From a virus, in IMG/VR virus record IMGVR_UViG_3300021197_001347, positions 1-35,443 of that record: a DNA stretch of 35,443 bases; one strand, 5' to 3'. Below, piece after piece: positions 1-35,443 of this stretch. The notes under the pieces were generated by a model, which was not told where the DNA came from, made no database searches, and saw nothing but the letters and a program-made list of their open reading frames with translations. Within the stretch, counting starts at the first letter, position 1; each line of letters starts with the position of its first letter. Position numbers and translations under genes: made by a program.

Positions 1-156
1 TACTTGTTCAAAGTAATAGGCAGCATCTTCATTGCCATTTTTTTCTAAAAGCTCTTTTGCATCGCGAAAGAAGTTACGAAGCTTCATAGCTCGAGCGTCG
101 TCAATTGCATTACTTGCACTTGCTTTGTTCCAAGTGCCACCACGTTGATTACTCAT
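1..156 (-). CDS. Hypothetical protein, C-terminus outside the window
   Basis: An open frame of 52 codons starts at an ATG (154-156) and runs off the left edge. An AAGGGG Shine-Dalgarno sequence lies just upstream. The visible N-terminus (MSNQRGGTWNKASAS) is polar, followed by a basic, probably helical stretch. It is the last gene of a run of small minus-strand genes. I do not recognise the family. Confidence 0.6.
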   Translation of the reverse strand, partial: MSNQRGGTWNKASASNAIDDARAMKLRNFFRDAKELLEKNGNEDAAYYFEQV

Positions 157-165
157 ATCATCCCC

Positions 166-354
166 TTAAAAGTTTGGTTGTTCTTTCCAACCGTTTGTGT
201 GCATCATTTCTAAGAACTTTTCGTAACCATCACGGTCAAGCTCTAGTTTAGATCCACGGATTCCAGTTTCCGTATCTAGCTGGCGAATGGTATGACCATA
301 AAGGCCATTCGACAAGTAGTATACATGCTTGTGATTTTCGTGAACATATTTCAT
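166..354 (-). CDS. Small hypothetical protein (62 aa)
   Basis: The start at 354 is chosen because its ATG overlaps the TAA of the upstream gene by one base (TAATG), a coupling used repeatedly in this window. A start four codons further up is possible. The product is a small soluble protein rich in Tyr and His at the N-terminus (MKYVHENHKHVYYL), with an acidic/basic helix near the end. No family was recognised. It probably belongs to the transcription unit that starts at the promoter near 588. Confidence 0.6.
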   Translation of the reverse strand: MKYVHENHKHVYYLSNGLYGHTIRQLDTETGIRGSKLELDRDGYEKFLEMMHTNGWKEQPNF

Positions 355-536
355 TATAGATCCCAATAGTTGTGAAATTGTTTGATAAGTTTTTCAGAAC
401 CGGTAACTGTGATTTCTGGATTGCCGCCGCCAGGGCCTTCTGGAATGAATGATACTAGTTTTAATTCGAATTCATTTAAAACTTTTAGAAATTCGCCAAG
501 TGGGCAATCATATGCACAATCAAAGGTATAAGTCAT
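354..536 (-). CDS. Small hypothetical protein (60 aa)
   Basis: This 60-residue acidic protein has a PEGPGGGNPE loop in the middle and two Cys near the N-terminus (FDCAYDCP). It is the first gene after a strong early-type promoter and is followed directly by the next small gene through a TAATG overlap. An AGGAG Shine-Dalgarno sequence precedes the start. Small genes directly behind early promoters in T4-like phages often act on the host, but nothing in the sequence identifies a target. Confidence 0.6.
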   Translation of the reverse strand: MTYTFDCAYDCPLGEFLKVLNEFELKLVSFIPEGPGGGNPEITVTGSEKLIKQFHNYWDL

Positions 537-564
537 AGTGTCTCCTATTTTTATTTACAAGACA

Positions 565-598
565 ACTATACCATAAAAAAAGGAGGCTGTAAACCCCC
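565..598 (-). promoter_or_regulatory. Early-type sigma70 promoter
   Basis: Read on the minus strand: GGGGG, then TTTACA (588-593), a 17-base spacer ending in ATGG, and TATAGT (565-570). It lies just upstream of the small genes at 166-536 and matches the repeated promoter pattern of this genome. Confidence 0.8.
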
Positions 599-622
599 TA
601 TTTTCATTTTATTTGATTTATT

Positions 623-979
623 TTATGCTGCTTGTAAAACAACCTTTAGGTTAGTAGAAAGTCCAGCTTTACGATTTTTTATCTTCATTACGTAAAGAGC
701 ATCACGGATAACCTCTGCGCATCCAGTTAAAGACCAATTGGTTTTTGGTATGGTAGCAATAACTTTTTCGCCAAGGTTAGCTGTAACAGATGCATGAAAA
801 GCAAGTTGGGATACGCCGTTTTTCTTATGCGTAGTTATCAACATATCTTCAGGACGGGTTACTTCATAACCTAATTGCCTTTGTCTGGTCCAAGAGATTC
901 CGCCAGGAACTGTGTCCAGGCTAGTTTCCATTTTATTTTTTTGCCATTGAGGCGTGTGAATAGATCTTAGTTTAGTCAT
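623..979 (-). CDS. Hypothetical protein (118 aa)
   Basis: A 118-residue basic protein, starting at an ATG with AAAGGAA upstream. The N-terminal third is polar and Gln/Lys rich. The C-terminal part (about residues 60-118) looks like a compact alpha/beta fold (LAFHASVTANLGEKVIA, then CAEVIRDALYVMKIKNR). No known motif was recognised. The next gene downstream has its own early promoter, so this is probably a separate transcription unit. Confidence 0.6.
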   Translation of the reverse strand: MTKLRSIHTPQWQKNKMETSLDTVPGGISWTRQRQLGYEVTRPEDMLITTHKKNGVSQLAFHASVTANLGEKVIATIPKTNWSLTGCAEVIRDALYVMKIKNRKAGLSTNLKVVLQAA

Positions 980-1017
980 TCGATTCGTTCCTTTATATTG
1001 AATGAAATTATAGGTTA

Positions 1018-1046
1018 ATTATATCACGATTTAATTGAATTGTATA
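1018..1046 (-). promoter_or_regulatory. Possible promoter, variant -35
   Basis: On the minus strand TATACA (1041-1046), 17 bases and TATAAT (1018-1023) precede the gene at 623-979. The -35 differs from the TTTACA used elsewhere and the G-run is missing, so this is a weaker call. Confidence 0.4.
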
Positions 1047-1060
1047 TACGCCAAATTGTC

Positions 1061-1744
1061 TCATATTTTTTGAGGCGTACCACGTTTATTGCTCCAAGGT
1101 GGATTCCAGTCAAAGCATCGTACAGGTTCACTAAATGATTTCACAAGTCGATCGTATGGTAAAACCATTAGATGTATTTTCAAGACCATACGTTCTGAGT
1201 TCGATTTGTTATATACACCATGGAATTCATTTACATTTAACAAGATTGGGCTTGTGTACCTATGACTTGCAATCTTGCGTCCTTCACGATGCGGATCATC
1301 TGGATGATCTTCATATAGATCTATTACTGTCTTACCTCGAATTGGTACATTAATAGAACAAGCTGCCCGAAGAAAAGAAGCGGTATGAGGGGCTAATACC
1401 TTTCCAGATGGCATACGAATAAAGTCAAACTTGAGTGTGTGTTTAAATTCATTCAGATCAGCTTTTGATCCCATATCACGGAACAGCTCCTCAGTAAACT
1501 TACATAGCCACATCCAGTCTTTATACTGTTTTGTAATACCATAATCAACGTGATAGGTATTGATTGGATTTTCTTCGCCACCATTTACATCAGAATAATA
1601 ATCATTGTCAATCCGCTTACGGAAGAAAAGATCTAGCCTCTCTGATGCTCTTTTACAATCATAATCAACCTCGTACAAACGATTTGGGTTTTCATACTTA
1701 AACGGGGTTGGTGCGAATGCGTCAATGTCTTCTTGTGTAATCAT
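1061..1744 (-). CDS. Asp/Arg-hydroxylase-like cupin protein with HxA in place of HxD
   Basis: A 227-residue protein. The core at residues 107-195 matches, stretch by stretch, the aspartyl/asparaginyl beta-hydroxylase-like protein encoded on the plus strand at 4369-4878: FIRMPSGKVLAPHTAS against IMKLPVKSCMSIHKDR, and EFHGVYN with a later Arg against KKHTAFN with Arg. In that protein the proximal iron ligands are H108 and D110. Here they align with H120 and A122, so the carboxylate ligand is gone. The distal His (H175) and a 2-oxoglutarate-binding Arg candidate (R185) remain. In this fold, loss of the Asp is known from iron halogenases, and also from inactive relatives. The gene overlaps the upstream cupin by ATGA. 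The fold is fairly sure; the activity is open. Confidence 0.6.
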   Translation of the reverse strand: MITQEDIDAFAPTPFKYENPNRLYEVDYDCKRASERLDLFFRKRIDNDYYSDVNGGEENPINTYHVDYGITKQYKDWMWLCKFTEELFRDMGSKADLNEFKHTLKFDFIRMPSGKVLAPHTASFLRAACSINVPIRGKTVIDLYEDHPDDPHREGRKIASHRYTSPILLNVNEFHGVYNKSNSERMVLKIHLMVLPYDRLVKSFSEPVRCFDWNPPWSNKRGTPQKI

Positions 1745-2073
1745 TTATCATATCTCTTTCCATCAAATACACATACAAATTCTAGTGGTCCACGCTTGGC
1801 ATGTACCCTATGGAACACACCATCTTTTATAATAACGGTCTTACCCGGGTGCACGCGAAAGCGTTTACCGTCAAGTTCCATTTCACCATATCCAGACACA
1901 AAGAAGTAAACCTCCTCTTGCCCGGCATGCGAGTGCCCGGTGGTGCTTTTACCAGGATTCAGTATAGTCTGGCTTACAACAAGATTCTTTAACTTAGAGT
2001 TATCCAGTACGACGTAGCGATCGTCTTGTTTGACGATCGCTCCATCTATATCAAAGAAACGGTTGTTATCCAT
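1741..2073 (-). CDS. Small cupin protein
   Basis: A single-domain cupin of 110 residues. Cupin motif 1 is GHSHAGQEEVYFFVSG, giving metal ligands H47, H49 and E53 or E54. Motif 2 is near residues 76-92 (PGKTVIIKDGVFHRVHA, ligand H88). It resembles the mannose-6-phosphate isomerase or polyketide-cyclase-like small cupins, often sugar or nucleotide-sugar enzymes. It is translationally coupled on both sides (TAATG with the DUF932 gene, ATGA with the next gene). The nearby UDP-glucose dehydrogenase makes a sugar substrate plausible, but the cupin fold does not fix the reaction. Confidence 0.75.
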   Translation of the reverse strand: MDNNRFFDIDGAIVKQDDRYVVLDNSKLKNLVVSQTILNPGKSTTGHSHAGQEEVYFFVSGYGEMELDGKRFRVHPGKTVIIKDGVFHRVHAKRGPLEFVCVFDGKRYDK

Positions 2074-3029
2074 TAGGATGCCAACGCGTATTCTACTGCT
2101 TTTTCAGCAGCTTTAATCTTACGAAGCTGATTCTGACCGAACCACTGAGAGTGTAGACGGTTGTCAGAGTTACGACCTTGTAAGTGGTCTGTTACGAATG
2201 TGACAGAGTTAAACGCCTGCCACCAAGATCCTTCGGCATATTCTGCACCAGGTTGTGTTTCCAACATGGCATGAGCATTTGCTGCCTGACGTGAAAGATC
2301 CTGAAGACTCTCTACAGTCTTATCAGTATTTGTACGAGAAGTATTCGGAAACACTTCGTTGTAGTACTGAATAAGAGAATCAGCAGTAACACGTTTGCTA
2401 CCAAGAAACTCTGCCATTTCTTTGTACTTAGCAAATTTCTCGTGAGCAATACCAAGTTGTTCTTTAACCATATCTGGATTAAACTGTGCGCGATGTCCAA
2501 CTTTAATTGCACGTTGCGATGCTTGATCAAGAGCGAATGTAAGTGTATTGTTGCAAACTACACGGATTGGTGTAAAGCGAACGTCGATAGATTTACCATA
2601 GACGTGAGGGTTGCTGAAGAGCATATATGAATCTACTTGGTCACCACCAAACAGATCGAATGATTCTTTGACTTTTGCCAATGCCCAAACATACTGACCT
2701 CCACGAAGGGATCCAGCAGTGTGCATTTCCATATCGCCAGCAAGTACATATTCATTGAAGAATTCGAAAGCTGTTTCGTTTTGACAAGGATGCCAGTCTT
2801 TACCAACGTTGGTCAAGATCTTTCCATCAGTTTCGCGGATAAGTGATTTCTGACCAGTAGGTAGATAATCGCCTTTGAATTCAACATATGATTCTACTTC
2901 GTGAACTTCCCAATCCACTCCAGCTTTTTGCATCATTTGTTGTGGTGAAAGATCGTTGTGTACTTCTACACCAAGACCGTGCCAAGGAAGCTCACCTGCG
3001 TAAGCCATTGTTTCAACTTCGTGTGACAT
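2073..3029 (-). CDS. DUF932 (phage/plasmid-like TIGR03299) protein
   Basis: A 318-residue protein of the phage/plasmid-like DUF932 family. The N-terminus (MAYAGELPWHGLGVEV) and the central CNNTL region (FTPIRVVCNNTLTFAL) are family hallmarks. Members occur on many phages and plasmids without a settled function; some are proposed to act in DNA metabolism or restriction evasion. It has an AAGGAA Shine-Dalgarno sequence and is the first gene after an early promoter, followed by two coupled cupin-fold genes. The length is normal for the family. Confidence 0.8.
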   Translation of the reverse strand: MSHEVETMAYAGELPWHGLGVEVHNDLSPQQMMQKAGVDWEVHEVESYVEFKGDYLPTGQKSLIRETDGKILTNVGKDWHPCQNETAFEFFNEYVLAGDMEMHTAGSLRGGQYVWALAKVKESFDLFGGDQVDSYMLFSNPHVYGKSIDVRFTPIRVVCNNTLTFALDQASQRAIKVGHRAQFNPDMVKEQLGIAHEKFAKYKEMAEFLGSKRVTADSLIQYYNEVFPNTSRTNTDKTVESLQDLSRQAANAHAMLETQPGAEYAEGSWWQAFNSVTFVTDHLQGRNSDNRLHSQWFGQNQLRKIKAAEKAVEYALAS

Positions 3030-3061
3030 GATTTAGTTCCTTTTTTTAATTTGATATGAAT

Positions 3062-3095
3062 ATAGTACCATAATTCGTATAAGATGTAAACCCCC
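3062..3095 (-). promoter_or_regulatory. Early-type sigma70 promoter
   Basis: Minus strand: GGGGG, TTTACA (3085-3090), a 17-base spacer ending in ATGG, and TACTAT (3062-3067). The start codon of the DUF932 gene lies about 33 bases downstream. Confidence 0.8.
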
Positions 3096-3104
3096 TATTT
3101 CAAA

Positions 3105-3947
3105 TTATTTGGAAATATATACAACATTTTGTTCTTTTTCCCGATCATCCAGGTCATATTCAGTTCTATATTGGCTGTTTGCTTCTATTACTGATGCAAG
3201 TACAGAGAATGTATTTTCACTGAAGTTTAACAGTGCATTCGTATCTTTCGGGAAACATGCCCCACCGTATCCTTTACGGCCGTCTGTTCCAGGAACCTTA
3301 GTATGTGACGGACCAATACGATCATCTTTTGAAATTGCTTTTATTACACTATTATAGTTGCCACCATGTTTTTCTATTAGATCTTTGTATTGGTTAAACC
3401 ATAGAACCTTTGTAGCCAGAAATGAATTTACGCCATACTTTACAAAGCTCGCTTCTGCTGGTGTCATGTGAAATGCTGCGGCACTATTACAAGTGCTGTA
3501 CTCATTGTACCATAGTTCTATAGTATGGGTCTGAATAGGACTGCCACCAAGAACGTGCATTGGGGGATTTACAAAGTCAACCAGCGCATTCTTTTCAGTA
3601 AGAAATTCTGGATTGTAGACTATATCGTGATCGTGACAAAGCTTATCTGCAAGGTCTGGGGTAATGGTAGACTTAATAACAACAATACCATTTACATCTT
3701 GTAGCTCTTCCATTACCGTTTCAATGATTGATGAATCGATCGATCCAGATTCAGACATAGGTGTAGGTACACAAATAAACGTTACATCTGGATGCCAGTT
3801 GAGAAGATCAGCTGTAGTAGTATTCAGGTTTGGGTCAATAATCTTAATTGTATTATGCGAGGTCTTAAACCCGAACTCTACTGCTTTACCAACAAAGCCA
3901 TATCCAACAATACCAACACGAAGACCTTTGGTTTTCTTCTTTTTCAT
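3105..3947 (-). CDS. UDP-glucose/GDP-mannose-type dehydrogenase
   Basis: A 280-residue nucleotide-sugar 6-dehydrogenase, which oxidises an NDP-sugar to the uronate with two NAD. It has the Rossmann motif GIVGYGFVG (residues 12-20), the CVPTP turn (59-63), the NPEFL glutamate (E114), the NSFLATK lysine (K180) and the catalytic cysteine in GYGGACFPKD (C231). All key residues are present. At 280 aa it is much shorter than the usual 390-440 because the C-terminal UDP-binding domain is missing; short versions of this kind also occur in T4-like cyanophages. A degenerate paralogue is encoded at 11576-12403. UDP versus GDP sugar cannot be told from the sequence. Confidence 0.85.
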   Translation of the reverse strand: MKKKKTKGLRVGIVGYGFVGKAVEFGFKTSHNTIKIIDPNLNTTTADLLNWHPDVTFICVPTPMSESGSIDSSIIETVMEELQDVNGIVVIKSTITPDLADKLCHDHDIVYNPEFLTEKNALVDFVNPPMHVLGGSPIQTHTIELWYNEYSTCNSAAAFHMTPAEASFVKYGVNSFLATKVLWFNQYKDLIEKHGGNYNSVIKAISKDDRIGPSHTKVPGTDGRKGYGGACFPKDTNALLNFSENTFSVLASVIEANSQYRTEYDLDDREKEQNVVYISK

Positions 3948-3967
3948 TTCAATAGATTCCTGTATGA

Positions 3968-4330
3968 TTATGCATCTATATACTCTTTCAATTCAGACAG
4001 TTTATTTTGTAGGAAGTTTTTGTCGTTGGTCTGCCTGTTTAGAGGAGATGGATGTGGGAACATGAAGTGTTCGATATCCATCTTCGACAGATGCTTTGAT
4101 ACTGTGCCGCCCCAGGCGACGATCTTAGTGTGTTCACCTATCGATGTCTTGACAAAGACTGGATCAACGGATTTCTTATCCCAGGCTTGATCCCAATGTA
4201 TATTGGTGAATGCACAAATATTTATACAATCAATAGTTTCTAACCACTGAAAGAAGCGCTTATACGATTGGCCTCGATTCATGTGTTTGTTCTTGGGCGG
4301 ATTCAGACCTATAAATAGTACGTGTTTCAT
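3968..4330 (-). CDS. Uracil-DNA glycosylase superfamily-like protein
   Basis: A compact 120-residue protein with two UDG-superfamily hallmarks: the N-terminal GLNPP motif (residues 8-12, motif A position) and a C-terminal HPSPLNRQ segment (around residues 93-100, the minor-groove intercalation loop). A central IVAWGG strand-turn also fits. Many members excise uracil, but short ones like this are often uncharacterised. No active-site Asp of the UNG type is obvious. The predicted transcription start coincides with the ATG, and the next in-frame Met would remove GLNP, so the message is probably leaderless. Confidence 0.65.
   Translation of the reverse strand: MKHVLFIGLNPPKNKHMNRGQSYKRFFQWLETIDCINICAFTNIHWDQAWDKKSVDPVFVKTSIGEHTKIVAWGGTVSKHLSKMDIEHFMFPHPSPLNRQTNDKNFLQNKLSELKEYIDA
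4310..4317 (+). promoter_or_regulatory. T4-type late promoter TATAAATA
   Basis: An exact TATAAATA octamer on the plus strand, recognised by gp55 in T4. The expected start is near 4323, about 46 bases before the plus-strand oxygenase gene at 4369. It lies inside the 5' end of the opposing UDG-like gene. Confidence 0.65.
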
Positions 4331-4336
4331 AGAACT

Positions 4337-4368
4337 ATTATACCAAATTAGAGAAAGGATGTAAACCC
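4337..4368 (-). promoter_or_regulatory. Early-type sigma70 promoter, leaderless arrangement
   Basis: Minus strand: GGGTTTACA (hexamer 4360-4365), a 17-base spacer ending in TTTGG, and TATAAT (4337-4342). Seven bases separate the end of the -10 from the A of the downstream ATG, so transcription should start at or next to the start codon. The -35 region also overlaps the ribosome-binding region of the divergent plus-strand gene. Confidence 0.8.
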
Positions 4369-4878
4369 ATGTATGCCTGGTCCAATGGAGATGTAGAAAT
4401 AATTGCGAGTGATATTGATCAAGAATCCTTAATTATGGATTTAACCTGGATTATTGAAAGATATGGGTTTGAAGGTTACAAACAGATTTCATTGCAAAGC
4501 CATATAGAGAATGCAGATCCACAAAAAGAGTATTTGACTGGGGTTGGTAGAGTAAGGGATCTTCCTGCAAAAGAAGAAGCGTTTGTACATCCTTTATTTC
4601 CAAATGGTACTATCAACAAGTACATAGAGAAATTTGGTATGTATCGTGCTCGGATTATGAAGCTTCCGGTCAAGTCGTGTATGTCAATACACAAAGATCG
4701 AACGCCAAGGGTTCATATTCCTATTGTTACGAATTCTGAATGCCGTATGATGATTCACGATCAAACGTATCATCTGAAGCCCGGCCTGGCTTACTGGACC
4801 GATACCACCAAGAAGCATACAGCTTTCAATGGTGGTACCTATCCAAGAATACACCTAGTTGGGTGTGTCAAAAGTTAG
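4369..4878 (+). CDS. Aspartyl/asparaginyl beta-hydroxylase-like 2OG-Fe(II) oxygenase
   Basis: A 169-residue plus-strand protein with a complete double-stranded beta-helix oxygenase core: H108-K-D110 as proximal iron ligands, H150 (KKHTAFN) as the distal ligand and R160 as the 2-oxoglutarate-binding Arg. The order and spacing fit the Asp_Arg_Hydrox family. The substrate is unknown. An AAAGGA ribosome-binding sequence lies about 9 bases upstream. A late promoter at 4310 suggests late expression, unlike the minus-strand neighbours. Its stop codon overlaps the stop of the convergent gene at 4875-5219. Confidence 0.75.
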   Translation: MYAWSNGDVEIIASDIDQESLIMDLTWIIERYGFEGYKQISLQSHIENADPQKEYLTGVGRVRDLPAKEEAFVHPLFPNGTINKYIEKFGMYRARIMKLPVKSCMSIHKDRTPRVHIPIVTNSECRMMIHDQTYHLKPGLAYWTDTTKKHTAFNGGTYPRIHLVGCVKS

Positions 4879-5219
4879 AATGAGAATCTAACCCCAAGTT
4901 TGATATCTTCATATTTGAATTTATCGGATGCGCTCACTGCAGTGAACAGATCAAGAGCTGGTGAAAGCCCATAGGTTGCTTCTACTTTTACGCCTGTAAA
5001 GTCCATAGACAAGTCATTTGTAGCAGTTGCTTTTAGTCGAGAAGATAGGCCAATAGCACCTAAAGAGATGTCTGGTCCAACTTCCATTGCCCATGCTGAG
5101 CCTTCTACAGAATACGCAACTTCACCACCAAAGCCAAGCATTGGCATATTGCTGATTACGTCAGCTTGAGCTGCAGTTGCAGATAGCGCCACAGCGGACG
5201 CAAGAATTAAAGATTTCAT
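4875..5219 (-). CDS. Exported outer-membrane beta-barrel-like protein
   Basis: A 114-residue protein with a clear Sec signal peptide (MKSLILASAVALSATAAQA, cleavage expected after residue 19). Alternating hydrophobic/polar strands follow, and it ends in VRFSF; a terminal Phe after alternating residues is typical of outer-membrane barrel proteins. The mature part of about 95 aa could form a small barrel. It lies directly downstream of the tmRNA coding piece with its own AAAAGGA site, so it is probably carried on the same late transcript. A phage-made outer-membrane protein could alter the surface or block superinfection; this is inference. Confidence 0.65.
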   Translation of the reverse strand: MKSLILASAVALSATAAQADVISNMPMLGFGGEVAYSVEGSAWAMEVGPDISLGAIGLSSRLKATATNDLSMDFTGVKVEATYGLSPALDLFTAVSASDKFKYEDIKLGVRFSF

Positions 5220-5244
5220 AAGGTATTTCCTTTTAGTTAAATTT

Positions 5245-5416
5245 AGTGAGCCCGTTCTGTTTCGAGGTGGAACTCATACCCAATAGAATTATGCTGCTAG
5301 AGCATATCCTGAAGGTGCAAAATTATCGTTTGCAATTATAGTTTTTGGCTGAATAACGTAGGCCAACACGGTAAGCTCCAATCTATTTTCACACCTGTCG
5401 ATCCTATTTCGACCCC
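5245..5416 (-). ncRNA. ssrA: Permuted two-piece tmRNA: coding piece
   Basis: The 5' end GGGGTCG (5416-5410) pairs with CGACTCC of the acceptor piece as a 7-bp stem, with a G-U at the third pair, the alanine identity signal. GGATCGACAGG follows, like the conserved D-loop region of tmRNA. GCTTAC (5376-5371) can pair with GTAAGC of the acceptor piece (P2). A TTGGC/GCCAA stem (5366-5345) fits pseudoknot 1. The tag reading frame (5333-5289) encodes ANDNFAPSGYALAA and a TAA stop. Alphaproteobacterial tags begin ANDNFA in the same way. A 7-bp hairpin (5276-5247) probably marks the 3' end, so that boundary is approximate. This piece supplies the resume codon that rescues stalled ribosomes. Confidence 0.9.
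5289..5333 (-). other. tmRNA proteolysis-tag reading frame
   Basis: Fourteen codons plus TAA, starting with the resume codon GCA: ANDNFAPSGYALAA. The YALAA end is the ClpXP-type degron, as in the E. coli tag ANDENYALAA, while ANDNFA matches the Caulobacter tag. It lies just after the PK1-like stem, as in known tmRNAs. Confidence 0.9.
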
Positions 5417-5417
5417 A

Positions 5418-5561
5418 TTATAAAGACACAAATCCAAGAGCATATGCAATGCTCATTTCTAATCCAAGTAATGTTGCGAATCCAATAAGAGTAAGAGATA
5501 TTGCTATCGGTAGATAGGTAACATCTTTCTTTGTTCTTTCTCTTGTGCAACAAGTACTCAT
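5418..5561 (-). CDS. 47-aa membrane protein encoded in the tmRNA intervening segment
   Basis: An ATG (5561-5559) preceded by AAGGA at a spacing of six bases opens a 47-codon frame. It ends with TAA at 5420-5418, one base before the mature 5' end of the tmRNA coding piece. The product has a polar, Cys-Cys-containing start (MSTCCTRERTKKD) and then one long or two short hydrophobic helices (roughly residues 15-47, YLPIAISLTLIGF onward). The intervening segment of the permuted tmRNA holds almost nothing else. Release of the two tmRNA pieces would also cut out this message. No homologue was recognised; the good start site and the exact fit argue that it is real. Confidence 0.6.
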   Translation of the reverse strand: MSTCCTRERTKKDVTYLPIAISLTLIGFATLLGLEMSIAYALGFVSL

Positions 5562-5573
5562 GTTATGTCCTTA

Positions 5574-5636
5574 TGGTGGAGTCGCTGGGTACCGCCCCCA
5601 GGTCCAGTATGTGTCCACGTTTCTTCAACGCTTACG
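5574..5636 (-). ncRNA. ssrA: Permuted two-piece tmRNA: acceptor piece
   Basis: Read on the minus strand it begins with CCGTAAGC, whose GTAAGC pairs with the coding piece. It continues to a T-arm (CTGGG stem, loop GGCGGTA, CCCAG; 5601-5585), then CGACTCC and an encoded ACCA ending at 5574. The stem with the coding piece is 7 bp and includes the G-U pair read by alanyl-tRNA synthetase. The T-loop lacks the usual TTC. The order acceptor, intervening segment, coding is that of alphaproteobacterial permuted ssrA genes. The 5' boundary is estimated from the late promoter and the P2 pairing. Confidence 0.85.
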
Positions 5637-5639
5637 GAA

Positions 5640-5647
5640 TATTTATA
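5640..5647 (-). promoter_or_regulatory. T4-type late promoter for the tmRNA locus
   Basis: An exact TATAAATA on the minus strand. A start six bases downstream falls within a base or two of the predicted 5' end of the acceptor piece. This makes the tmRNA, its internal ORF and the outer-membrane-like gene one late transcript. Confidence 0.7.
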
Positions 5648-5692
5648 TATCCCCCTTTTTCTATATTGATGTTGTTGGAAAGTAATTAATAA

Positions 5693-5710
5693 TGTGACTT
5701 AAAAGTCACA
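5693..5710 (-). terminator. Inverted repeat at the end of the TauD-like gene, possible terminator
   Basis: A perfect 8-bp inverted repeat with a 2-base centre (TGTGACTT/AAGTCACA) overlaps the TGA stop of the upstream gene. There is only an AT-rich tail and no U-run, so it may end transcription weakly or protect the 3' end. Confidence 0.35.
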
Positions 5711-6551
5711 CGGGATACGCAGGATATACATTAGAGTAATCTAGAGCAATGCGATGTAGCACACGTTCTTCCATCCTATCGAATTCCCAACGTTTATGCA
5801 GACTTAACCATTGGTCGGATAATACTATTTGACCGTTAGTCCAATCATGATGATACGTAAACTCTTCTTTTACGATATGGCTAACTAATTCTTGGTGCAC
5901 CTCCCGAAACTCGTTATCAGATAGGACGTCCATTCCAAATACCTGGTGAAAAGGATAATATAATCCTGTAGCACCTGCTGTAGTAGTCATAACAAGATCA
6001 AATAAATTTCTTTTATTTACGTGTTGATTAAAATATGGGCTGGTGGTATAACGACCGGATTTATATCCGAAATAGCATTTTAAATCTTGGATAGTGTTTT
6101 TTAAATTTTTTGGTAAAGCTTTATACGCCTCGATCATGTTAATAAAACTTGTTCGGCTGCCTTCCATTCCCTCGGCGCCATACATCCAAACAATTGATTT
6201 GCGTTCTTTATTACTTGCTTGATTGGCATGCCAATCTAACGCGGAGGTGTGACCGAAAAGACCGGGTTCACCTTTATCATTTTTTCGACCAGTTACACGA
6301 ACAACGCCATCTATAATAAGAATAGCATCTGCTCTACTTTTACCGGCGTGGGGATCTTTTTTATGTACTTTCCCTATTACTTCAGCAATCCTTAGTTGTT
6401 CTTCGGGTGCTAATTCATATGAATCTGGAAATACCACCACCATATTACGGGATAGCAGTTTTGCTACATTAATTAGATTTTCATCAGAAAGATTTCTAAT
6501 GTCGCCTCGTACTAAAATAGTCCAGCCATTTTCATGAATATCATACTTCAT
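5706..6551 (-). CDS. TauD/TfdA-like dioxygenase-fold protein with HxN
   Basis: A 281-residue TauD-like protein of typical family length. The proximal motif is DWHAN: H108 and N110 stand where TauD has H99 and D101. The distal ligand candidate is H252 (SLH) and the 2-oxoglutarate Arg candidate is R267, the same 15-residue spacing as H255/R270 in TauD. Strand and loop features such as YYPFHQVFG also fit. With Asn instead of Asp the iron site would be weakened or altered. Its ATG follows the TGA of the upstream kinase gene directly, with GAGAGGA as ribosome-binding site. The substrate is unknown, and the enzyme may be inactive or of altered chemistry. Confidence 0.65.
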   Translation of the reverse strand: MKYDIHENGWTILVRGDIRNLSDENLINVAKLLSRNMVVVFPDSYELAPEEQLRIAEVIGKVHKKDPHAGKSRADAILIIDGVVRVTGRKNDKGEPGLFGHTSALDWHANQASNKERKSIVWMYGAEGMEGSRTSFINMIEAYKALPKNLKNTIQDLKCYFGYKSGRYTTSPYFNQHVNKRNLFDLVMTTTAGATGLYYPFHQVFGMDVLSDNEFREVHQELVSHIVKEEFTYHHDWTNGQIVLSDQWLSLHKRWEFDRMEERVLHRIALDYSNVYPAYPV

Positions 6552-7055
6552 TCATAAGTTCCTCTCCAAAAGATGGTTATAAAGATCATCGACATTACTG
6601 TGTAGTTCGGCAATGTCACGGTTATTATCAATGATGTAGTCTGCCATCCAAGGTTCGAGTGTATTACTAGTTTTATCTTCGGGAGGAAGATGGTCAGAGC
6701 GATCGACCCAGATGACTACATCTACAAGGCCATTATTGCGAATAGACTGAAACTCTCTTTTGTTTCGAAGCCCGCAGTACATATCAGACACACTGAAGAT
6801 CTCTCTACCAATACGTGAGGGATCAGATATACAGTAATCTGATATAAGGTCGTACCATTCTTGACGATGATTTGAACGGTCGGCAAAGCATTCTTCGACA
6901 GATTTGTAACCATACAGATCTTTGATTGCAGGGAACACAACGTTTTCTGCGCAATGCCAAGATGACGATTTATACGTGAAACCATATGAATCACGTAGGT
7001 ATTCTGCCACTGTATCTTTGCCGTGCCGACCATATCCAATTAAAAGTATTTTCAT
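6552..7055 (-). CDS. P-loop nucleotide kinase, deoxynucleotide monophosphate kinase-like
   Basis: A 167-residue protein with an N-terminal Walker A loop GYGRHGKDT (residues 7-15), close to the GVKRSGKDT loop of T4 dNMP kinase (gp1). The rest (a lid with several Arg, then IWVDRSDHLPPEDK near residues 115-130) fits a small NMP kinase fold. It would phosphorylate dNMPs for replication, next to thyX and near dCMP deaminase. T4 gp1 is larger (about 240 aa), so the substrate range is unsure. The ATG lies seven bases after an early -10 box and has no Shine-Dalgarno sequence, suggesting leaderless expression. Confidence 0.65.
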   Translation of the reverse strand: MKILLIGYGRHGKDTVAEYLRDSYGFTYKSSSWHCAENVVFPAIKDLYGYKSVEECFADRSNHRQEWYDLISDYCISDPSRIGREIFSVSDMYCGLRNKREFQSIRNNGLVDVVIWVDRSDHLPPEDKTSNTLEPWMADYIIDNNRDIAELHSNVDDLYNHLLERNL

Positions 7056-7061
7056 AATAAC

Positions 7062-7095
7062 ATTATACCAAAGGTTAGCCCAGAAGTAAATCCCC
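7062..7095 (-). promoter_or_regulatory. Early-type sigma70 promoter, leaderless arrangement
   Basis: Minus strand: GGGGATTTACT (hexamer TTTACT, 7085-7090), 17 bases ending in TTTGG, and TATAAT (7062-7067). The A of the kinase ATG is at 7055, seven bases downstream. The -35 is embedded in the last codons of the upstream small gene. Confidence 0.75.
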
Positions 7096-7296
7096 CTCGA
7101 GCTTTTTTATTCCCAATGCCCAGTTCTCTGCGGCATCCTCTACATAATAAATCGACTTATTCGGAAACTCTTCCGTAAAGAAGAGTGTATCAGTGTTGTC
7201 ATAATATCGAATGAATGAAGAATGCTCCTCGATATTCTTATGGACTTCAGCTCGTCCTTTGTTTCCCTCTGCCCAATATGTTGAAATAAGTGCCAT
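7075..7296 (-). CDS. Small hypothetical protein (73 aa)
   Basis: A 73-residue acidic protein, starting at an ATG with GGAAG upstream, two bases after the stop of the oxygenase-like gene. The sequence shows alternating strands (SFIRYYDNTDTLFFTEEF, then SIYYVEDAAENWALG) that suggest a small mixed fold. No family was recognised. Its last codons double as the -35 region of the kinase promoter. Confidence 0.6.
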   Translation of the reverse strand: MALISTYWAEGNKGRAEVHKNIEEHSSFIRYYDNTDTLFFTEEFPNKSIYYVEDAAENWALGIKKLEGDLLLG

Positions 7297-7297
7297 A

Positions 7298-7969
7298 TTA
7301 TTCTTCCTCTATTTCTTCTATTAATTGGTCTCTCATTAGAATCGCTCTGCGATCATGTTCAGTACCAATTCTTTTGTTTACGAATTTAAATGCAAGAGTG
7401 ATTCTGTCACATCCCGCATAGGCTGCGTGCCAACAATGATGCTCGGGTTCGTCTAAATGCCCGAAGTAATACCAGCGACATTGCCAGCCAGGTTTATCAT
7501 CAATGGTTACTATCTCCTTTGTTTCTTCATCGAAATAACGAAAATACCCGTCACCAGTTTTCGAATGGGTGAATAGAATCTGATAGGCGTTCGCATTCCA
7601 ATTTGTATGCCAACCAACGAATCCGCCAGGTGGATAATAATTAAACAATGCGTTTGAATGTACGCCAAGTACTGCTGGGAATTGTTTCTTTACTCTCCAG
7701 GAAATATCATTAAATTTCTCTGGATCTTCTTTCGCCATATTACCTACGGGCTGTGAGAAGTGTTGCTCTGGGAATCCAGAGTGTTTGTCGCCCGTTGCTC
7801 TTTGCATATAAAAGTTATCGTCATTGGTATATCTTCTACCATTCTGACGTGCATCCTCTGGGGCGAACATGTGGAAAACTGGATCGTCATAGCCTTCAAT
7901 GCTATAAAAATCTTCTATGAATCCATCGAGTTGTTCGATGAGTTCTTTATTGCGTATCTGTACTTCCAT
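7298..7969 (-). CDS. 2OG-Fe(II) oxygenase-like protein (prolyl-hydroxylase type) with HxN
   Basis: The start at 7969 is chosen for its GGAGG site; the longer frame opens only with an unlikely TTG. The 223-residue protein has the hydroxylase core YPPGGFVGWHTNWN, so the proximal motif is H121-T-N123 where HxD is expected. The distal region CWHAAYAGCDRITLAF offers H181 and R189. Related phage proteins of this type occur in marine T4-like phages. The Asn in place of the Asp ligand is unusual and raises the question whether iron is bound normally. It overlaps the end of thyX by 23 bases. Confidence 0.65.
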   Translation of the reverse strand: MEVQIRNKELIEQLDGFIEDFYSIEGYDDPVFHMFAPEDARQNGRRYTNDDNFYMQRATGDKHSGFPEQHFSQPVGNMAKEDPEKFNDISWRVKKQFPAVLGVHSNALFNYYPPGGFVGWHTNWNANAYQILFTHSKTGDGYFRYFDEETKEIVTIDDKPGWQCRWYYFGHLDEPEHHCWHAAYAGCDRITLAFKFVNKRIGTEHDRRAILMRDQLIEEIEEE

Positions 7970-8621
7970 GAATAAAATCCTCCATTTGGCGGAAGATGGA
8001 ACTAATTGCTTCGCCAATCACCCTGGCTAGTTCCATGTGTTCTTTCTGGGTACCATGTGCACTGCGTAATTCTACATAGTGTATCCAAGATCGGATAGTA
8101 CCGTTAACATAAAGTTTCGATATAGTATTGCCTTCTGGAAGAACAGATCTTGCTTGCTCTTTTGCAATACCGTTTTCTATTGCCCATTTATATGCCTCTT
8201 TCGAAGCAGTAATAACTTTATTTTGTTGTGCAGCCCATAACATCTGTAACTGTGTATTACTAGTATCTATACTATTTTGACGGTTTGTTTCATCCTGAAG
8301 TCGGGCTTCTCTCAGAACAAATGTATTTTCCATCTCGTGTGGATTCGCATATCGCTGAGAAAACTCCTGAAAAGAAAAGGATCTATGACGTAGTAACTGC
8401 CTAGCAATGTCACGAGTAGTTACTACCTCAACACAAGCACTAACCATTTCAAATGGTGACCAATGTTTATGTTTGATTAGGTAGTTCAAAAGCTTTTCAG
8501 ATGTATCATCATTGATCTGATTCGTTGGATTGGACACTCGAGCACAATAAGCAATCAGATCTTTTGCATCGTTCAATCCGATAACATCAGACTTCGAAAA
8601 ACTAATTAACCGGCATTCCAC
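7947..8621 (-). CDS. thyX: Flavin-dependent thymidylate synthase ThyX
   Basis: A 224-residue enzyme that methylates dUMP to dTMP using FAD, NADPH and methylene-tetrahydrofolate. The ThyX signature is intact: RHRSFSFQEFSQRY (residues 78-91), matching RHRxxSxxxxSxRY. The substrate-binding end region SWIHYVELRSAHGTQKEHMELA is present too. The start is GTG (8621), backed by AGGAGG at good spacing. It overlaps the small basic gene upstream by 20 bases. Because dTMP is made by this enzyme, the TS-family protein at 14270-15019 is free for another reaction. Confidence 0.95.
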   Translation of the reverse strand: MECRLISFSKSDVIGLNDAKDLIAYCARVSNPTNQINDDTSEKLLNYLIKHKHWSPFEMVSACVEVVTTRDIARQLLRHRSFSFQEFSQRYANPHEMENTFVLREARLQDETNRQNSIDTSNTQLQMLWAAQQNKVITASKEAYKWAIENGIAKEQARSVLPEGNTISKLYVNGTIRSWIHYVELRSAHGTQKEHMELARVIGEAISSIFRQMEDFIHGSTDTQ

Positions 8622-8796
8622 TATATTTGCCTCCTACGTTCTTAAAGTATTTGTCGCCAGACACTCGAATAAACCGCTTATTCGTTTCATTTGGATTCGG
8701 GTTTGGAATCCTAATCCAAGTCTTTTTACCTTTTAAATGTGCATGCAACTGGTTCATGTGTCGCTCAAAGCTTTTATGATAGTTCTTATCTCTCAT
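8602..8796 (-). CDS. Small basic hypothetical protein (64 aa)
   Basis: A 64-residue, strongly basic protein rich in Lys, Arg, His and Asn, with a PNPNPNE repeat in the middle. It has a strong AGGAGG site before the ATG and lies between gene 41 and thyX, overlapping thyX. The composition would suit a nucleic-acid-binding protein, but no motif was recognised. Confidence 0.6.
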   Translation of the reverse strand: MRDKNYHKSFERHMNQLHAHLKGKKTWIRIPNPNPNETNKRFIRVSGDKYFKNVGGKYSGMPVN

Positions 8797-8805
8797 AGGT
8801 TCCTC

Positions 8806-10173
8806 CTAAAGTTTAAAGTCTGCAAAACGTTCTGCTGTTTCGCTTTTATCAAAGGCTGGTGTATCTTGAACAAGATCCTGTTCACCAGCTTCTGCATCTG
8901 ATAACCTCATCCTAGATCTATCTATATTCAGGATGAAGCGTTTGTGTTTATTTGGATCATTATATCTATTCTTTAGTTGCTTGACCATGATCTGTCCTTG
9001 TTGCTCAAGCTCTTCTGATGACACAAGTGCAAACATTAGATCTGCGGTAGCGGGTAGTCCAAATGATTCTGATGTATCTTCAAGCCCCGGATCCGAGTTA
9101 GTATAACCAGTACGAGTTGTCTGCGTTGCAGATACTACCGGTAAGTCGAACTCAACTGCAAGACCGCGTAGTTCTTCAGCAATTGACTTAATGTAAGTAT
9201 ATGAATTAATTGATCCTCCCATAGCTTTCATACGTGACGATGAACAAATATTTAAGTAATCAATAAAGATCATATCTGGTATAAAGTTCTTTTTGAGTTT
9301 TAGCTCATTCAGTAGTGCCCGGAAGTGGTTTGCATTTGCTGCACCTGTTGGGTATTCCTTAATGATTAGTTTACCGTTTGTATCAGTCTTGAGCTTTTTG
9401 ATCTTGTCCATTAACATAGTCTTTGACATGTTTGGGATCTGGTCAATCGGTATATTCAACAGGTTTGCATCAATACGTTCAGCAATACGTTCCTCAGCCA
9501 TCTCCATAGTAATATAGAGAACGTTCTTGCCTTGATTCAGTACACTTGCAGCTTGATGACACATAAACAATGATTTACCCACGCCCGTACCCGCGAGCGC
9601 GATATTCAATGTTTTCTTTGGTAGACCACCTTTTGTTATATCATCTAATATCTGTAGATCGAATGGTATACGCTCTTCTTTATTATGGTAGAAGTCATAG
9701 CGTGATTCTACATCTTCCATATAATCGTGGCCGATGTTCGTATCGAATGTCACGCCTAAAGCCTTTGATAAAATATCTGGTAGAGCATTCTTGGTAAGCG
9801 TGTTGTGCTTGCCATCAATAATTTGTATTGATTCCATAATCGAATTATACAAGGCCCGATCCTGACACCATTTCTCAGTCTTATCGTATAGCCATTCGTC
9901 ATCCACTTCTTCTTTCTTGAAGATCTCTGGAATGATCTCTACGGCATGACGATAATGTTCTTCGGATAGATTCGAATCATCGAGTTCTATCTTAAAGCTT
10001 TCTGATGTCGGGAGACGATTATACTTTGCAACGTACTTAGCGACTTCTTTGAAAAGCTTTTGATAGACGCCTTCAAAGTATTCAGGTTTAATAAATGGTA
10101 GTACCTTACGTGTATATGGTTCGTTGACCAGTATATTTCGAAGGATGGTTTGTTCTACGTTTGCGTTGATCAT
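8806..10173 (-). CDS. 41: Replicative DNA helicase gp41 (DnaB-like)
   Basis: A 455-residue hexameric helicase that unwinds the lagging-strand template. An N-terminal primase-interaction-type domain (residues 1-140) is followed by a RecA-like DnaB domain with Walker A GTGVGKS (195-201). Walker B (MIFIDYLNI) and the DnaB-family motif SATQTTRTG follow. Length and order match T4 gp41 (475 aa). It has its own early promoter and lies downstream of uvsX and a small gene. In T4 it works with primase gp61; no TOPRIM primase is seen in this window, only the PrimPol-like protein at 17255-18205. Confidence 0.95.
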   Translation of the reverse strand: MINANVEQTILRNILVNEPYTRKVLPFIKPEYFEGVYQKLFKEVAKYVAKYNRLPTSESFKIELDDSNLSEEHYRHAVEIIPEIFKKEEVDDEWLYDKTEKWCQDRALYNSIMESIQIIDGKHNTLTKNALPDILSKALGVTFDTNIGHDYMEDVESRYDFYHNKEERIPFDLQILDDITKGGLPKKTLNIALAGTGVGKSLFMCHQAASVLNQGKNVLYITMEMAEERIAERIDANLLNIPIDQIPNMSKTMLMDKIKKLKTDTNGKLIIKEYPTGAANANHFRALLNELKLKKNFIPDMIFIDYLNICSSSRMKAMGGSINSYTYIKSIAEELRGLAVEFDLPVVSATQTTRTGYTNSDPGLEDTSESFGLPATADLMFALVSSEELEQQGQIMVKQLKNRYNDPNKHKRFILNIDRSRMRLSDAEAGEQDLVQDTPAFDKSETAERFADFKL

Positions 10174-10199
10174 ATATTTTCCTTCGATGAATAAGTAGT

Positions 10200-10233
10200 A
10201 TTATAATATAAAATAGCAAGGATGTAAACCCCT
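10200..10233 (-). promoter_or_regulatory. Early-type sigma70 promoter for gene 41
   Basis: Minus strand: GGGGTTTACA (hexamer 10223-10228), 17 bases, TATAAT (10200-10205). The helicase start codon is about 27 bases downstream of the -10. Confidence 0.8.
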
Positions 10234-10521
10234 TTATGCTTTTTCAGAAGCACTCTCCATAATAGAAAGAAGGATTTCTGAAACATCCTTTTGCAAAGGA
10301 AGATTCTCATCAATTGTTTCGCTAGCAAGGAATGGATCTGGGGTAGAGATAATATCAAAGTTATACCTCATGAACGCACTATCAGAATCGCCTTCGATTT
10401 CTTCGCCAACTGAGATGTTACGGAACTGGATTACAGTTTCTGTGAAGTTGCCTTCTAAGATACGAACATGCCATTGGTCATCGCCATGTGGGATAAGCTC
10501 ATAATCTTTGTTCTCTTCCAT
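10234..10521 (-). CDS. Conserved-type hypothetical protein between uvsX and 41 (95 aa)
   Basis: A 95-residue acidic protein coupled to uvsX by TAATG. The N-terminal half (DYELIPHGDDQWHVRILEG) looks like a small beta-rich domain; the C-terminal 30 residues (DVSEILLSIMESASEKA) form a probable amphipathic helix. Small genes occupy this place in related T4-like phages too. The function is unknown; the position suggests a role in recombination or replication. Confidence 0.6.
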   Translation of the reverse strand: MEENKDYELIPHGDDQWHVRILEGNFTETVIQFRNISVGEEIEGDSDSAFMRYNFDIISTPDPFLASETIDENLPLQKDVSEILLSIMESASEKA

Positions 10522-11573
10522 TAGACTTCCTCCATCGCAATATCGTCCATCGACACAAGTGATTGGTGACCGATCTGATACTGCTTCTTAATAAAGTCTT
10601 TGAAGTCAGTCTTTGCAAAGATTGGATCCCAGAATTCAGCTGTGAGCGTATCTTTTTCACGTTTCTTCGGTTCGATCAATTCACCTGTTTCTTGATTCAC
10701 TGGGCAGTACCAACCTGCGCCAGGCTTGGAAACATATCCACCAGCAAGAGCTACATCAAGTAAACCAGACCAAGTCTCTACGCCACCTTCCCAAGATACA
10801 GTAATAGGGATCTTTGACTTCTCTTTAACATAACGGGATTTCTCTACGTTAATCACAAAGTTATAACCTTTGATCTCAGTACCTTGTTTGTTCTGTTGAC
10901 GCCCAATAATCCAGATGTTATCCGCACTGTAATAGATTCCCGTGCCTCCTGATACGATTGCCTTTGGAAACAAACCCATTTCTTGATAGGTATGATTAAC
11001 AGCCAACATTGGTATGTTCTTCATAGCAAGGTAAGGTGTTGCCATACGGAATAGACCCTTCAGTGCTTTTGCACGTGACATATCTGCCACACTCTTTTCA
11101 TTTAAAGTATCTTCCATTTCTTTCTTGGATGCAACATTACCGATCGAATCAATAACAACAATTACTTTGTCTTCCCGGTCAAGCTCTTCCAACTGTGAGA
11201 TCAGATCGAACTTAAGCTCTTCGACGTTTGTAATTGGCGTGTGCAATACACGAGATGTATCTACACCAAATTGTTTAAAATACGATTGTGGTGATCCAAA
11301 CTCGGAATCATAGAACAACATAACCGATTCAGGCCATTTGTCCATGTAAGCTGCTGCCATAAGAAGCGCGAATGATGTTTTAAAATGTTTCGACGGTCCA
11401 GCAAGAACTGTAAGTCCTGATGCTAATCCGCCTTCCATATCGCCACTGAGTGCGACATTTACCATAGGCACACCTGTTGGCACCTGATCTTTTTCATTAA
11501 AGAACTTTGAGTCTGCAAGTACCGCTGTGGCCTTGAGCTTACTATTCTTTTTTAGTTTATCCATTATACTCAT
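10521..11573 (-). CDS. uvsX: RecA-like recombinase UvsX
   Basis: A 350-residue strand-exchange protein. Strong similarity to T4 UvsX runs through the SKFFNEKD start region, the Walker A loop GPSKHFKT (59-66), LFYDSEFG, VVVIDSIGN (Walker B), ASKKEMEDTLNEKSVADM and NHTYQEMG. T4 UvsX is about 390 aa, so this one has a shorter C-terminal tail. It is loaded on gp32-coated DNA by UvsY (34079-34519 here). The start could be M1 or M4. An early promoter lies within the end of the upstream gene. Confidence 0.95.
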   Translation of the reverse strand: MSIMDKLKKNSKLKATAVLADSKFFNEKDQVPTGVPMVNVALSGDMEGGLASGLTVLAGPSKHFKTSFALLMAAAYMDKWPESVMLFYDSEFGSPQSYFKQFGVDTSRVLHTPITNVEELKFDLISQLEELDREDKVIVVIDSIGNVASKKEMEDTLNEKSVADMSRAKALKGLFRMATPYLAMKNIPMLAVNHTYQEMGLFPKAIVSGGTGIYYSADNIWIIGRQQNKQGTEIKGYNFVINVEKSRYVKEKSKIPITVSWEGGVETWSGLLDVALAGGYVSKPGAGWYCPVNQETGELIEPKKREKDTLTAEFWDPIFAKTDFKDFIKKQYQIGHQSLVSMDDIAMEEV

Positions 11574-11575
11574 AA

Positions 11576-12403
11576 TTAATCTCTTTCTTGGTATCGATCA
11601 TTCATTGTATCACATTCTTTTAGGATTGTAAACCTCTCATTAAACCGAACTAGAGATTTTAATGAATTTTTTGCTTGTTCATTCGAATAGCCTCGTTCGC
11701 CTCGAATGTTTGGTACTCTTCCACCAAATGTTCCAAGGCGAGGATCCTTCGCCAACACTTGGGCGATCAAATGATAGTCCCCACCGAACTCTGTGACTAC
11801 ATCATGGAACTGATTGTAGAACATCGATTTCATAATCAATCCACCAGATGTCATTTGTTCTGCGAATGCTGCCTCTACTACAGACATGTGGGAAACACTT
11901 GCAATGTTAAGCGTAGAAAACCTATAAAAGATTTCTTGTACTGCCATAGTTGAACGTTGATTACCGCCAAGAATCATGTTACCGATATTCAATCGAAGAG
12001 CAATGTCATCCGAATCATATACAAGCTCAGGAGCGTATACAGTCTTTTCGTTCTTACACAATCGTTCAATTTGTTCGATTGGTAGAGGCGTTCGGATAAC
12101 CACACCAGAGTTTGTCTTAGCAGTTACCTGTAGTACACCATCTTCTAGCTTTGAAGCATCGCATATTCCTTCGTTATCCCAGTTGACATCGGTACAGAAG
12201 AAAGTAATGTTCGGTTCAAAGTCAAGAAGATCTTCAATATGGTTATTGATATCATCTACAAGACAAACCTTATTACGAGGCTTTGCGCTAAAGGCATACT
12301 CTAATGCTTTTGCTGTGGCGTTTGTACCAACCACACCGATGTGGAAATACTCTGCATCCAGATCTTTCTTTTCTACTTTAATTGTTTCTTCTTCTTTTTT
12401 CAT
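11576..12403 (-). CDS. Degenerate UDP-glucose dehydrogenase paralogue
   Basis: A 275-residue protein that aligns over nearly its full length with the intact dehydrogenase at 3105-3947. GVVGTNATAKALEYAF matches GIVGYGFVGKAVEFGF; YAPEL matches YNPEF; FYNQFHDVVTEFGGDYHLI matches FNQYKDLIEKHGGNYNSVI; KDPRLGTFGGRVPNIRGERGY matches KDDRIGPSHTKVPGTDGRKGY. The dinucleotide loop GxGxxG is replaced by GTNATA (26-31). The catalytic Cys motif GGACFPKD is replaced by SNEQAK, so there is no nucleophile. Lys 192 is kept. It is likely a non-catalytic paralogue, conserved in length and reading frame. The start at 12403 overlaps the dCMP deaminase stop (ATGA); a start five codons earlier is possible. Confidence 0.75.
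   Translation of the reverse strand: MKKEEETIKVEKKDLDAEYFHIGVVGTNATAKALEYAFSAKPRNKVCLVDDINNHIEDLLDFEPNITFFCTDVNWDNEGICDASKLEDGVLQVTAKTNSGVVIRTPLPIEQIERLCKNEKTVYAPELVYDSDDIALRLNIGNMILGGNQRSTMAVQEIFYRFSTLNIASVSHMSVVEAAFAEQMTSGGLIMKSMFYNQFHDVVTEFGGDYHLIAQVLAKDPRLGTFGGRVPNIRGERGYSNEQAKNSLKSLVRFNERFTILKECDTMNDRYQERD
11604..11637 (-). promoter_or_regulatory. Early-type sigma70 promoter for uvsX
   Basis: Minus strand: GGTTTACA (hexamer 11627-11632), 17 bases, TACAAT (11604-11609). The site lies inside the last codons of the dehydrogenase-like gene, about 31 bases before the uvsX start. Confidence 0.7.
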
Positions 12404-12915
12404 TTTAATATTTCCCATTCAACACCTGATTCTTCGAAAAGCTGTTTTGTTAGATTCCATGACTTTAACCAGCGGTCTTCGATCTTGCCGTTGATTACTA
12501 CTCTTTTTATTCCTACTTGGATTAGTCCCTTTGCACATTCTGAGCAAACTGGTAAACCATATACGTACATTGTTGCACCATCAAGTGATACACCATTATA
12601 TGTAGCATTAAAGATTGCATTCATTTCTGCGTGTACAATCAACACATATTTTTCGTCTCTATTTCTATATCGCTGAATATGATCTTCTACTCCACGAGGA
12701 AACCCATTATATCCTGTTGATAGTACCTGACCTTTACCGCCAATGGCTACTGCACCAATTTGACTGGAAGGATCTTTCGACCATCCAGCTGCAGCTTTCG
12801 CTAATTCCATATAGCGGTTATCCCACTTGGAGCTGACGGAAGATGGAGTCGTTTGTGGCTCTTTTGGCGGTTCGGGAGGTGTGGATTTCTTGAGTCTTGA
12901 GAGGATGTTTTTCAC
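12400..12915 (-). CDS. cd: dCMP deaminase
   Basis: A 171-residue zinc deaminase converting dCMP to dUMP, the substrate of ThyX. Zinc motifs: HAEMNA (H95, E97 as proton shuttle) and PVCSEC (C124, C127). The dCMP-binding region STGYNGFPRGVEDH is intact. The start is a GTG (12915) with AAGGAG ten bases upstream. This gives a Pro-rich extension of about 28 residues before the usual KWDxRYMELA start of the family, and a 98-base overlap with the asparagine synthase gene. It is coupled to the dehydrogenase paralogue downstream. Confidence 0.9.
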   Translation of the reverse strand: MKNILSRLKKSTPPEPPKEPQTTPSSVSSKWDNRYMELAKAAAGWSKDPSSQIGAVAIGGKGQVLSTGYNGFPRGVEDHIQRYRNRDEKYVLIVHAEMNAIFNATYNGVSLDGATMYVYGLPVCSECAKGLIQVGIKRVVINGKIEDRWLKSWNLTKQLFEESGVEWEILK

Positions 12916-14110
12916 GATCTATGATCTCCTTTGGAACGATGTTACGAAAAGTTTCTTTGAGGCATTTCTTTTCACCGTTGCGTAATATATATGGTGTATT
13001 CAATGCATGCTTTACAATGTAAGGTGCAAGGAATGGTGCACGAAGTTCTATAGTAGATTTCATCATGGTACGATCTAACTTCGGAAGGTGGTAATACGGC
13101 AGTTCGCAGAATGTGTCAGAGTGTTGACTATCGTATTCTGTTGCCCGATTATAACCACCGAATAATTCATCAGCACCATCGCCAGTCAACACTGCATAGA
13201 ATCCTAACTCGCGAAGCTTTCTAGCCATAGCAATTTGTGGTTTAACGGATCCAAGGTCGACTGGCGATTGGTGGATACGGACTGCTTCAAGATCACTGAC
13301 TTCATCAAGAGTGACGTCGACGAGGGAGGAGGAGACTAAGTGTGCGAAGTCTTTCTCATGATTATCTACGTGAATCGCAGTAACAGAGCGACCCAGTTCC
13401 TTTAGCAGTCCGTAGATAATACTGGAATCGAGACCACCTGAAAGAAGTATTGATACTTCTCTCTGACCACCCAGACGCGCGGAGACAGAGCGCTTCATGT
13501 CTAGGTATAGGTCGCCATAATCAACTTTGTCCCAATTCCAGTATTTGTGCACCTGGCCTTTATGTATATAGCAGCCAGGTGGTAATTGTTTGATCTCGTT
13601 GTACGGTGTACGTGGATCTGGGGAATAGCCCCATTTCATAGTGTTCGACATAAATGTCTCATCGATTGACACTGGACCAAATCGCTTCAGTACATCGATC
13701 TCTGATGCCATAGCTTCCATGTCAGTTCGGTAGTAAAGCGGTTTGATACTAAGGTGATCTGTCATACCAAACAAATGGTTATCAAGCATTGTAACATATG
13801 TCCAGAAGCCATCAAAGTCATGGAAGCAATCTGTACCATGGCTGTGGAATGAATTGTGTACATACTCTACGTCAGAGGCATAGTCTGTATCGTAATTGAA
13901 TACTTCACCAACGAATAATCCTGGAACACCATACGTGTTCGGCTGAATAGCAAAGAGCGGATCAAGATTAACGAATGGCAAAGCAGTGTGTGCAAATGTG
14001 AATCCGTTATACTCGCGATGCCCAATATATTCTGGTAGACCACGATATTTAATAGCCTGAATAACAGACTGTGGATTTTGATCAGTAGGGTAGGCTACAA
14101 ATCCACACAT
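12818..14110 (-). CDS. Glutamine-dependent asparagine synthase-like amidotransferase
   Basis: A 430-residue protein with an N-terminal class II glutaminase domain (MCGF, nucleophile C2) and a C-terminal PP-loop synthetase domain (SGGLDSS, 224-230; TGDGADELFGGYNRA, about 311-325). It is shorter than E. coli AsnB (554 aa) but both active sites are present. Related proteins amidate sugars or peptides in surface polysaccharide clusters, so Asn synthesis is not certain. The cytidylyltransferase and nucleotide-sugar genes nearby make a sugar-linked role plausible. It follows the 33-aa ORF closely, and its end overlaps dCMP deaminase. Confidence 0.85.
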   Translation of the reverse strand: MCGFVAYPTDQNPQSVIQAIKYRGLPEYIGHREYNGFTFAHTALPFVNLDPLFAIQPNTYGVPGLFVGEVFNYDTDYASDVEYVHNSFHSHGTDCFHDFDGFWTYVTMLDNHLFGMTDHLSIKPLYYRTDMEAMASEIDVLKRFGPVSIDETFMSNTMKWGYSPDPRTPYNEIKQLPPGCYIHKGQVHKYWNWDKVDYGDLYLDMKRSVSARLGGQREVSILLSGGLDSSIIYGLLKELGRSVTAIHVDNHEKDFAHLVSSSLVDVTLDEVSDLEAVRIHQSPVDLGSVKPQIAMARKLRELGFYAVLTGDGADELFGGYNRATEYDSQHSDTFCELPYYHLPKLDRTMMKSTIELRAPFLAPYIVKHALNTPYILRNGEKKCLKETFRNIVPKEIIDREKHPLKTQEIHTSRTAKRATNDSIFRQLQVG

Positions 14111-14111
14111 G

Positions 14112-14213
14112 TTAATCCGACGTTTCTATAATTCGTTGTAACAAATATTCGGGCATATAACAAAGAGCACCGTAAATGGACCAGAACACAAGATTGTAAA
14201 TTATAATTTCCAT
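14112..14213 (-). CDS. Tiny putative membrane peptide (33 aa)
   Basis: An ATG with AGGAAA upstream opens a 33-codon frame ending one base before the asparagine synthase start. The peptide is mostly hydrophobic (MEIIIYNLVFWSIYGALCYM) with a charged tail, as in a small membrane peptide. It is the first frame after the early promoter at 14238-14266. The call rests on the ribosome-binding site and position. Confidence 0.45.
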   Translation of the reverse strand: MEIIIYNLVFWSIYGALCYMPEYLLQRIIETSD

Positions 14214-14237
14214 TGTATTTCCTAAATGATATGTCTT

Positions 14238-14266
14238 ATTATACCATAATAAAGTAGTATTGTAAA
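14238..14266 (-). promoter_or_regulatory. Early-type sigma70 promoter
   Basis: Minus strand: GTTTACA (hexamer 14261-14266), 17 bases ending in ATGG, TATAAT (14238-14243). It serves the 33-aa ORF and the asparagine synthase, dCMP deaminase run. No G-run before the -35. Confidence 0.75.
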
Positions 14267-14269
14267 CAT

Positions 14270-15019
14270 CTATGCAGCAACTTTTATTAAATTATTCAGA
14301 CTAAAACGATCATTGGCAAAACAATGTAAGGATGTAGAACTGAAATGTAGATATCCAGGTCGAATACCTTCCAACTCTGCTTCTTGTATCATCCATAGAG
14401 TAAGACGGTTTGCAAAGTATAGATCATTGTGTAGATGTCGTACTACGTCGCACGAGCGCATATGATAGGAACAATGTAGTTCACCACCACGTTCCATAAA
14501 GTGCCAACCAAAGGAACATGGTACACGTTCGCCTTCGTTTGCCGCTACAATATCTTCAGGAAACCACATAGGCACATAGCACTGTCGTGTAGTAGGATCT
14601 TTCTGTAATAGCTTTACTGCATCACCAAGGTTACCAGTTTTGAATCGGATGCCATCCATACTTGGTGCCCACATCCGTTCAGGATATGAATGAGAGAATG
14701 CTTGTTGATTCTCTGACAAGTATTTATCAGTGTCTTTGAGCCACATCGTATGGGATGGAGGTGGATTCAGTGGTTCGCCGCCAGTACGTTCTTCAAAGTG
14801 TACATCTGCCCAAGGTTGGGATGCATTTAACTCCCCTGATGCTTGTTGCTTATCATCATACATCTTTGCAATCAGATTTGCATGTAGGATCTCAAGGAAT
14901 ACAGGTGGCTCAGTAGTACCTTGCCAACTACCTGTCTGAATCTCGTAACCCTGATTGAGCAGCGTTTGCCTTAGCCTTCGCAGCCCGTCGGCGAGATTGT
15001 TGGATCTTATCGTGTTCAA
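14270..15019 (-). CDS. 42: Deoxycytidylate 5-hydroxymethylase-like (gp42/ThyA family)
   Basis: A 249-residue member of the thymidylate synthase superfamily. Catalytic Cys is C168 (RVPCSFGW). The phosphate/base-binding segment HMRSCDVVRHLHNDLYFA closely resembles MRSNDVVFGFRNDYAW of T4 gp42. In that enzyme Asp179 replaces the Asn of thymidylate synthase and selects dCMP. Here D199 stands 31 residues after the Cys, the same spacing as C148 to D179 in T4. So it should make 5-hydroxymethyl-dCMP rather than dTMP, which ThyX provides. The start appears to be TTG (15019) with AAGGG upstream, overlapping the cytidylyltransferase by 92 bases. Length matches T4 gp42 (246 aa). Confidence 0.8.
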   Translation of the reverse strand: MNTIRSNNLADGLRRLRQTLLNQGYEIQTGSWQGTTEPPVFLEILHANLIAKMYDDKQQASGELNASQPWADVHFEERTGGEPLNPPPSHTMWLKDTDKYLSENQQAFSHSYPERMWAPSMDGIRFKTGNLGDAVKLLQKDPTTRQCYVPMWFPEDIVAANEGERVPCSFGWHFMERGGELHCSYHMRSCDVVRHLHNDLYFANRLTLWMIQEAELEGIRPGYLHFSSTSLHCFANDRFSLNNLIKVAA

Positions 15020-15422
15020 CTTCGTACACCCTTTCTCTTAGTCCAGAAGAGGAGAACCTATGGTTCCGTTTATTATAAAATATTTCAATGCCTAACATCT
15101 GACATTTCTCTTTGCCCGTAAAATCAAGCTGTCTGTATTCATCACCAAGTATTCGTACATTGACAGGATACATCTGTATGATATCGAGTAGATCTTCTTC
15201 AGATTGATACGGTATAATCTCATCGACATATGAGATAGTTGATAATTGTGTATACCTTTCTACAAGGGTTTGGATTGGTGAATTCTTTTCTATTCTATCA
15301 TAGCTTGGGTCTACTTGTAAACCACAAATAAGATGATCACATACACTTTTTGCTTCTCTTAACATAGAAATGTGACCCGCATGTAGCAGGTCAAAAGTAC
15401 TACAGGTAAATCCTACTTTCAT
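14928..15422 (-). CDS. Cytidylyltransferase-like nucleotidyltransferase
   Basis: A 164-residue protein of the HxGH nucleotidyltransferase family, similar to glycerol-3-phosphate cytidylyltransferase (TagD) and RfaE C-terminal domains. Motif 1 is GFTCSTFDLLHAGH (H14, H17); motif 2 is RFSSSGLR (122-129), matching the R[YF]SSSxLR signature. It would activate a phosphorylated sugar or polyol with a nucleotide. The C-terminal 30 residues are very basic (SRRRAAKAKANAAQS) and lie in the overlap with the gp42-like gene. It is coupled to the hydrolase gene by TAATG. Confidence 0.8.
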   Translation of the reverse strand: MKVGFTCSTFDLLHAGHISMLREAKSVCDHLICGLQVDPSYDRIEKNSPIQTLVERYTQLSTISYVDEIIPYQSEEDLLDIIQMYPVNVRILGDEYRQLDFTGKEKCQMLGIEIFYNKRNHRFSSSGLRERVYEVEHDKIQQSRRRAAKAKANAAQSGLRDSDR

Positions 15423-15883
15423 TATCTTCCTTTATGCTTATAAAAAATATGGTTGTCGATTTGGGTTACTTTCTCATCCATGGTTGATGCCCAGTAAGGA
15501 TCAACGTAATCAGCGTGGTAGAAAGTAGAGCCTTCAGTTAAATCAGGTATGACGCCATTATACACTAATTCTGCAAGATTGTAAATGCTTGCGTATTTTG
15601 CAGCATCAGAAGGTATATCAGATTTGCCGTCATGAGTCCAGCTGAATTGCTTATCTTCCCAAACAACATCACATATTGTATTCGGAAAGTGTTTTGAATA
15701 CATTCTATTCATAGTAACATTTGCAACTGCTATCTGACCTACATCTGATTGATTACTTGATTCAAAGTAAACATTATCAGCAAGGCACGAGATTTCAGGT
15801 GAGGCTTGACTGCGCGAATAAAGGGTAGTGCAGGCAGCAACAATACCAGCAGCCACAGCGACATTAAACAACTTAGATATCAT
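15422..15883 (-). CDS. SleB-type cell wall hydrolase with N-terminal export signal
   Basis: A 153-residue protein of the SleB/Hydrolase_2 family. The core shows the YFES motif with catalytic Glu (E41), the ANVTMNRM helix, the FSW segment (80-82) and a FYHADYVDPYWA end region. An N-terminal hydrophobic stretch (residues 5-18) can act as a signal or signal-anchor; VAAC (15-18) also fits a lipobox, so it may be a lipoprotein. It would cut peptidoglycan in the periplasm, for lysis or entry. No holin was identified nearby. A promoter-like element lies inside the gene. Confidence 0.8.
   Translation of the reverse strand: MISKLFNVAVAAGIVAACTTLYSRSQASPEISCLADNVYFESSNQSDVGQIAVANVTMNRMYSKHFPNTICDVVWEDKQFSWTHDGKSDIPSDAAKYASIYNLAELVYNGVIPDLTEGSTFYHADYVDPYWASTMDEKVTQIDNHIFYKHKGR
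15557..15585 (-). promoter_or_regulatory. Promoter embedded in the SleB gene
   Basis: Minus strand: TTTACA (15580-15585), 17 bases, TATAAT (15557-15562), all within coding sequence. It lacks the G-run but matches both hexamers and the spacing exactly, and would drive the cytidylyltransferase and gp42-like genes. Confidence 0.55.
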
Positions 15884-16191
15884 ATTTTCATTTTCCCAAC
15901 TGCGTGACGCATATTTGCTAATGCTCCAGGTATACGAGATGGATATTTACCAAGAAACGATCCAGCTTCCAGATCACCTTTACTGATATGTTCTTTATGA
16001 ATATGCTCTATATCATCATAGTTTTTGAGAAGCACCTTTGCCATATTATCAAAGTAAGCGTCCGAATAAATGGGATTGTCTTCTTGATAGTAAGCATACG
16101 AAGCCATAAGATAATGGGGAACGAGCATATTCTTTGACTTGCTAACCATAGCATTCGTATATTTTTCGTGCTTTGGTATCATATAACTCAT
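15880..16191 (-). CDS. Small protein resembling LigA domain Ia
   Basis: A 103-residue protein. Its centre (SYAYYQEDNPIYSDAYFD, residues 31-48) resembles the YxYYxxDxPxxSDAxYD signature of domain Ia of NAD-dependent DNA ligase. That domain binds the nicotinamide half of NAD. The adenylation domain with its KxDG lysine is absent, so this cannot be a ligase alone. It could bind NAD or NMN or be a remnant. It is coupled by ATGA to the upstream small gene and overlaps the hydrolase start. The resemblance is a pattern match by eye. Confidence 0.5.
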   Translation of the reverse strand: MSYMIPKHEKYTNAMVSKSKNMLVPHYLMASYAYYQEDNPIYSDAYFDNMAKVLLKNYDDIEHIHKEHISKGDLEAGSFLGKYPSRIPGALANMRHAVGKMKI

Positions 16192-16373
16192 AGAGTATTC
16201 CAGGCTTTATTCTGAAGATCCTCCATATCTTTTTGGATCTCTGTCCAATACTCGAAAGCATCTGTACGAGCTTTATCCGAACGAAAGAACACATTCGTCA
16301 TCATAATAAATTCATCATGAGGTGCATTGTAGTGCTCTTGTGCGAACTGAGCAGGTGTATAAGATTTAATCAT
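16188..16373 (-). CDS. Small hypothetical protein (61 aa)
   Basis: A 61-residue protein, all helix-like, with charged and aromatic residues (FFRSDKARTDAFEYWTEI). It is the first gene after the early promoter at 16402-16435 and is coupled to the LigA-like small gene by ATGA. No family was recognised. Confidence 0.6.
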   Translation of the reverse strand: MIKSYTPAQFAQEHYNAPHDEFIMMTNVFFRSDKARTDAFEYWTEIQKDMEDLQNKAWNTL

Positions 16374-16401
16374 TGATGTCTCCTATCTTTTGATGTATAC
16401 T

Positions 16402-16435
16402 ATTATAAGCTATTTCATATGAATTGTAAACCCCC
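16402..16435 (-). promoter_or_regulatory. Early-type sigma70 promoter
   Basis: Minus strand: GGGGGTTTACA (hexamer 16425-16430), 17 bases, TATAAT (16402-16407). The -35 region is part of the last codons of the upstream gene, encoding Gly-Phe-Thr. Confidence 0.8.
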
Positions 16436-16865
16436 TAATTTCATTTTTTCCAGATAAAATTTCATCTCGGGGAATATAATCTAATACGTCATATTTAACA
16501 ACATCTCCTTCCACAAGAGTATGTGCCCATAAGGAAGGATGAGGGTCAAACTTCCAAGGTACAATGTGATCGATCTTACCAGCTTCAAGAGCCTTTCGAA
16601 TATACTTGGAAATCTTTATTTCATTAAATCGATTTACATGTTTGAGATCACAGTTACCAAAGAAGTTGTGGGTAGTGTCAGCTTCATAGCCTTCATAGAT
16701 CGAATGCCCAGAAGAACCAATCGAACAAAGATGATGCTCAGGGAACTCAAAGTCCCATTGCCGCTCTTTATCTTTCTGAGTCATGTCAGGACGCTTATCT
16801 TTTGCGACCTGTTTGTCACGCCTATGAATAAACTCTTTTGTGACCTTACCCTTATATTTTGTCAT
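16410..16865 (-). CDS. Hypothetical protein (151 aa)
   Basis: A 151-residue protein with a very basic first 30 residues, then a region with HHLCSIGSSGHSIYEGYEADTTHNFFGNC that looks like a compact domain with several His and Cys. A hydrophilic C-terminal half follows. The His/Cys spacing could bind a metal, but no known motif is matched. Its end overlaps the next promoter. It follows the cupin gene almost directly. Confidence 0.6.
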   Translation of the reverse strand: MTKYKGKVTKEFIHRRDKQVAKDKRPDMTQKDKERQWDFEFPEHHLCSIGSSGHSIYEGYEADTTHNFFGNCDLKHVNRFNEIKISKYIRKALEAGKIDHIVPWKFDPHPSLWAHTLVEGDVVKYDVLDYIPRDEILSGKNEIRGFTIHMK

Positions 16866-17254
16866 TATGCCATCTCCGTTGGTCCGTTATCTTCGCCAGG
16901 CCATCTATCAACCTTCATCCCACCAACTGACTCACGTTTGATATCATTGTGATTAAACTCTGCCCAATACAATTCATATGCAACGCCAGATTCAATACAT
17001 TCAAACTGATGGTAAACACCAGGCTTGACCTTTGTGTAACCCCCAGGGCTAAGAATTGTTTCATCTACTAGATCGTAGTCTTTTTGCCATACGCGAATTA
17101 GCATTTTACCCGACTCGACGTAAAAACCATTCCATTTAAATTCGTGAAGGTGTTTCGAACAAACACCGCCTTTATTCATTTCGATACGATGGAACTCTAA
17201 AGCACCATTCGCTTCAATCAGTTCAGTTGTACCCCATACTTTACCAGCTATCAT
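16865..17254 (-). CDS. Cupin protein (129 aa)
   Basis: A single cupin domain. Motif 1 region HRIEMNKGGVCSKHLHEFKWNGFYVESG supplies H35 and H37. Motif 2 (SPGGYTKVKPGVYHQFECIE) supplies a His. This arrangement resembles mannose-6-phosphate isomerase or sugar-epimerase-type cupins. The ATG follows the stop of the PrimPol-like gene directly, with AGGAA as ribosome-binding site. It is a different lineage from the cupin at 1741-2073. The substrate is unknown; phosphosugar genes in the window make sugar chemistry plausible. Confidence 0.7.
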   Translation of the reverse strand: MIAGKVWGTTELIEANGALEFHRIEMNKGGVCSKHLHEFKWNGFYVESGKMLIRVWQKDYDLVDETILSPGGYTKVKPGVYHQFECIESGVAYELYWAEFNHNDIKRESVGGMKVDRWPGEDNGPTEMA

Positions 17255-18205
17255 TTAACAGTTCCTATATGCATATTCTAAAGCACGATCTGCTTCAGTT
17301 TCTAATGGACGATTTTCATACCAATTACCTGTCTCGACGTCCAGTTCTCGACAAAGGGTTGCAATCTGTGAAGCTGTGATTGGATATTCACGTTTGATTG
17401 CATTCGAGGCTGTTGCTACCATAATCTGATACATTTTGTGGTACCAACCAGTGCCTGCTATAATTCTATATTCGATTGCAAGTTTCTTCGGAAAGAAAGG
17501 ACAATCATTATAACTTGACCATACGACATTGCTATCACTCGATTCGATAGTAGATTTCCTATGATTTACTACGGCGTTTGCAAGTTCAGGAGGTAGTCGA
17601 TCGAGAAACGTGTTTCCACTCTTAGCCCTATCTACGAAAGGATGCTTAGCAAGAAGGGCAGACACATCAATAGGTTCGCCGTCACCAGAGAAGATAAAGT
17701 TATACGCATCAGAGTACGTCGCTGGTATGTAATACATTCGAGATAAGTCCTTAGTCTGGATATCTCCAATGTCGCCAAGCTCTTTATTAAGTGCGTACCA
17801 GAAATGCCCGATTGCATCTGATTCAAGCGATCCATCAAGTTCAAAGACAAGTCTAAACTTCGGTTGTGCGTCCTTAGAGCTAGCAGTGCTGTAACATACG
17901 TAACGCCAGCCAGGAACAAGCTGATTAACATAATCGTCGACTGAGCAATCAATGCTGATATCATCAACGTCAACAGCACACCACCCAGCCCAGCGCAATA
18001 CGTTCGCATTGGATCGTGTAGTATCTGCTTTATAGATTGCCGGAGAAATAAGCTCCGCATCTCTTTTACCTTTCTTCGTTTGCTCTGATAATGCATAGAG
18101 TAACTTCTCCAGCTCGTCAAAGCTAGAGAAGTTCATACGCCGGTGGGTTTTATTATCGAACGCACTCTTAAAGAGTGTGAGCGAAAAATCCGATGTTGTC
18201 GTCAT
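17255..18205 (-). CDS. PrimPol-like (archaeo-eukaryotic primase superfamily) protein
   Basis: A 316-residue protein with the layout of PrimPol domains found in phages and plasmids. Acidic motif I is CAVDVDD (D79, D81, D82). Motif II is CYSTASSKDAQPKFRLVF (about 104-121), where many relatives have STHSH. Motif III is KDLSRMYYIPA (152-162) with D153, followed by FSGDGEPIDVSALL as in VirE/D5-type PrimPols. A helical C-terminal domain (about 240-316) resembles PriCT-type regions. It may prime DNA synthesis for gp41 helicase and gp43. The His of motif II is not obvious. It overlaps the MazG gene by 38 bases. Confidence 0.65.
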   Translation of the reverse strand: MTTTSDFSLTLFKSAFDNKTHRRMNFSSFDELEKLLYALSEQTKKGKRDAELISPAIYKADTTRSNANVLRWAGWCAVDVDDISIDCSVDDYVNQLVPGWRYVCYSTASSKDAQPKFRLVFELDGSLESDAIGHFWYALNKELGDIGDIQTKDLSRMYYIPATYSDAYNFIFSGDGEPIDVSALLAKHPFVDRAKSGNTFLDRLPPELANAVVNHRKSTIESSDSNVVWSSYNDCPFFPKKLAIEYRIIAGTGWYHKMYQIMVATASNAIKREYPITASQIATLCRELDVETGNWYENRPLETEADRALEYAYRNC

Positions 18206-18581
18206 GATTAGGTCCTTCCCATCCTTCCGGCTTAATAAGATCCGGTAGGCCTAGTGGGTTAGGGCGTGATTCTTTTACGCCTGGTTCTTTGGACATATTT
18301 GCTTTGTGTACTGTATCCCAAGCTTCTTGAGGTTGAATACCGAAAGCATCAAGTGTGCCGATAGCCACAACGCATAGATCGATTAGACCATCTACAATCT
18401 CTTGTGGGTCTTTATTATCGATCGCTGTTTGTGTTTCATTTAGTTCTTCACGTAAGAAGTTCATACGAAATTCTAGGAACTTAGACATTTTCTCTTTGTC
18501 ATTAAGATTTTCCATGATCCACTGGTGTACTCCAAACTTGAAGTGCATATCCCAGATATCTTCGTGCCATTTTCTGTCCAT
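18168..18581 (-). CDS. mazG: MazG-like nucleotide pyrophosphohydrolase
   Basis: A 137-residue all-alpha NTP pyrophosphatase-like protein. The EExxE...ExxD signature is present: REELNE followed by EIVDGLIDLCVV. The end region HKANMSKE with the Lys/Asn-rich segment fits the phage MazG type. It would hydrolyse NTPs or (d)NTPs and shift host nucleotide pools, as suggested for cyanophage MazG. The ATG at 18581 is preferred (GGAG at six bases); a TTG four codons earlier opens the longer frame. It is the first gene after its own early promoter. Confidence 0.8.
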   Translation of the reverse strand: MDRKWHEDIWDMHFKFGVHQWIMENLNDKEKMSKFLEFRMNFLREELNETQTAIDNKDPQEIVDGLIDLCVVAIGTLDAFGIQPQEAWDTVHKANMSKEPGVKESRPNPLGLPDLIKPEGWEGPNHDDNIGFFAHTL

Positions 18582-18604
18582 CTTATTCTCCAATTGATGT
18601 GTGC

Positions 18605-18638
18605 ATTATACAACATTTTCTCATTGTTGTAAATCCCT
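18605..18638 (-). promoter_or_regulatory. Early-type sigma70 promoter for mazG
   Basis: Minus strand: GGGATTTACA (hexamer 18628-18633), 17 bases, TATAAT (18605-18610). It overlaps the end of the phosphomannomutase-like gene. Confidence 0.75.
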
Positions 18639-19322
18639 TAATGTATCTTTCCACGAATTAACCGGAATACATCTTGATCCAGGGATGTTTTTGAGTTCTA
18701 CTGCAAGCGTATAGTCGTTGCCACCTGGTTCCATACGATCCCCATAAAACCAACTTGGTCCTTTTATATGCTTTACAATTTGTGATTTATCTTTACCAGC
18801 TTCGAATATATCGATGCCAGTTTCACCTGCAACTTGTGCGGTTATTCCATTAAACTTATCCATAATGTCTGCTGCAAGCTTCTTTCGTTCTTCATGCTTT
18901 GTATCCCATTTCTTATACATTGCCCGTTCATCTAAATTGCATTCTCTTCCTACCACAGAAAAGTTTACCATACCACCACGATGCTCTGCATGAATACCAG
19001 TCTTAATAGGAAACTTACTTTCCGTTAGTTTTTCATTTAAATAGGATATAAGATCTCCAGGAACGTCCCACTGGTGCTTTGCAATTTGTCTGCTTTGTTC
19101 CCATATATCGTTTCCTGATTGTTGGAATACCCGCATGCAAAGATTATAAAGCGAGTAAGGTATTTGTTCAAGCGTCTTTTCTCTATCGCTTCCTGTTACT
19201 AAATAACATGCGTTGTGTGTAGCAAAATGCTCAAAAAAGTTCTGGAACTCCTGCTCCATCATGCCGCGGCTTGGGGTCAATGTTCCGTCTACGTCAAAGA
19301 TATAATTAACCAAAGAAGTCAT
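18621..19322 (-). CDS. Eukaryotic-type phosphomannomutase-like HAD protein
   Basis: A 233-residue HAD-superfamily protein that resembles eukaryotic phosphomannomutases (PMM1/PMM2) rather than the bacterial alpha-PGM type. FDVDGTLTPSR (residues 9-19) carries nucleophile D10 and acid/base D12. VTGSDREK (42-49), HRGGMVNFSVVGR (114-126), DIFEAGKDK (171-179) and FYGDRMEPGGNDY (192-204) follow in PMM order. It would interconvert mannose-6-phosphate and mannose-1-phosphate for GDP-mannose, or act as a phosphatase. Slightly shorter than PMM2 (246 aa). It overlaps the end of gene 43 by 17 bases. Confidence 0.8.
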   Translation of the reverse strand: MTSLVNYIFDVDGTLTPSRGMMEQEFQNFFEHFATHNACYLVTGSDREKTLEQIPYSLYNLCMRVFQQSGNDIWEQSRQIAKHQWDVPGDLISYLNEKLTESKFPIKTGIHAEHRGGMVNFSVVGRECNLDERAMYKKWDTKHEERKKLAADIMDKFNGITAQVAGETGIDIFEAGKDKSQIVKHIKGPSWFYGDRMEPGGNDYTLAVELKNIPGSRCIPVNSWKDTLRDLQQ

Positions 19323-21807
19323 CCATTGTTAGTTGTTCTTCAGCCTGCCATCCAATAGCTTCCAGGATCGGTTCTAATGGTTCTAGGAAGGTCTTCTCGA
19401 ACTGTTTGTTGTAATCAATATACTTATCTAGCCCAAATTCCTGTGGTAGGTAATCAGGGAATGCAATCACATTCTCCCGAATCGGATTCGGTATAAGCAT
19501 GTAAGTCCATTTAATCTTGTTGCCCTTTTGAATCTCTTCGTATTGTTTTAGGCTATGATGTTTGAGTAAGTGGTTATATAGTAGTGATGCACGTACGTGG
19601 ATCGGAGTACCTTTCGAATAGATAGTACGGCGATCGGACCACTTGTCCAATGTTGTAACCCCACGAGGGAATGCAGCTTGTTCTGGTCGGAGCTGTTTGA
19701 ATTCTTGCTTGAACTCCTGAATAAACTTTTGTGTTGCTTCCTTATCCCCAGATAGCATAGTAACAAATACTTCGCGCATCTTTGTACGGCAGATCTCTGG
19801 GGTGGATGACTTAATTGCCTCGATGCCCATGATCTTCATCTTTGGCTTTGCGTATTGTACACCTTCTGAGTTGTGTACATTGAGGATGTAACGTTTCTTT
19901 GCCTGCCATATGCCACGATCTGCAATGACCTCCCGATCCATAACCATACGGTTAATGTATGCGTTTGACTTTGTAGCAAGATCTGCCATTGATTCGGCAA
20001 ACATTGGTTTGAAATGATCTTCACACGCTTTTGATAGGAACTGTGTAGGATCTTCAGGACCAAACTTTTCTACAAACTTTGAGAAGTTTACGTAGACCGA
20101 ATCAGTATCAATAGCAATAACGTAGTCTTTATCTGTACCAAGAAGCTTATTCATCTCTTGGTTAATGGCACGTTCACACCATTTAATAATAAGCTGACCG
20201 GATAGGGTAATGCCTTCTGCAATACGTAGATCAAAGTACCTGTACCACTTGTTACCAAGTGCACCAAACAAACTGTTCAGAAGGATCTTAATTGCCATCT
20301 GTTTGTTCTCTAATCGTGATATCTCACGTTCAAGTTCTATTGTAGGATTCTTTTGGTATTTCTTTTGAGCCGCGAGCATATCGGTCTTGGCTTCTTTTCG
20401 TTCATCGTAGTACTTTATAATGATCTCAGGCATAACACCTTGACGATCGTGTGAGTACATTGAACCGTTTGCTGCCAGTGCATGTCCATTGGTATCAGGC
20501 ATTTCGTTCATATAGCCGTTCACAGATGCTGGTAACATCTTATCACGGACCAAGGTCTCTGGTGACATATTGTTTTGTACAATAATATTCGGATAGAGTG
20601 AGTTTAGATCAAATGATACTACGTGTTCGTGCATACCCAACTGTGGATCTTTTACATAGCCACCGGCAAACTTTACCTCGATCGCAGCAAGTTCTTCGCG
20701 TGCGGTCGCGGAAGGAACTGCAATCTTCTTACGATTTAGTTCACGATACACAATTGAATCCCAGATTGATGTAGTACCAAACACATCAGTCATGTTAACA
20801 CCAGCCTTATATGCCAGAGTCATAGCCAATCCAATCAGATCCATCTTATCGTCAATACGTTGTACCAACTCCACATCTTTAATGTTATAGTCAATGTACA
20901 GTTGATGATTCTCTTTATACAGATTCTTGAGTGAGCCGAACTCTTCGTAAGATAGTTTCTTTTCACCAAGTACTGCGTTTGCAATATGATTCAGTGAATA
21001 AGATTCTTGTGGACCATAGGAGTAACCGAACTTCTTAAATAGATCGAAGTAGTCTAGTTGGTTGACCCCAACAATCATATATGCATCCATATTCTGATTC
21101 TTAAACTGTATTTTCTTTTCGCGAACCACGCCCCATGGGGATAGAGACTTGACAGCTTGTTCTGAACCAATACGAAGTACACGATTAATAATATATGGCA
21201 TGTCAAAGAATCGGATGTTCCAACCAGTAATAACATCTGGATAGTCATTCTTCCACCACTTCAGAAACTTGACCAATAGTTCTTCTTCAGACTTACATTG
21301 GTTATACTGAATGAGTAGATGCTTATGTGGGGATTTTTCTACATCGTAATCTTTTACACCCCAGACCTGATATACATCAGATCGCGATGACTTACATGTA
21401 ATAGCAGTAATAGGATATGCTGCATCTTCCGGATAAGGGAAACCTTCTTCAGAGTGTACCTCGATGTCCAGATTCACAATGTTGGCTAGCTTCTTATCGA
21501 ACTGAATGTCTTCGGGAAACTTTTCAGCAATAAACTGAAAGACTGCACGATCCATACCGAAGTACTGGAATCCTTCAACGCCTTCGTACTTTTTTGTGAA
21601 GTCGCGCATTTCCCGTGGGGAGGGAAATTCAATTGGTGCAACTGGATCATTATTCATAGTACGCCAATCTGACACGCCTTGTGGATCCGCTAGGAATAGC
21701 TTTGGCTGAAAATCGTACCGATGTGAGGTGCGCTTACCGTTCTGGTTGTACCCACGATATAGGATACGATTCATGTATACGTCCACAGATGTGTAGAAAT
21801 GACTCAT
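19306..21807 (-). CDS. 43: Family B replicative DNA polymerase gp43
   Basis: An 833-residue polymerase with proofreading. Exonuclease motifs: NLDIEVH (D114, E116), GWNIRFFDMPYI (around 195-206) and YNIKDVEL (307-314). Polymerase motifs: A, FDLNSLYPN (399-407); B, KILLNSLFGALGN (507-519); C, IDTDSVY (566-572). All catalytic Asp are present. It is a little shorter than T4 gp43 (898 aa). It has a GGAG site and its own early promoter. Unlike T4, regA is not directly next to it; nuclease, methyltransferase and PP-loop genes stand between. Confidence 0.97.
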   Translation of the reverse strand: MSHFYTSVDVYMNRILYRGYNQNGKRTSHRYDFQPKLFLADPQGVSDWRTMNNDPVAPIEFPSPREMRDFTKKYEGVEGFQYFGMDRAVFQFIAEKFPEDIQFDKKLANIVNLDIEVHSEEGFPYPEDAAYPITAITCKSSRSDVYQVWGVKDYDVEKSPHKHLLIQYNQCKSEEELLVKFLKWWKNDYPDVITGWNIRFFDMPYIINRVLRIGSEQAVKSLSPWGVVREKKIQFKNQNMDAYMIVGVNQLDYFDLFKKFGYSYGPQESYSLNHIANAVLGEKKLSYEEFGSLKNLYKENHQLYIDYNIKDVELVQRIDDKMDLIGLAMTLAYKAGVNMTDVFGTTSIWDSIVYRELNRKKIAVPSATAREELAAIEVKFAGGYVKDPQLGMHEHVVSFDLNSLYPNIIVQNNMSPETLVRDKMLPASVNGYMNEMPDTNGHALAANGSMYSHDRQGVMPEIIIKYYDERKEAKTDMLAAQKKYQKNPTIELEREISRLENKQMAIKILLNSLFGALGNKWYRYFDLRIAEGITLSGQLIIKWCERAINQEMNKLLGTDKDYVIAIDTDSVYVNFSKFVEKFGPEDPTQFLSKACEDHFKPMFAESMADLATKSNAYINRMVMDREVIADRGIWQAKKRYILNVHNSEGVQYAKPKMKIMGIEAIKSSTPEICRTKMREVFVTMLSGDKEATQKFIQEFKQEFKQLRPEQAAFPRGVTTLDKWSDRRTIYSKGTPIHVRASLLYNHLLKHHSLKQYEEIQKGNKIKWTYMLIPNPIRENVIAFPDYLPQEFGLDKYIDYNKQFEKTFLEPLEPILEAIGWQAEEQLTMDDFFG

Positions 21808-21831
21808 ATAGTTTCTCCATTATGTAGTGCT

Positions 21832-21865
21832 ATTATACCAAATTTAGTTAGAGATGTAAACCCCT
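21832..21865 (-). promoter_or_regulatory. Early-type sigma70 promoter for gene 43
   Basis: Minus strand: GGGGTTTACA (hexamer 21855-21860), 17 bases ending in TTTGG, TATAAT (21832-21837), 25 bases before the polymerase start. Confidence 0.85.
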
Positions 21866-22506
21866 CCACCGTCATAATTTCCAAATGCCCATTTTCTTTC
21901 CTTACACCAGAAGCATTTACCACATGGACCAGGATCAGCAATACAGCTTACTGTAAGTAATGATAGATCCAATATACCAAATGTTCCGTATTGTTTAAAT
22001 ATAAATTCTTTATCAATTGTACCCCACGGAAACGTCATCCAGTCTTCGCCGGCCGATGCATCATACAATTGTTTATCTGTTTGTAGTTCTTGAACTGGCC
22101 TACCTTGCTGTGGCATACCTTGGCTCATACCCCGAACAATTACTGGTAGATCATAAGCTTTTCTTAACCGATCAAAGTGTGGCTTGTGATGCTTCTCCTT
22201 ATCAATACCAGTCTTATGATAAGTGAACATATTCACGTCCCATAGTTGCTTTGGATGGTCAAAGTATTCTTGAATCCAAGTGGTTATCTGATCTGCCGTC
22301 TTCCAGCTTTCAGCAACCTTGCGGGCTGTGTCGTAACCATGAATAGGAATTATTCTTATATCATCGCCACGATCAATTGCCATCTTTGTGAAAAGAAATA
22401 AAAGAAGTGCAGAATCTACACCTCCTGAAAGGGCTAAGCCTACATTTGTATTCCTAGGATATTTTTCAAAGTAACTGAGTACAGTATGACCGTCAGTCAG
22501 CAACAT
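21844..22506 (-). CDS. PP-loop ATPase with QueC-like zinc motif
   Basis: A 220-residue PP-loop (ATP pyrophosphatase) protein. The PP-loop is LALSGGVDSALL (SGGVDS at 27-32). The C-terminal cysteine cluster CIADPGPCGKCFWCKER places C188, C195, C198 and C201, as in the zinc site of QueC (7-cyano-7-deazaguanine synthase). The middle of the protein does not look like typical QueC. It may therefore be a relative acting in base modification or another ATP-dependent amidation. No queD, queE or folE is in the window. It overlaps the methyltransferase gene by 14 bases. Confidence 0.6.
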   Translation of the reverse strand: MLLTDGHTVLSYFEKYPRNTNVGLALSGGVDSALLLFLFTKMAIDRGDDIRIIPIHGYDTARKVAESWKTADQITTWIQEYFDHPKQLWDVNMFTYHKTGIDKEKHHKPHFDRLRKAYDLPVIVRGMSQGMPQQGRPVQELQTDKQLYDASAGEDWMTFPWGTIDKEFIFKQYGTFGILDLSLLTVSCIADPGPCGKCFWCKERKWAFGNYDGGGVYISN

Positions 22507-23083
22507 TGAATAGACCTAAAATCCCTGGAGAGATCTTGCCATTGTGTCGGGTTGTGTAGTAGAAGTATTCCGGATCGTATTTTTCTTGCATAAGATCCTT
22601 TCTTCGTATTGCCTTTCGAACATCTGGAAGCTCTATATTATCCATCATAATCCATTTTGGTTTCATATCAAATGCAAGTTCAATATCAAGGCCGGGATTT
22701 GGTTCGGTATGACTGCCATCAATATAAACTAGATCAGGATTAATACCTTTTCGATCCCAGTGTTTACTTTTTATGTTTTTGAATTCAAACCTATCACCAT
22801 ATCTTTGTGAAAGAGCTAATCCTGCTTTGCGAGAGAAAACATTCGGATCAAGTGAAAGGAGTAGATCTACATCAAATGTTTCTAGGAAGAGTGTTGCTGA
22901 GTGACCAGCGAAAGTACCAATCTCAAGTATGTTATGTGCTTGGGTCTTCATATACCACCGTCGAAATTGGTAGACAAGCTCCCTCTCTTCTACAGGAAGA
23001 CTTCCCCATCCTTGTTTACCAATCTTTGGATCATGACAGTTTTCATCTGGTACCGGTAGAAACGAAATATCAATATCCCACAT
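22493..23083 (-). CDS. Class I SAM-dependent methyltransferase
   Basis: A 196-residue Methyltransf_24-like protein. Motif I is ILEIGTFAGHSA (52-63); the acidic end of strand 2 is LSLDP; motif III-like DLVYIDGSHTEPN contains the metal-linked DGSH seen in O-methyltransferases and polysaccharide-cluster enzymes. A WIMMDNIELPDV segment follows. No DNA-methylase NPPY/DPPY motif is seen, so small-molecule or sugar methylation is more likely than DNA methylation. AGGAG precedes the ATG. It overlaps the nuclease and the PP-loop gene on either side. Confidence 0.75.
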   Translation of the reverse strand: MWDIDISFLPVPDENCHDPKIGKQGWGSLPVEERELVYQFRRWYMKTQAHNILEIGTFAGHSATLFLETFDVDLLLSLDPNVFSRKAGLALSQRYGDRFEFKNIKSKHWDRKGINPDLVYIDGSHTEPNPGLDIELAFDMKPKWIMMDNIELPDVRKAIRRKDLMQEKYDPEYFYYTTRHNGKISPGILGLFNVAD

Positions 23084-23729
23084 AGTTTCTCCTAATTTCT
23101 ATTAGTCTAGGTATATATTGGTATGGTTCGATCTTAAACACTTGTGGTTCATGTCCATCAACTGTAATGAGAATCACACATTGTTTAATAACAATACCAG
23201 CTGTTTCATAGAAGGCCGCTGCATAAAATGCAGCCTGGATAAAGTAATTCTCAATCCATTCTTCTTTCTTTGGCTTTCGAGATGTTTTAAAATCTATAAT
23301 CGATAGCTGACCATCGAACTCTGCTATACAGTCTACTTGACCGGCAAGTTCTAATTTATTGCTATATAAGAATTCTTCTTGGAACCACACATTATCTAAT
23401 CTTTGATCTATAATATTCTTTAGATCCAGAAACGCTGCTTTGTTGTGTGGCATTGTATCTTTGTCGTAATCGGGTACGTTGTCGATGTAGTCTTCAGCAA
23501 GTTTATGTACTGCCGTTCCACGGGTTGCAGCAAAGGTAGAAATCTTATTCGCTTCCTCTTCACCTACCCTTTTACGCCATGCCATAATACTTTTCTTATT
23601 TAAAGATCCAAGCATTGTGGTGATAGAGGGATATGCTTTACCTTCTGGGGTAAAATATCTGCGGCCAGCTTTGGTTGTCTTACGGGTAATTTTGGGTAGT
23701 ACTACTCCGTGGTCAAAATGGTTAATCAT
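23070..23729 (-). CDS. PD-(D/E)XK nuclease, RecB/Cas4-like
   Basis: A 219-residue nuclease-fold protein. The order of motifs fits the RecB-type exonuclease family: GTAVH (H75), GQVDCIAEF (D133), IIDFKTS (D146, K148) and QAAFYAAAF (Q165). The N-terminal part (YPSITTMLG) is typical of phage exonucleases of this group. It probably processes DNA ends for recombination or degrades host DNA. AAGGAA before the ATG. It is the first gene after the terminator at 23748, and no clear promoter is seen between them. Confidence 0.8.
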   Translation of the reverse strand: MINHFDHGVVLPKITRKTTKAGRRYFTPEGKAYPSITTMLGSLNKKSIMAWRKRVGEEEANKISTFAATRGTAVHKLAEDYIDNVPDYDKDTMPHNKAAFLDLKNIIDQRLDNVWFQEEFLYSNKLELAGQVDCIAEFDGQLSIIDFKTSRKPKKEEWIENYFIQAAFYAAAFYETAGIVIKQCVILITVDGHEPQVFKIEPYQYIPRLIEIRRNYVGY

Positions 23730-23747
23730 AATAAATTCCTTAGGGGT

Positions 23748-23773
23748 AAAGGACAGGGTTTCCCCTGCCCTTT
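23748..23773 (-). terminator. Rho-independent-like terminator hairpin
   Basis: On the minus strand AAAGGGCAGG and CCTGTCCTTT form a 10-bp stem (one G-U) around a GGAAAC loop, five bases after the stop of the 50-aa gene. The paired T-run at the end is short, so termination may be partial. Confidence 0.6.
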
Positions 23774-23777
23774 GTTG

Positions 23778-23930
23778 TTACCACGTCTGAAACGGATTCC
23801 TATAGTGATCCATAAGCCTTAGTCTTCTCTCAAGATCGACATGGTCGATTGACTGTGAAAGAAAGGCATCACGTAACTCGGTATTCGTTTTCGGTCTGAC
23901 GTAGTCCCAGACTGATTTCAATAAACTCAT
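23778..23930 (-). CDS. DUF3563-like small protein (50 aa)
   Basis: A 50-residue protein, start ATG at 23930 overlapping the upstream stop (ATGA), with AGAGG upstream. The segment RDAFLSQSIDHVDLERRLR resembles the DUF3563 family of short proteins common in Proteobacteria. The family has no known function. It is the last gene before the terminator, in a late unit with hsp20. Such host-like small genes next to hsp20 suggest acquisition from a proteobacterial host. Confidence 0.6.
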   Translation of the reverse strand: MSLLKSVWDYVRPKTNTELRDAFLSQSIDHVDLERRLRLMDHYRNPFQTW

Positions 23931-24175
23931 TTCCAACCTCTCGTAATACCATTCGCGATTCTGAATTGAATCTGGTCTGGTGTGTCGTGCGGATATTCGA
24001 TTCGAAAGTATTTTTCGATCTCCTGGTTAGCAGATGCCTGGCGATTGGCAATAAATGCTTCCGCGAAACGTTTGAATCCTCTACCAATAAGATAAAAGAA
24101 TGAGATTAGAAGGTGAGTAATGAACTCAATTGGTTTCTGTAAGTAGCTCACTTGAGCTAGTATTAGGTGTGTCAT
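23927..24175 (-). CDS. Small membrane-associated hypothetical protein (82 aa)
   Basis: Start ATG 24175 is chosen for its GAGGA site; the longer frame lies over the Hsp20 gene. An N-terminal hydrophobic helix (about residues 16-33, IEFITHLLISFFYLIGRG) is followed by a positively charged amphipathic stretch and a polar tail. It is probably an inner-membrane anchored protein. It overlaps hsp20 by 50 bases and the 50-aa gene by ATGA. No family was recognised. Confidence 0.6.
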   Translation of the reverse strand: MTHLILAQVSYLQKPIEFITHLLISFFYLIGRGFKRFAEAFIANRQASANQEIEKYFRIEYPHDTPDQIQFRIANGITRGWK

Positions 24176-24596
24176 TTGTTTTCCTCGTTTGACCAATATT
24201 GATTTTACGAGGACGCATGGCTTCAGGGATAAGATATTCCAACTGAATTGCAAGAATCCCATCCGTGATGTCTGCTCCATTAACATTTACATGTTCAGAC
24301 AGCCTAAAAGTGCGTTTGAACTTCTTCGAGGAAATACCTCTATGAATGTATTCGCGACCCTTAGATTTGTGTTCGCCCGTTACTGTTAGTGTTCGGTCTT
24401 TGACCTCTACGCTAATTTCGTCTTTTGAGAACCCAGCAATCGCAAGTTCGATTAGGTACTCTGTATCACCGGCTTTGATGATATTATGAGGTGGATAGTG
24501 ATCATTTGCGTGAGTAGCTGTAAATTCCAGCTCCTTGAACAAGTGGTCAAATCCCACAAAAGATGAACGGGGAAATAGTGTGTGTAAGCCTGTCAT
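24126..24596 (-). CDS. hsp20: Hsp20-family small heat shock protein
   Basis: A 156-residue alpha-crystallin-domain chaperone. The ACD runs from about residue 37 to 130 (NIIKAGDTEYLIELAIAGFSKDEISVEV, then LTVTGEHKSKG, ISSKKFKRTFRL, and DGILAIQLEYLIPEAMRPRKINI). The variable N-terminal arm FDHLFKELE is present. Hsp20 genes are a frequent marker of marine T4-like phages. It probably keeps phage or host proteins soluble, and a scaffold role in assembly has been proposed. AAGGAG site before the ATG; a late promoter lies 58 bases upstream. Confidence 0.95.
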   Translation of the reverse strand: MTGLHTLFPRSSFVGFDHLFKELEFTATHANDHYPPHNIIKAGDTEYLIELAIAGFSKDEISVEVKDRTLTVTGEHKSKGREYIHRGISSKKFKRTFRLSEHVNVNGADITDGILAIQLEYLIPEAMRPRKINIGQTRKTNDTPNTSSSELLTETN

Positions 24597-24653
24597 TGTT
24601 ATCTCCTTTATACAAGCAAGAAAAGTTATGGACCCATTACTGGCATCCGGTTC

Positions 24654-24661
24654 TATTTATA
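24654..24661 (-). promoter_or_regulatory. T4-type late promoter for hsp20
   Basis: An exact TATAAATA on the minus strand, overlapping the stop codon of the JmjC-like gene. The predicted start is near 24648, about 52 bases before hsp20. Confidence 0.7.
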
Positions 24662-25253
24662 CGTCTTGAAAGTAGGTACACGGATTTTTTCCTTCAATAC
24701 CGAAAGAAAATCCTGCCCGTGACATATAAGGCTCGACTAAGTGATATGTTCCTCTTGGAACGTATATCGCTCGGCCGGGGGTAAATCTATTTGAATATAA
24801 CTTGGTGCAATTCGGCCTGTCCATGTTCGACTGCGGTGTTACGTTAGGCTTGGGTTTCCATATGGACCATTCGATCTGACCGATTAATTGTACGTAAAGC
24901 ACGTCCATACCATCTCTATGTATTTTAAAAGATCGTGCTTCATCGGATAGACCACCGAACATATGTATTGTAATATCGTTATCAGGGAAAAGTTTCTTAA
25001 GATTACTATGCATATCTTTTGCCCAAGGAGGTATAGATCCTCTGCGTTCACATCTTAGCAGCAGCCATCCAATCCATTCAGGTTTCAGATCTCGTAGTAC
25101 TTTATCTCCATCTTTTCTTGGATGCGTATCAACAAAATTTGTTATCCAGTCCCAATCTACATCATACAAATCGCTCTTTGATATAATTGGCTTACCATTG
25201 AACGTGTGGTATTTTTGTTCCCGGACTGAATCCAAGAATGCATTATCAAGCAT
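24657..25253 (-). CDS. JmjC/cupin-like 2OG-Fe(II) oxygenase
   Basis: A 198-residue protein with an intact iron site: IHRDG gives H112 and D114, and YVPRGTYHLVEP gives the distal H171, with R179 nearby. The arrangement (HxD, about 55 residues, H) is that of cupin_8/JmjC-type hydroxylases such as RoxA and YcfD, which act on ribosomal proteins. The phage target is unknown. It is coupled to regA by TAATG. It forms a useful contrast with the three oxygenase-like proteins in this window that lack the Asp. Confidence 0.7.
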   Translation of the reverse strand: MLDNAFLDSVREQKYHTFNGKPIISKSDLYDVDWDWITNFVDTHPRKDGDKVLRDLKPEWIGWLLLRCERRGSIPPWAKDMHSNLKKLFPDNDITIHMFGGLSDEARSFKIHRDGMDVLYVQLIGQIEWSIWKPKPNVTPQSNMDRPNCTKLYSNRFTPGRAIYVPRGTYHLVEPYMSRAGFSFGIEGKNPCTYFQDV

Positions 25254-25663
25254 TACTTATTACCGATATTATACTTTGGACAAAGTTCCCATTGTGTTTT
25301 CTCTTTAAAAGGAATAATCTTAATCTGTCGTAGTGGGGCACAATCTAGCGTTTCTTTCTTTGCCATTTGTACCAATCCCCAATCACTCATTAATGTAGCG
25401 ATTGTATTCCTGCGTGCAATATCATTCTCTTCTAAATTTGATTTCTTACCATCTAATAAAAATAATTCTTTAAAATGCACAATAAAGTAGCGTCCCTGTT
25501 TATGTAGTATATGACAAGACTGATAAAGCTTCTTGTCTTTACGGGATGCCACGCCAATACGTGTTAGAGTTTCTCTTACCTTTAAAAAATCATCTGGCTC
25601 GTTTAGTGTAACTTCAAGCATATCTGATGGAGTCCACTGGACATTATTATTTTCTTCTTCCAC
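25253..25663 (-). CDS. regA: RegA translational repressor
   Basis: A 136-residue RNA-binding repressor of early phage mRNAs. It matches T4 RegA closely: EPDDFLKVRETLTRIGVASRKDK, LYQSCHILHKQGRYFIVHFKELF and a WELCPKYNIGN end. T4 RegA is 122 aa and starts at the equivalent of M15 (ATG at 25621). The GTG at 25663 has a better ribosome-binding sequence and would add 14 residues, so the start is open. It overlaps gene 62 by 17 bases, and gene order 44-62-regA is as in T4 except for the glutaredoxin gene inserted before 62. Confidence 0.93.
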   Translation of the reverse strand: MEEENNNVQWTPSDMLEVTLNEPDDFLKVRETLTRIGVASRKDKKLYQSCHILHKQGRYFIVHFKELFLLDGKKSNLEENDIARRNTIATLMSDWGLVQMAKKETLDCAPLRQIKIIPFKEKTQWELCPKYNIGNK

Positions 25664-26018
25664 CTTTACTCACCTTTTCTCTCAATTCGTTTCTTTGTTC
25701 TGATGATAAGAGGGGTAAAGCTTGGCGAGCTTTTTCATTGCTATAACCATAATACTCTTTAACCACTTCTATGTCATCTTCTAATTCAGGTTTATTCCAT
25801 TTACTAAAACGTTTCCGCTTTCGTACTATATTTATAAGAAATGAATATTGTAGTTTTTTATCGAGAACATGTAAGCGGTTCATCTCGTTAACAGCAAGAA
25901 TAGTGTCGCCAAAGTAGGATAGACTACGATTAACCATATAAGGATTGTACGTTTCCTCGTCTACCATAATGTCCTTTTTCGAGTAGTTTATACTATTTAC
26001 ATACTCAAAAGGATTCAT
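25647..26018 (-). CDS. 62: Clamp loader small subunit gp62
   Basis: A 123-residue protein between gp44 and RegA. The NPYMVNRSLSYFGDTILAVNEMN segment and the KRKRFSKWNKPELEDDIEVVKEYYGYS segment match the T4 gp62 pattern (KFMVENALSQFPE, RGKRYGKWAK). It is shorter than T4 gp62 (187 aa), as in marine relatives. It pairs with gp44 to load the sliding clamp. It overlaps glutaredoxin and regA at either end. Confidence 0.85.
   Translation of the reverse strand: MNPFEYVNSINYSKKDIMVDEETYNPYMVNRSLSYFGDTILAVNEMNRLHVLDKKLQYSFLINIVRKRKRFSKWNKPELEDDIEVVKEYYGYSNEKARQALPLLSSEQRNELREKVSKGGRRK
25829..25836 (-). promoter_or_regulatory. TATAAATA inside gene 62, possible late promoter
   Basis: An exact octamer on the minus strand inside gp62 codons, about 170 bases before regA. 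It could supply late RegA, but similar octamers also occur inside other genes here (4218-4225, and one in uvsW near 32363), so chance is likely. Confidence 0.25.
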
Positions 26019-26250
26019 CTAGCAACTCCTTGGTAAGCAAATGTGTATCAACCTTATTGAGATGTCTTCCATCATGATAGAGTTGTGGAACGGTACGATG
26101 CCCTTCCTGACGAAGAAACTGCTTGGCATCATCGTCATAGGAGATATTAATCTCTCTATAACCATAGCCCCACTTGGTAAGCTTCTCCTTCATTTCAACA
26201 CAGTACCCACACTTTTTCTGAGTATAAAGATCAAGAATTAAATTCGACAT
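26005..26250 (-). CDS. Glutaredoxin
   Basis: An 81-residue glutaredoxin with the active-site CGYC (residues 14-17), the cis-Pro motif TVPQ and the C-terminal helix. It reduces ribonucleotide reductase or other disulfides with glutathione, comparable in role to T4 NrdC. Position between genes 44 and 62 is unusual compared with T4. It overlaps gene 44 by 20 bases and gene 62 by 14. Confidence 0.9.
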   Translation of the reverse strand: MSNLILDLYTQKKCGYCVEMKEKLTKWGYGYREINISYDDDAKQFLRQEGHRTVPQLYHDGRHLNKVDTHLLTKELLDESF

Positions 26251-27175
26251 TTGCCATAACCTCCGTCATGCATGCTACAAGATTAATTTCGTGATCTGCC
26301 ACGAATGCTGCTTTGTGTTGATATTCACCTAAGATCAATACTAATTGTGGTATTGATTGGGGCTTGACTGCATCGTTCATACGATCGTATACACCACGTA
26401 GGATAGCATTTGTATCTAGATCAAGATTATTTACAATCCATTTTCGCATGGATTTAAAGTCTTTTTCTTTGAGTGATTTGAGTAATAGACCAAAAGGATC
26501 ATTGTATCCACGGCCGTCATCGGTCTTACCTCGAATATCTCCAATAACGCTACGACGTTGTAGCTCATTCAATACTCTTCGCCAATCAGGTGCATGACGC
26601 ATAATAAGATCTACGATTGCCATTTGATCGTATCCAACACCTTCGTCGTCAAGTACTTTCTCTACACGTTTGAGAAACTGTGCACAAAGGTACTGAAGTT
26701 CTTTTTTACTGGTGTTGAATTCGTATATGCCACAACGGGAATGTAGTGGTTCGATAATACGATTCTTAAAGTTACAGGTAAGAATAAATCGACAGTTATC
26801 TGAGAACTCCTCGATAAACCCACGCAGAGCTGGCTGGGTGGATTGTGCATTCAGATAATCTGCCTCATCAAGTATAATGACTTTGTAAGAGCCACCGAAG
26901 CTAACCGTTGATGCAAACTGTTTAATCTTGCCACGTAGCGTATCAATGTTACCTTCTTCGGATCCATTGATAATAATGTGGTCAAGACCAAGTTCTTTAC
27001 ATAACGCTTTCGCGACGGTGGTCTTACCGAGTCCGGCTGTGCCGGTGAAAAGCATATTCTGCAATTCACCGCCAGCAACCATTTTCTGAAACGTTTCTTG
27101 TAAGTGAGGAGGGAGGATCGTTTCAGAGATCTTTTGTGGGCGATACTTTTCGACCCAGAGGAAATTGGTTGACAT
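26231..27175 (-). CDS. 44: Clamp loader large subunit gp44
   Basis: A 314-residue AAA+ ATPase. Walker A GTAGLGKT (45-52), Walker B ILDEAD (101-106), the arginine-finger motif SRC (146-148) and a C-terminal collar domain. Same length as T4 gp44 (319 aa). With gp62 it opens and loads gp45. Its GGAG site and an early promoter lie just upstream, so the 44-62-regA run can be transcribed separately from gene 45. Confidence 0.96.
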   Translation of the reverse strand: MSTNFLWVEKYRPQKISETILPPHLQETFQKMVAGGELQNMLFTGTAGLGKTTVAKALCKELGLDHIIINGSEEGNIDTLRGKIKQFASTVSFGGSYKVIILDEADYLNAQSTQPALRGFIEEFSDNCRFILTCNFKNRIIEPLHSRCGIYEFNTSKKELQYLCAQFLKRVEKVLDDEGVGYDQMAIVDLIMRHAPDWRRVLNELQRRSVIGDIRGKTDDGRGYNDPFGLLLKSLKEKDFKSMRKWIVNNLDLDTNAILRGVYDRMNDAVKPQSIPQLVLILGEYQHKAAFVADHEINLVACMTEVMANVEFNS

Positions 27176-27197
27176 GTTAACTCCTATTCAAGATGTC

Positions 27198-27231
27198 ATT
27201 ATATAATAGGTGGAGCTAAATGTAAACCCCT
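27198..27231 (-). promoter_or_regulatory. Early-type sigma70 promoter for gene 44
   Basis: Minus strand: GGGGTTTACA (hexamer 27221-27226), 17 bases, TATAAT (27198-27203), about 23 bases before the start of gene 44. Confidence 0.8.
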
Positions 27232-27430
27232 ACGATTCTTCTTGCTTGGCTTCACACATGGCAACGATCTGTACACACTGGTCGCGGAGCTGACCAATAG
27301 TTGATAGTTCTTCGCCACGGAGTGCACCACGCTGAACCATCGTATCCACCACTGCAATAGTGCTGCGGCCTACACGATTTGCAAGATCAACGAATGCGTC
27401 GTCTTGCTTATTGTTCTGCTTTTCTGCCAT
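27230..27430 (-). CDS. Small hypothetical protein between 45 and 44 (66 aa)
   Basis: The start at 27430 is preferred because GGAG lies six bases upstream; starts further up lie within gene 45. The 66-residue product is helical and polar (DAFVDLANRVGRSTIAVVDTMVQRGALRGEE, then QLRDQCVQIVAMCEA). No family was recognised. Its place directly after the sliding clamp suggests a role with the clamp or RNA polymerase, but this is only position. Confidence 0.65.
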   Translation of the reverse strand: MAEKQNNKQDDAFVDLANRVGRSTIAVVDTMVQRGALRGEELSTIGQLRDQCVQIVAMCEAKQEES

Positions 27431-27431
27431 A

Positions 27432-28121
27432 TCATTCTCCATATTCTGATGTTTTTTCGCATGCGATCCAATAGATAATGTCTTGTTCTGTATGTTTGAA
27501 CCTTGACATTTTAGTCTTCGATATACCAACCTCGTAATCTCCTTGGATCATTCGAAGATTACTTAAGCTGATTAGAAAGTTAAAGCTATCGCTTTGACTT
27601 TTTCCAGGAACCTCAATTGCAAATGAATTAGAGGTAGGATTGTCCTTATCTGTTACGTTAAGAACTACTGAGCCATCGCCTGATGTAATAGACAACGTTT
27701 GATGACCAAGAGCACTTTGTGCCCGTTTGACACGAGAGATCGTGTCTGCATCGAAGGTAAATTCTACCTCGAAATCTGACATATCCATAGCCTTACTGAT
27801 CATGTTATCGTCTGGTGCAATAAGCATATCAGTGTCGGTAAAGAAATATTTAATTTTTGTTCGACCGGTAGAATCACCGATCACTGCATACTTATCTTCG
27901 AATTTAATCTCTGGTTCGTCGACAAGTGATACAACGTTTAGGAATTCGTTTAGATCATATACACCAAAGGCCTCTGGAAATTCTACGTCAAGCTTTACAC
28001 TTGATAGAATGTTACGAGCTGGTGCAAGAGTACTAATACGATCGCCGCCATGAAATACCTGATTGGTATTAATGCTAGCGTAGTTCTTTAGAACTGTTTG
28101 GGTATAGGGGGATAGTTTCAT
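27432..28121 (-). CDS. 45: Sliding clamp gp45
   Basis: A 229-residue processivity clamp. T4 gp45 features are visible: MKLSPYTQTVLKNYASIN start, VYDLNEFLNVVSLV, and FNFLISLSNLRMIQGDYEV, in the same order and length (228 aa in T4). It tethers gp43 and, in T4, also activates late transcription together with gp55 and gp33. The ATG is preceded by GAGGACC; an early promoter lies about 30 bases upstream. Confidence 0.95.
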   Translation of the reverse strand: MKLSPYTQTVLKNYASINTNQVFHGGDRISTLAPARNILSSVKLDVEFPEAFGVYDLNEFLNVVSLVDEPEIKFEDKYAVIGDSTGRTKIKYFFTDTDMLIAPDDNMISKAMDMSDFEVEFTFDADTISRVKRAQSALGHQTLSITSGDGSVVLNVTDKDNPTSNSFAIEVPGKSQSDSFNFLISLSNLRMIQGDYEVGISKTKMSRFKHTEQDIIYWIACEKTSEYGE

Positions 28122-28150
28122 TGGTCCTCACTTTGTTAATTATATAGATC

Positions 28151-28184
28151 ATTATACCATATTCTAAGCTGCTTGTAAATCATG
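28151..28184 (-). promoter_or_regulatory. Early-type sigma70 promoter for gene 45
   Basis: Minus strand: TTTACA (28174-28179), 17 bases ending in ATGG, TATAAT (28151-28156). It overlaps the end of gene 46 and lacks the G-run. Confidence 0.75.
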
Positions 28185-29900
28185 ATCTTGCAACTTAGAG
28201 AAATTTTTCTCTTTGAAAAACTCCAGTTTGTTCTGGAACTTACCTTCGAGAATTTCGCCTTTGTGTGATATTACAAATGTATTGGTATCATCCTCTAGAC
28301 TATGTAGGATCTTCATAAGGTTATCCACCCCGTCATGATCCAATGAGCTATCGAATGTTTCATCAAGTACCAATAGATTTGTAGCAACGCTGTTCTTCAT
28401 CTTTGCAATCATACGCCAAGTAAAGAGTAGTGCAAGATCAATACGTTGCTTTTCACCTTCTGAGAAACTATCGTAAGAGAATGCATCGCGGTGGCGCGAG
28501 CGAATAGTTTCTTTAAACTCTTCATCGAGATTAAAGTGCACGAAGAAGTCTAGGATCTGTAGATATTTGTTTACCAGGTTGTTGATTACTGGAACGAACT
28601 GTTTGATCACCTTGGTCTTAATGCCTGTATCCTTAAGCATTTCTGCCATAACCGAATTGTAAGAAAACTCTTCAGTCATGGTAAGCTTTTGTTCTTGTAC
28701 ACTGGATCTCTCTGTGACCATATCTGAAAGCTCTACGTTTGCTTTACCAAGATCACCTTCACGATCTGTAAGCCTTGTAATATCTTTTTCCAAGGTGCTT
28801 ACACTCTTTTGTAGTCTTTCAATTGCTTTATTGTTTGAGTGCTGTAAACCTTGTTCGTCGCGAATCTTTTCTGCTACGTCATTCAGTTTACCCATAAGAT
28901 CTGTAAGTAATTCAGCTTCATCGTTCAGTTTACGGATAGCAGAGTTCAGTTCAGATGCTTTTGCTTTACCAGCGGCCAGCTTCTTTGTTCGGGTTTCTTC
29001 TGTAATATCTTGATCACAGGTTGGACAACTTTTATTGTCTTCGTAAAACCTTGTATCCTTTACAACAGTATTGATCTGTGTATCAAACTGTGCTCGATAC
29101 TGCAGAAGGCTTTGTTTCTTATCATGTGCTTCTTTCAGGCCATTGTTATTCTCTTTCGTATGTTTCTCTACGTAATCAGATGCAATAGTATTCGCGGCGT
29201 GGAGGTCTTTTATTTCATCCTCTGCTTCTGAGATCTGGATCTTCTTCTGACCAATCTCTTCTTCATTAATCGCCGTAATGTCGCGAATGTATTTCTTTTG
29301 AGATTCTATCCTATTTGCAAACAGCTCCAACTGATGGTCTGCATCTTTCAGTGCGGCACGAAGTATAGTTTGTTTCTCTCTGACAAGTATGTTCATCTTC
29401 GAGAATACATTGATATCTAATAGATCTTCAATAACGTCTCTACGATGTTGCCCCGGCAGCTGCATAAAAGGAACGAAACTGCTGCTGCCAAGGACAACTA
29501 TTTGGTGGAATGATTTATGATTTAATTTCAGTATGTTTTGCTCTAGAATCTTTTGGTATTCTTTTGCGTGCGAATCCTGATTAATTAACGTACCATTCTT
29601 CCAAATCTCAAACACCTGCGGCCTAATACCACGGACGACTTTGAATTGTGATTTACCAATTAAGAATTCTACTTCAACTGAACAGTTCTTTTGGTTAATC
29701 GTGTTTATAAGCTGTGGCTTATTAATCTTCCTATGTGCAAGTCCGAACAATGCAAACGATAATGCATCAAGCATCGTCGATTTACCTGCACCATTCTGCC
29801 CAACAATAAGAGTAGATTTAGTTCTATTGAGATGTACCTCTGTCCAACTGTCACCAGTAGATAAGAAGTTACGCCATCTCAGCGTTTCAAATCGAATCAT
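28164..29900 (-). CDS. 46: Recombination nuclease ATPase subunit gp46 (SbcC/Rad50-like)
   Basis: A 578-residue SMC-like ATPase. Walker A GQNGAGKST (34-42); long coiled coil (about 165-440) with a zinc-hook CPTC (C292, C295); the ABC signature FSEGEKQRIDLAL and Walker B NLLVLDETFDSSLD near the C-terminus. Length matches T4 gp46 (560 aa). With gp47 it resects DNA ends for recombination-dependent replication. GAGGA site before the ATG. Confidence 0.96.
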   Translation of the reverse strand: MIRFETLRWRNFLSTGDSWTEVHLNRTKSTLIVGQNGAGKSTMLDALSFALFGLAHRKINKPQLINTINQKNCSVEVEFLIGKSQFKVVRGIRPQVFEIWKNGTLINQDSHAKEYQKILEQNILKLNHKSFHQIVVLGSSSFVPFMQLPGQHRRDVIEDLLDINVFSKMNILVREKQTILRAALKDADHQLELFANRIESQKKYIRDITAINEEEIGQKKIQISEAEDEIKDLHAANTIASDYVEKHTKENNNGLKEAHDKKQSLLQYRAQFDTQINTVVKDTRFYEDNKSCPTCDQDITEETRTKKLAAGKAKASELNSAIRKLNDEAELLTDLMGKLNDVAEKIRDEQGLQHSNNKAIERLQKSVSTLEKDITRLTDREGDLGKANVELSDMVTERSSVQEQKLTMTEEFSYNSVMAEMLKDTGIKTKVIKQFVPVINNLVNKYLQILDFFVHFNLDEEFKETIRSRHRDAFSYDSFSEGEKQRIDLALLFTWRMIAKMKNSVATNLLVLDETFDSSLDHDGVDNLMKILHSLEDDTNTFVISHKGEILEGKFQNKLEFFKEKNFSKLQDHDLQAA

Positions 29901-29936
29901 AATTTCCTCACTTAAATCATGCTATAGTAGTATATA

Positions 29937-31004
29937 TCACGCAACTTCGAGTGTTTGTGCCTCAATAAGTAAATTTCTCATTTGCACTTTGATACGTTCT
30001 TTATCGAGATCCGTATCGACTGCGTCGACATAATTATCGAGTAGATCGCCTGTATCTTCTACAGAGATCTCATCATCCTCCACGTTCTCGCCCAGGAACT
30101 CATCGAAGTTCTCTGCAACCTTCAGATCGTGGATTGGTCTATTTTGAATTGCTTCAATGACCTTATCAAATACATATAAGTCTTTTTTATTAATTACAAC
30201 AACCTTTACAAAGTGGTTGTCGAACATATCATTGTGTTGTAAGTAGTCCATATAGTCGTGCTTGGTGTCATCATATACAAGTCTGTAGAATAGAGTGTGC
30301 GGGTTTGAAATCGCTTCAAGTTCACGGGTGCTTGTATCAAGTACATGAAAGCACTTATTGTCATGTGCATCGTTCCAAAAGAATTCCATCTGTGATCCCA
30401 AATAGCGAATATTATCTTTTTCTGATTTGGTATGGAAGTGCCCAGATATAACTTGTTCGAAGCGGGAGAAGATCTTGTAGTCTAATCCGTGGTGTGATGG
30501 TATACCTTTTATAACATCAAAGCCTTTTAGCTCTAGGTGTCCGCCGAGCCAGTCAGCTTTACATGTGCGAATAAATTCTAATGAACGTTCCTGGTTCTCT
30601 GCACAGATCCAAGGTAGCAATGCCATATTAAATCCGTCGTAGTTCTGTACGGTTGGTTCCATGTGAATAGTAATTTCATTCATATAGTGACCAAGCAATT
30701 CTTTTAAACTGTTCAGATCATTTGTATTTTTAAAGAACACATCGTGGTTGCCAGGAATAACATCCATATGCATACCATATTCTCGTAGCTTGCTTAGAAA
30801 ATGTTTACGATAAGTGTTAAGAGATTTAAAGTTGATAAACTTACGATTATCAAACACATCGCCCAGATGCACAATCCGTTTAATATTATTTTCCAGACAA
30901 TGTGGAAAGAAGACTTCACTATAAAACTTATCAGCATTGTCAGCAAAAATATCAGAACTATTCCGAATACCAGCATGTGTATCATTGAGGATGGCTACCT
31001 TCAT
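29937..31004 (-). CDS. 47: Recombination nuclease subunit gp47 (SbcD/Mre11-like)
   Basis: A 355-residue metallophosphoesterase. Motifs: NDTHAG (D8, H10), HLGDVFDNR, PGNHDVFFK and SGHFHTK, in Mre11 order. T4 gp47 is 339 aa. It is the nuclease partner of gp46. The start overlaps the stop of gene 55 by ATGA. The C-terminal 60 residues are very acidic, likely the gp46-binding region. Confidence 0.95.
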   Translation of the reverse strand: MKVAILNDTHAGIRNSSDIFADNADKFYSEVFFPHCLENNIKRIVHLGDVFDNRKFINFKSLNTYRKHFLSKLREYGMHMDVIPGNHDVFFKNTNDLNSLKELLGHYMNEITIHMEPTVQNYDGFNMALLPWICAENQERSLEFIRTCKADWLGGHLELKGFDVIKGIPSHHGLDYKIFSRFEQVISGHFHTKSEKDNIRYLGSQMEFFWNDAHDNKCFHVLDTSTRELEAISNPHTLFYRLVYDDTKHDYMDYLQHNDMFDNHFVKVVVINKKDLYVFDKVIEAIQNRPIHDLKVAENFDEFLGENVEDDEISVEDTGDLLDNYVDAVDTDLDKERIKVQMRNLLIEAQTLEVA

Positions 31005-31597
31005 TTAAATATTTCTCCAAGATCAGAATCAGTAGAAGAGGCACGCGATTTTCTCTTACGTTTCTTTTCTTCCTTTTCTATCGCATCATAATATGAATCC
31101 CGTTCCTTTACTTGGTCGATCTTACTGCGCAACGAATCTACGTATTGATGTGCTGCAGCCATAGATGCTTCATCTACATTATCCGACACTGCAAAGTCTT
31201 CGAAAGGGGATTGGTTAATATATTTCATTTTAATATCTTGCTGCCGCTTTTCTTTCTCGATTCTACGGAGAAAGGCATACCAACAGATCTGGGTAAAGTA
31301 CGCAAATGCGTTCGGACTGCCAGTGCGGGTTGCAGCATTAATATTATAATTCTTTACGGCTTTCAAACAATTCTCAACTGCATCCATTACCATTTCATCT
31401 CGGTATGTGTAACGTATAAAGTTGGATTTATGTGATAGGCCTTCTGCAATTTTCATAAACGAAATAGCAACGTAGTCAGGTACCTTTGGAATCTGATTCT
31501 CTTTTGACTCTGCCTCGTTTACTTCTTTTACATAATCCACCACGGCCCAACTAAAGTCTTTGTTGTTTACGTAGTGTGGTCTTTCAGATGGTTTCAT
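31001..31597 (-). CDS. 55: Late-transcription sigma factor gp55
   Basis: A 198-residue small sigma factor that directs RNA polymerase to TATAAATA late promoters. It matches T4 gp55: HYVNNKDFSWAVVDY, ISFMKIAEGLSHKSNFIRYTYRDEMVMDAVENCLKAVKNYN and AFAYFTQICWYAFLRRIEKEKR. The start at 31597 is chosen because the longer frame would begin inside the promoter, and T4 gp55 begins at the same point. AAGG lies eight bases upstream. The C-terminus keeps an acidic hydrophobic end (SDLGEIFK) as expected for the clamp-binding tail of T4 gp55. Overlaps gene 47 by ATGA. Confidence 0.95.
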   Translation of the reverse strand: MKPSERPHYVNNKDFSWAVVDYVKEVNEAESKENQIPKVPDYVAISFMKIAEGLSHKSNFIRYTYRDEMVMDAVENCLKAVKNYNINAATRTGSPNAFAYFTQICWYAFLRRIEKEKRQQDIKMKYINQSPFEDFAVSDNVDEASMAAAHQYVDSLRSKIDQVKERDSYYDAIEKEEKKRKRKSRASSTDSDLGEIFK

Positions 31598-31622
31598 TTC
31601 TTTCGCCTTATTAATTATATTC

Positions 31623-31656
31623 ATTGTACCATATTTTTTGAATGGTGTAAACATCT
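31623..31656 (-). promoter_or_regulatory. Early-type sigma70 promoter for gene 55
   Basis: Minus strand: GTTTACA (hexamer 31646-31651), 17 bases ending in ATGG, TACAAT (31623-31628). It stands back to back with the plus-strand promoter at 31672-31705. Confidence 0.75.
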
Positions 31657-31671
31657 AATTTAATTTATTTT

Positions 31672-31705
31672 GGGGGTTTACATCCTATTAGAAATTCGGT
31701 ATAAT
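31672..31705 (+). promoter_or_regulatory. Early-type sigma70 promoter directed antisense to the uvsW operon
   Basis: Plus strand: GGGGGTTTACA (hexamer 31677-31682), 17 bases ending in TTCGG, TATAAT (31700-31705). There is no plus-strand gene until 33693. The transcript would run antisense through the 130-aa gene and uvsW. Confidence 0.8.
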
Positions 31706-31735
31706 AAGATGTCAATCTTTAGCAGGGATAGAATA

Positions 31736-32128
31736 CTAGTGTATGCGTGGTCCGTTTGGTTTCAATCGTATAATGTTCGGTCCTGAATCAGAATCAAGAT
31801 TTGTAAAGTTAACTTGCCTTTCCTCCGACAACAGTTTAAAATGTTCTCTATACTGTTTCATCATATCTTGATGTGGCCTTGTAATTGAAGTAATACTATT
31901 TCCATTGATTGTAATGTATTGATCTTTTTCACTGATATACATCATATAAGGTCGAAACACATACCACCGGATTTGTTCTTGAATATCCTCATGACATTGA
32001 AGCTCTGCTGCCTGGCGGATTACCATAGTCTGATCGCCTTCGTCGTCGTTATCATCGGGCCAAAATACTACTTCGCAAATGATTTCTTCACCGCTAACTA
32101 ACTTCATCTGCCTGTAATTTTTGCTCAT
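31736..32128 (-). CDS. Small protein downstream of uvsW, possible Sm-like fold
   Basis: A 130-residue protein coupled to uvsW by ATGA. Residues 8-95 are beta-rich with an Sm-like pattern: KLVSGEEIICEVVFW, TMVIRQAAEL, YVFRPYMMYISEKDQYITINGNSIT. A polar tail follows. Such a fold would bind RNA or another protein, but the match is by pattern only. GAGGTG precedes the ATG. Confidence 0.55.
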   Translation of the reverse strand: MSKNYRQMKLVSGEEIICEVVFWPDDNDDEGDQTMVIRQAAELQCHEDIQEQIRWYVFRPYMMYISEKDQYITINGNSITSITRPHQDMMKQYREHFKLLSEERQVNFTNLDSDSGPNIIRLKPNGPRIH

Positions 32129-33633
32129 ATATTCACCTCGTATATTTTATATGGAAATTGTTCTTTGACGTACATTCTTATCCTTTCGGCTGAATGCTCG
32201 AGTGTGTAATTTTTTCTGGACTTCCAGTGCAGGTCATCTGCGATGTCATATAACTTTGCGACGCTTCCATCATCGGATTTTCTTAGACCCCTACCAATCG
32301 ATTGTAATACTCTTATCTGCGACTTGGAAGGTGACGCGAATATTATATTGTGTAGGTTACGAATATTTATACCCGTACTAAACGTTCCCAAGCTTGCTAC
32401 AATAATCGCGTTTTTCTGTCCTTCGACAATCTTACGTATTGCTTCTCTATCCGAAGTTTCGGTATCGCCTGATACAAAAAAGACTTTTCTTCTTTCATGT
32501 GCTTTGTTGCGGATAAGATCGAATAAGGGCTTCCCATGTTTTTCAACGAATTGGAAGAGAATGAGTGTATTGCCATCGAGGTCAAGAGACAAGTTCCGAA
32601 TAAGATTATTACGTGCTTCATATTTGACAATATAATCTACCTCTTCTTGGTATGTTCTTTTACCCCAGTCTCTTCGAATCTCATCTGGATACTTAAGTAG
32701 TAAAACTTGGATATCGAGCTTTGCCAGGGTGTTTTCATCCTGAAGCTTCTTGGTTGTTGTTACATTATATATCTTGCCAAACAAGCCCTGTAATACCAGT
32801 TCATGTGTCTGAGAACCATCTAATGTTCCTGTAGTACCAAACCGATATTCAGCCTCAGTACATTTATTCATTAGGGTAGTAAGAGACTTTGATTTAAAAC
32901 CGTGGCACTCATCTCCAACTACCATGCCAAACTGCTGGAACCATTTTGGTTGTAGTTTATAAATGGATTGCCAAGTACTAATTACTACGCCGCCTTTTAT
33001 GTTATCTTTTTCTTTACCTGAGTAAATTCTATGAACACTGTTTTCGACTAGCATACCGTAGTCTTTGAAATCACCATACATCTGTTCAACAAGGCCAGTT
33101 GTTGGTACAATAATTAAAACCTTTTTTGATCCCCTGAAGTCATTTAACATACTCAGATAGTACTTCATTAACACGTAAATAATAAGGGACTTACCAGAAC
33201 CGGTTGGAGATATAAGAACACCTCGCTTCCGATGTAGACCTTCACATACTGCGTCAAACTGATAATCACGAATATCAATCGGATTGCCGCCTGCATGTAG
33301 ATCTAAGCTCTTGACATACGATAATATATCATCAGGGTTAATTGGATTCAATACGTTCGGAAGACCGTAGTAATCCGATATAATCGGTTCGACTTCGTAT
33401 TGCCTCGGCTTTGCAAATTCTTTTAGAAACGGATATAGCCCTACTGGTAAAGTCATTTGGGATATATTAAACAAACGAATCTTACCATCCCACACCTTAT
33501 TCTTAAATGCAGGCATAAATCTATAACCCGGCACAAAGAAAGAAAAGAAGTCGCTCAGCTCGTTTGCAATACCGTAATCACAACCGATCTGCAGCATTGA
33601 ATGATTCTGTAATTTTACTTTTATTTGTTCCAT
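32125..33633 (-). CDS. uvsW: UvsW-type superfamily 2 helicase
   Basis: A 502-residue SF2 helicase with an N-terminal DNA-binding domain (1-115), Q-type motif YQFDAV, Walker A SPTGSGKS (142-149), the DEAH-type box DECH in VVGDECHGF, GTTGTLDG (motif III), and motif VI QSIGRGLRKSD. It matches T4 UvsW in length and order. It resolves R-loops and recombination intermediates and shuts down origin-dependent replication. In T4 it is a late gene. No strong ribosome-binding site was seen; a plus-strand late promoter lies just upstream. Confidence 0.95.
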   Translation of the reverse strand: MEQIKVKLQNHSMLQIGCDYGIANELSDFFSFFVPGYRFMPAFKNKVWDGKIRLFNISQMTLPVGLYPFLKEFAKPRQYEVEPIISDYYGLPNVLNPINPDDILSYVKSLDLHAGGNPIDIRDYQFDAVCEGLHRKRGVLISPTGSGKSLIIYVLMKYYLSMLNDFRGSKKVLIIVPTTGLVEQMYGDFKDYGMLVENSVHRIYSGKEKDNIKGGVVISTWQSIYKLQPKWFQQFGMVVGDECHGFKSKSLTTLMNKCTEAEYRFGTTGTLDGSQTHELVLQGLFGKIYNVTTTKKLQDENTLAKLDIQVLLLKYPDEIRRDWGKRTYQEEVDYIVKYEARNNLIRNLSLDLDGNTLILFQFVEKHGKPLFDLIRNKAHERRKVFFVSGDTETSDREAIRKIVEGQKNAIIVASLGTFSTGINIRNLHNIIFASPSKSQIRVLQSIGRGLRKSDDGSVAKLYDIADDLHWKSRKNYTLEHSAERIRMYVKEQFPYKIYEVNI

Positions 33634-33650
33634 ATTAACTATCTATCGCG

Positions 33651-33658
33651 TATAAATA
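33651..33658 (+). promoter_or_regulatory. T4-type late promoter on the plus strand
   Basis: An exact TATAAATA. The predicted start near 33664 is 29 bases before the plus-strand gene at 33693, which has GGAG upstream. Confidence 0.7.
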
Positions 33659-33692
33659 CACAGGTAATTTCAGACTTAATGGAGAATAATGA

Positions 33693-34082
33693 ATGGCAAT
33701 TCGTAGAACTATTCGTATAGTAGGCAAGCAAGAAATGGCCGGATATCCAAGCCAATCATCTTCTGCAGATTTCTTATCCAAAATGGTTAACAATGGTATG
33801 AGCATGGACTCGCAAAATTCTGCAATGTTAGCAAAAGATACAACAGGCATTATTGCAGGATGGGGAGATAAATTTACAACTTCCTGGAACGCTGTTAACG
33901 TAGTATCTTGGGACGTTGATACCCAAACCATCGTATACTCTTGGGAGATGGACAGTGCAGGAGCTTTAGCAAAATGGGACTCTTCAAAGGCAGGGACTGA
34001 TTGGACTGCTGATGAGTTTAAGGATTGGGATATTACCGCTCAGTATATTGTTAAAACATCAAGTGCAGATTCCAGCGTTTAA
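33693..34082 (+). CDS. Plus-strand hypothetical protein (129 aa)
   Basis: A 129-residue protein with a basic N-terminus and a Trp-rich centre: WDV, SWEM, KWD, DWT, DWD at short intervals (residues 60-115), a pattern of short repeats. It is Ser/Thr/Asp rich, with few Lys or Arg after residue 50. No family was recognised. The composition would suit a virion or surface protein, fitting its late promoter. It lies between uvsW and uvsY on the opposite strand, with its stop overlapping that of uvsY. Confidence 0.65.
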   Translation: MAIRRTIRIVGKQEMAGYPSQSSSADFLSKMVNNGMSMDSQNSAMLAKDTTGIIAGWGDKFTTSWNAVNVVSWDVDTQTIVYSWEMDSAGALAKWDSSKAGTDWTADEFKDWDITAQYIVKTSSADSSV

Positions 34083-34519
34083 TCCCCAGCTTCGAACATT
34101 CGCCAACGTATCATGTTACCAATGGTTTGATGTCTCCATTTAATATTATCTACAATTTCAGTTAATGTATCCACTATTGTTTTCCAGTAGTGCAATTTCT
34201 CTTCTGATTTCTGTATATCAATGTCTGCGTCGTAGTAGTAATCCATTTCGCCTTTTAAGACTTTAAGACCTTTAAACGGATCAAACTCCCATCCCTTTGC
34301 TTCAATTTCGTCTTGGCTCATTTTACCATTATAGTAAAGCCATTTATCTTTCAACAAACTCTTTTGCTGCATTGTAGATCTTTTAACCTGCAATTTTGCA
34401 GTAGTCAACATCTGCAAATACTTTGCATGTAGCATTGGCGTATGTCGGGAAGATTCGTCAAGTGATCCTTCGATCTTACAATCTTTGGACCACATCTCTA
34501 AAATAGTTTCTAGATTCAT
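34079..34519 (-). CDS. uvsY: Recombination mediator UvsY
   Basis: A 146-residue protein that loads UvsX on gp32-covered single-stranded DNA. T4 UvsY features: MLHAKYLQMLTTAKLQVKRSTMQQKSLLKDKWLYYNGKM and the end KWRHQTIGNMIRWRMFEAG. The ATG at 34519 has GGAG eight bases upstream; a TTG four codons earlier is possible. It has its own early promoter and converges with the plus-strand gene. Confidence 0.93.
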   Translation of the reverse strand: MNLETILEMWSKDCKIEGSLDESSRHTPMLHAKYLQMLTTAKLQVKRSTMQQKSLLKDKWLYYNGKMSQDEIEAKGWEFDPFKGLKVLKGEMDYYYDADIDIQKSEEKLHYWKTIVDTLTEIVDNIKWRHQTIGNMIRWRMFEAGD

Positions 34520-34529
34520 TATAAACTCC

Positions 34530-34548
34530 AATGGTTATGACAACCATT
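34530..34548 (-). repeat. Inverted repeat in the uvsY leader
   Basis: A 7-bp inverted repeat (AATGGTT, five bases, AACCATT) overlaps the -10 box and the leader just before the uvsY Shine-Dalgarno sequence. It may act as an operator or an mRNA hairpin. Confidence 0.4.
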
Positions 34549-34579
34549 ATATCATATTTTTATTCTAATGTAAACGTCG
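34546..34579 (-). promoter_or_regulatory. Early-type sigma70 promoter for uvsY
   Basis: Minus strand: GTTTACA (hexamer 34569-34574), 17 bases, TATAAT (34546-34551). The -35 lies in the last codons of the tail gene. Confidence 0.75.
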
Positions 34580-35069
34580 TATATCGAAAAGTTATTGGAA
34601 TTGTGATATATTGAACGTCACCAGTTGTAGAGGTAAACTCAATGTTTCCCATAGACATAGGGAATGCATCTTTGTATCTTACTGTTTGAATAGTATTGTT
34701 GTGGCTGCTTTGAATAAGAACTGATATATCATAAGTTGTCTTATCCCCTGCCCTGTATATACCCGTTTGGTTTCTATCCATTGGTTCATCCACAAAGCTT
34801 TTTAACCAATTAAATATTTCTTTGTATAAAGTCATATTCTCATCTAGCATTGCAGTTATCTGTAGCTCTTCAAAGAAGATTTTATCTCCTGGAATGAATA
34901 GATCAGATGATCTAAATGGTGCTTGTACTGGCTGTACTGAAACGCCAGGATGCGATACGTTCTGTGCAAAGAATTCTAAGTTAGGAAACCGCTCTCTGTT
35001 TATAACCACCCGAAAGCCAGATGGTGCCATAAAGTTCGGATTTTCTAGTGCTGTGACCGTTGTTGCCAT
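34560..35069 (-). CDS. Tail tube-fold protein (gp19-like)
   Basis: A 169-residue protein with the layout of the T4 tail tube superfamily (gp19 and the related gp54/gp48 tube initiators). FRVVINRERFPNLEFFAQNVSHPG (20-43) matches the FQVEISYLGQNFTFQCKATALPAG region. VQAPFRSSDLFIPGDKIFFEELQITAMLDENMTLYKEIFNWL (47-88) matches the GDRTFDDWTVTVMNDE region. A C-terminal beta pair, AFPMSMGNIEFTSTTGDVQYITIPITFRY, follows. AAGGAG precedes the ATG, and a late promoter lies 25 bases upstream. Which tube protein it is cannot be fixed from this window. Confidence 0.8.
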   Translation of the reverse strand: MATTVTALENPNFMAPSGFRVVINRERFPNLEFFAQNVSHPGVSVQPVQAPFRSSDLFIPGDKIFFEELQITAMLDENMTLYKEIFNWLKSFVDEPMDRNQTGIYRAGDKTTYDISVLIQSSHNNTIQTVRYKDAFPMSMGNIEFTSTTGDVQYITIPITFRYTTFTLE

Positions 35070-35093
35070 AATTTACTCCTTTGTGTACACGTC

Positions 35094-35101
35094 TATTTAT
35101 A
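35094..35101 (-). promoter_or_regulatory. T4-type late promoter for the tail gene
   Basis: An exact TATAAATA on the minus strand; the predicted start near 35088 is about 20 bases before the tail-tube-like gene. Confidence 0.8.
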
Positions 35102-35169
35102 TAAAAAATAATGTATCTTTTTTACCACACAATTCATTTAAATCAAATAAAACGAAAAAAGTTTATTTA

Positions 35170-35203
35170 GGGGGTTTACATTTCATTTTAAATGAAGTAT
35201 ATT
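35170..35203 (+). promoter_or_regulatory. Early-type sigma70 promoter on the plus strand
   Basis: Plus strand: GGGGTTTACA (hexamer 35175-35180), 17 bases, TATATT (35198-35203). It drives the plus-strand gene at 35228. Confidence 0.8.
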
Positions 35204-35227
35204 AGTATTAACAAAAGGAGATATAAT

Positions 35228-35443
35228 ATGATTACTTACATACAAGCAAATAACGGTTCTTTAGAATTCTTCGCCCCTGGTTGGAGATACGTTGGTACAT
35301 CTACAAACGTAAAAGAAACCACTCTAATAATCGATGTTTACGGTATTGAAAGTGGATGTAGCCTTTCATCCTCTATGGACTTTGCAGATGAATATGGTTT
35401 CTCTACTTACCACGCTGCAAAAGATATACTTTACACTGCATTA
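35228..35443 (+). CDS. Plus-strand early hypothetical protein, C-terminus outside the window
   Basis: An open frame of 72 codons begins at ATG 35228 with AAAAGGAG upstream and runs off the right edge. The visible part starts MITYIQANNGSLEFFAPG. It looks like a small beta-rich domain, followed by DFADEYGFSTYHAAKD. No family was recognised. It is divergent from the late tail gene and begins a plus-strand early unit. Confidence 0.65.
   Translation, partial: MITYIQANNGSLEFFAPGWRYVGTSTNVKETTLIIDVYGIESGCSLSSSMDFADEYGFSTYHAAKDILYTAL

Follow-up and report, generated by a model that had tools for sequence, protein, structure and literature searches.

The locus described here raises the question of what is carried in the spacer of a phage-encoded two-piece tmRNA, the segment that lies between its two pieces. 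The window, by which we mean the whole 35,443-nucleotide stretch analysed, is a virus contig (IMG/VR record IMGVR_UViG_3300021197_001347) from a marine virus of bacteria. It is a fragment of a T4-like phage, with genes for a family B DNA polymerase, UvsX, a DnaB-like helicase, SbcC/SbcD and other replication functions, and its polymerase is closest to that of Phage C48C1 (Kyanoviridae, 50% identity), with cyanophages next at about 46%. Two-piece tmRNAs in phages are already known, and what is new is the protein gene in the spacer. We put at about 0.8 the probability that the locus is a two-in-one unit, in which a two-piece tmRNA is combined with a real spacer gene for a 47-residue, probably membrane-inserted protein.

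Two other genes of the window deserve mention. An asparagine-synthase-like protein with a glutamine amidotransferase domain (PF00733, PF13537) is encoded at 12818–14110 on the minus strand, for which PHROGs gives only a weak QueC-like match, and a short deoxynucleotide monophosphate kinase-like protein is encoded at 6552–7055 (minus), adjoining the TauD-like gene. The latter matches only the C-terminal part of its family and is possibly truncated.

A complete two-piece tmRNA of the alphaproteobacterial type

A preliminary description of this DNA had recognised a complete permuted alpha-type tmRNA on the minus strand, and this identity is supported by both of the covariance models that it named as a check, each of which matches above its curated cut-off: RF04321 (tmRNA_permuted) at 5635–5289 (118.2 bits, cut-off 47, E 1.1e-22) and RF01849 (alpha_tmRNA) at 5685–5245 (116.1 bits, cut-off 50, E 3.1e-31). 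An independent call by ARAGORN places a permuted tmRNA at 5198–5667 (minus), with the same tag as had been read before, ANDNFAPSGYALAA followed by a stop, in a frame that ends in a ClpXP-type degron. The pairings proposed earlier are both readable in the sequence, the acceptor stem being formed by seven of seven pairs (GGGGTCG/CGACTCC) with a G-U third pair, and P2 by GTAAGC/GCTTAC; the boundaries of the two pieces and the spacer likewise agree with Rfam, ARAGORN and the sequence (Table 1).

Table 1. Features of the tmRNA locus and its nested gene, in window coordinates.
Feature	Position	Strand	Basis
T4-late-type promoter box TATAAATA, some 4 nt ahead of the acceptor piece	5640..5647	-	Motif; candidate promoter
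tmRNA acceptor piece, from the 5' strand of P2 to the encoded CCA	5574..5636	-	RF04321, RF01849, ARAGORN, sequence
Intervening segment (spacer), 157 nt, not part of the mature two-piece RNA; holds the putative nested gene	5417..5573	-	Bounded by CCA and coding-piece G1
5' strand TAAGGACAT of the predicted spacer-end stem, with the Shine-Dalgarno sequence in it	5565..5573	-	Phage covariation; folding
AAGGA, putative Shine-Dalgarno sequence for the nested gene, within the spacer-end stem	5568..5572	-	Sequence; folding
Putative nested 47-codon gene MSTCCTRERTKKDVTYLPIAISLTLIGFATLLGLEMSIAYALGFVSL plus stop TAA (5420–5418)	5418..5561	-	Homologues, pN/pS, model
Predicted spacer-end stem, 3' strand GTGTCTTTA, codons Val-Ser-Leu before the stop	5421..5429	-	Phage covariation; folding
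tmRNA coding piece, starts GGGGTCG at 5416	5245..5416	-	RF01849 match ends at 5245
Tag reading frame ANDNFAPSGYALAA plus stop	5289..5333	-	ARAGORN coding part 335–379 of gene; Rfam alignment

The tag had also been offered as a pointer to the host lineage. It does indicate the alphaproteobacterial lineage of the tmRNA but no single host, being of the usual phage form (ANDNFAP..YALAA) that is common to many phage contigs; the Methylophilales phage Melnitz has an alpha-type tmRNA, yet infects an OM43 methylophile (PMC9004378). Judged from the sequence, it is plausible that the phage tmRNA serves to recycle ribosomes or to tag proteins for ClpXP, as was suggested.

A putative gene in the spacer

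The intervening segment had been taken as inert, a view that does not hold, as the spacer appears to be protein-coding. Its 157 nt are almost filled by a 47-codon open reading frame with its own Shine-Dalgarno sequence, in the layout CCA-TAAGGACATAAC-ATG...TTA-TAA-T-GGGG, such that the Shine-Dalgarno sequence begins two bases past the CCA and the stop codon ends one base short of the coding piece. The TGAT ahead of the coding piece is conserved in non-coding spacers also, and the stop therefore seems to owe its position in part to the tmRNA leader, not to selection on the gene.

A homologue search with an alignment of the window protein and its homologue in locus L180 as query finds relatives in 18 phage contigs. 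The gene lies again inside a tmRNA spacer in L180 and in L286/L287, so that three distinct nested copies are known in this family. It is free-standing in L288–L301 (for example, after ribonucleotide reductase in L288, and in L294 with a large repetitive protein on one side and a subtilisin-like protease on the other), and L302 is cut at the contig end. Comparison of the window copy with seven relatives gives a pN/pS of 0.26–0.33, with the nucleotide differences mostly at third positions. We regard the nested gene as very probably real on these comparisons.

The window protein is modelled as a single long helix (residues 3–42, mean pLDDT 83.6), largely hydrophobic and preceded by a basic N-terminus that contains a Cys-Cys pair, which is consistent with a small inner-membrane protein. 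There is no match to it in Pfam at an E-value of 0.1 or in PHROGs, where a free-standing homologue receives a match at chance level only (E 0.017); by profile matching, then, it is assigned to no known phage small-protein family, such as a holin or an inhibitor. No annotated isolate was found that carries either this protein or a member of nested family F1, described below. One could only guess at a part in host takeover, in the timing of lysis or in the exclusion of other phages.

Nested genes recur across phage tmRNA spacers

A scan of viral contigs keyed to the conserved coding-piece start, and thus blind to spacer content, yielded 91 distinct parsed spacers. A supported nested gene is present in 25 of these, or 25 of the 46 that are at least 95 nt long; the loci were fetched by exact patterns and such frequencies describe the fetched sample. 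A second scan used a Shine-Dalgarno sequence directly after the CCA as its pattern (CCA + NAAGGA), which occurs in at least 120 viral contigs as against four places in all genome contigs. The one site is used by several unrelated families, with proteins of 27–120 amino acids, most of them without recognised families: F1 is a one-helix-type protein of 38–44 residues, F2 a cysteine-containing protein of 62 residues, F3 the family of the window, and F4 a protein of 35 residues whose frame ends inside the coding piece; there are others.

Median dN/dS values over the nested families are 0.03–0.20, and the families with more than two members have medians of 0.14 (28 sequences), 0.20 (8) and 0.087 (6), every informative pair being below 1. 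We also compared the spacers with dinucleotide shuffles of their interiors in which both spacer ends were kept. Spacers with a Shine-Dalgarno sequence have spanning open reading frames far in excess of the shuffles (4/4 versus 0.20, 4/4 versus 0.03, 7/8 versus 0.37, and 9/9 versus 0.00), whereas 95–140-nt spacers that lack one have them at the level of chance (2/18 versus 1.17). The test undercounts F1, because this family uses two overlapping frames. On these comparisons the spacer is a coding site that appears to recur with unrelated small proteins in many phages.

Some of the individual spacers are unusual. In F1 loci (L024, L090 and others; spacer positions of about 13 and 41) a short acidic open reading frame follows the first Shine-Dalgarno sequence and the conserved helix protein starts inside it, and the two frames are possibly translationally coupled. 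The nested frames of F4 (L062, L133, L141, L182, L198 and L009) and of L286 extend 13 nt into the mature coding piece, where the shared bases ATG GGG GCG AAA TAG encode MGAK and a stop, and form the protein end and the acceptor stem in one. The 499-nt spacer of L011 holds two open reading frames of 34 and 120 codons and has no matching spacer-end stem; the longer has a free-standing homologue in L286 (5728–6156, 44% identity). Spacers L193 and L140 have the AAGGA stem described below with no open reading frame, and are perhaps decayed or ancestral states. Rhodobacter phage RcXuper (L303) and Roseobacter phage DSS3P8 (L305) have permuted tmRNA loci that are neither annotated in their records nor called by ARAGORN; the long spacers of both are hairpins with no obvious gene. 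ARAGORN also misses the tmRNA of L286, whose tag as read from the sequence, ANDNFAPSDYALAA, is closely similar to that of the window.

Bacterial spacers provide a comparison. A permuted tmRNA scores above cut-off in 263 of 289 alphaproteobacterial genomes, and the spacers are 10–48 nt long in the 33 loci parsed, which comprise top-scoring loci and the four genomes with CCA + NAAGGA; the spacers at those four places are 26–48 nt long and contain no gene. The longest bacterial spacers fetched, of 60–165 nt (for example L267, 165 nt), have no open reading frame led by a Shine-Dalgarno sequence. No nested gene was seen among about 50 bacterial spacers examined, these loci having been chosen by score or span rather than at random, with L266, L278, L283 and L241 unparsed (L266 was inspected as sequence only). 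The CCA + NAAGGA motif is similarly present in 0 of 50 bacterial loci versus 17 of 120 viral loci. We therefore reject the nested gene as a feature of bacterial tmRNAs, since their spacers are short and the longest of those fetched lack it.

The spacer ends form a stem

A stem of about 9 bp joins the two ends of the phage spacers, its 5' strand being the first nine or ten bases and its 3' strand bases 5 to 14 counted from the spacer end. Among spacers of the Shine-Dalgarno class (67 distinct spacers with 33 distinct end pairs) 8.70 of nine positions are paired, versus 7.41 ± 0.14 when the arms are permuted (maximum 7.88), and position 7 of the stem occurs in all four Watson-Crick orientations (G-C, C-G, U-A and A-U). 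Non-coding spacers have the same stem (7.98 versus 6.32 with arms permuted). Where the spacer is coding, AAGGA lies in the 5' strand and the last codons of the nested gene in the 3' strand, and the covariation shows a stem that would capture the Shine-Dalgarno sequence by pairing it with the end of the very gene that it serves. The Shine-Dalgarno sequence is thus paired within a conserved and covarying stem, a property by which a regulatory hairpin may be judged.

Folding predictions agree with this arrangement. The predicted pairing probability of the Shine-Dalgarno sequence is 0.95–1.0 in all ten spacers folded, and that of the window is about 1.0 in the predicted precursor and 0.96–1.0 in the predicted excised spacer. 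The predicted fold of the window precursor has the spacer stem and the acceptor stem stacked on each other across the CCA.

The termini of the window-family proteins offer a clue to how the arrangement arose. Nested copies end in VSL or VSF and free-standing copies in GFI, suggesting that the stem supplies the last codons, and the difference fits insertion of the gene between pre-existing stem arms. Capture by the stem does not seem to be obligatory, because L286 encodes the same protein with its Shine-Dalgarno sequence outside the stem.

A candidate promoter before the acceptor piece

The box NATAAATA is present in 110 of 135 phage tmRNA loci (background 3.3% per 100 nt) and mostly precedes the CCA end by 74–76 nt; that of the window starts 74 nt before this end. 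Since the spacing between TATAAATA and the acceptor piece is constant in most of these loci, the window among them, the probable start of transcription is at or beside the mature 5' end. No -35 box TTGAC is visible in the window copy. Most of the phage loci with TATAAATA (about 110) have TTGAC upstream, and the combination with a T4-late-type box raises the question of a hybrid early/late promoter; the promoter in Melnitz is called early by its authors (PMC9004378).

A possible shut-off step, and other readings

The position of the stem permits a simple, if tentative, model of a co-transcriptional shut-off. Because the 3' strand of the stem is made only after the whole gene, ribosomes could load on the nested gene during transcription, while that strand is still missing, and a translating ribosome would keep both the spacer stem and the acceptor stem open. 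Once the ribosomes had run off, the stem would close and hide the Shine-Dalgarno sequence, ending translation and presenting the substrate for processing, and RNase P and 3' trimming would then release both tmRNA pieces. One short late-phase transcript would in this way give a pulse of the small protein and then a ribosome-rescue RNA. Against such a step, the stem is also present in non-coding spacers, and it may serve only in tmRNA processing, with the Shine-Dalgarno sequence placed there to save space.

This objection leads to a reading for which we judge the support to be about equal, and which likewise falls a little short of an even chance: the nested gene is real, the stem is a tmRNA-processing element, and the spacer is a safe, well-transcribed landing site for small mobile genes that are not regulated. 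Several observations favour it, including the equal conservation of the stem in gene-less spacers, the occupation of the same site by unrelated proteins, the occurrence of window-family proteins elsewhere in ordinary genes of their own, next to ribonucleotide reductase or tail/protease genes, and the location of the Shine-Dalgarno sequence outside the stem in both L286 and Melnitz. It accounts less well for the finding that 67 of 116 distinct long phage spacers have the Shine-Dalgarno sequence inside the stem despite a loop of more than 100 nt, a count that is inflated by the CCA-Shine-Dalgarno search pattern. The reality of the nested gene is independent of both the shut-off step and the unregulated landing site.

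It is also conceivable, but improbable, that the phage tmRNA is a rescue RNA of the ordinary sort and the excised spacer a free mini-mRNA translated only after processing; the stop is at its very 3' end, so that its ribosomes would become clients of the same tmRNA, as a built-in feedback. Trans-translation is favoured by short mRNA tails after the stop, and in the window, L180 and most nested families the predicted excised RNA has its Shine-Dalgarno sequence beginning 2 nt from the 5' end and its stop ending 1 nt from the 3' end. However, the predicted fold still holds the Shine-Dalgarno sequence of the excised spacer in the stem, and the frames of F4 and L286, which run 13 nt into the coding piece, could be finished only on the uncut precursor. 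The remaining alternative, that the spacer frame is a chance opening in a non-coding stem-loop, can draw on the AT-rich composition, the shortness of the frame, a stop that comes from the conserved TGAT leader, and the non-coding spacers of many phages, among them Roseobacter and Rhodobacter phage isolates. We reject it as highly improbable given the shuffle tests and the codon-level conservation, since protein-level conservation is seen in several unrelated families and the window protein has free-standing homologues.

Relation to known systems

The window tmRNA shares with the alphaproteobacterial permuted tmRNAs (RF01849/RF04321) the encoded CCA, the G-U third pair, P2, an ANDN..ALAA tag and the permuted order, but differs from them in its long and apparently protein-coding spacer. 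Among about 18,000 phage genomes the Melnitz paper reports 53 unique two-piece tmRNAs, of which 50 are from phages of marine or aquatic samples (PMC9004378), and a 2025 tmRNA database, with 79 sequences from phages, takes the spacer to be the segment missing from the mature RNA (PMC11915505). Melnitz itself (L123, MZ577097.1; 2573–2773, 2885–3007), a T4-like marine phage, is the closest parallel, with a two-piece alpha-type tmRNA and a spacer open reading frame after a GGAG Shine-Dalgarno sequence, although the nested protein is a different one and its Shine-Dalgarno sequence is in the loop rather than in the stem. That frame (MFKWLSKTRLVVITRDYFRERNRKADAKIPKYLSGTRSVY...) has a KIPKYLSGxR motif in common with the L011 spacer frame, and immediately upstream of the Melnitz tmRNA is a gene of family F2 whose stop codon falls within the TTGACA box. 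We found no description of the spacer frame in the passages of PMC9004378 consulted, and the locus is annotated as SsrA only.

The sole extra gene mentioned in such a spacer is a tRNA-Ala in a nominally archaeal genome (PMC11915505); it too is a second gene inside the intervening sequence of a permuted tmRNA, but it is an intact RNA gene, single and not recurrent, in a possibly misbinned genome. Homing-endonuclease genes in tmRNA group I introns (PMC11915505) are likewise protein genes in a segment removed at maturation, but there the segment is a self-splicing intron whose mobility the protein serves, whereas the phage spacers contain no intron. No mention of protein genes in a tmRNA spacer was found in the literature searched, with most subscription papers, older tmRNA surveys included, lying outside it.

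Implications

The spacers of split tmRNAs have so far been treated as waste. That phage split-tmRNA genes are a general platform for small proteins, with a translate-first, mature-later switch, seems to us rather unlikely; in that reading a single stem would both render the tmRNA precursor processable and silence the nested gene, and every transcript would give a timed pulse of a host-directed membrane protein and then a ribosome-rescue RNA. For experiments, a cultured phage of this kind is at hand in Melnitz. If phages do use the spacers as coding space, there would be a set of small phage proteins that annotation pipelines have missed, since RNA genes tend to be passed over by gene callers, and cargo may be part of the reason that phages keep tmRNAs. 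The arrangement would also be a compact natural case in which one RNA segment is both a messenger and a processing element.
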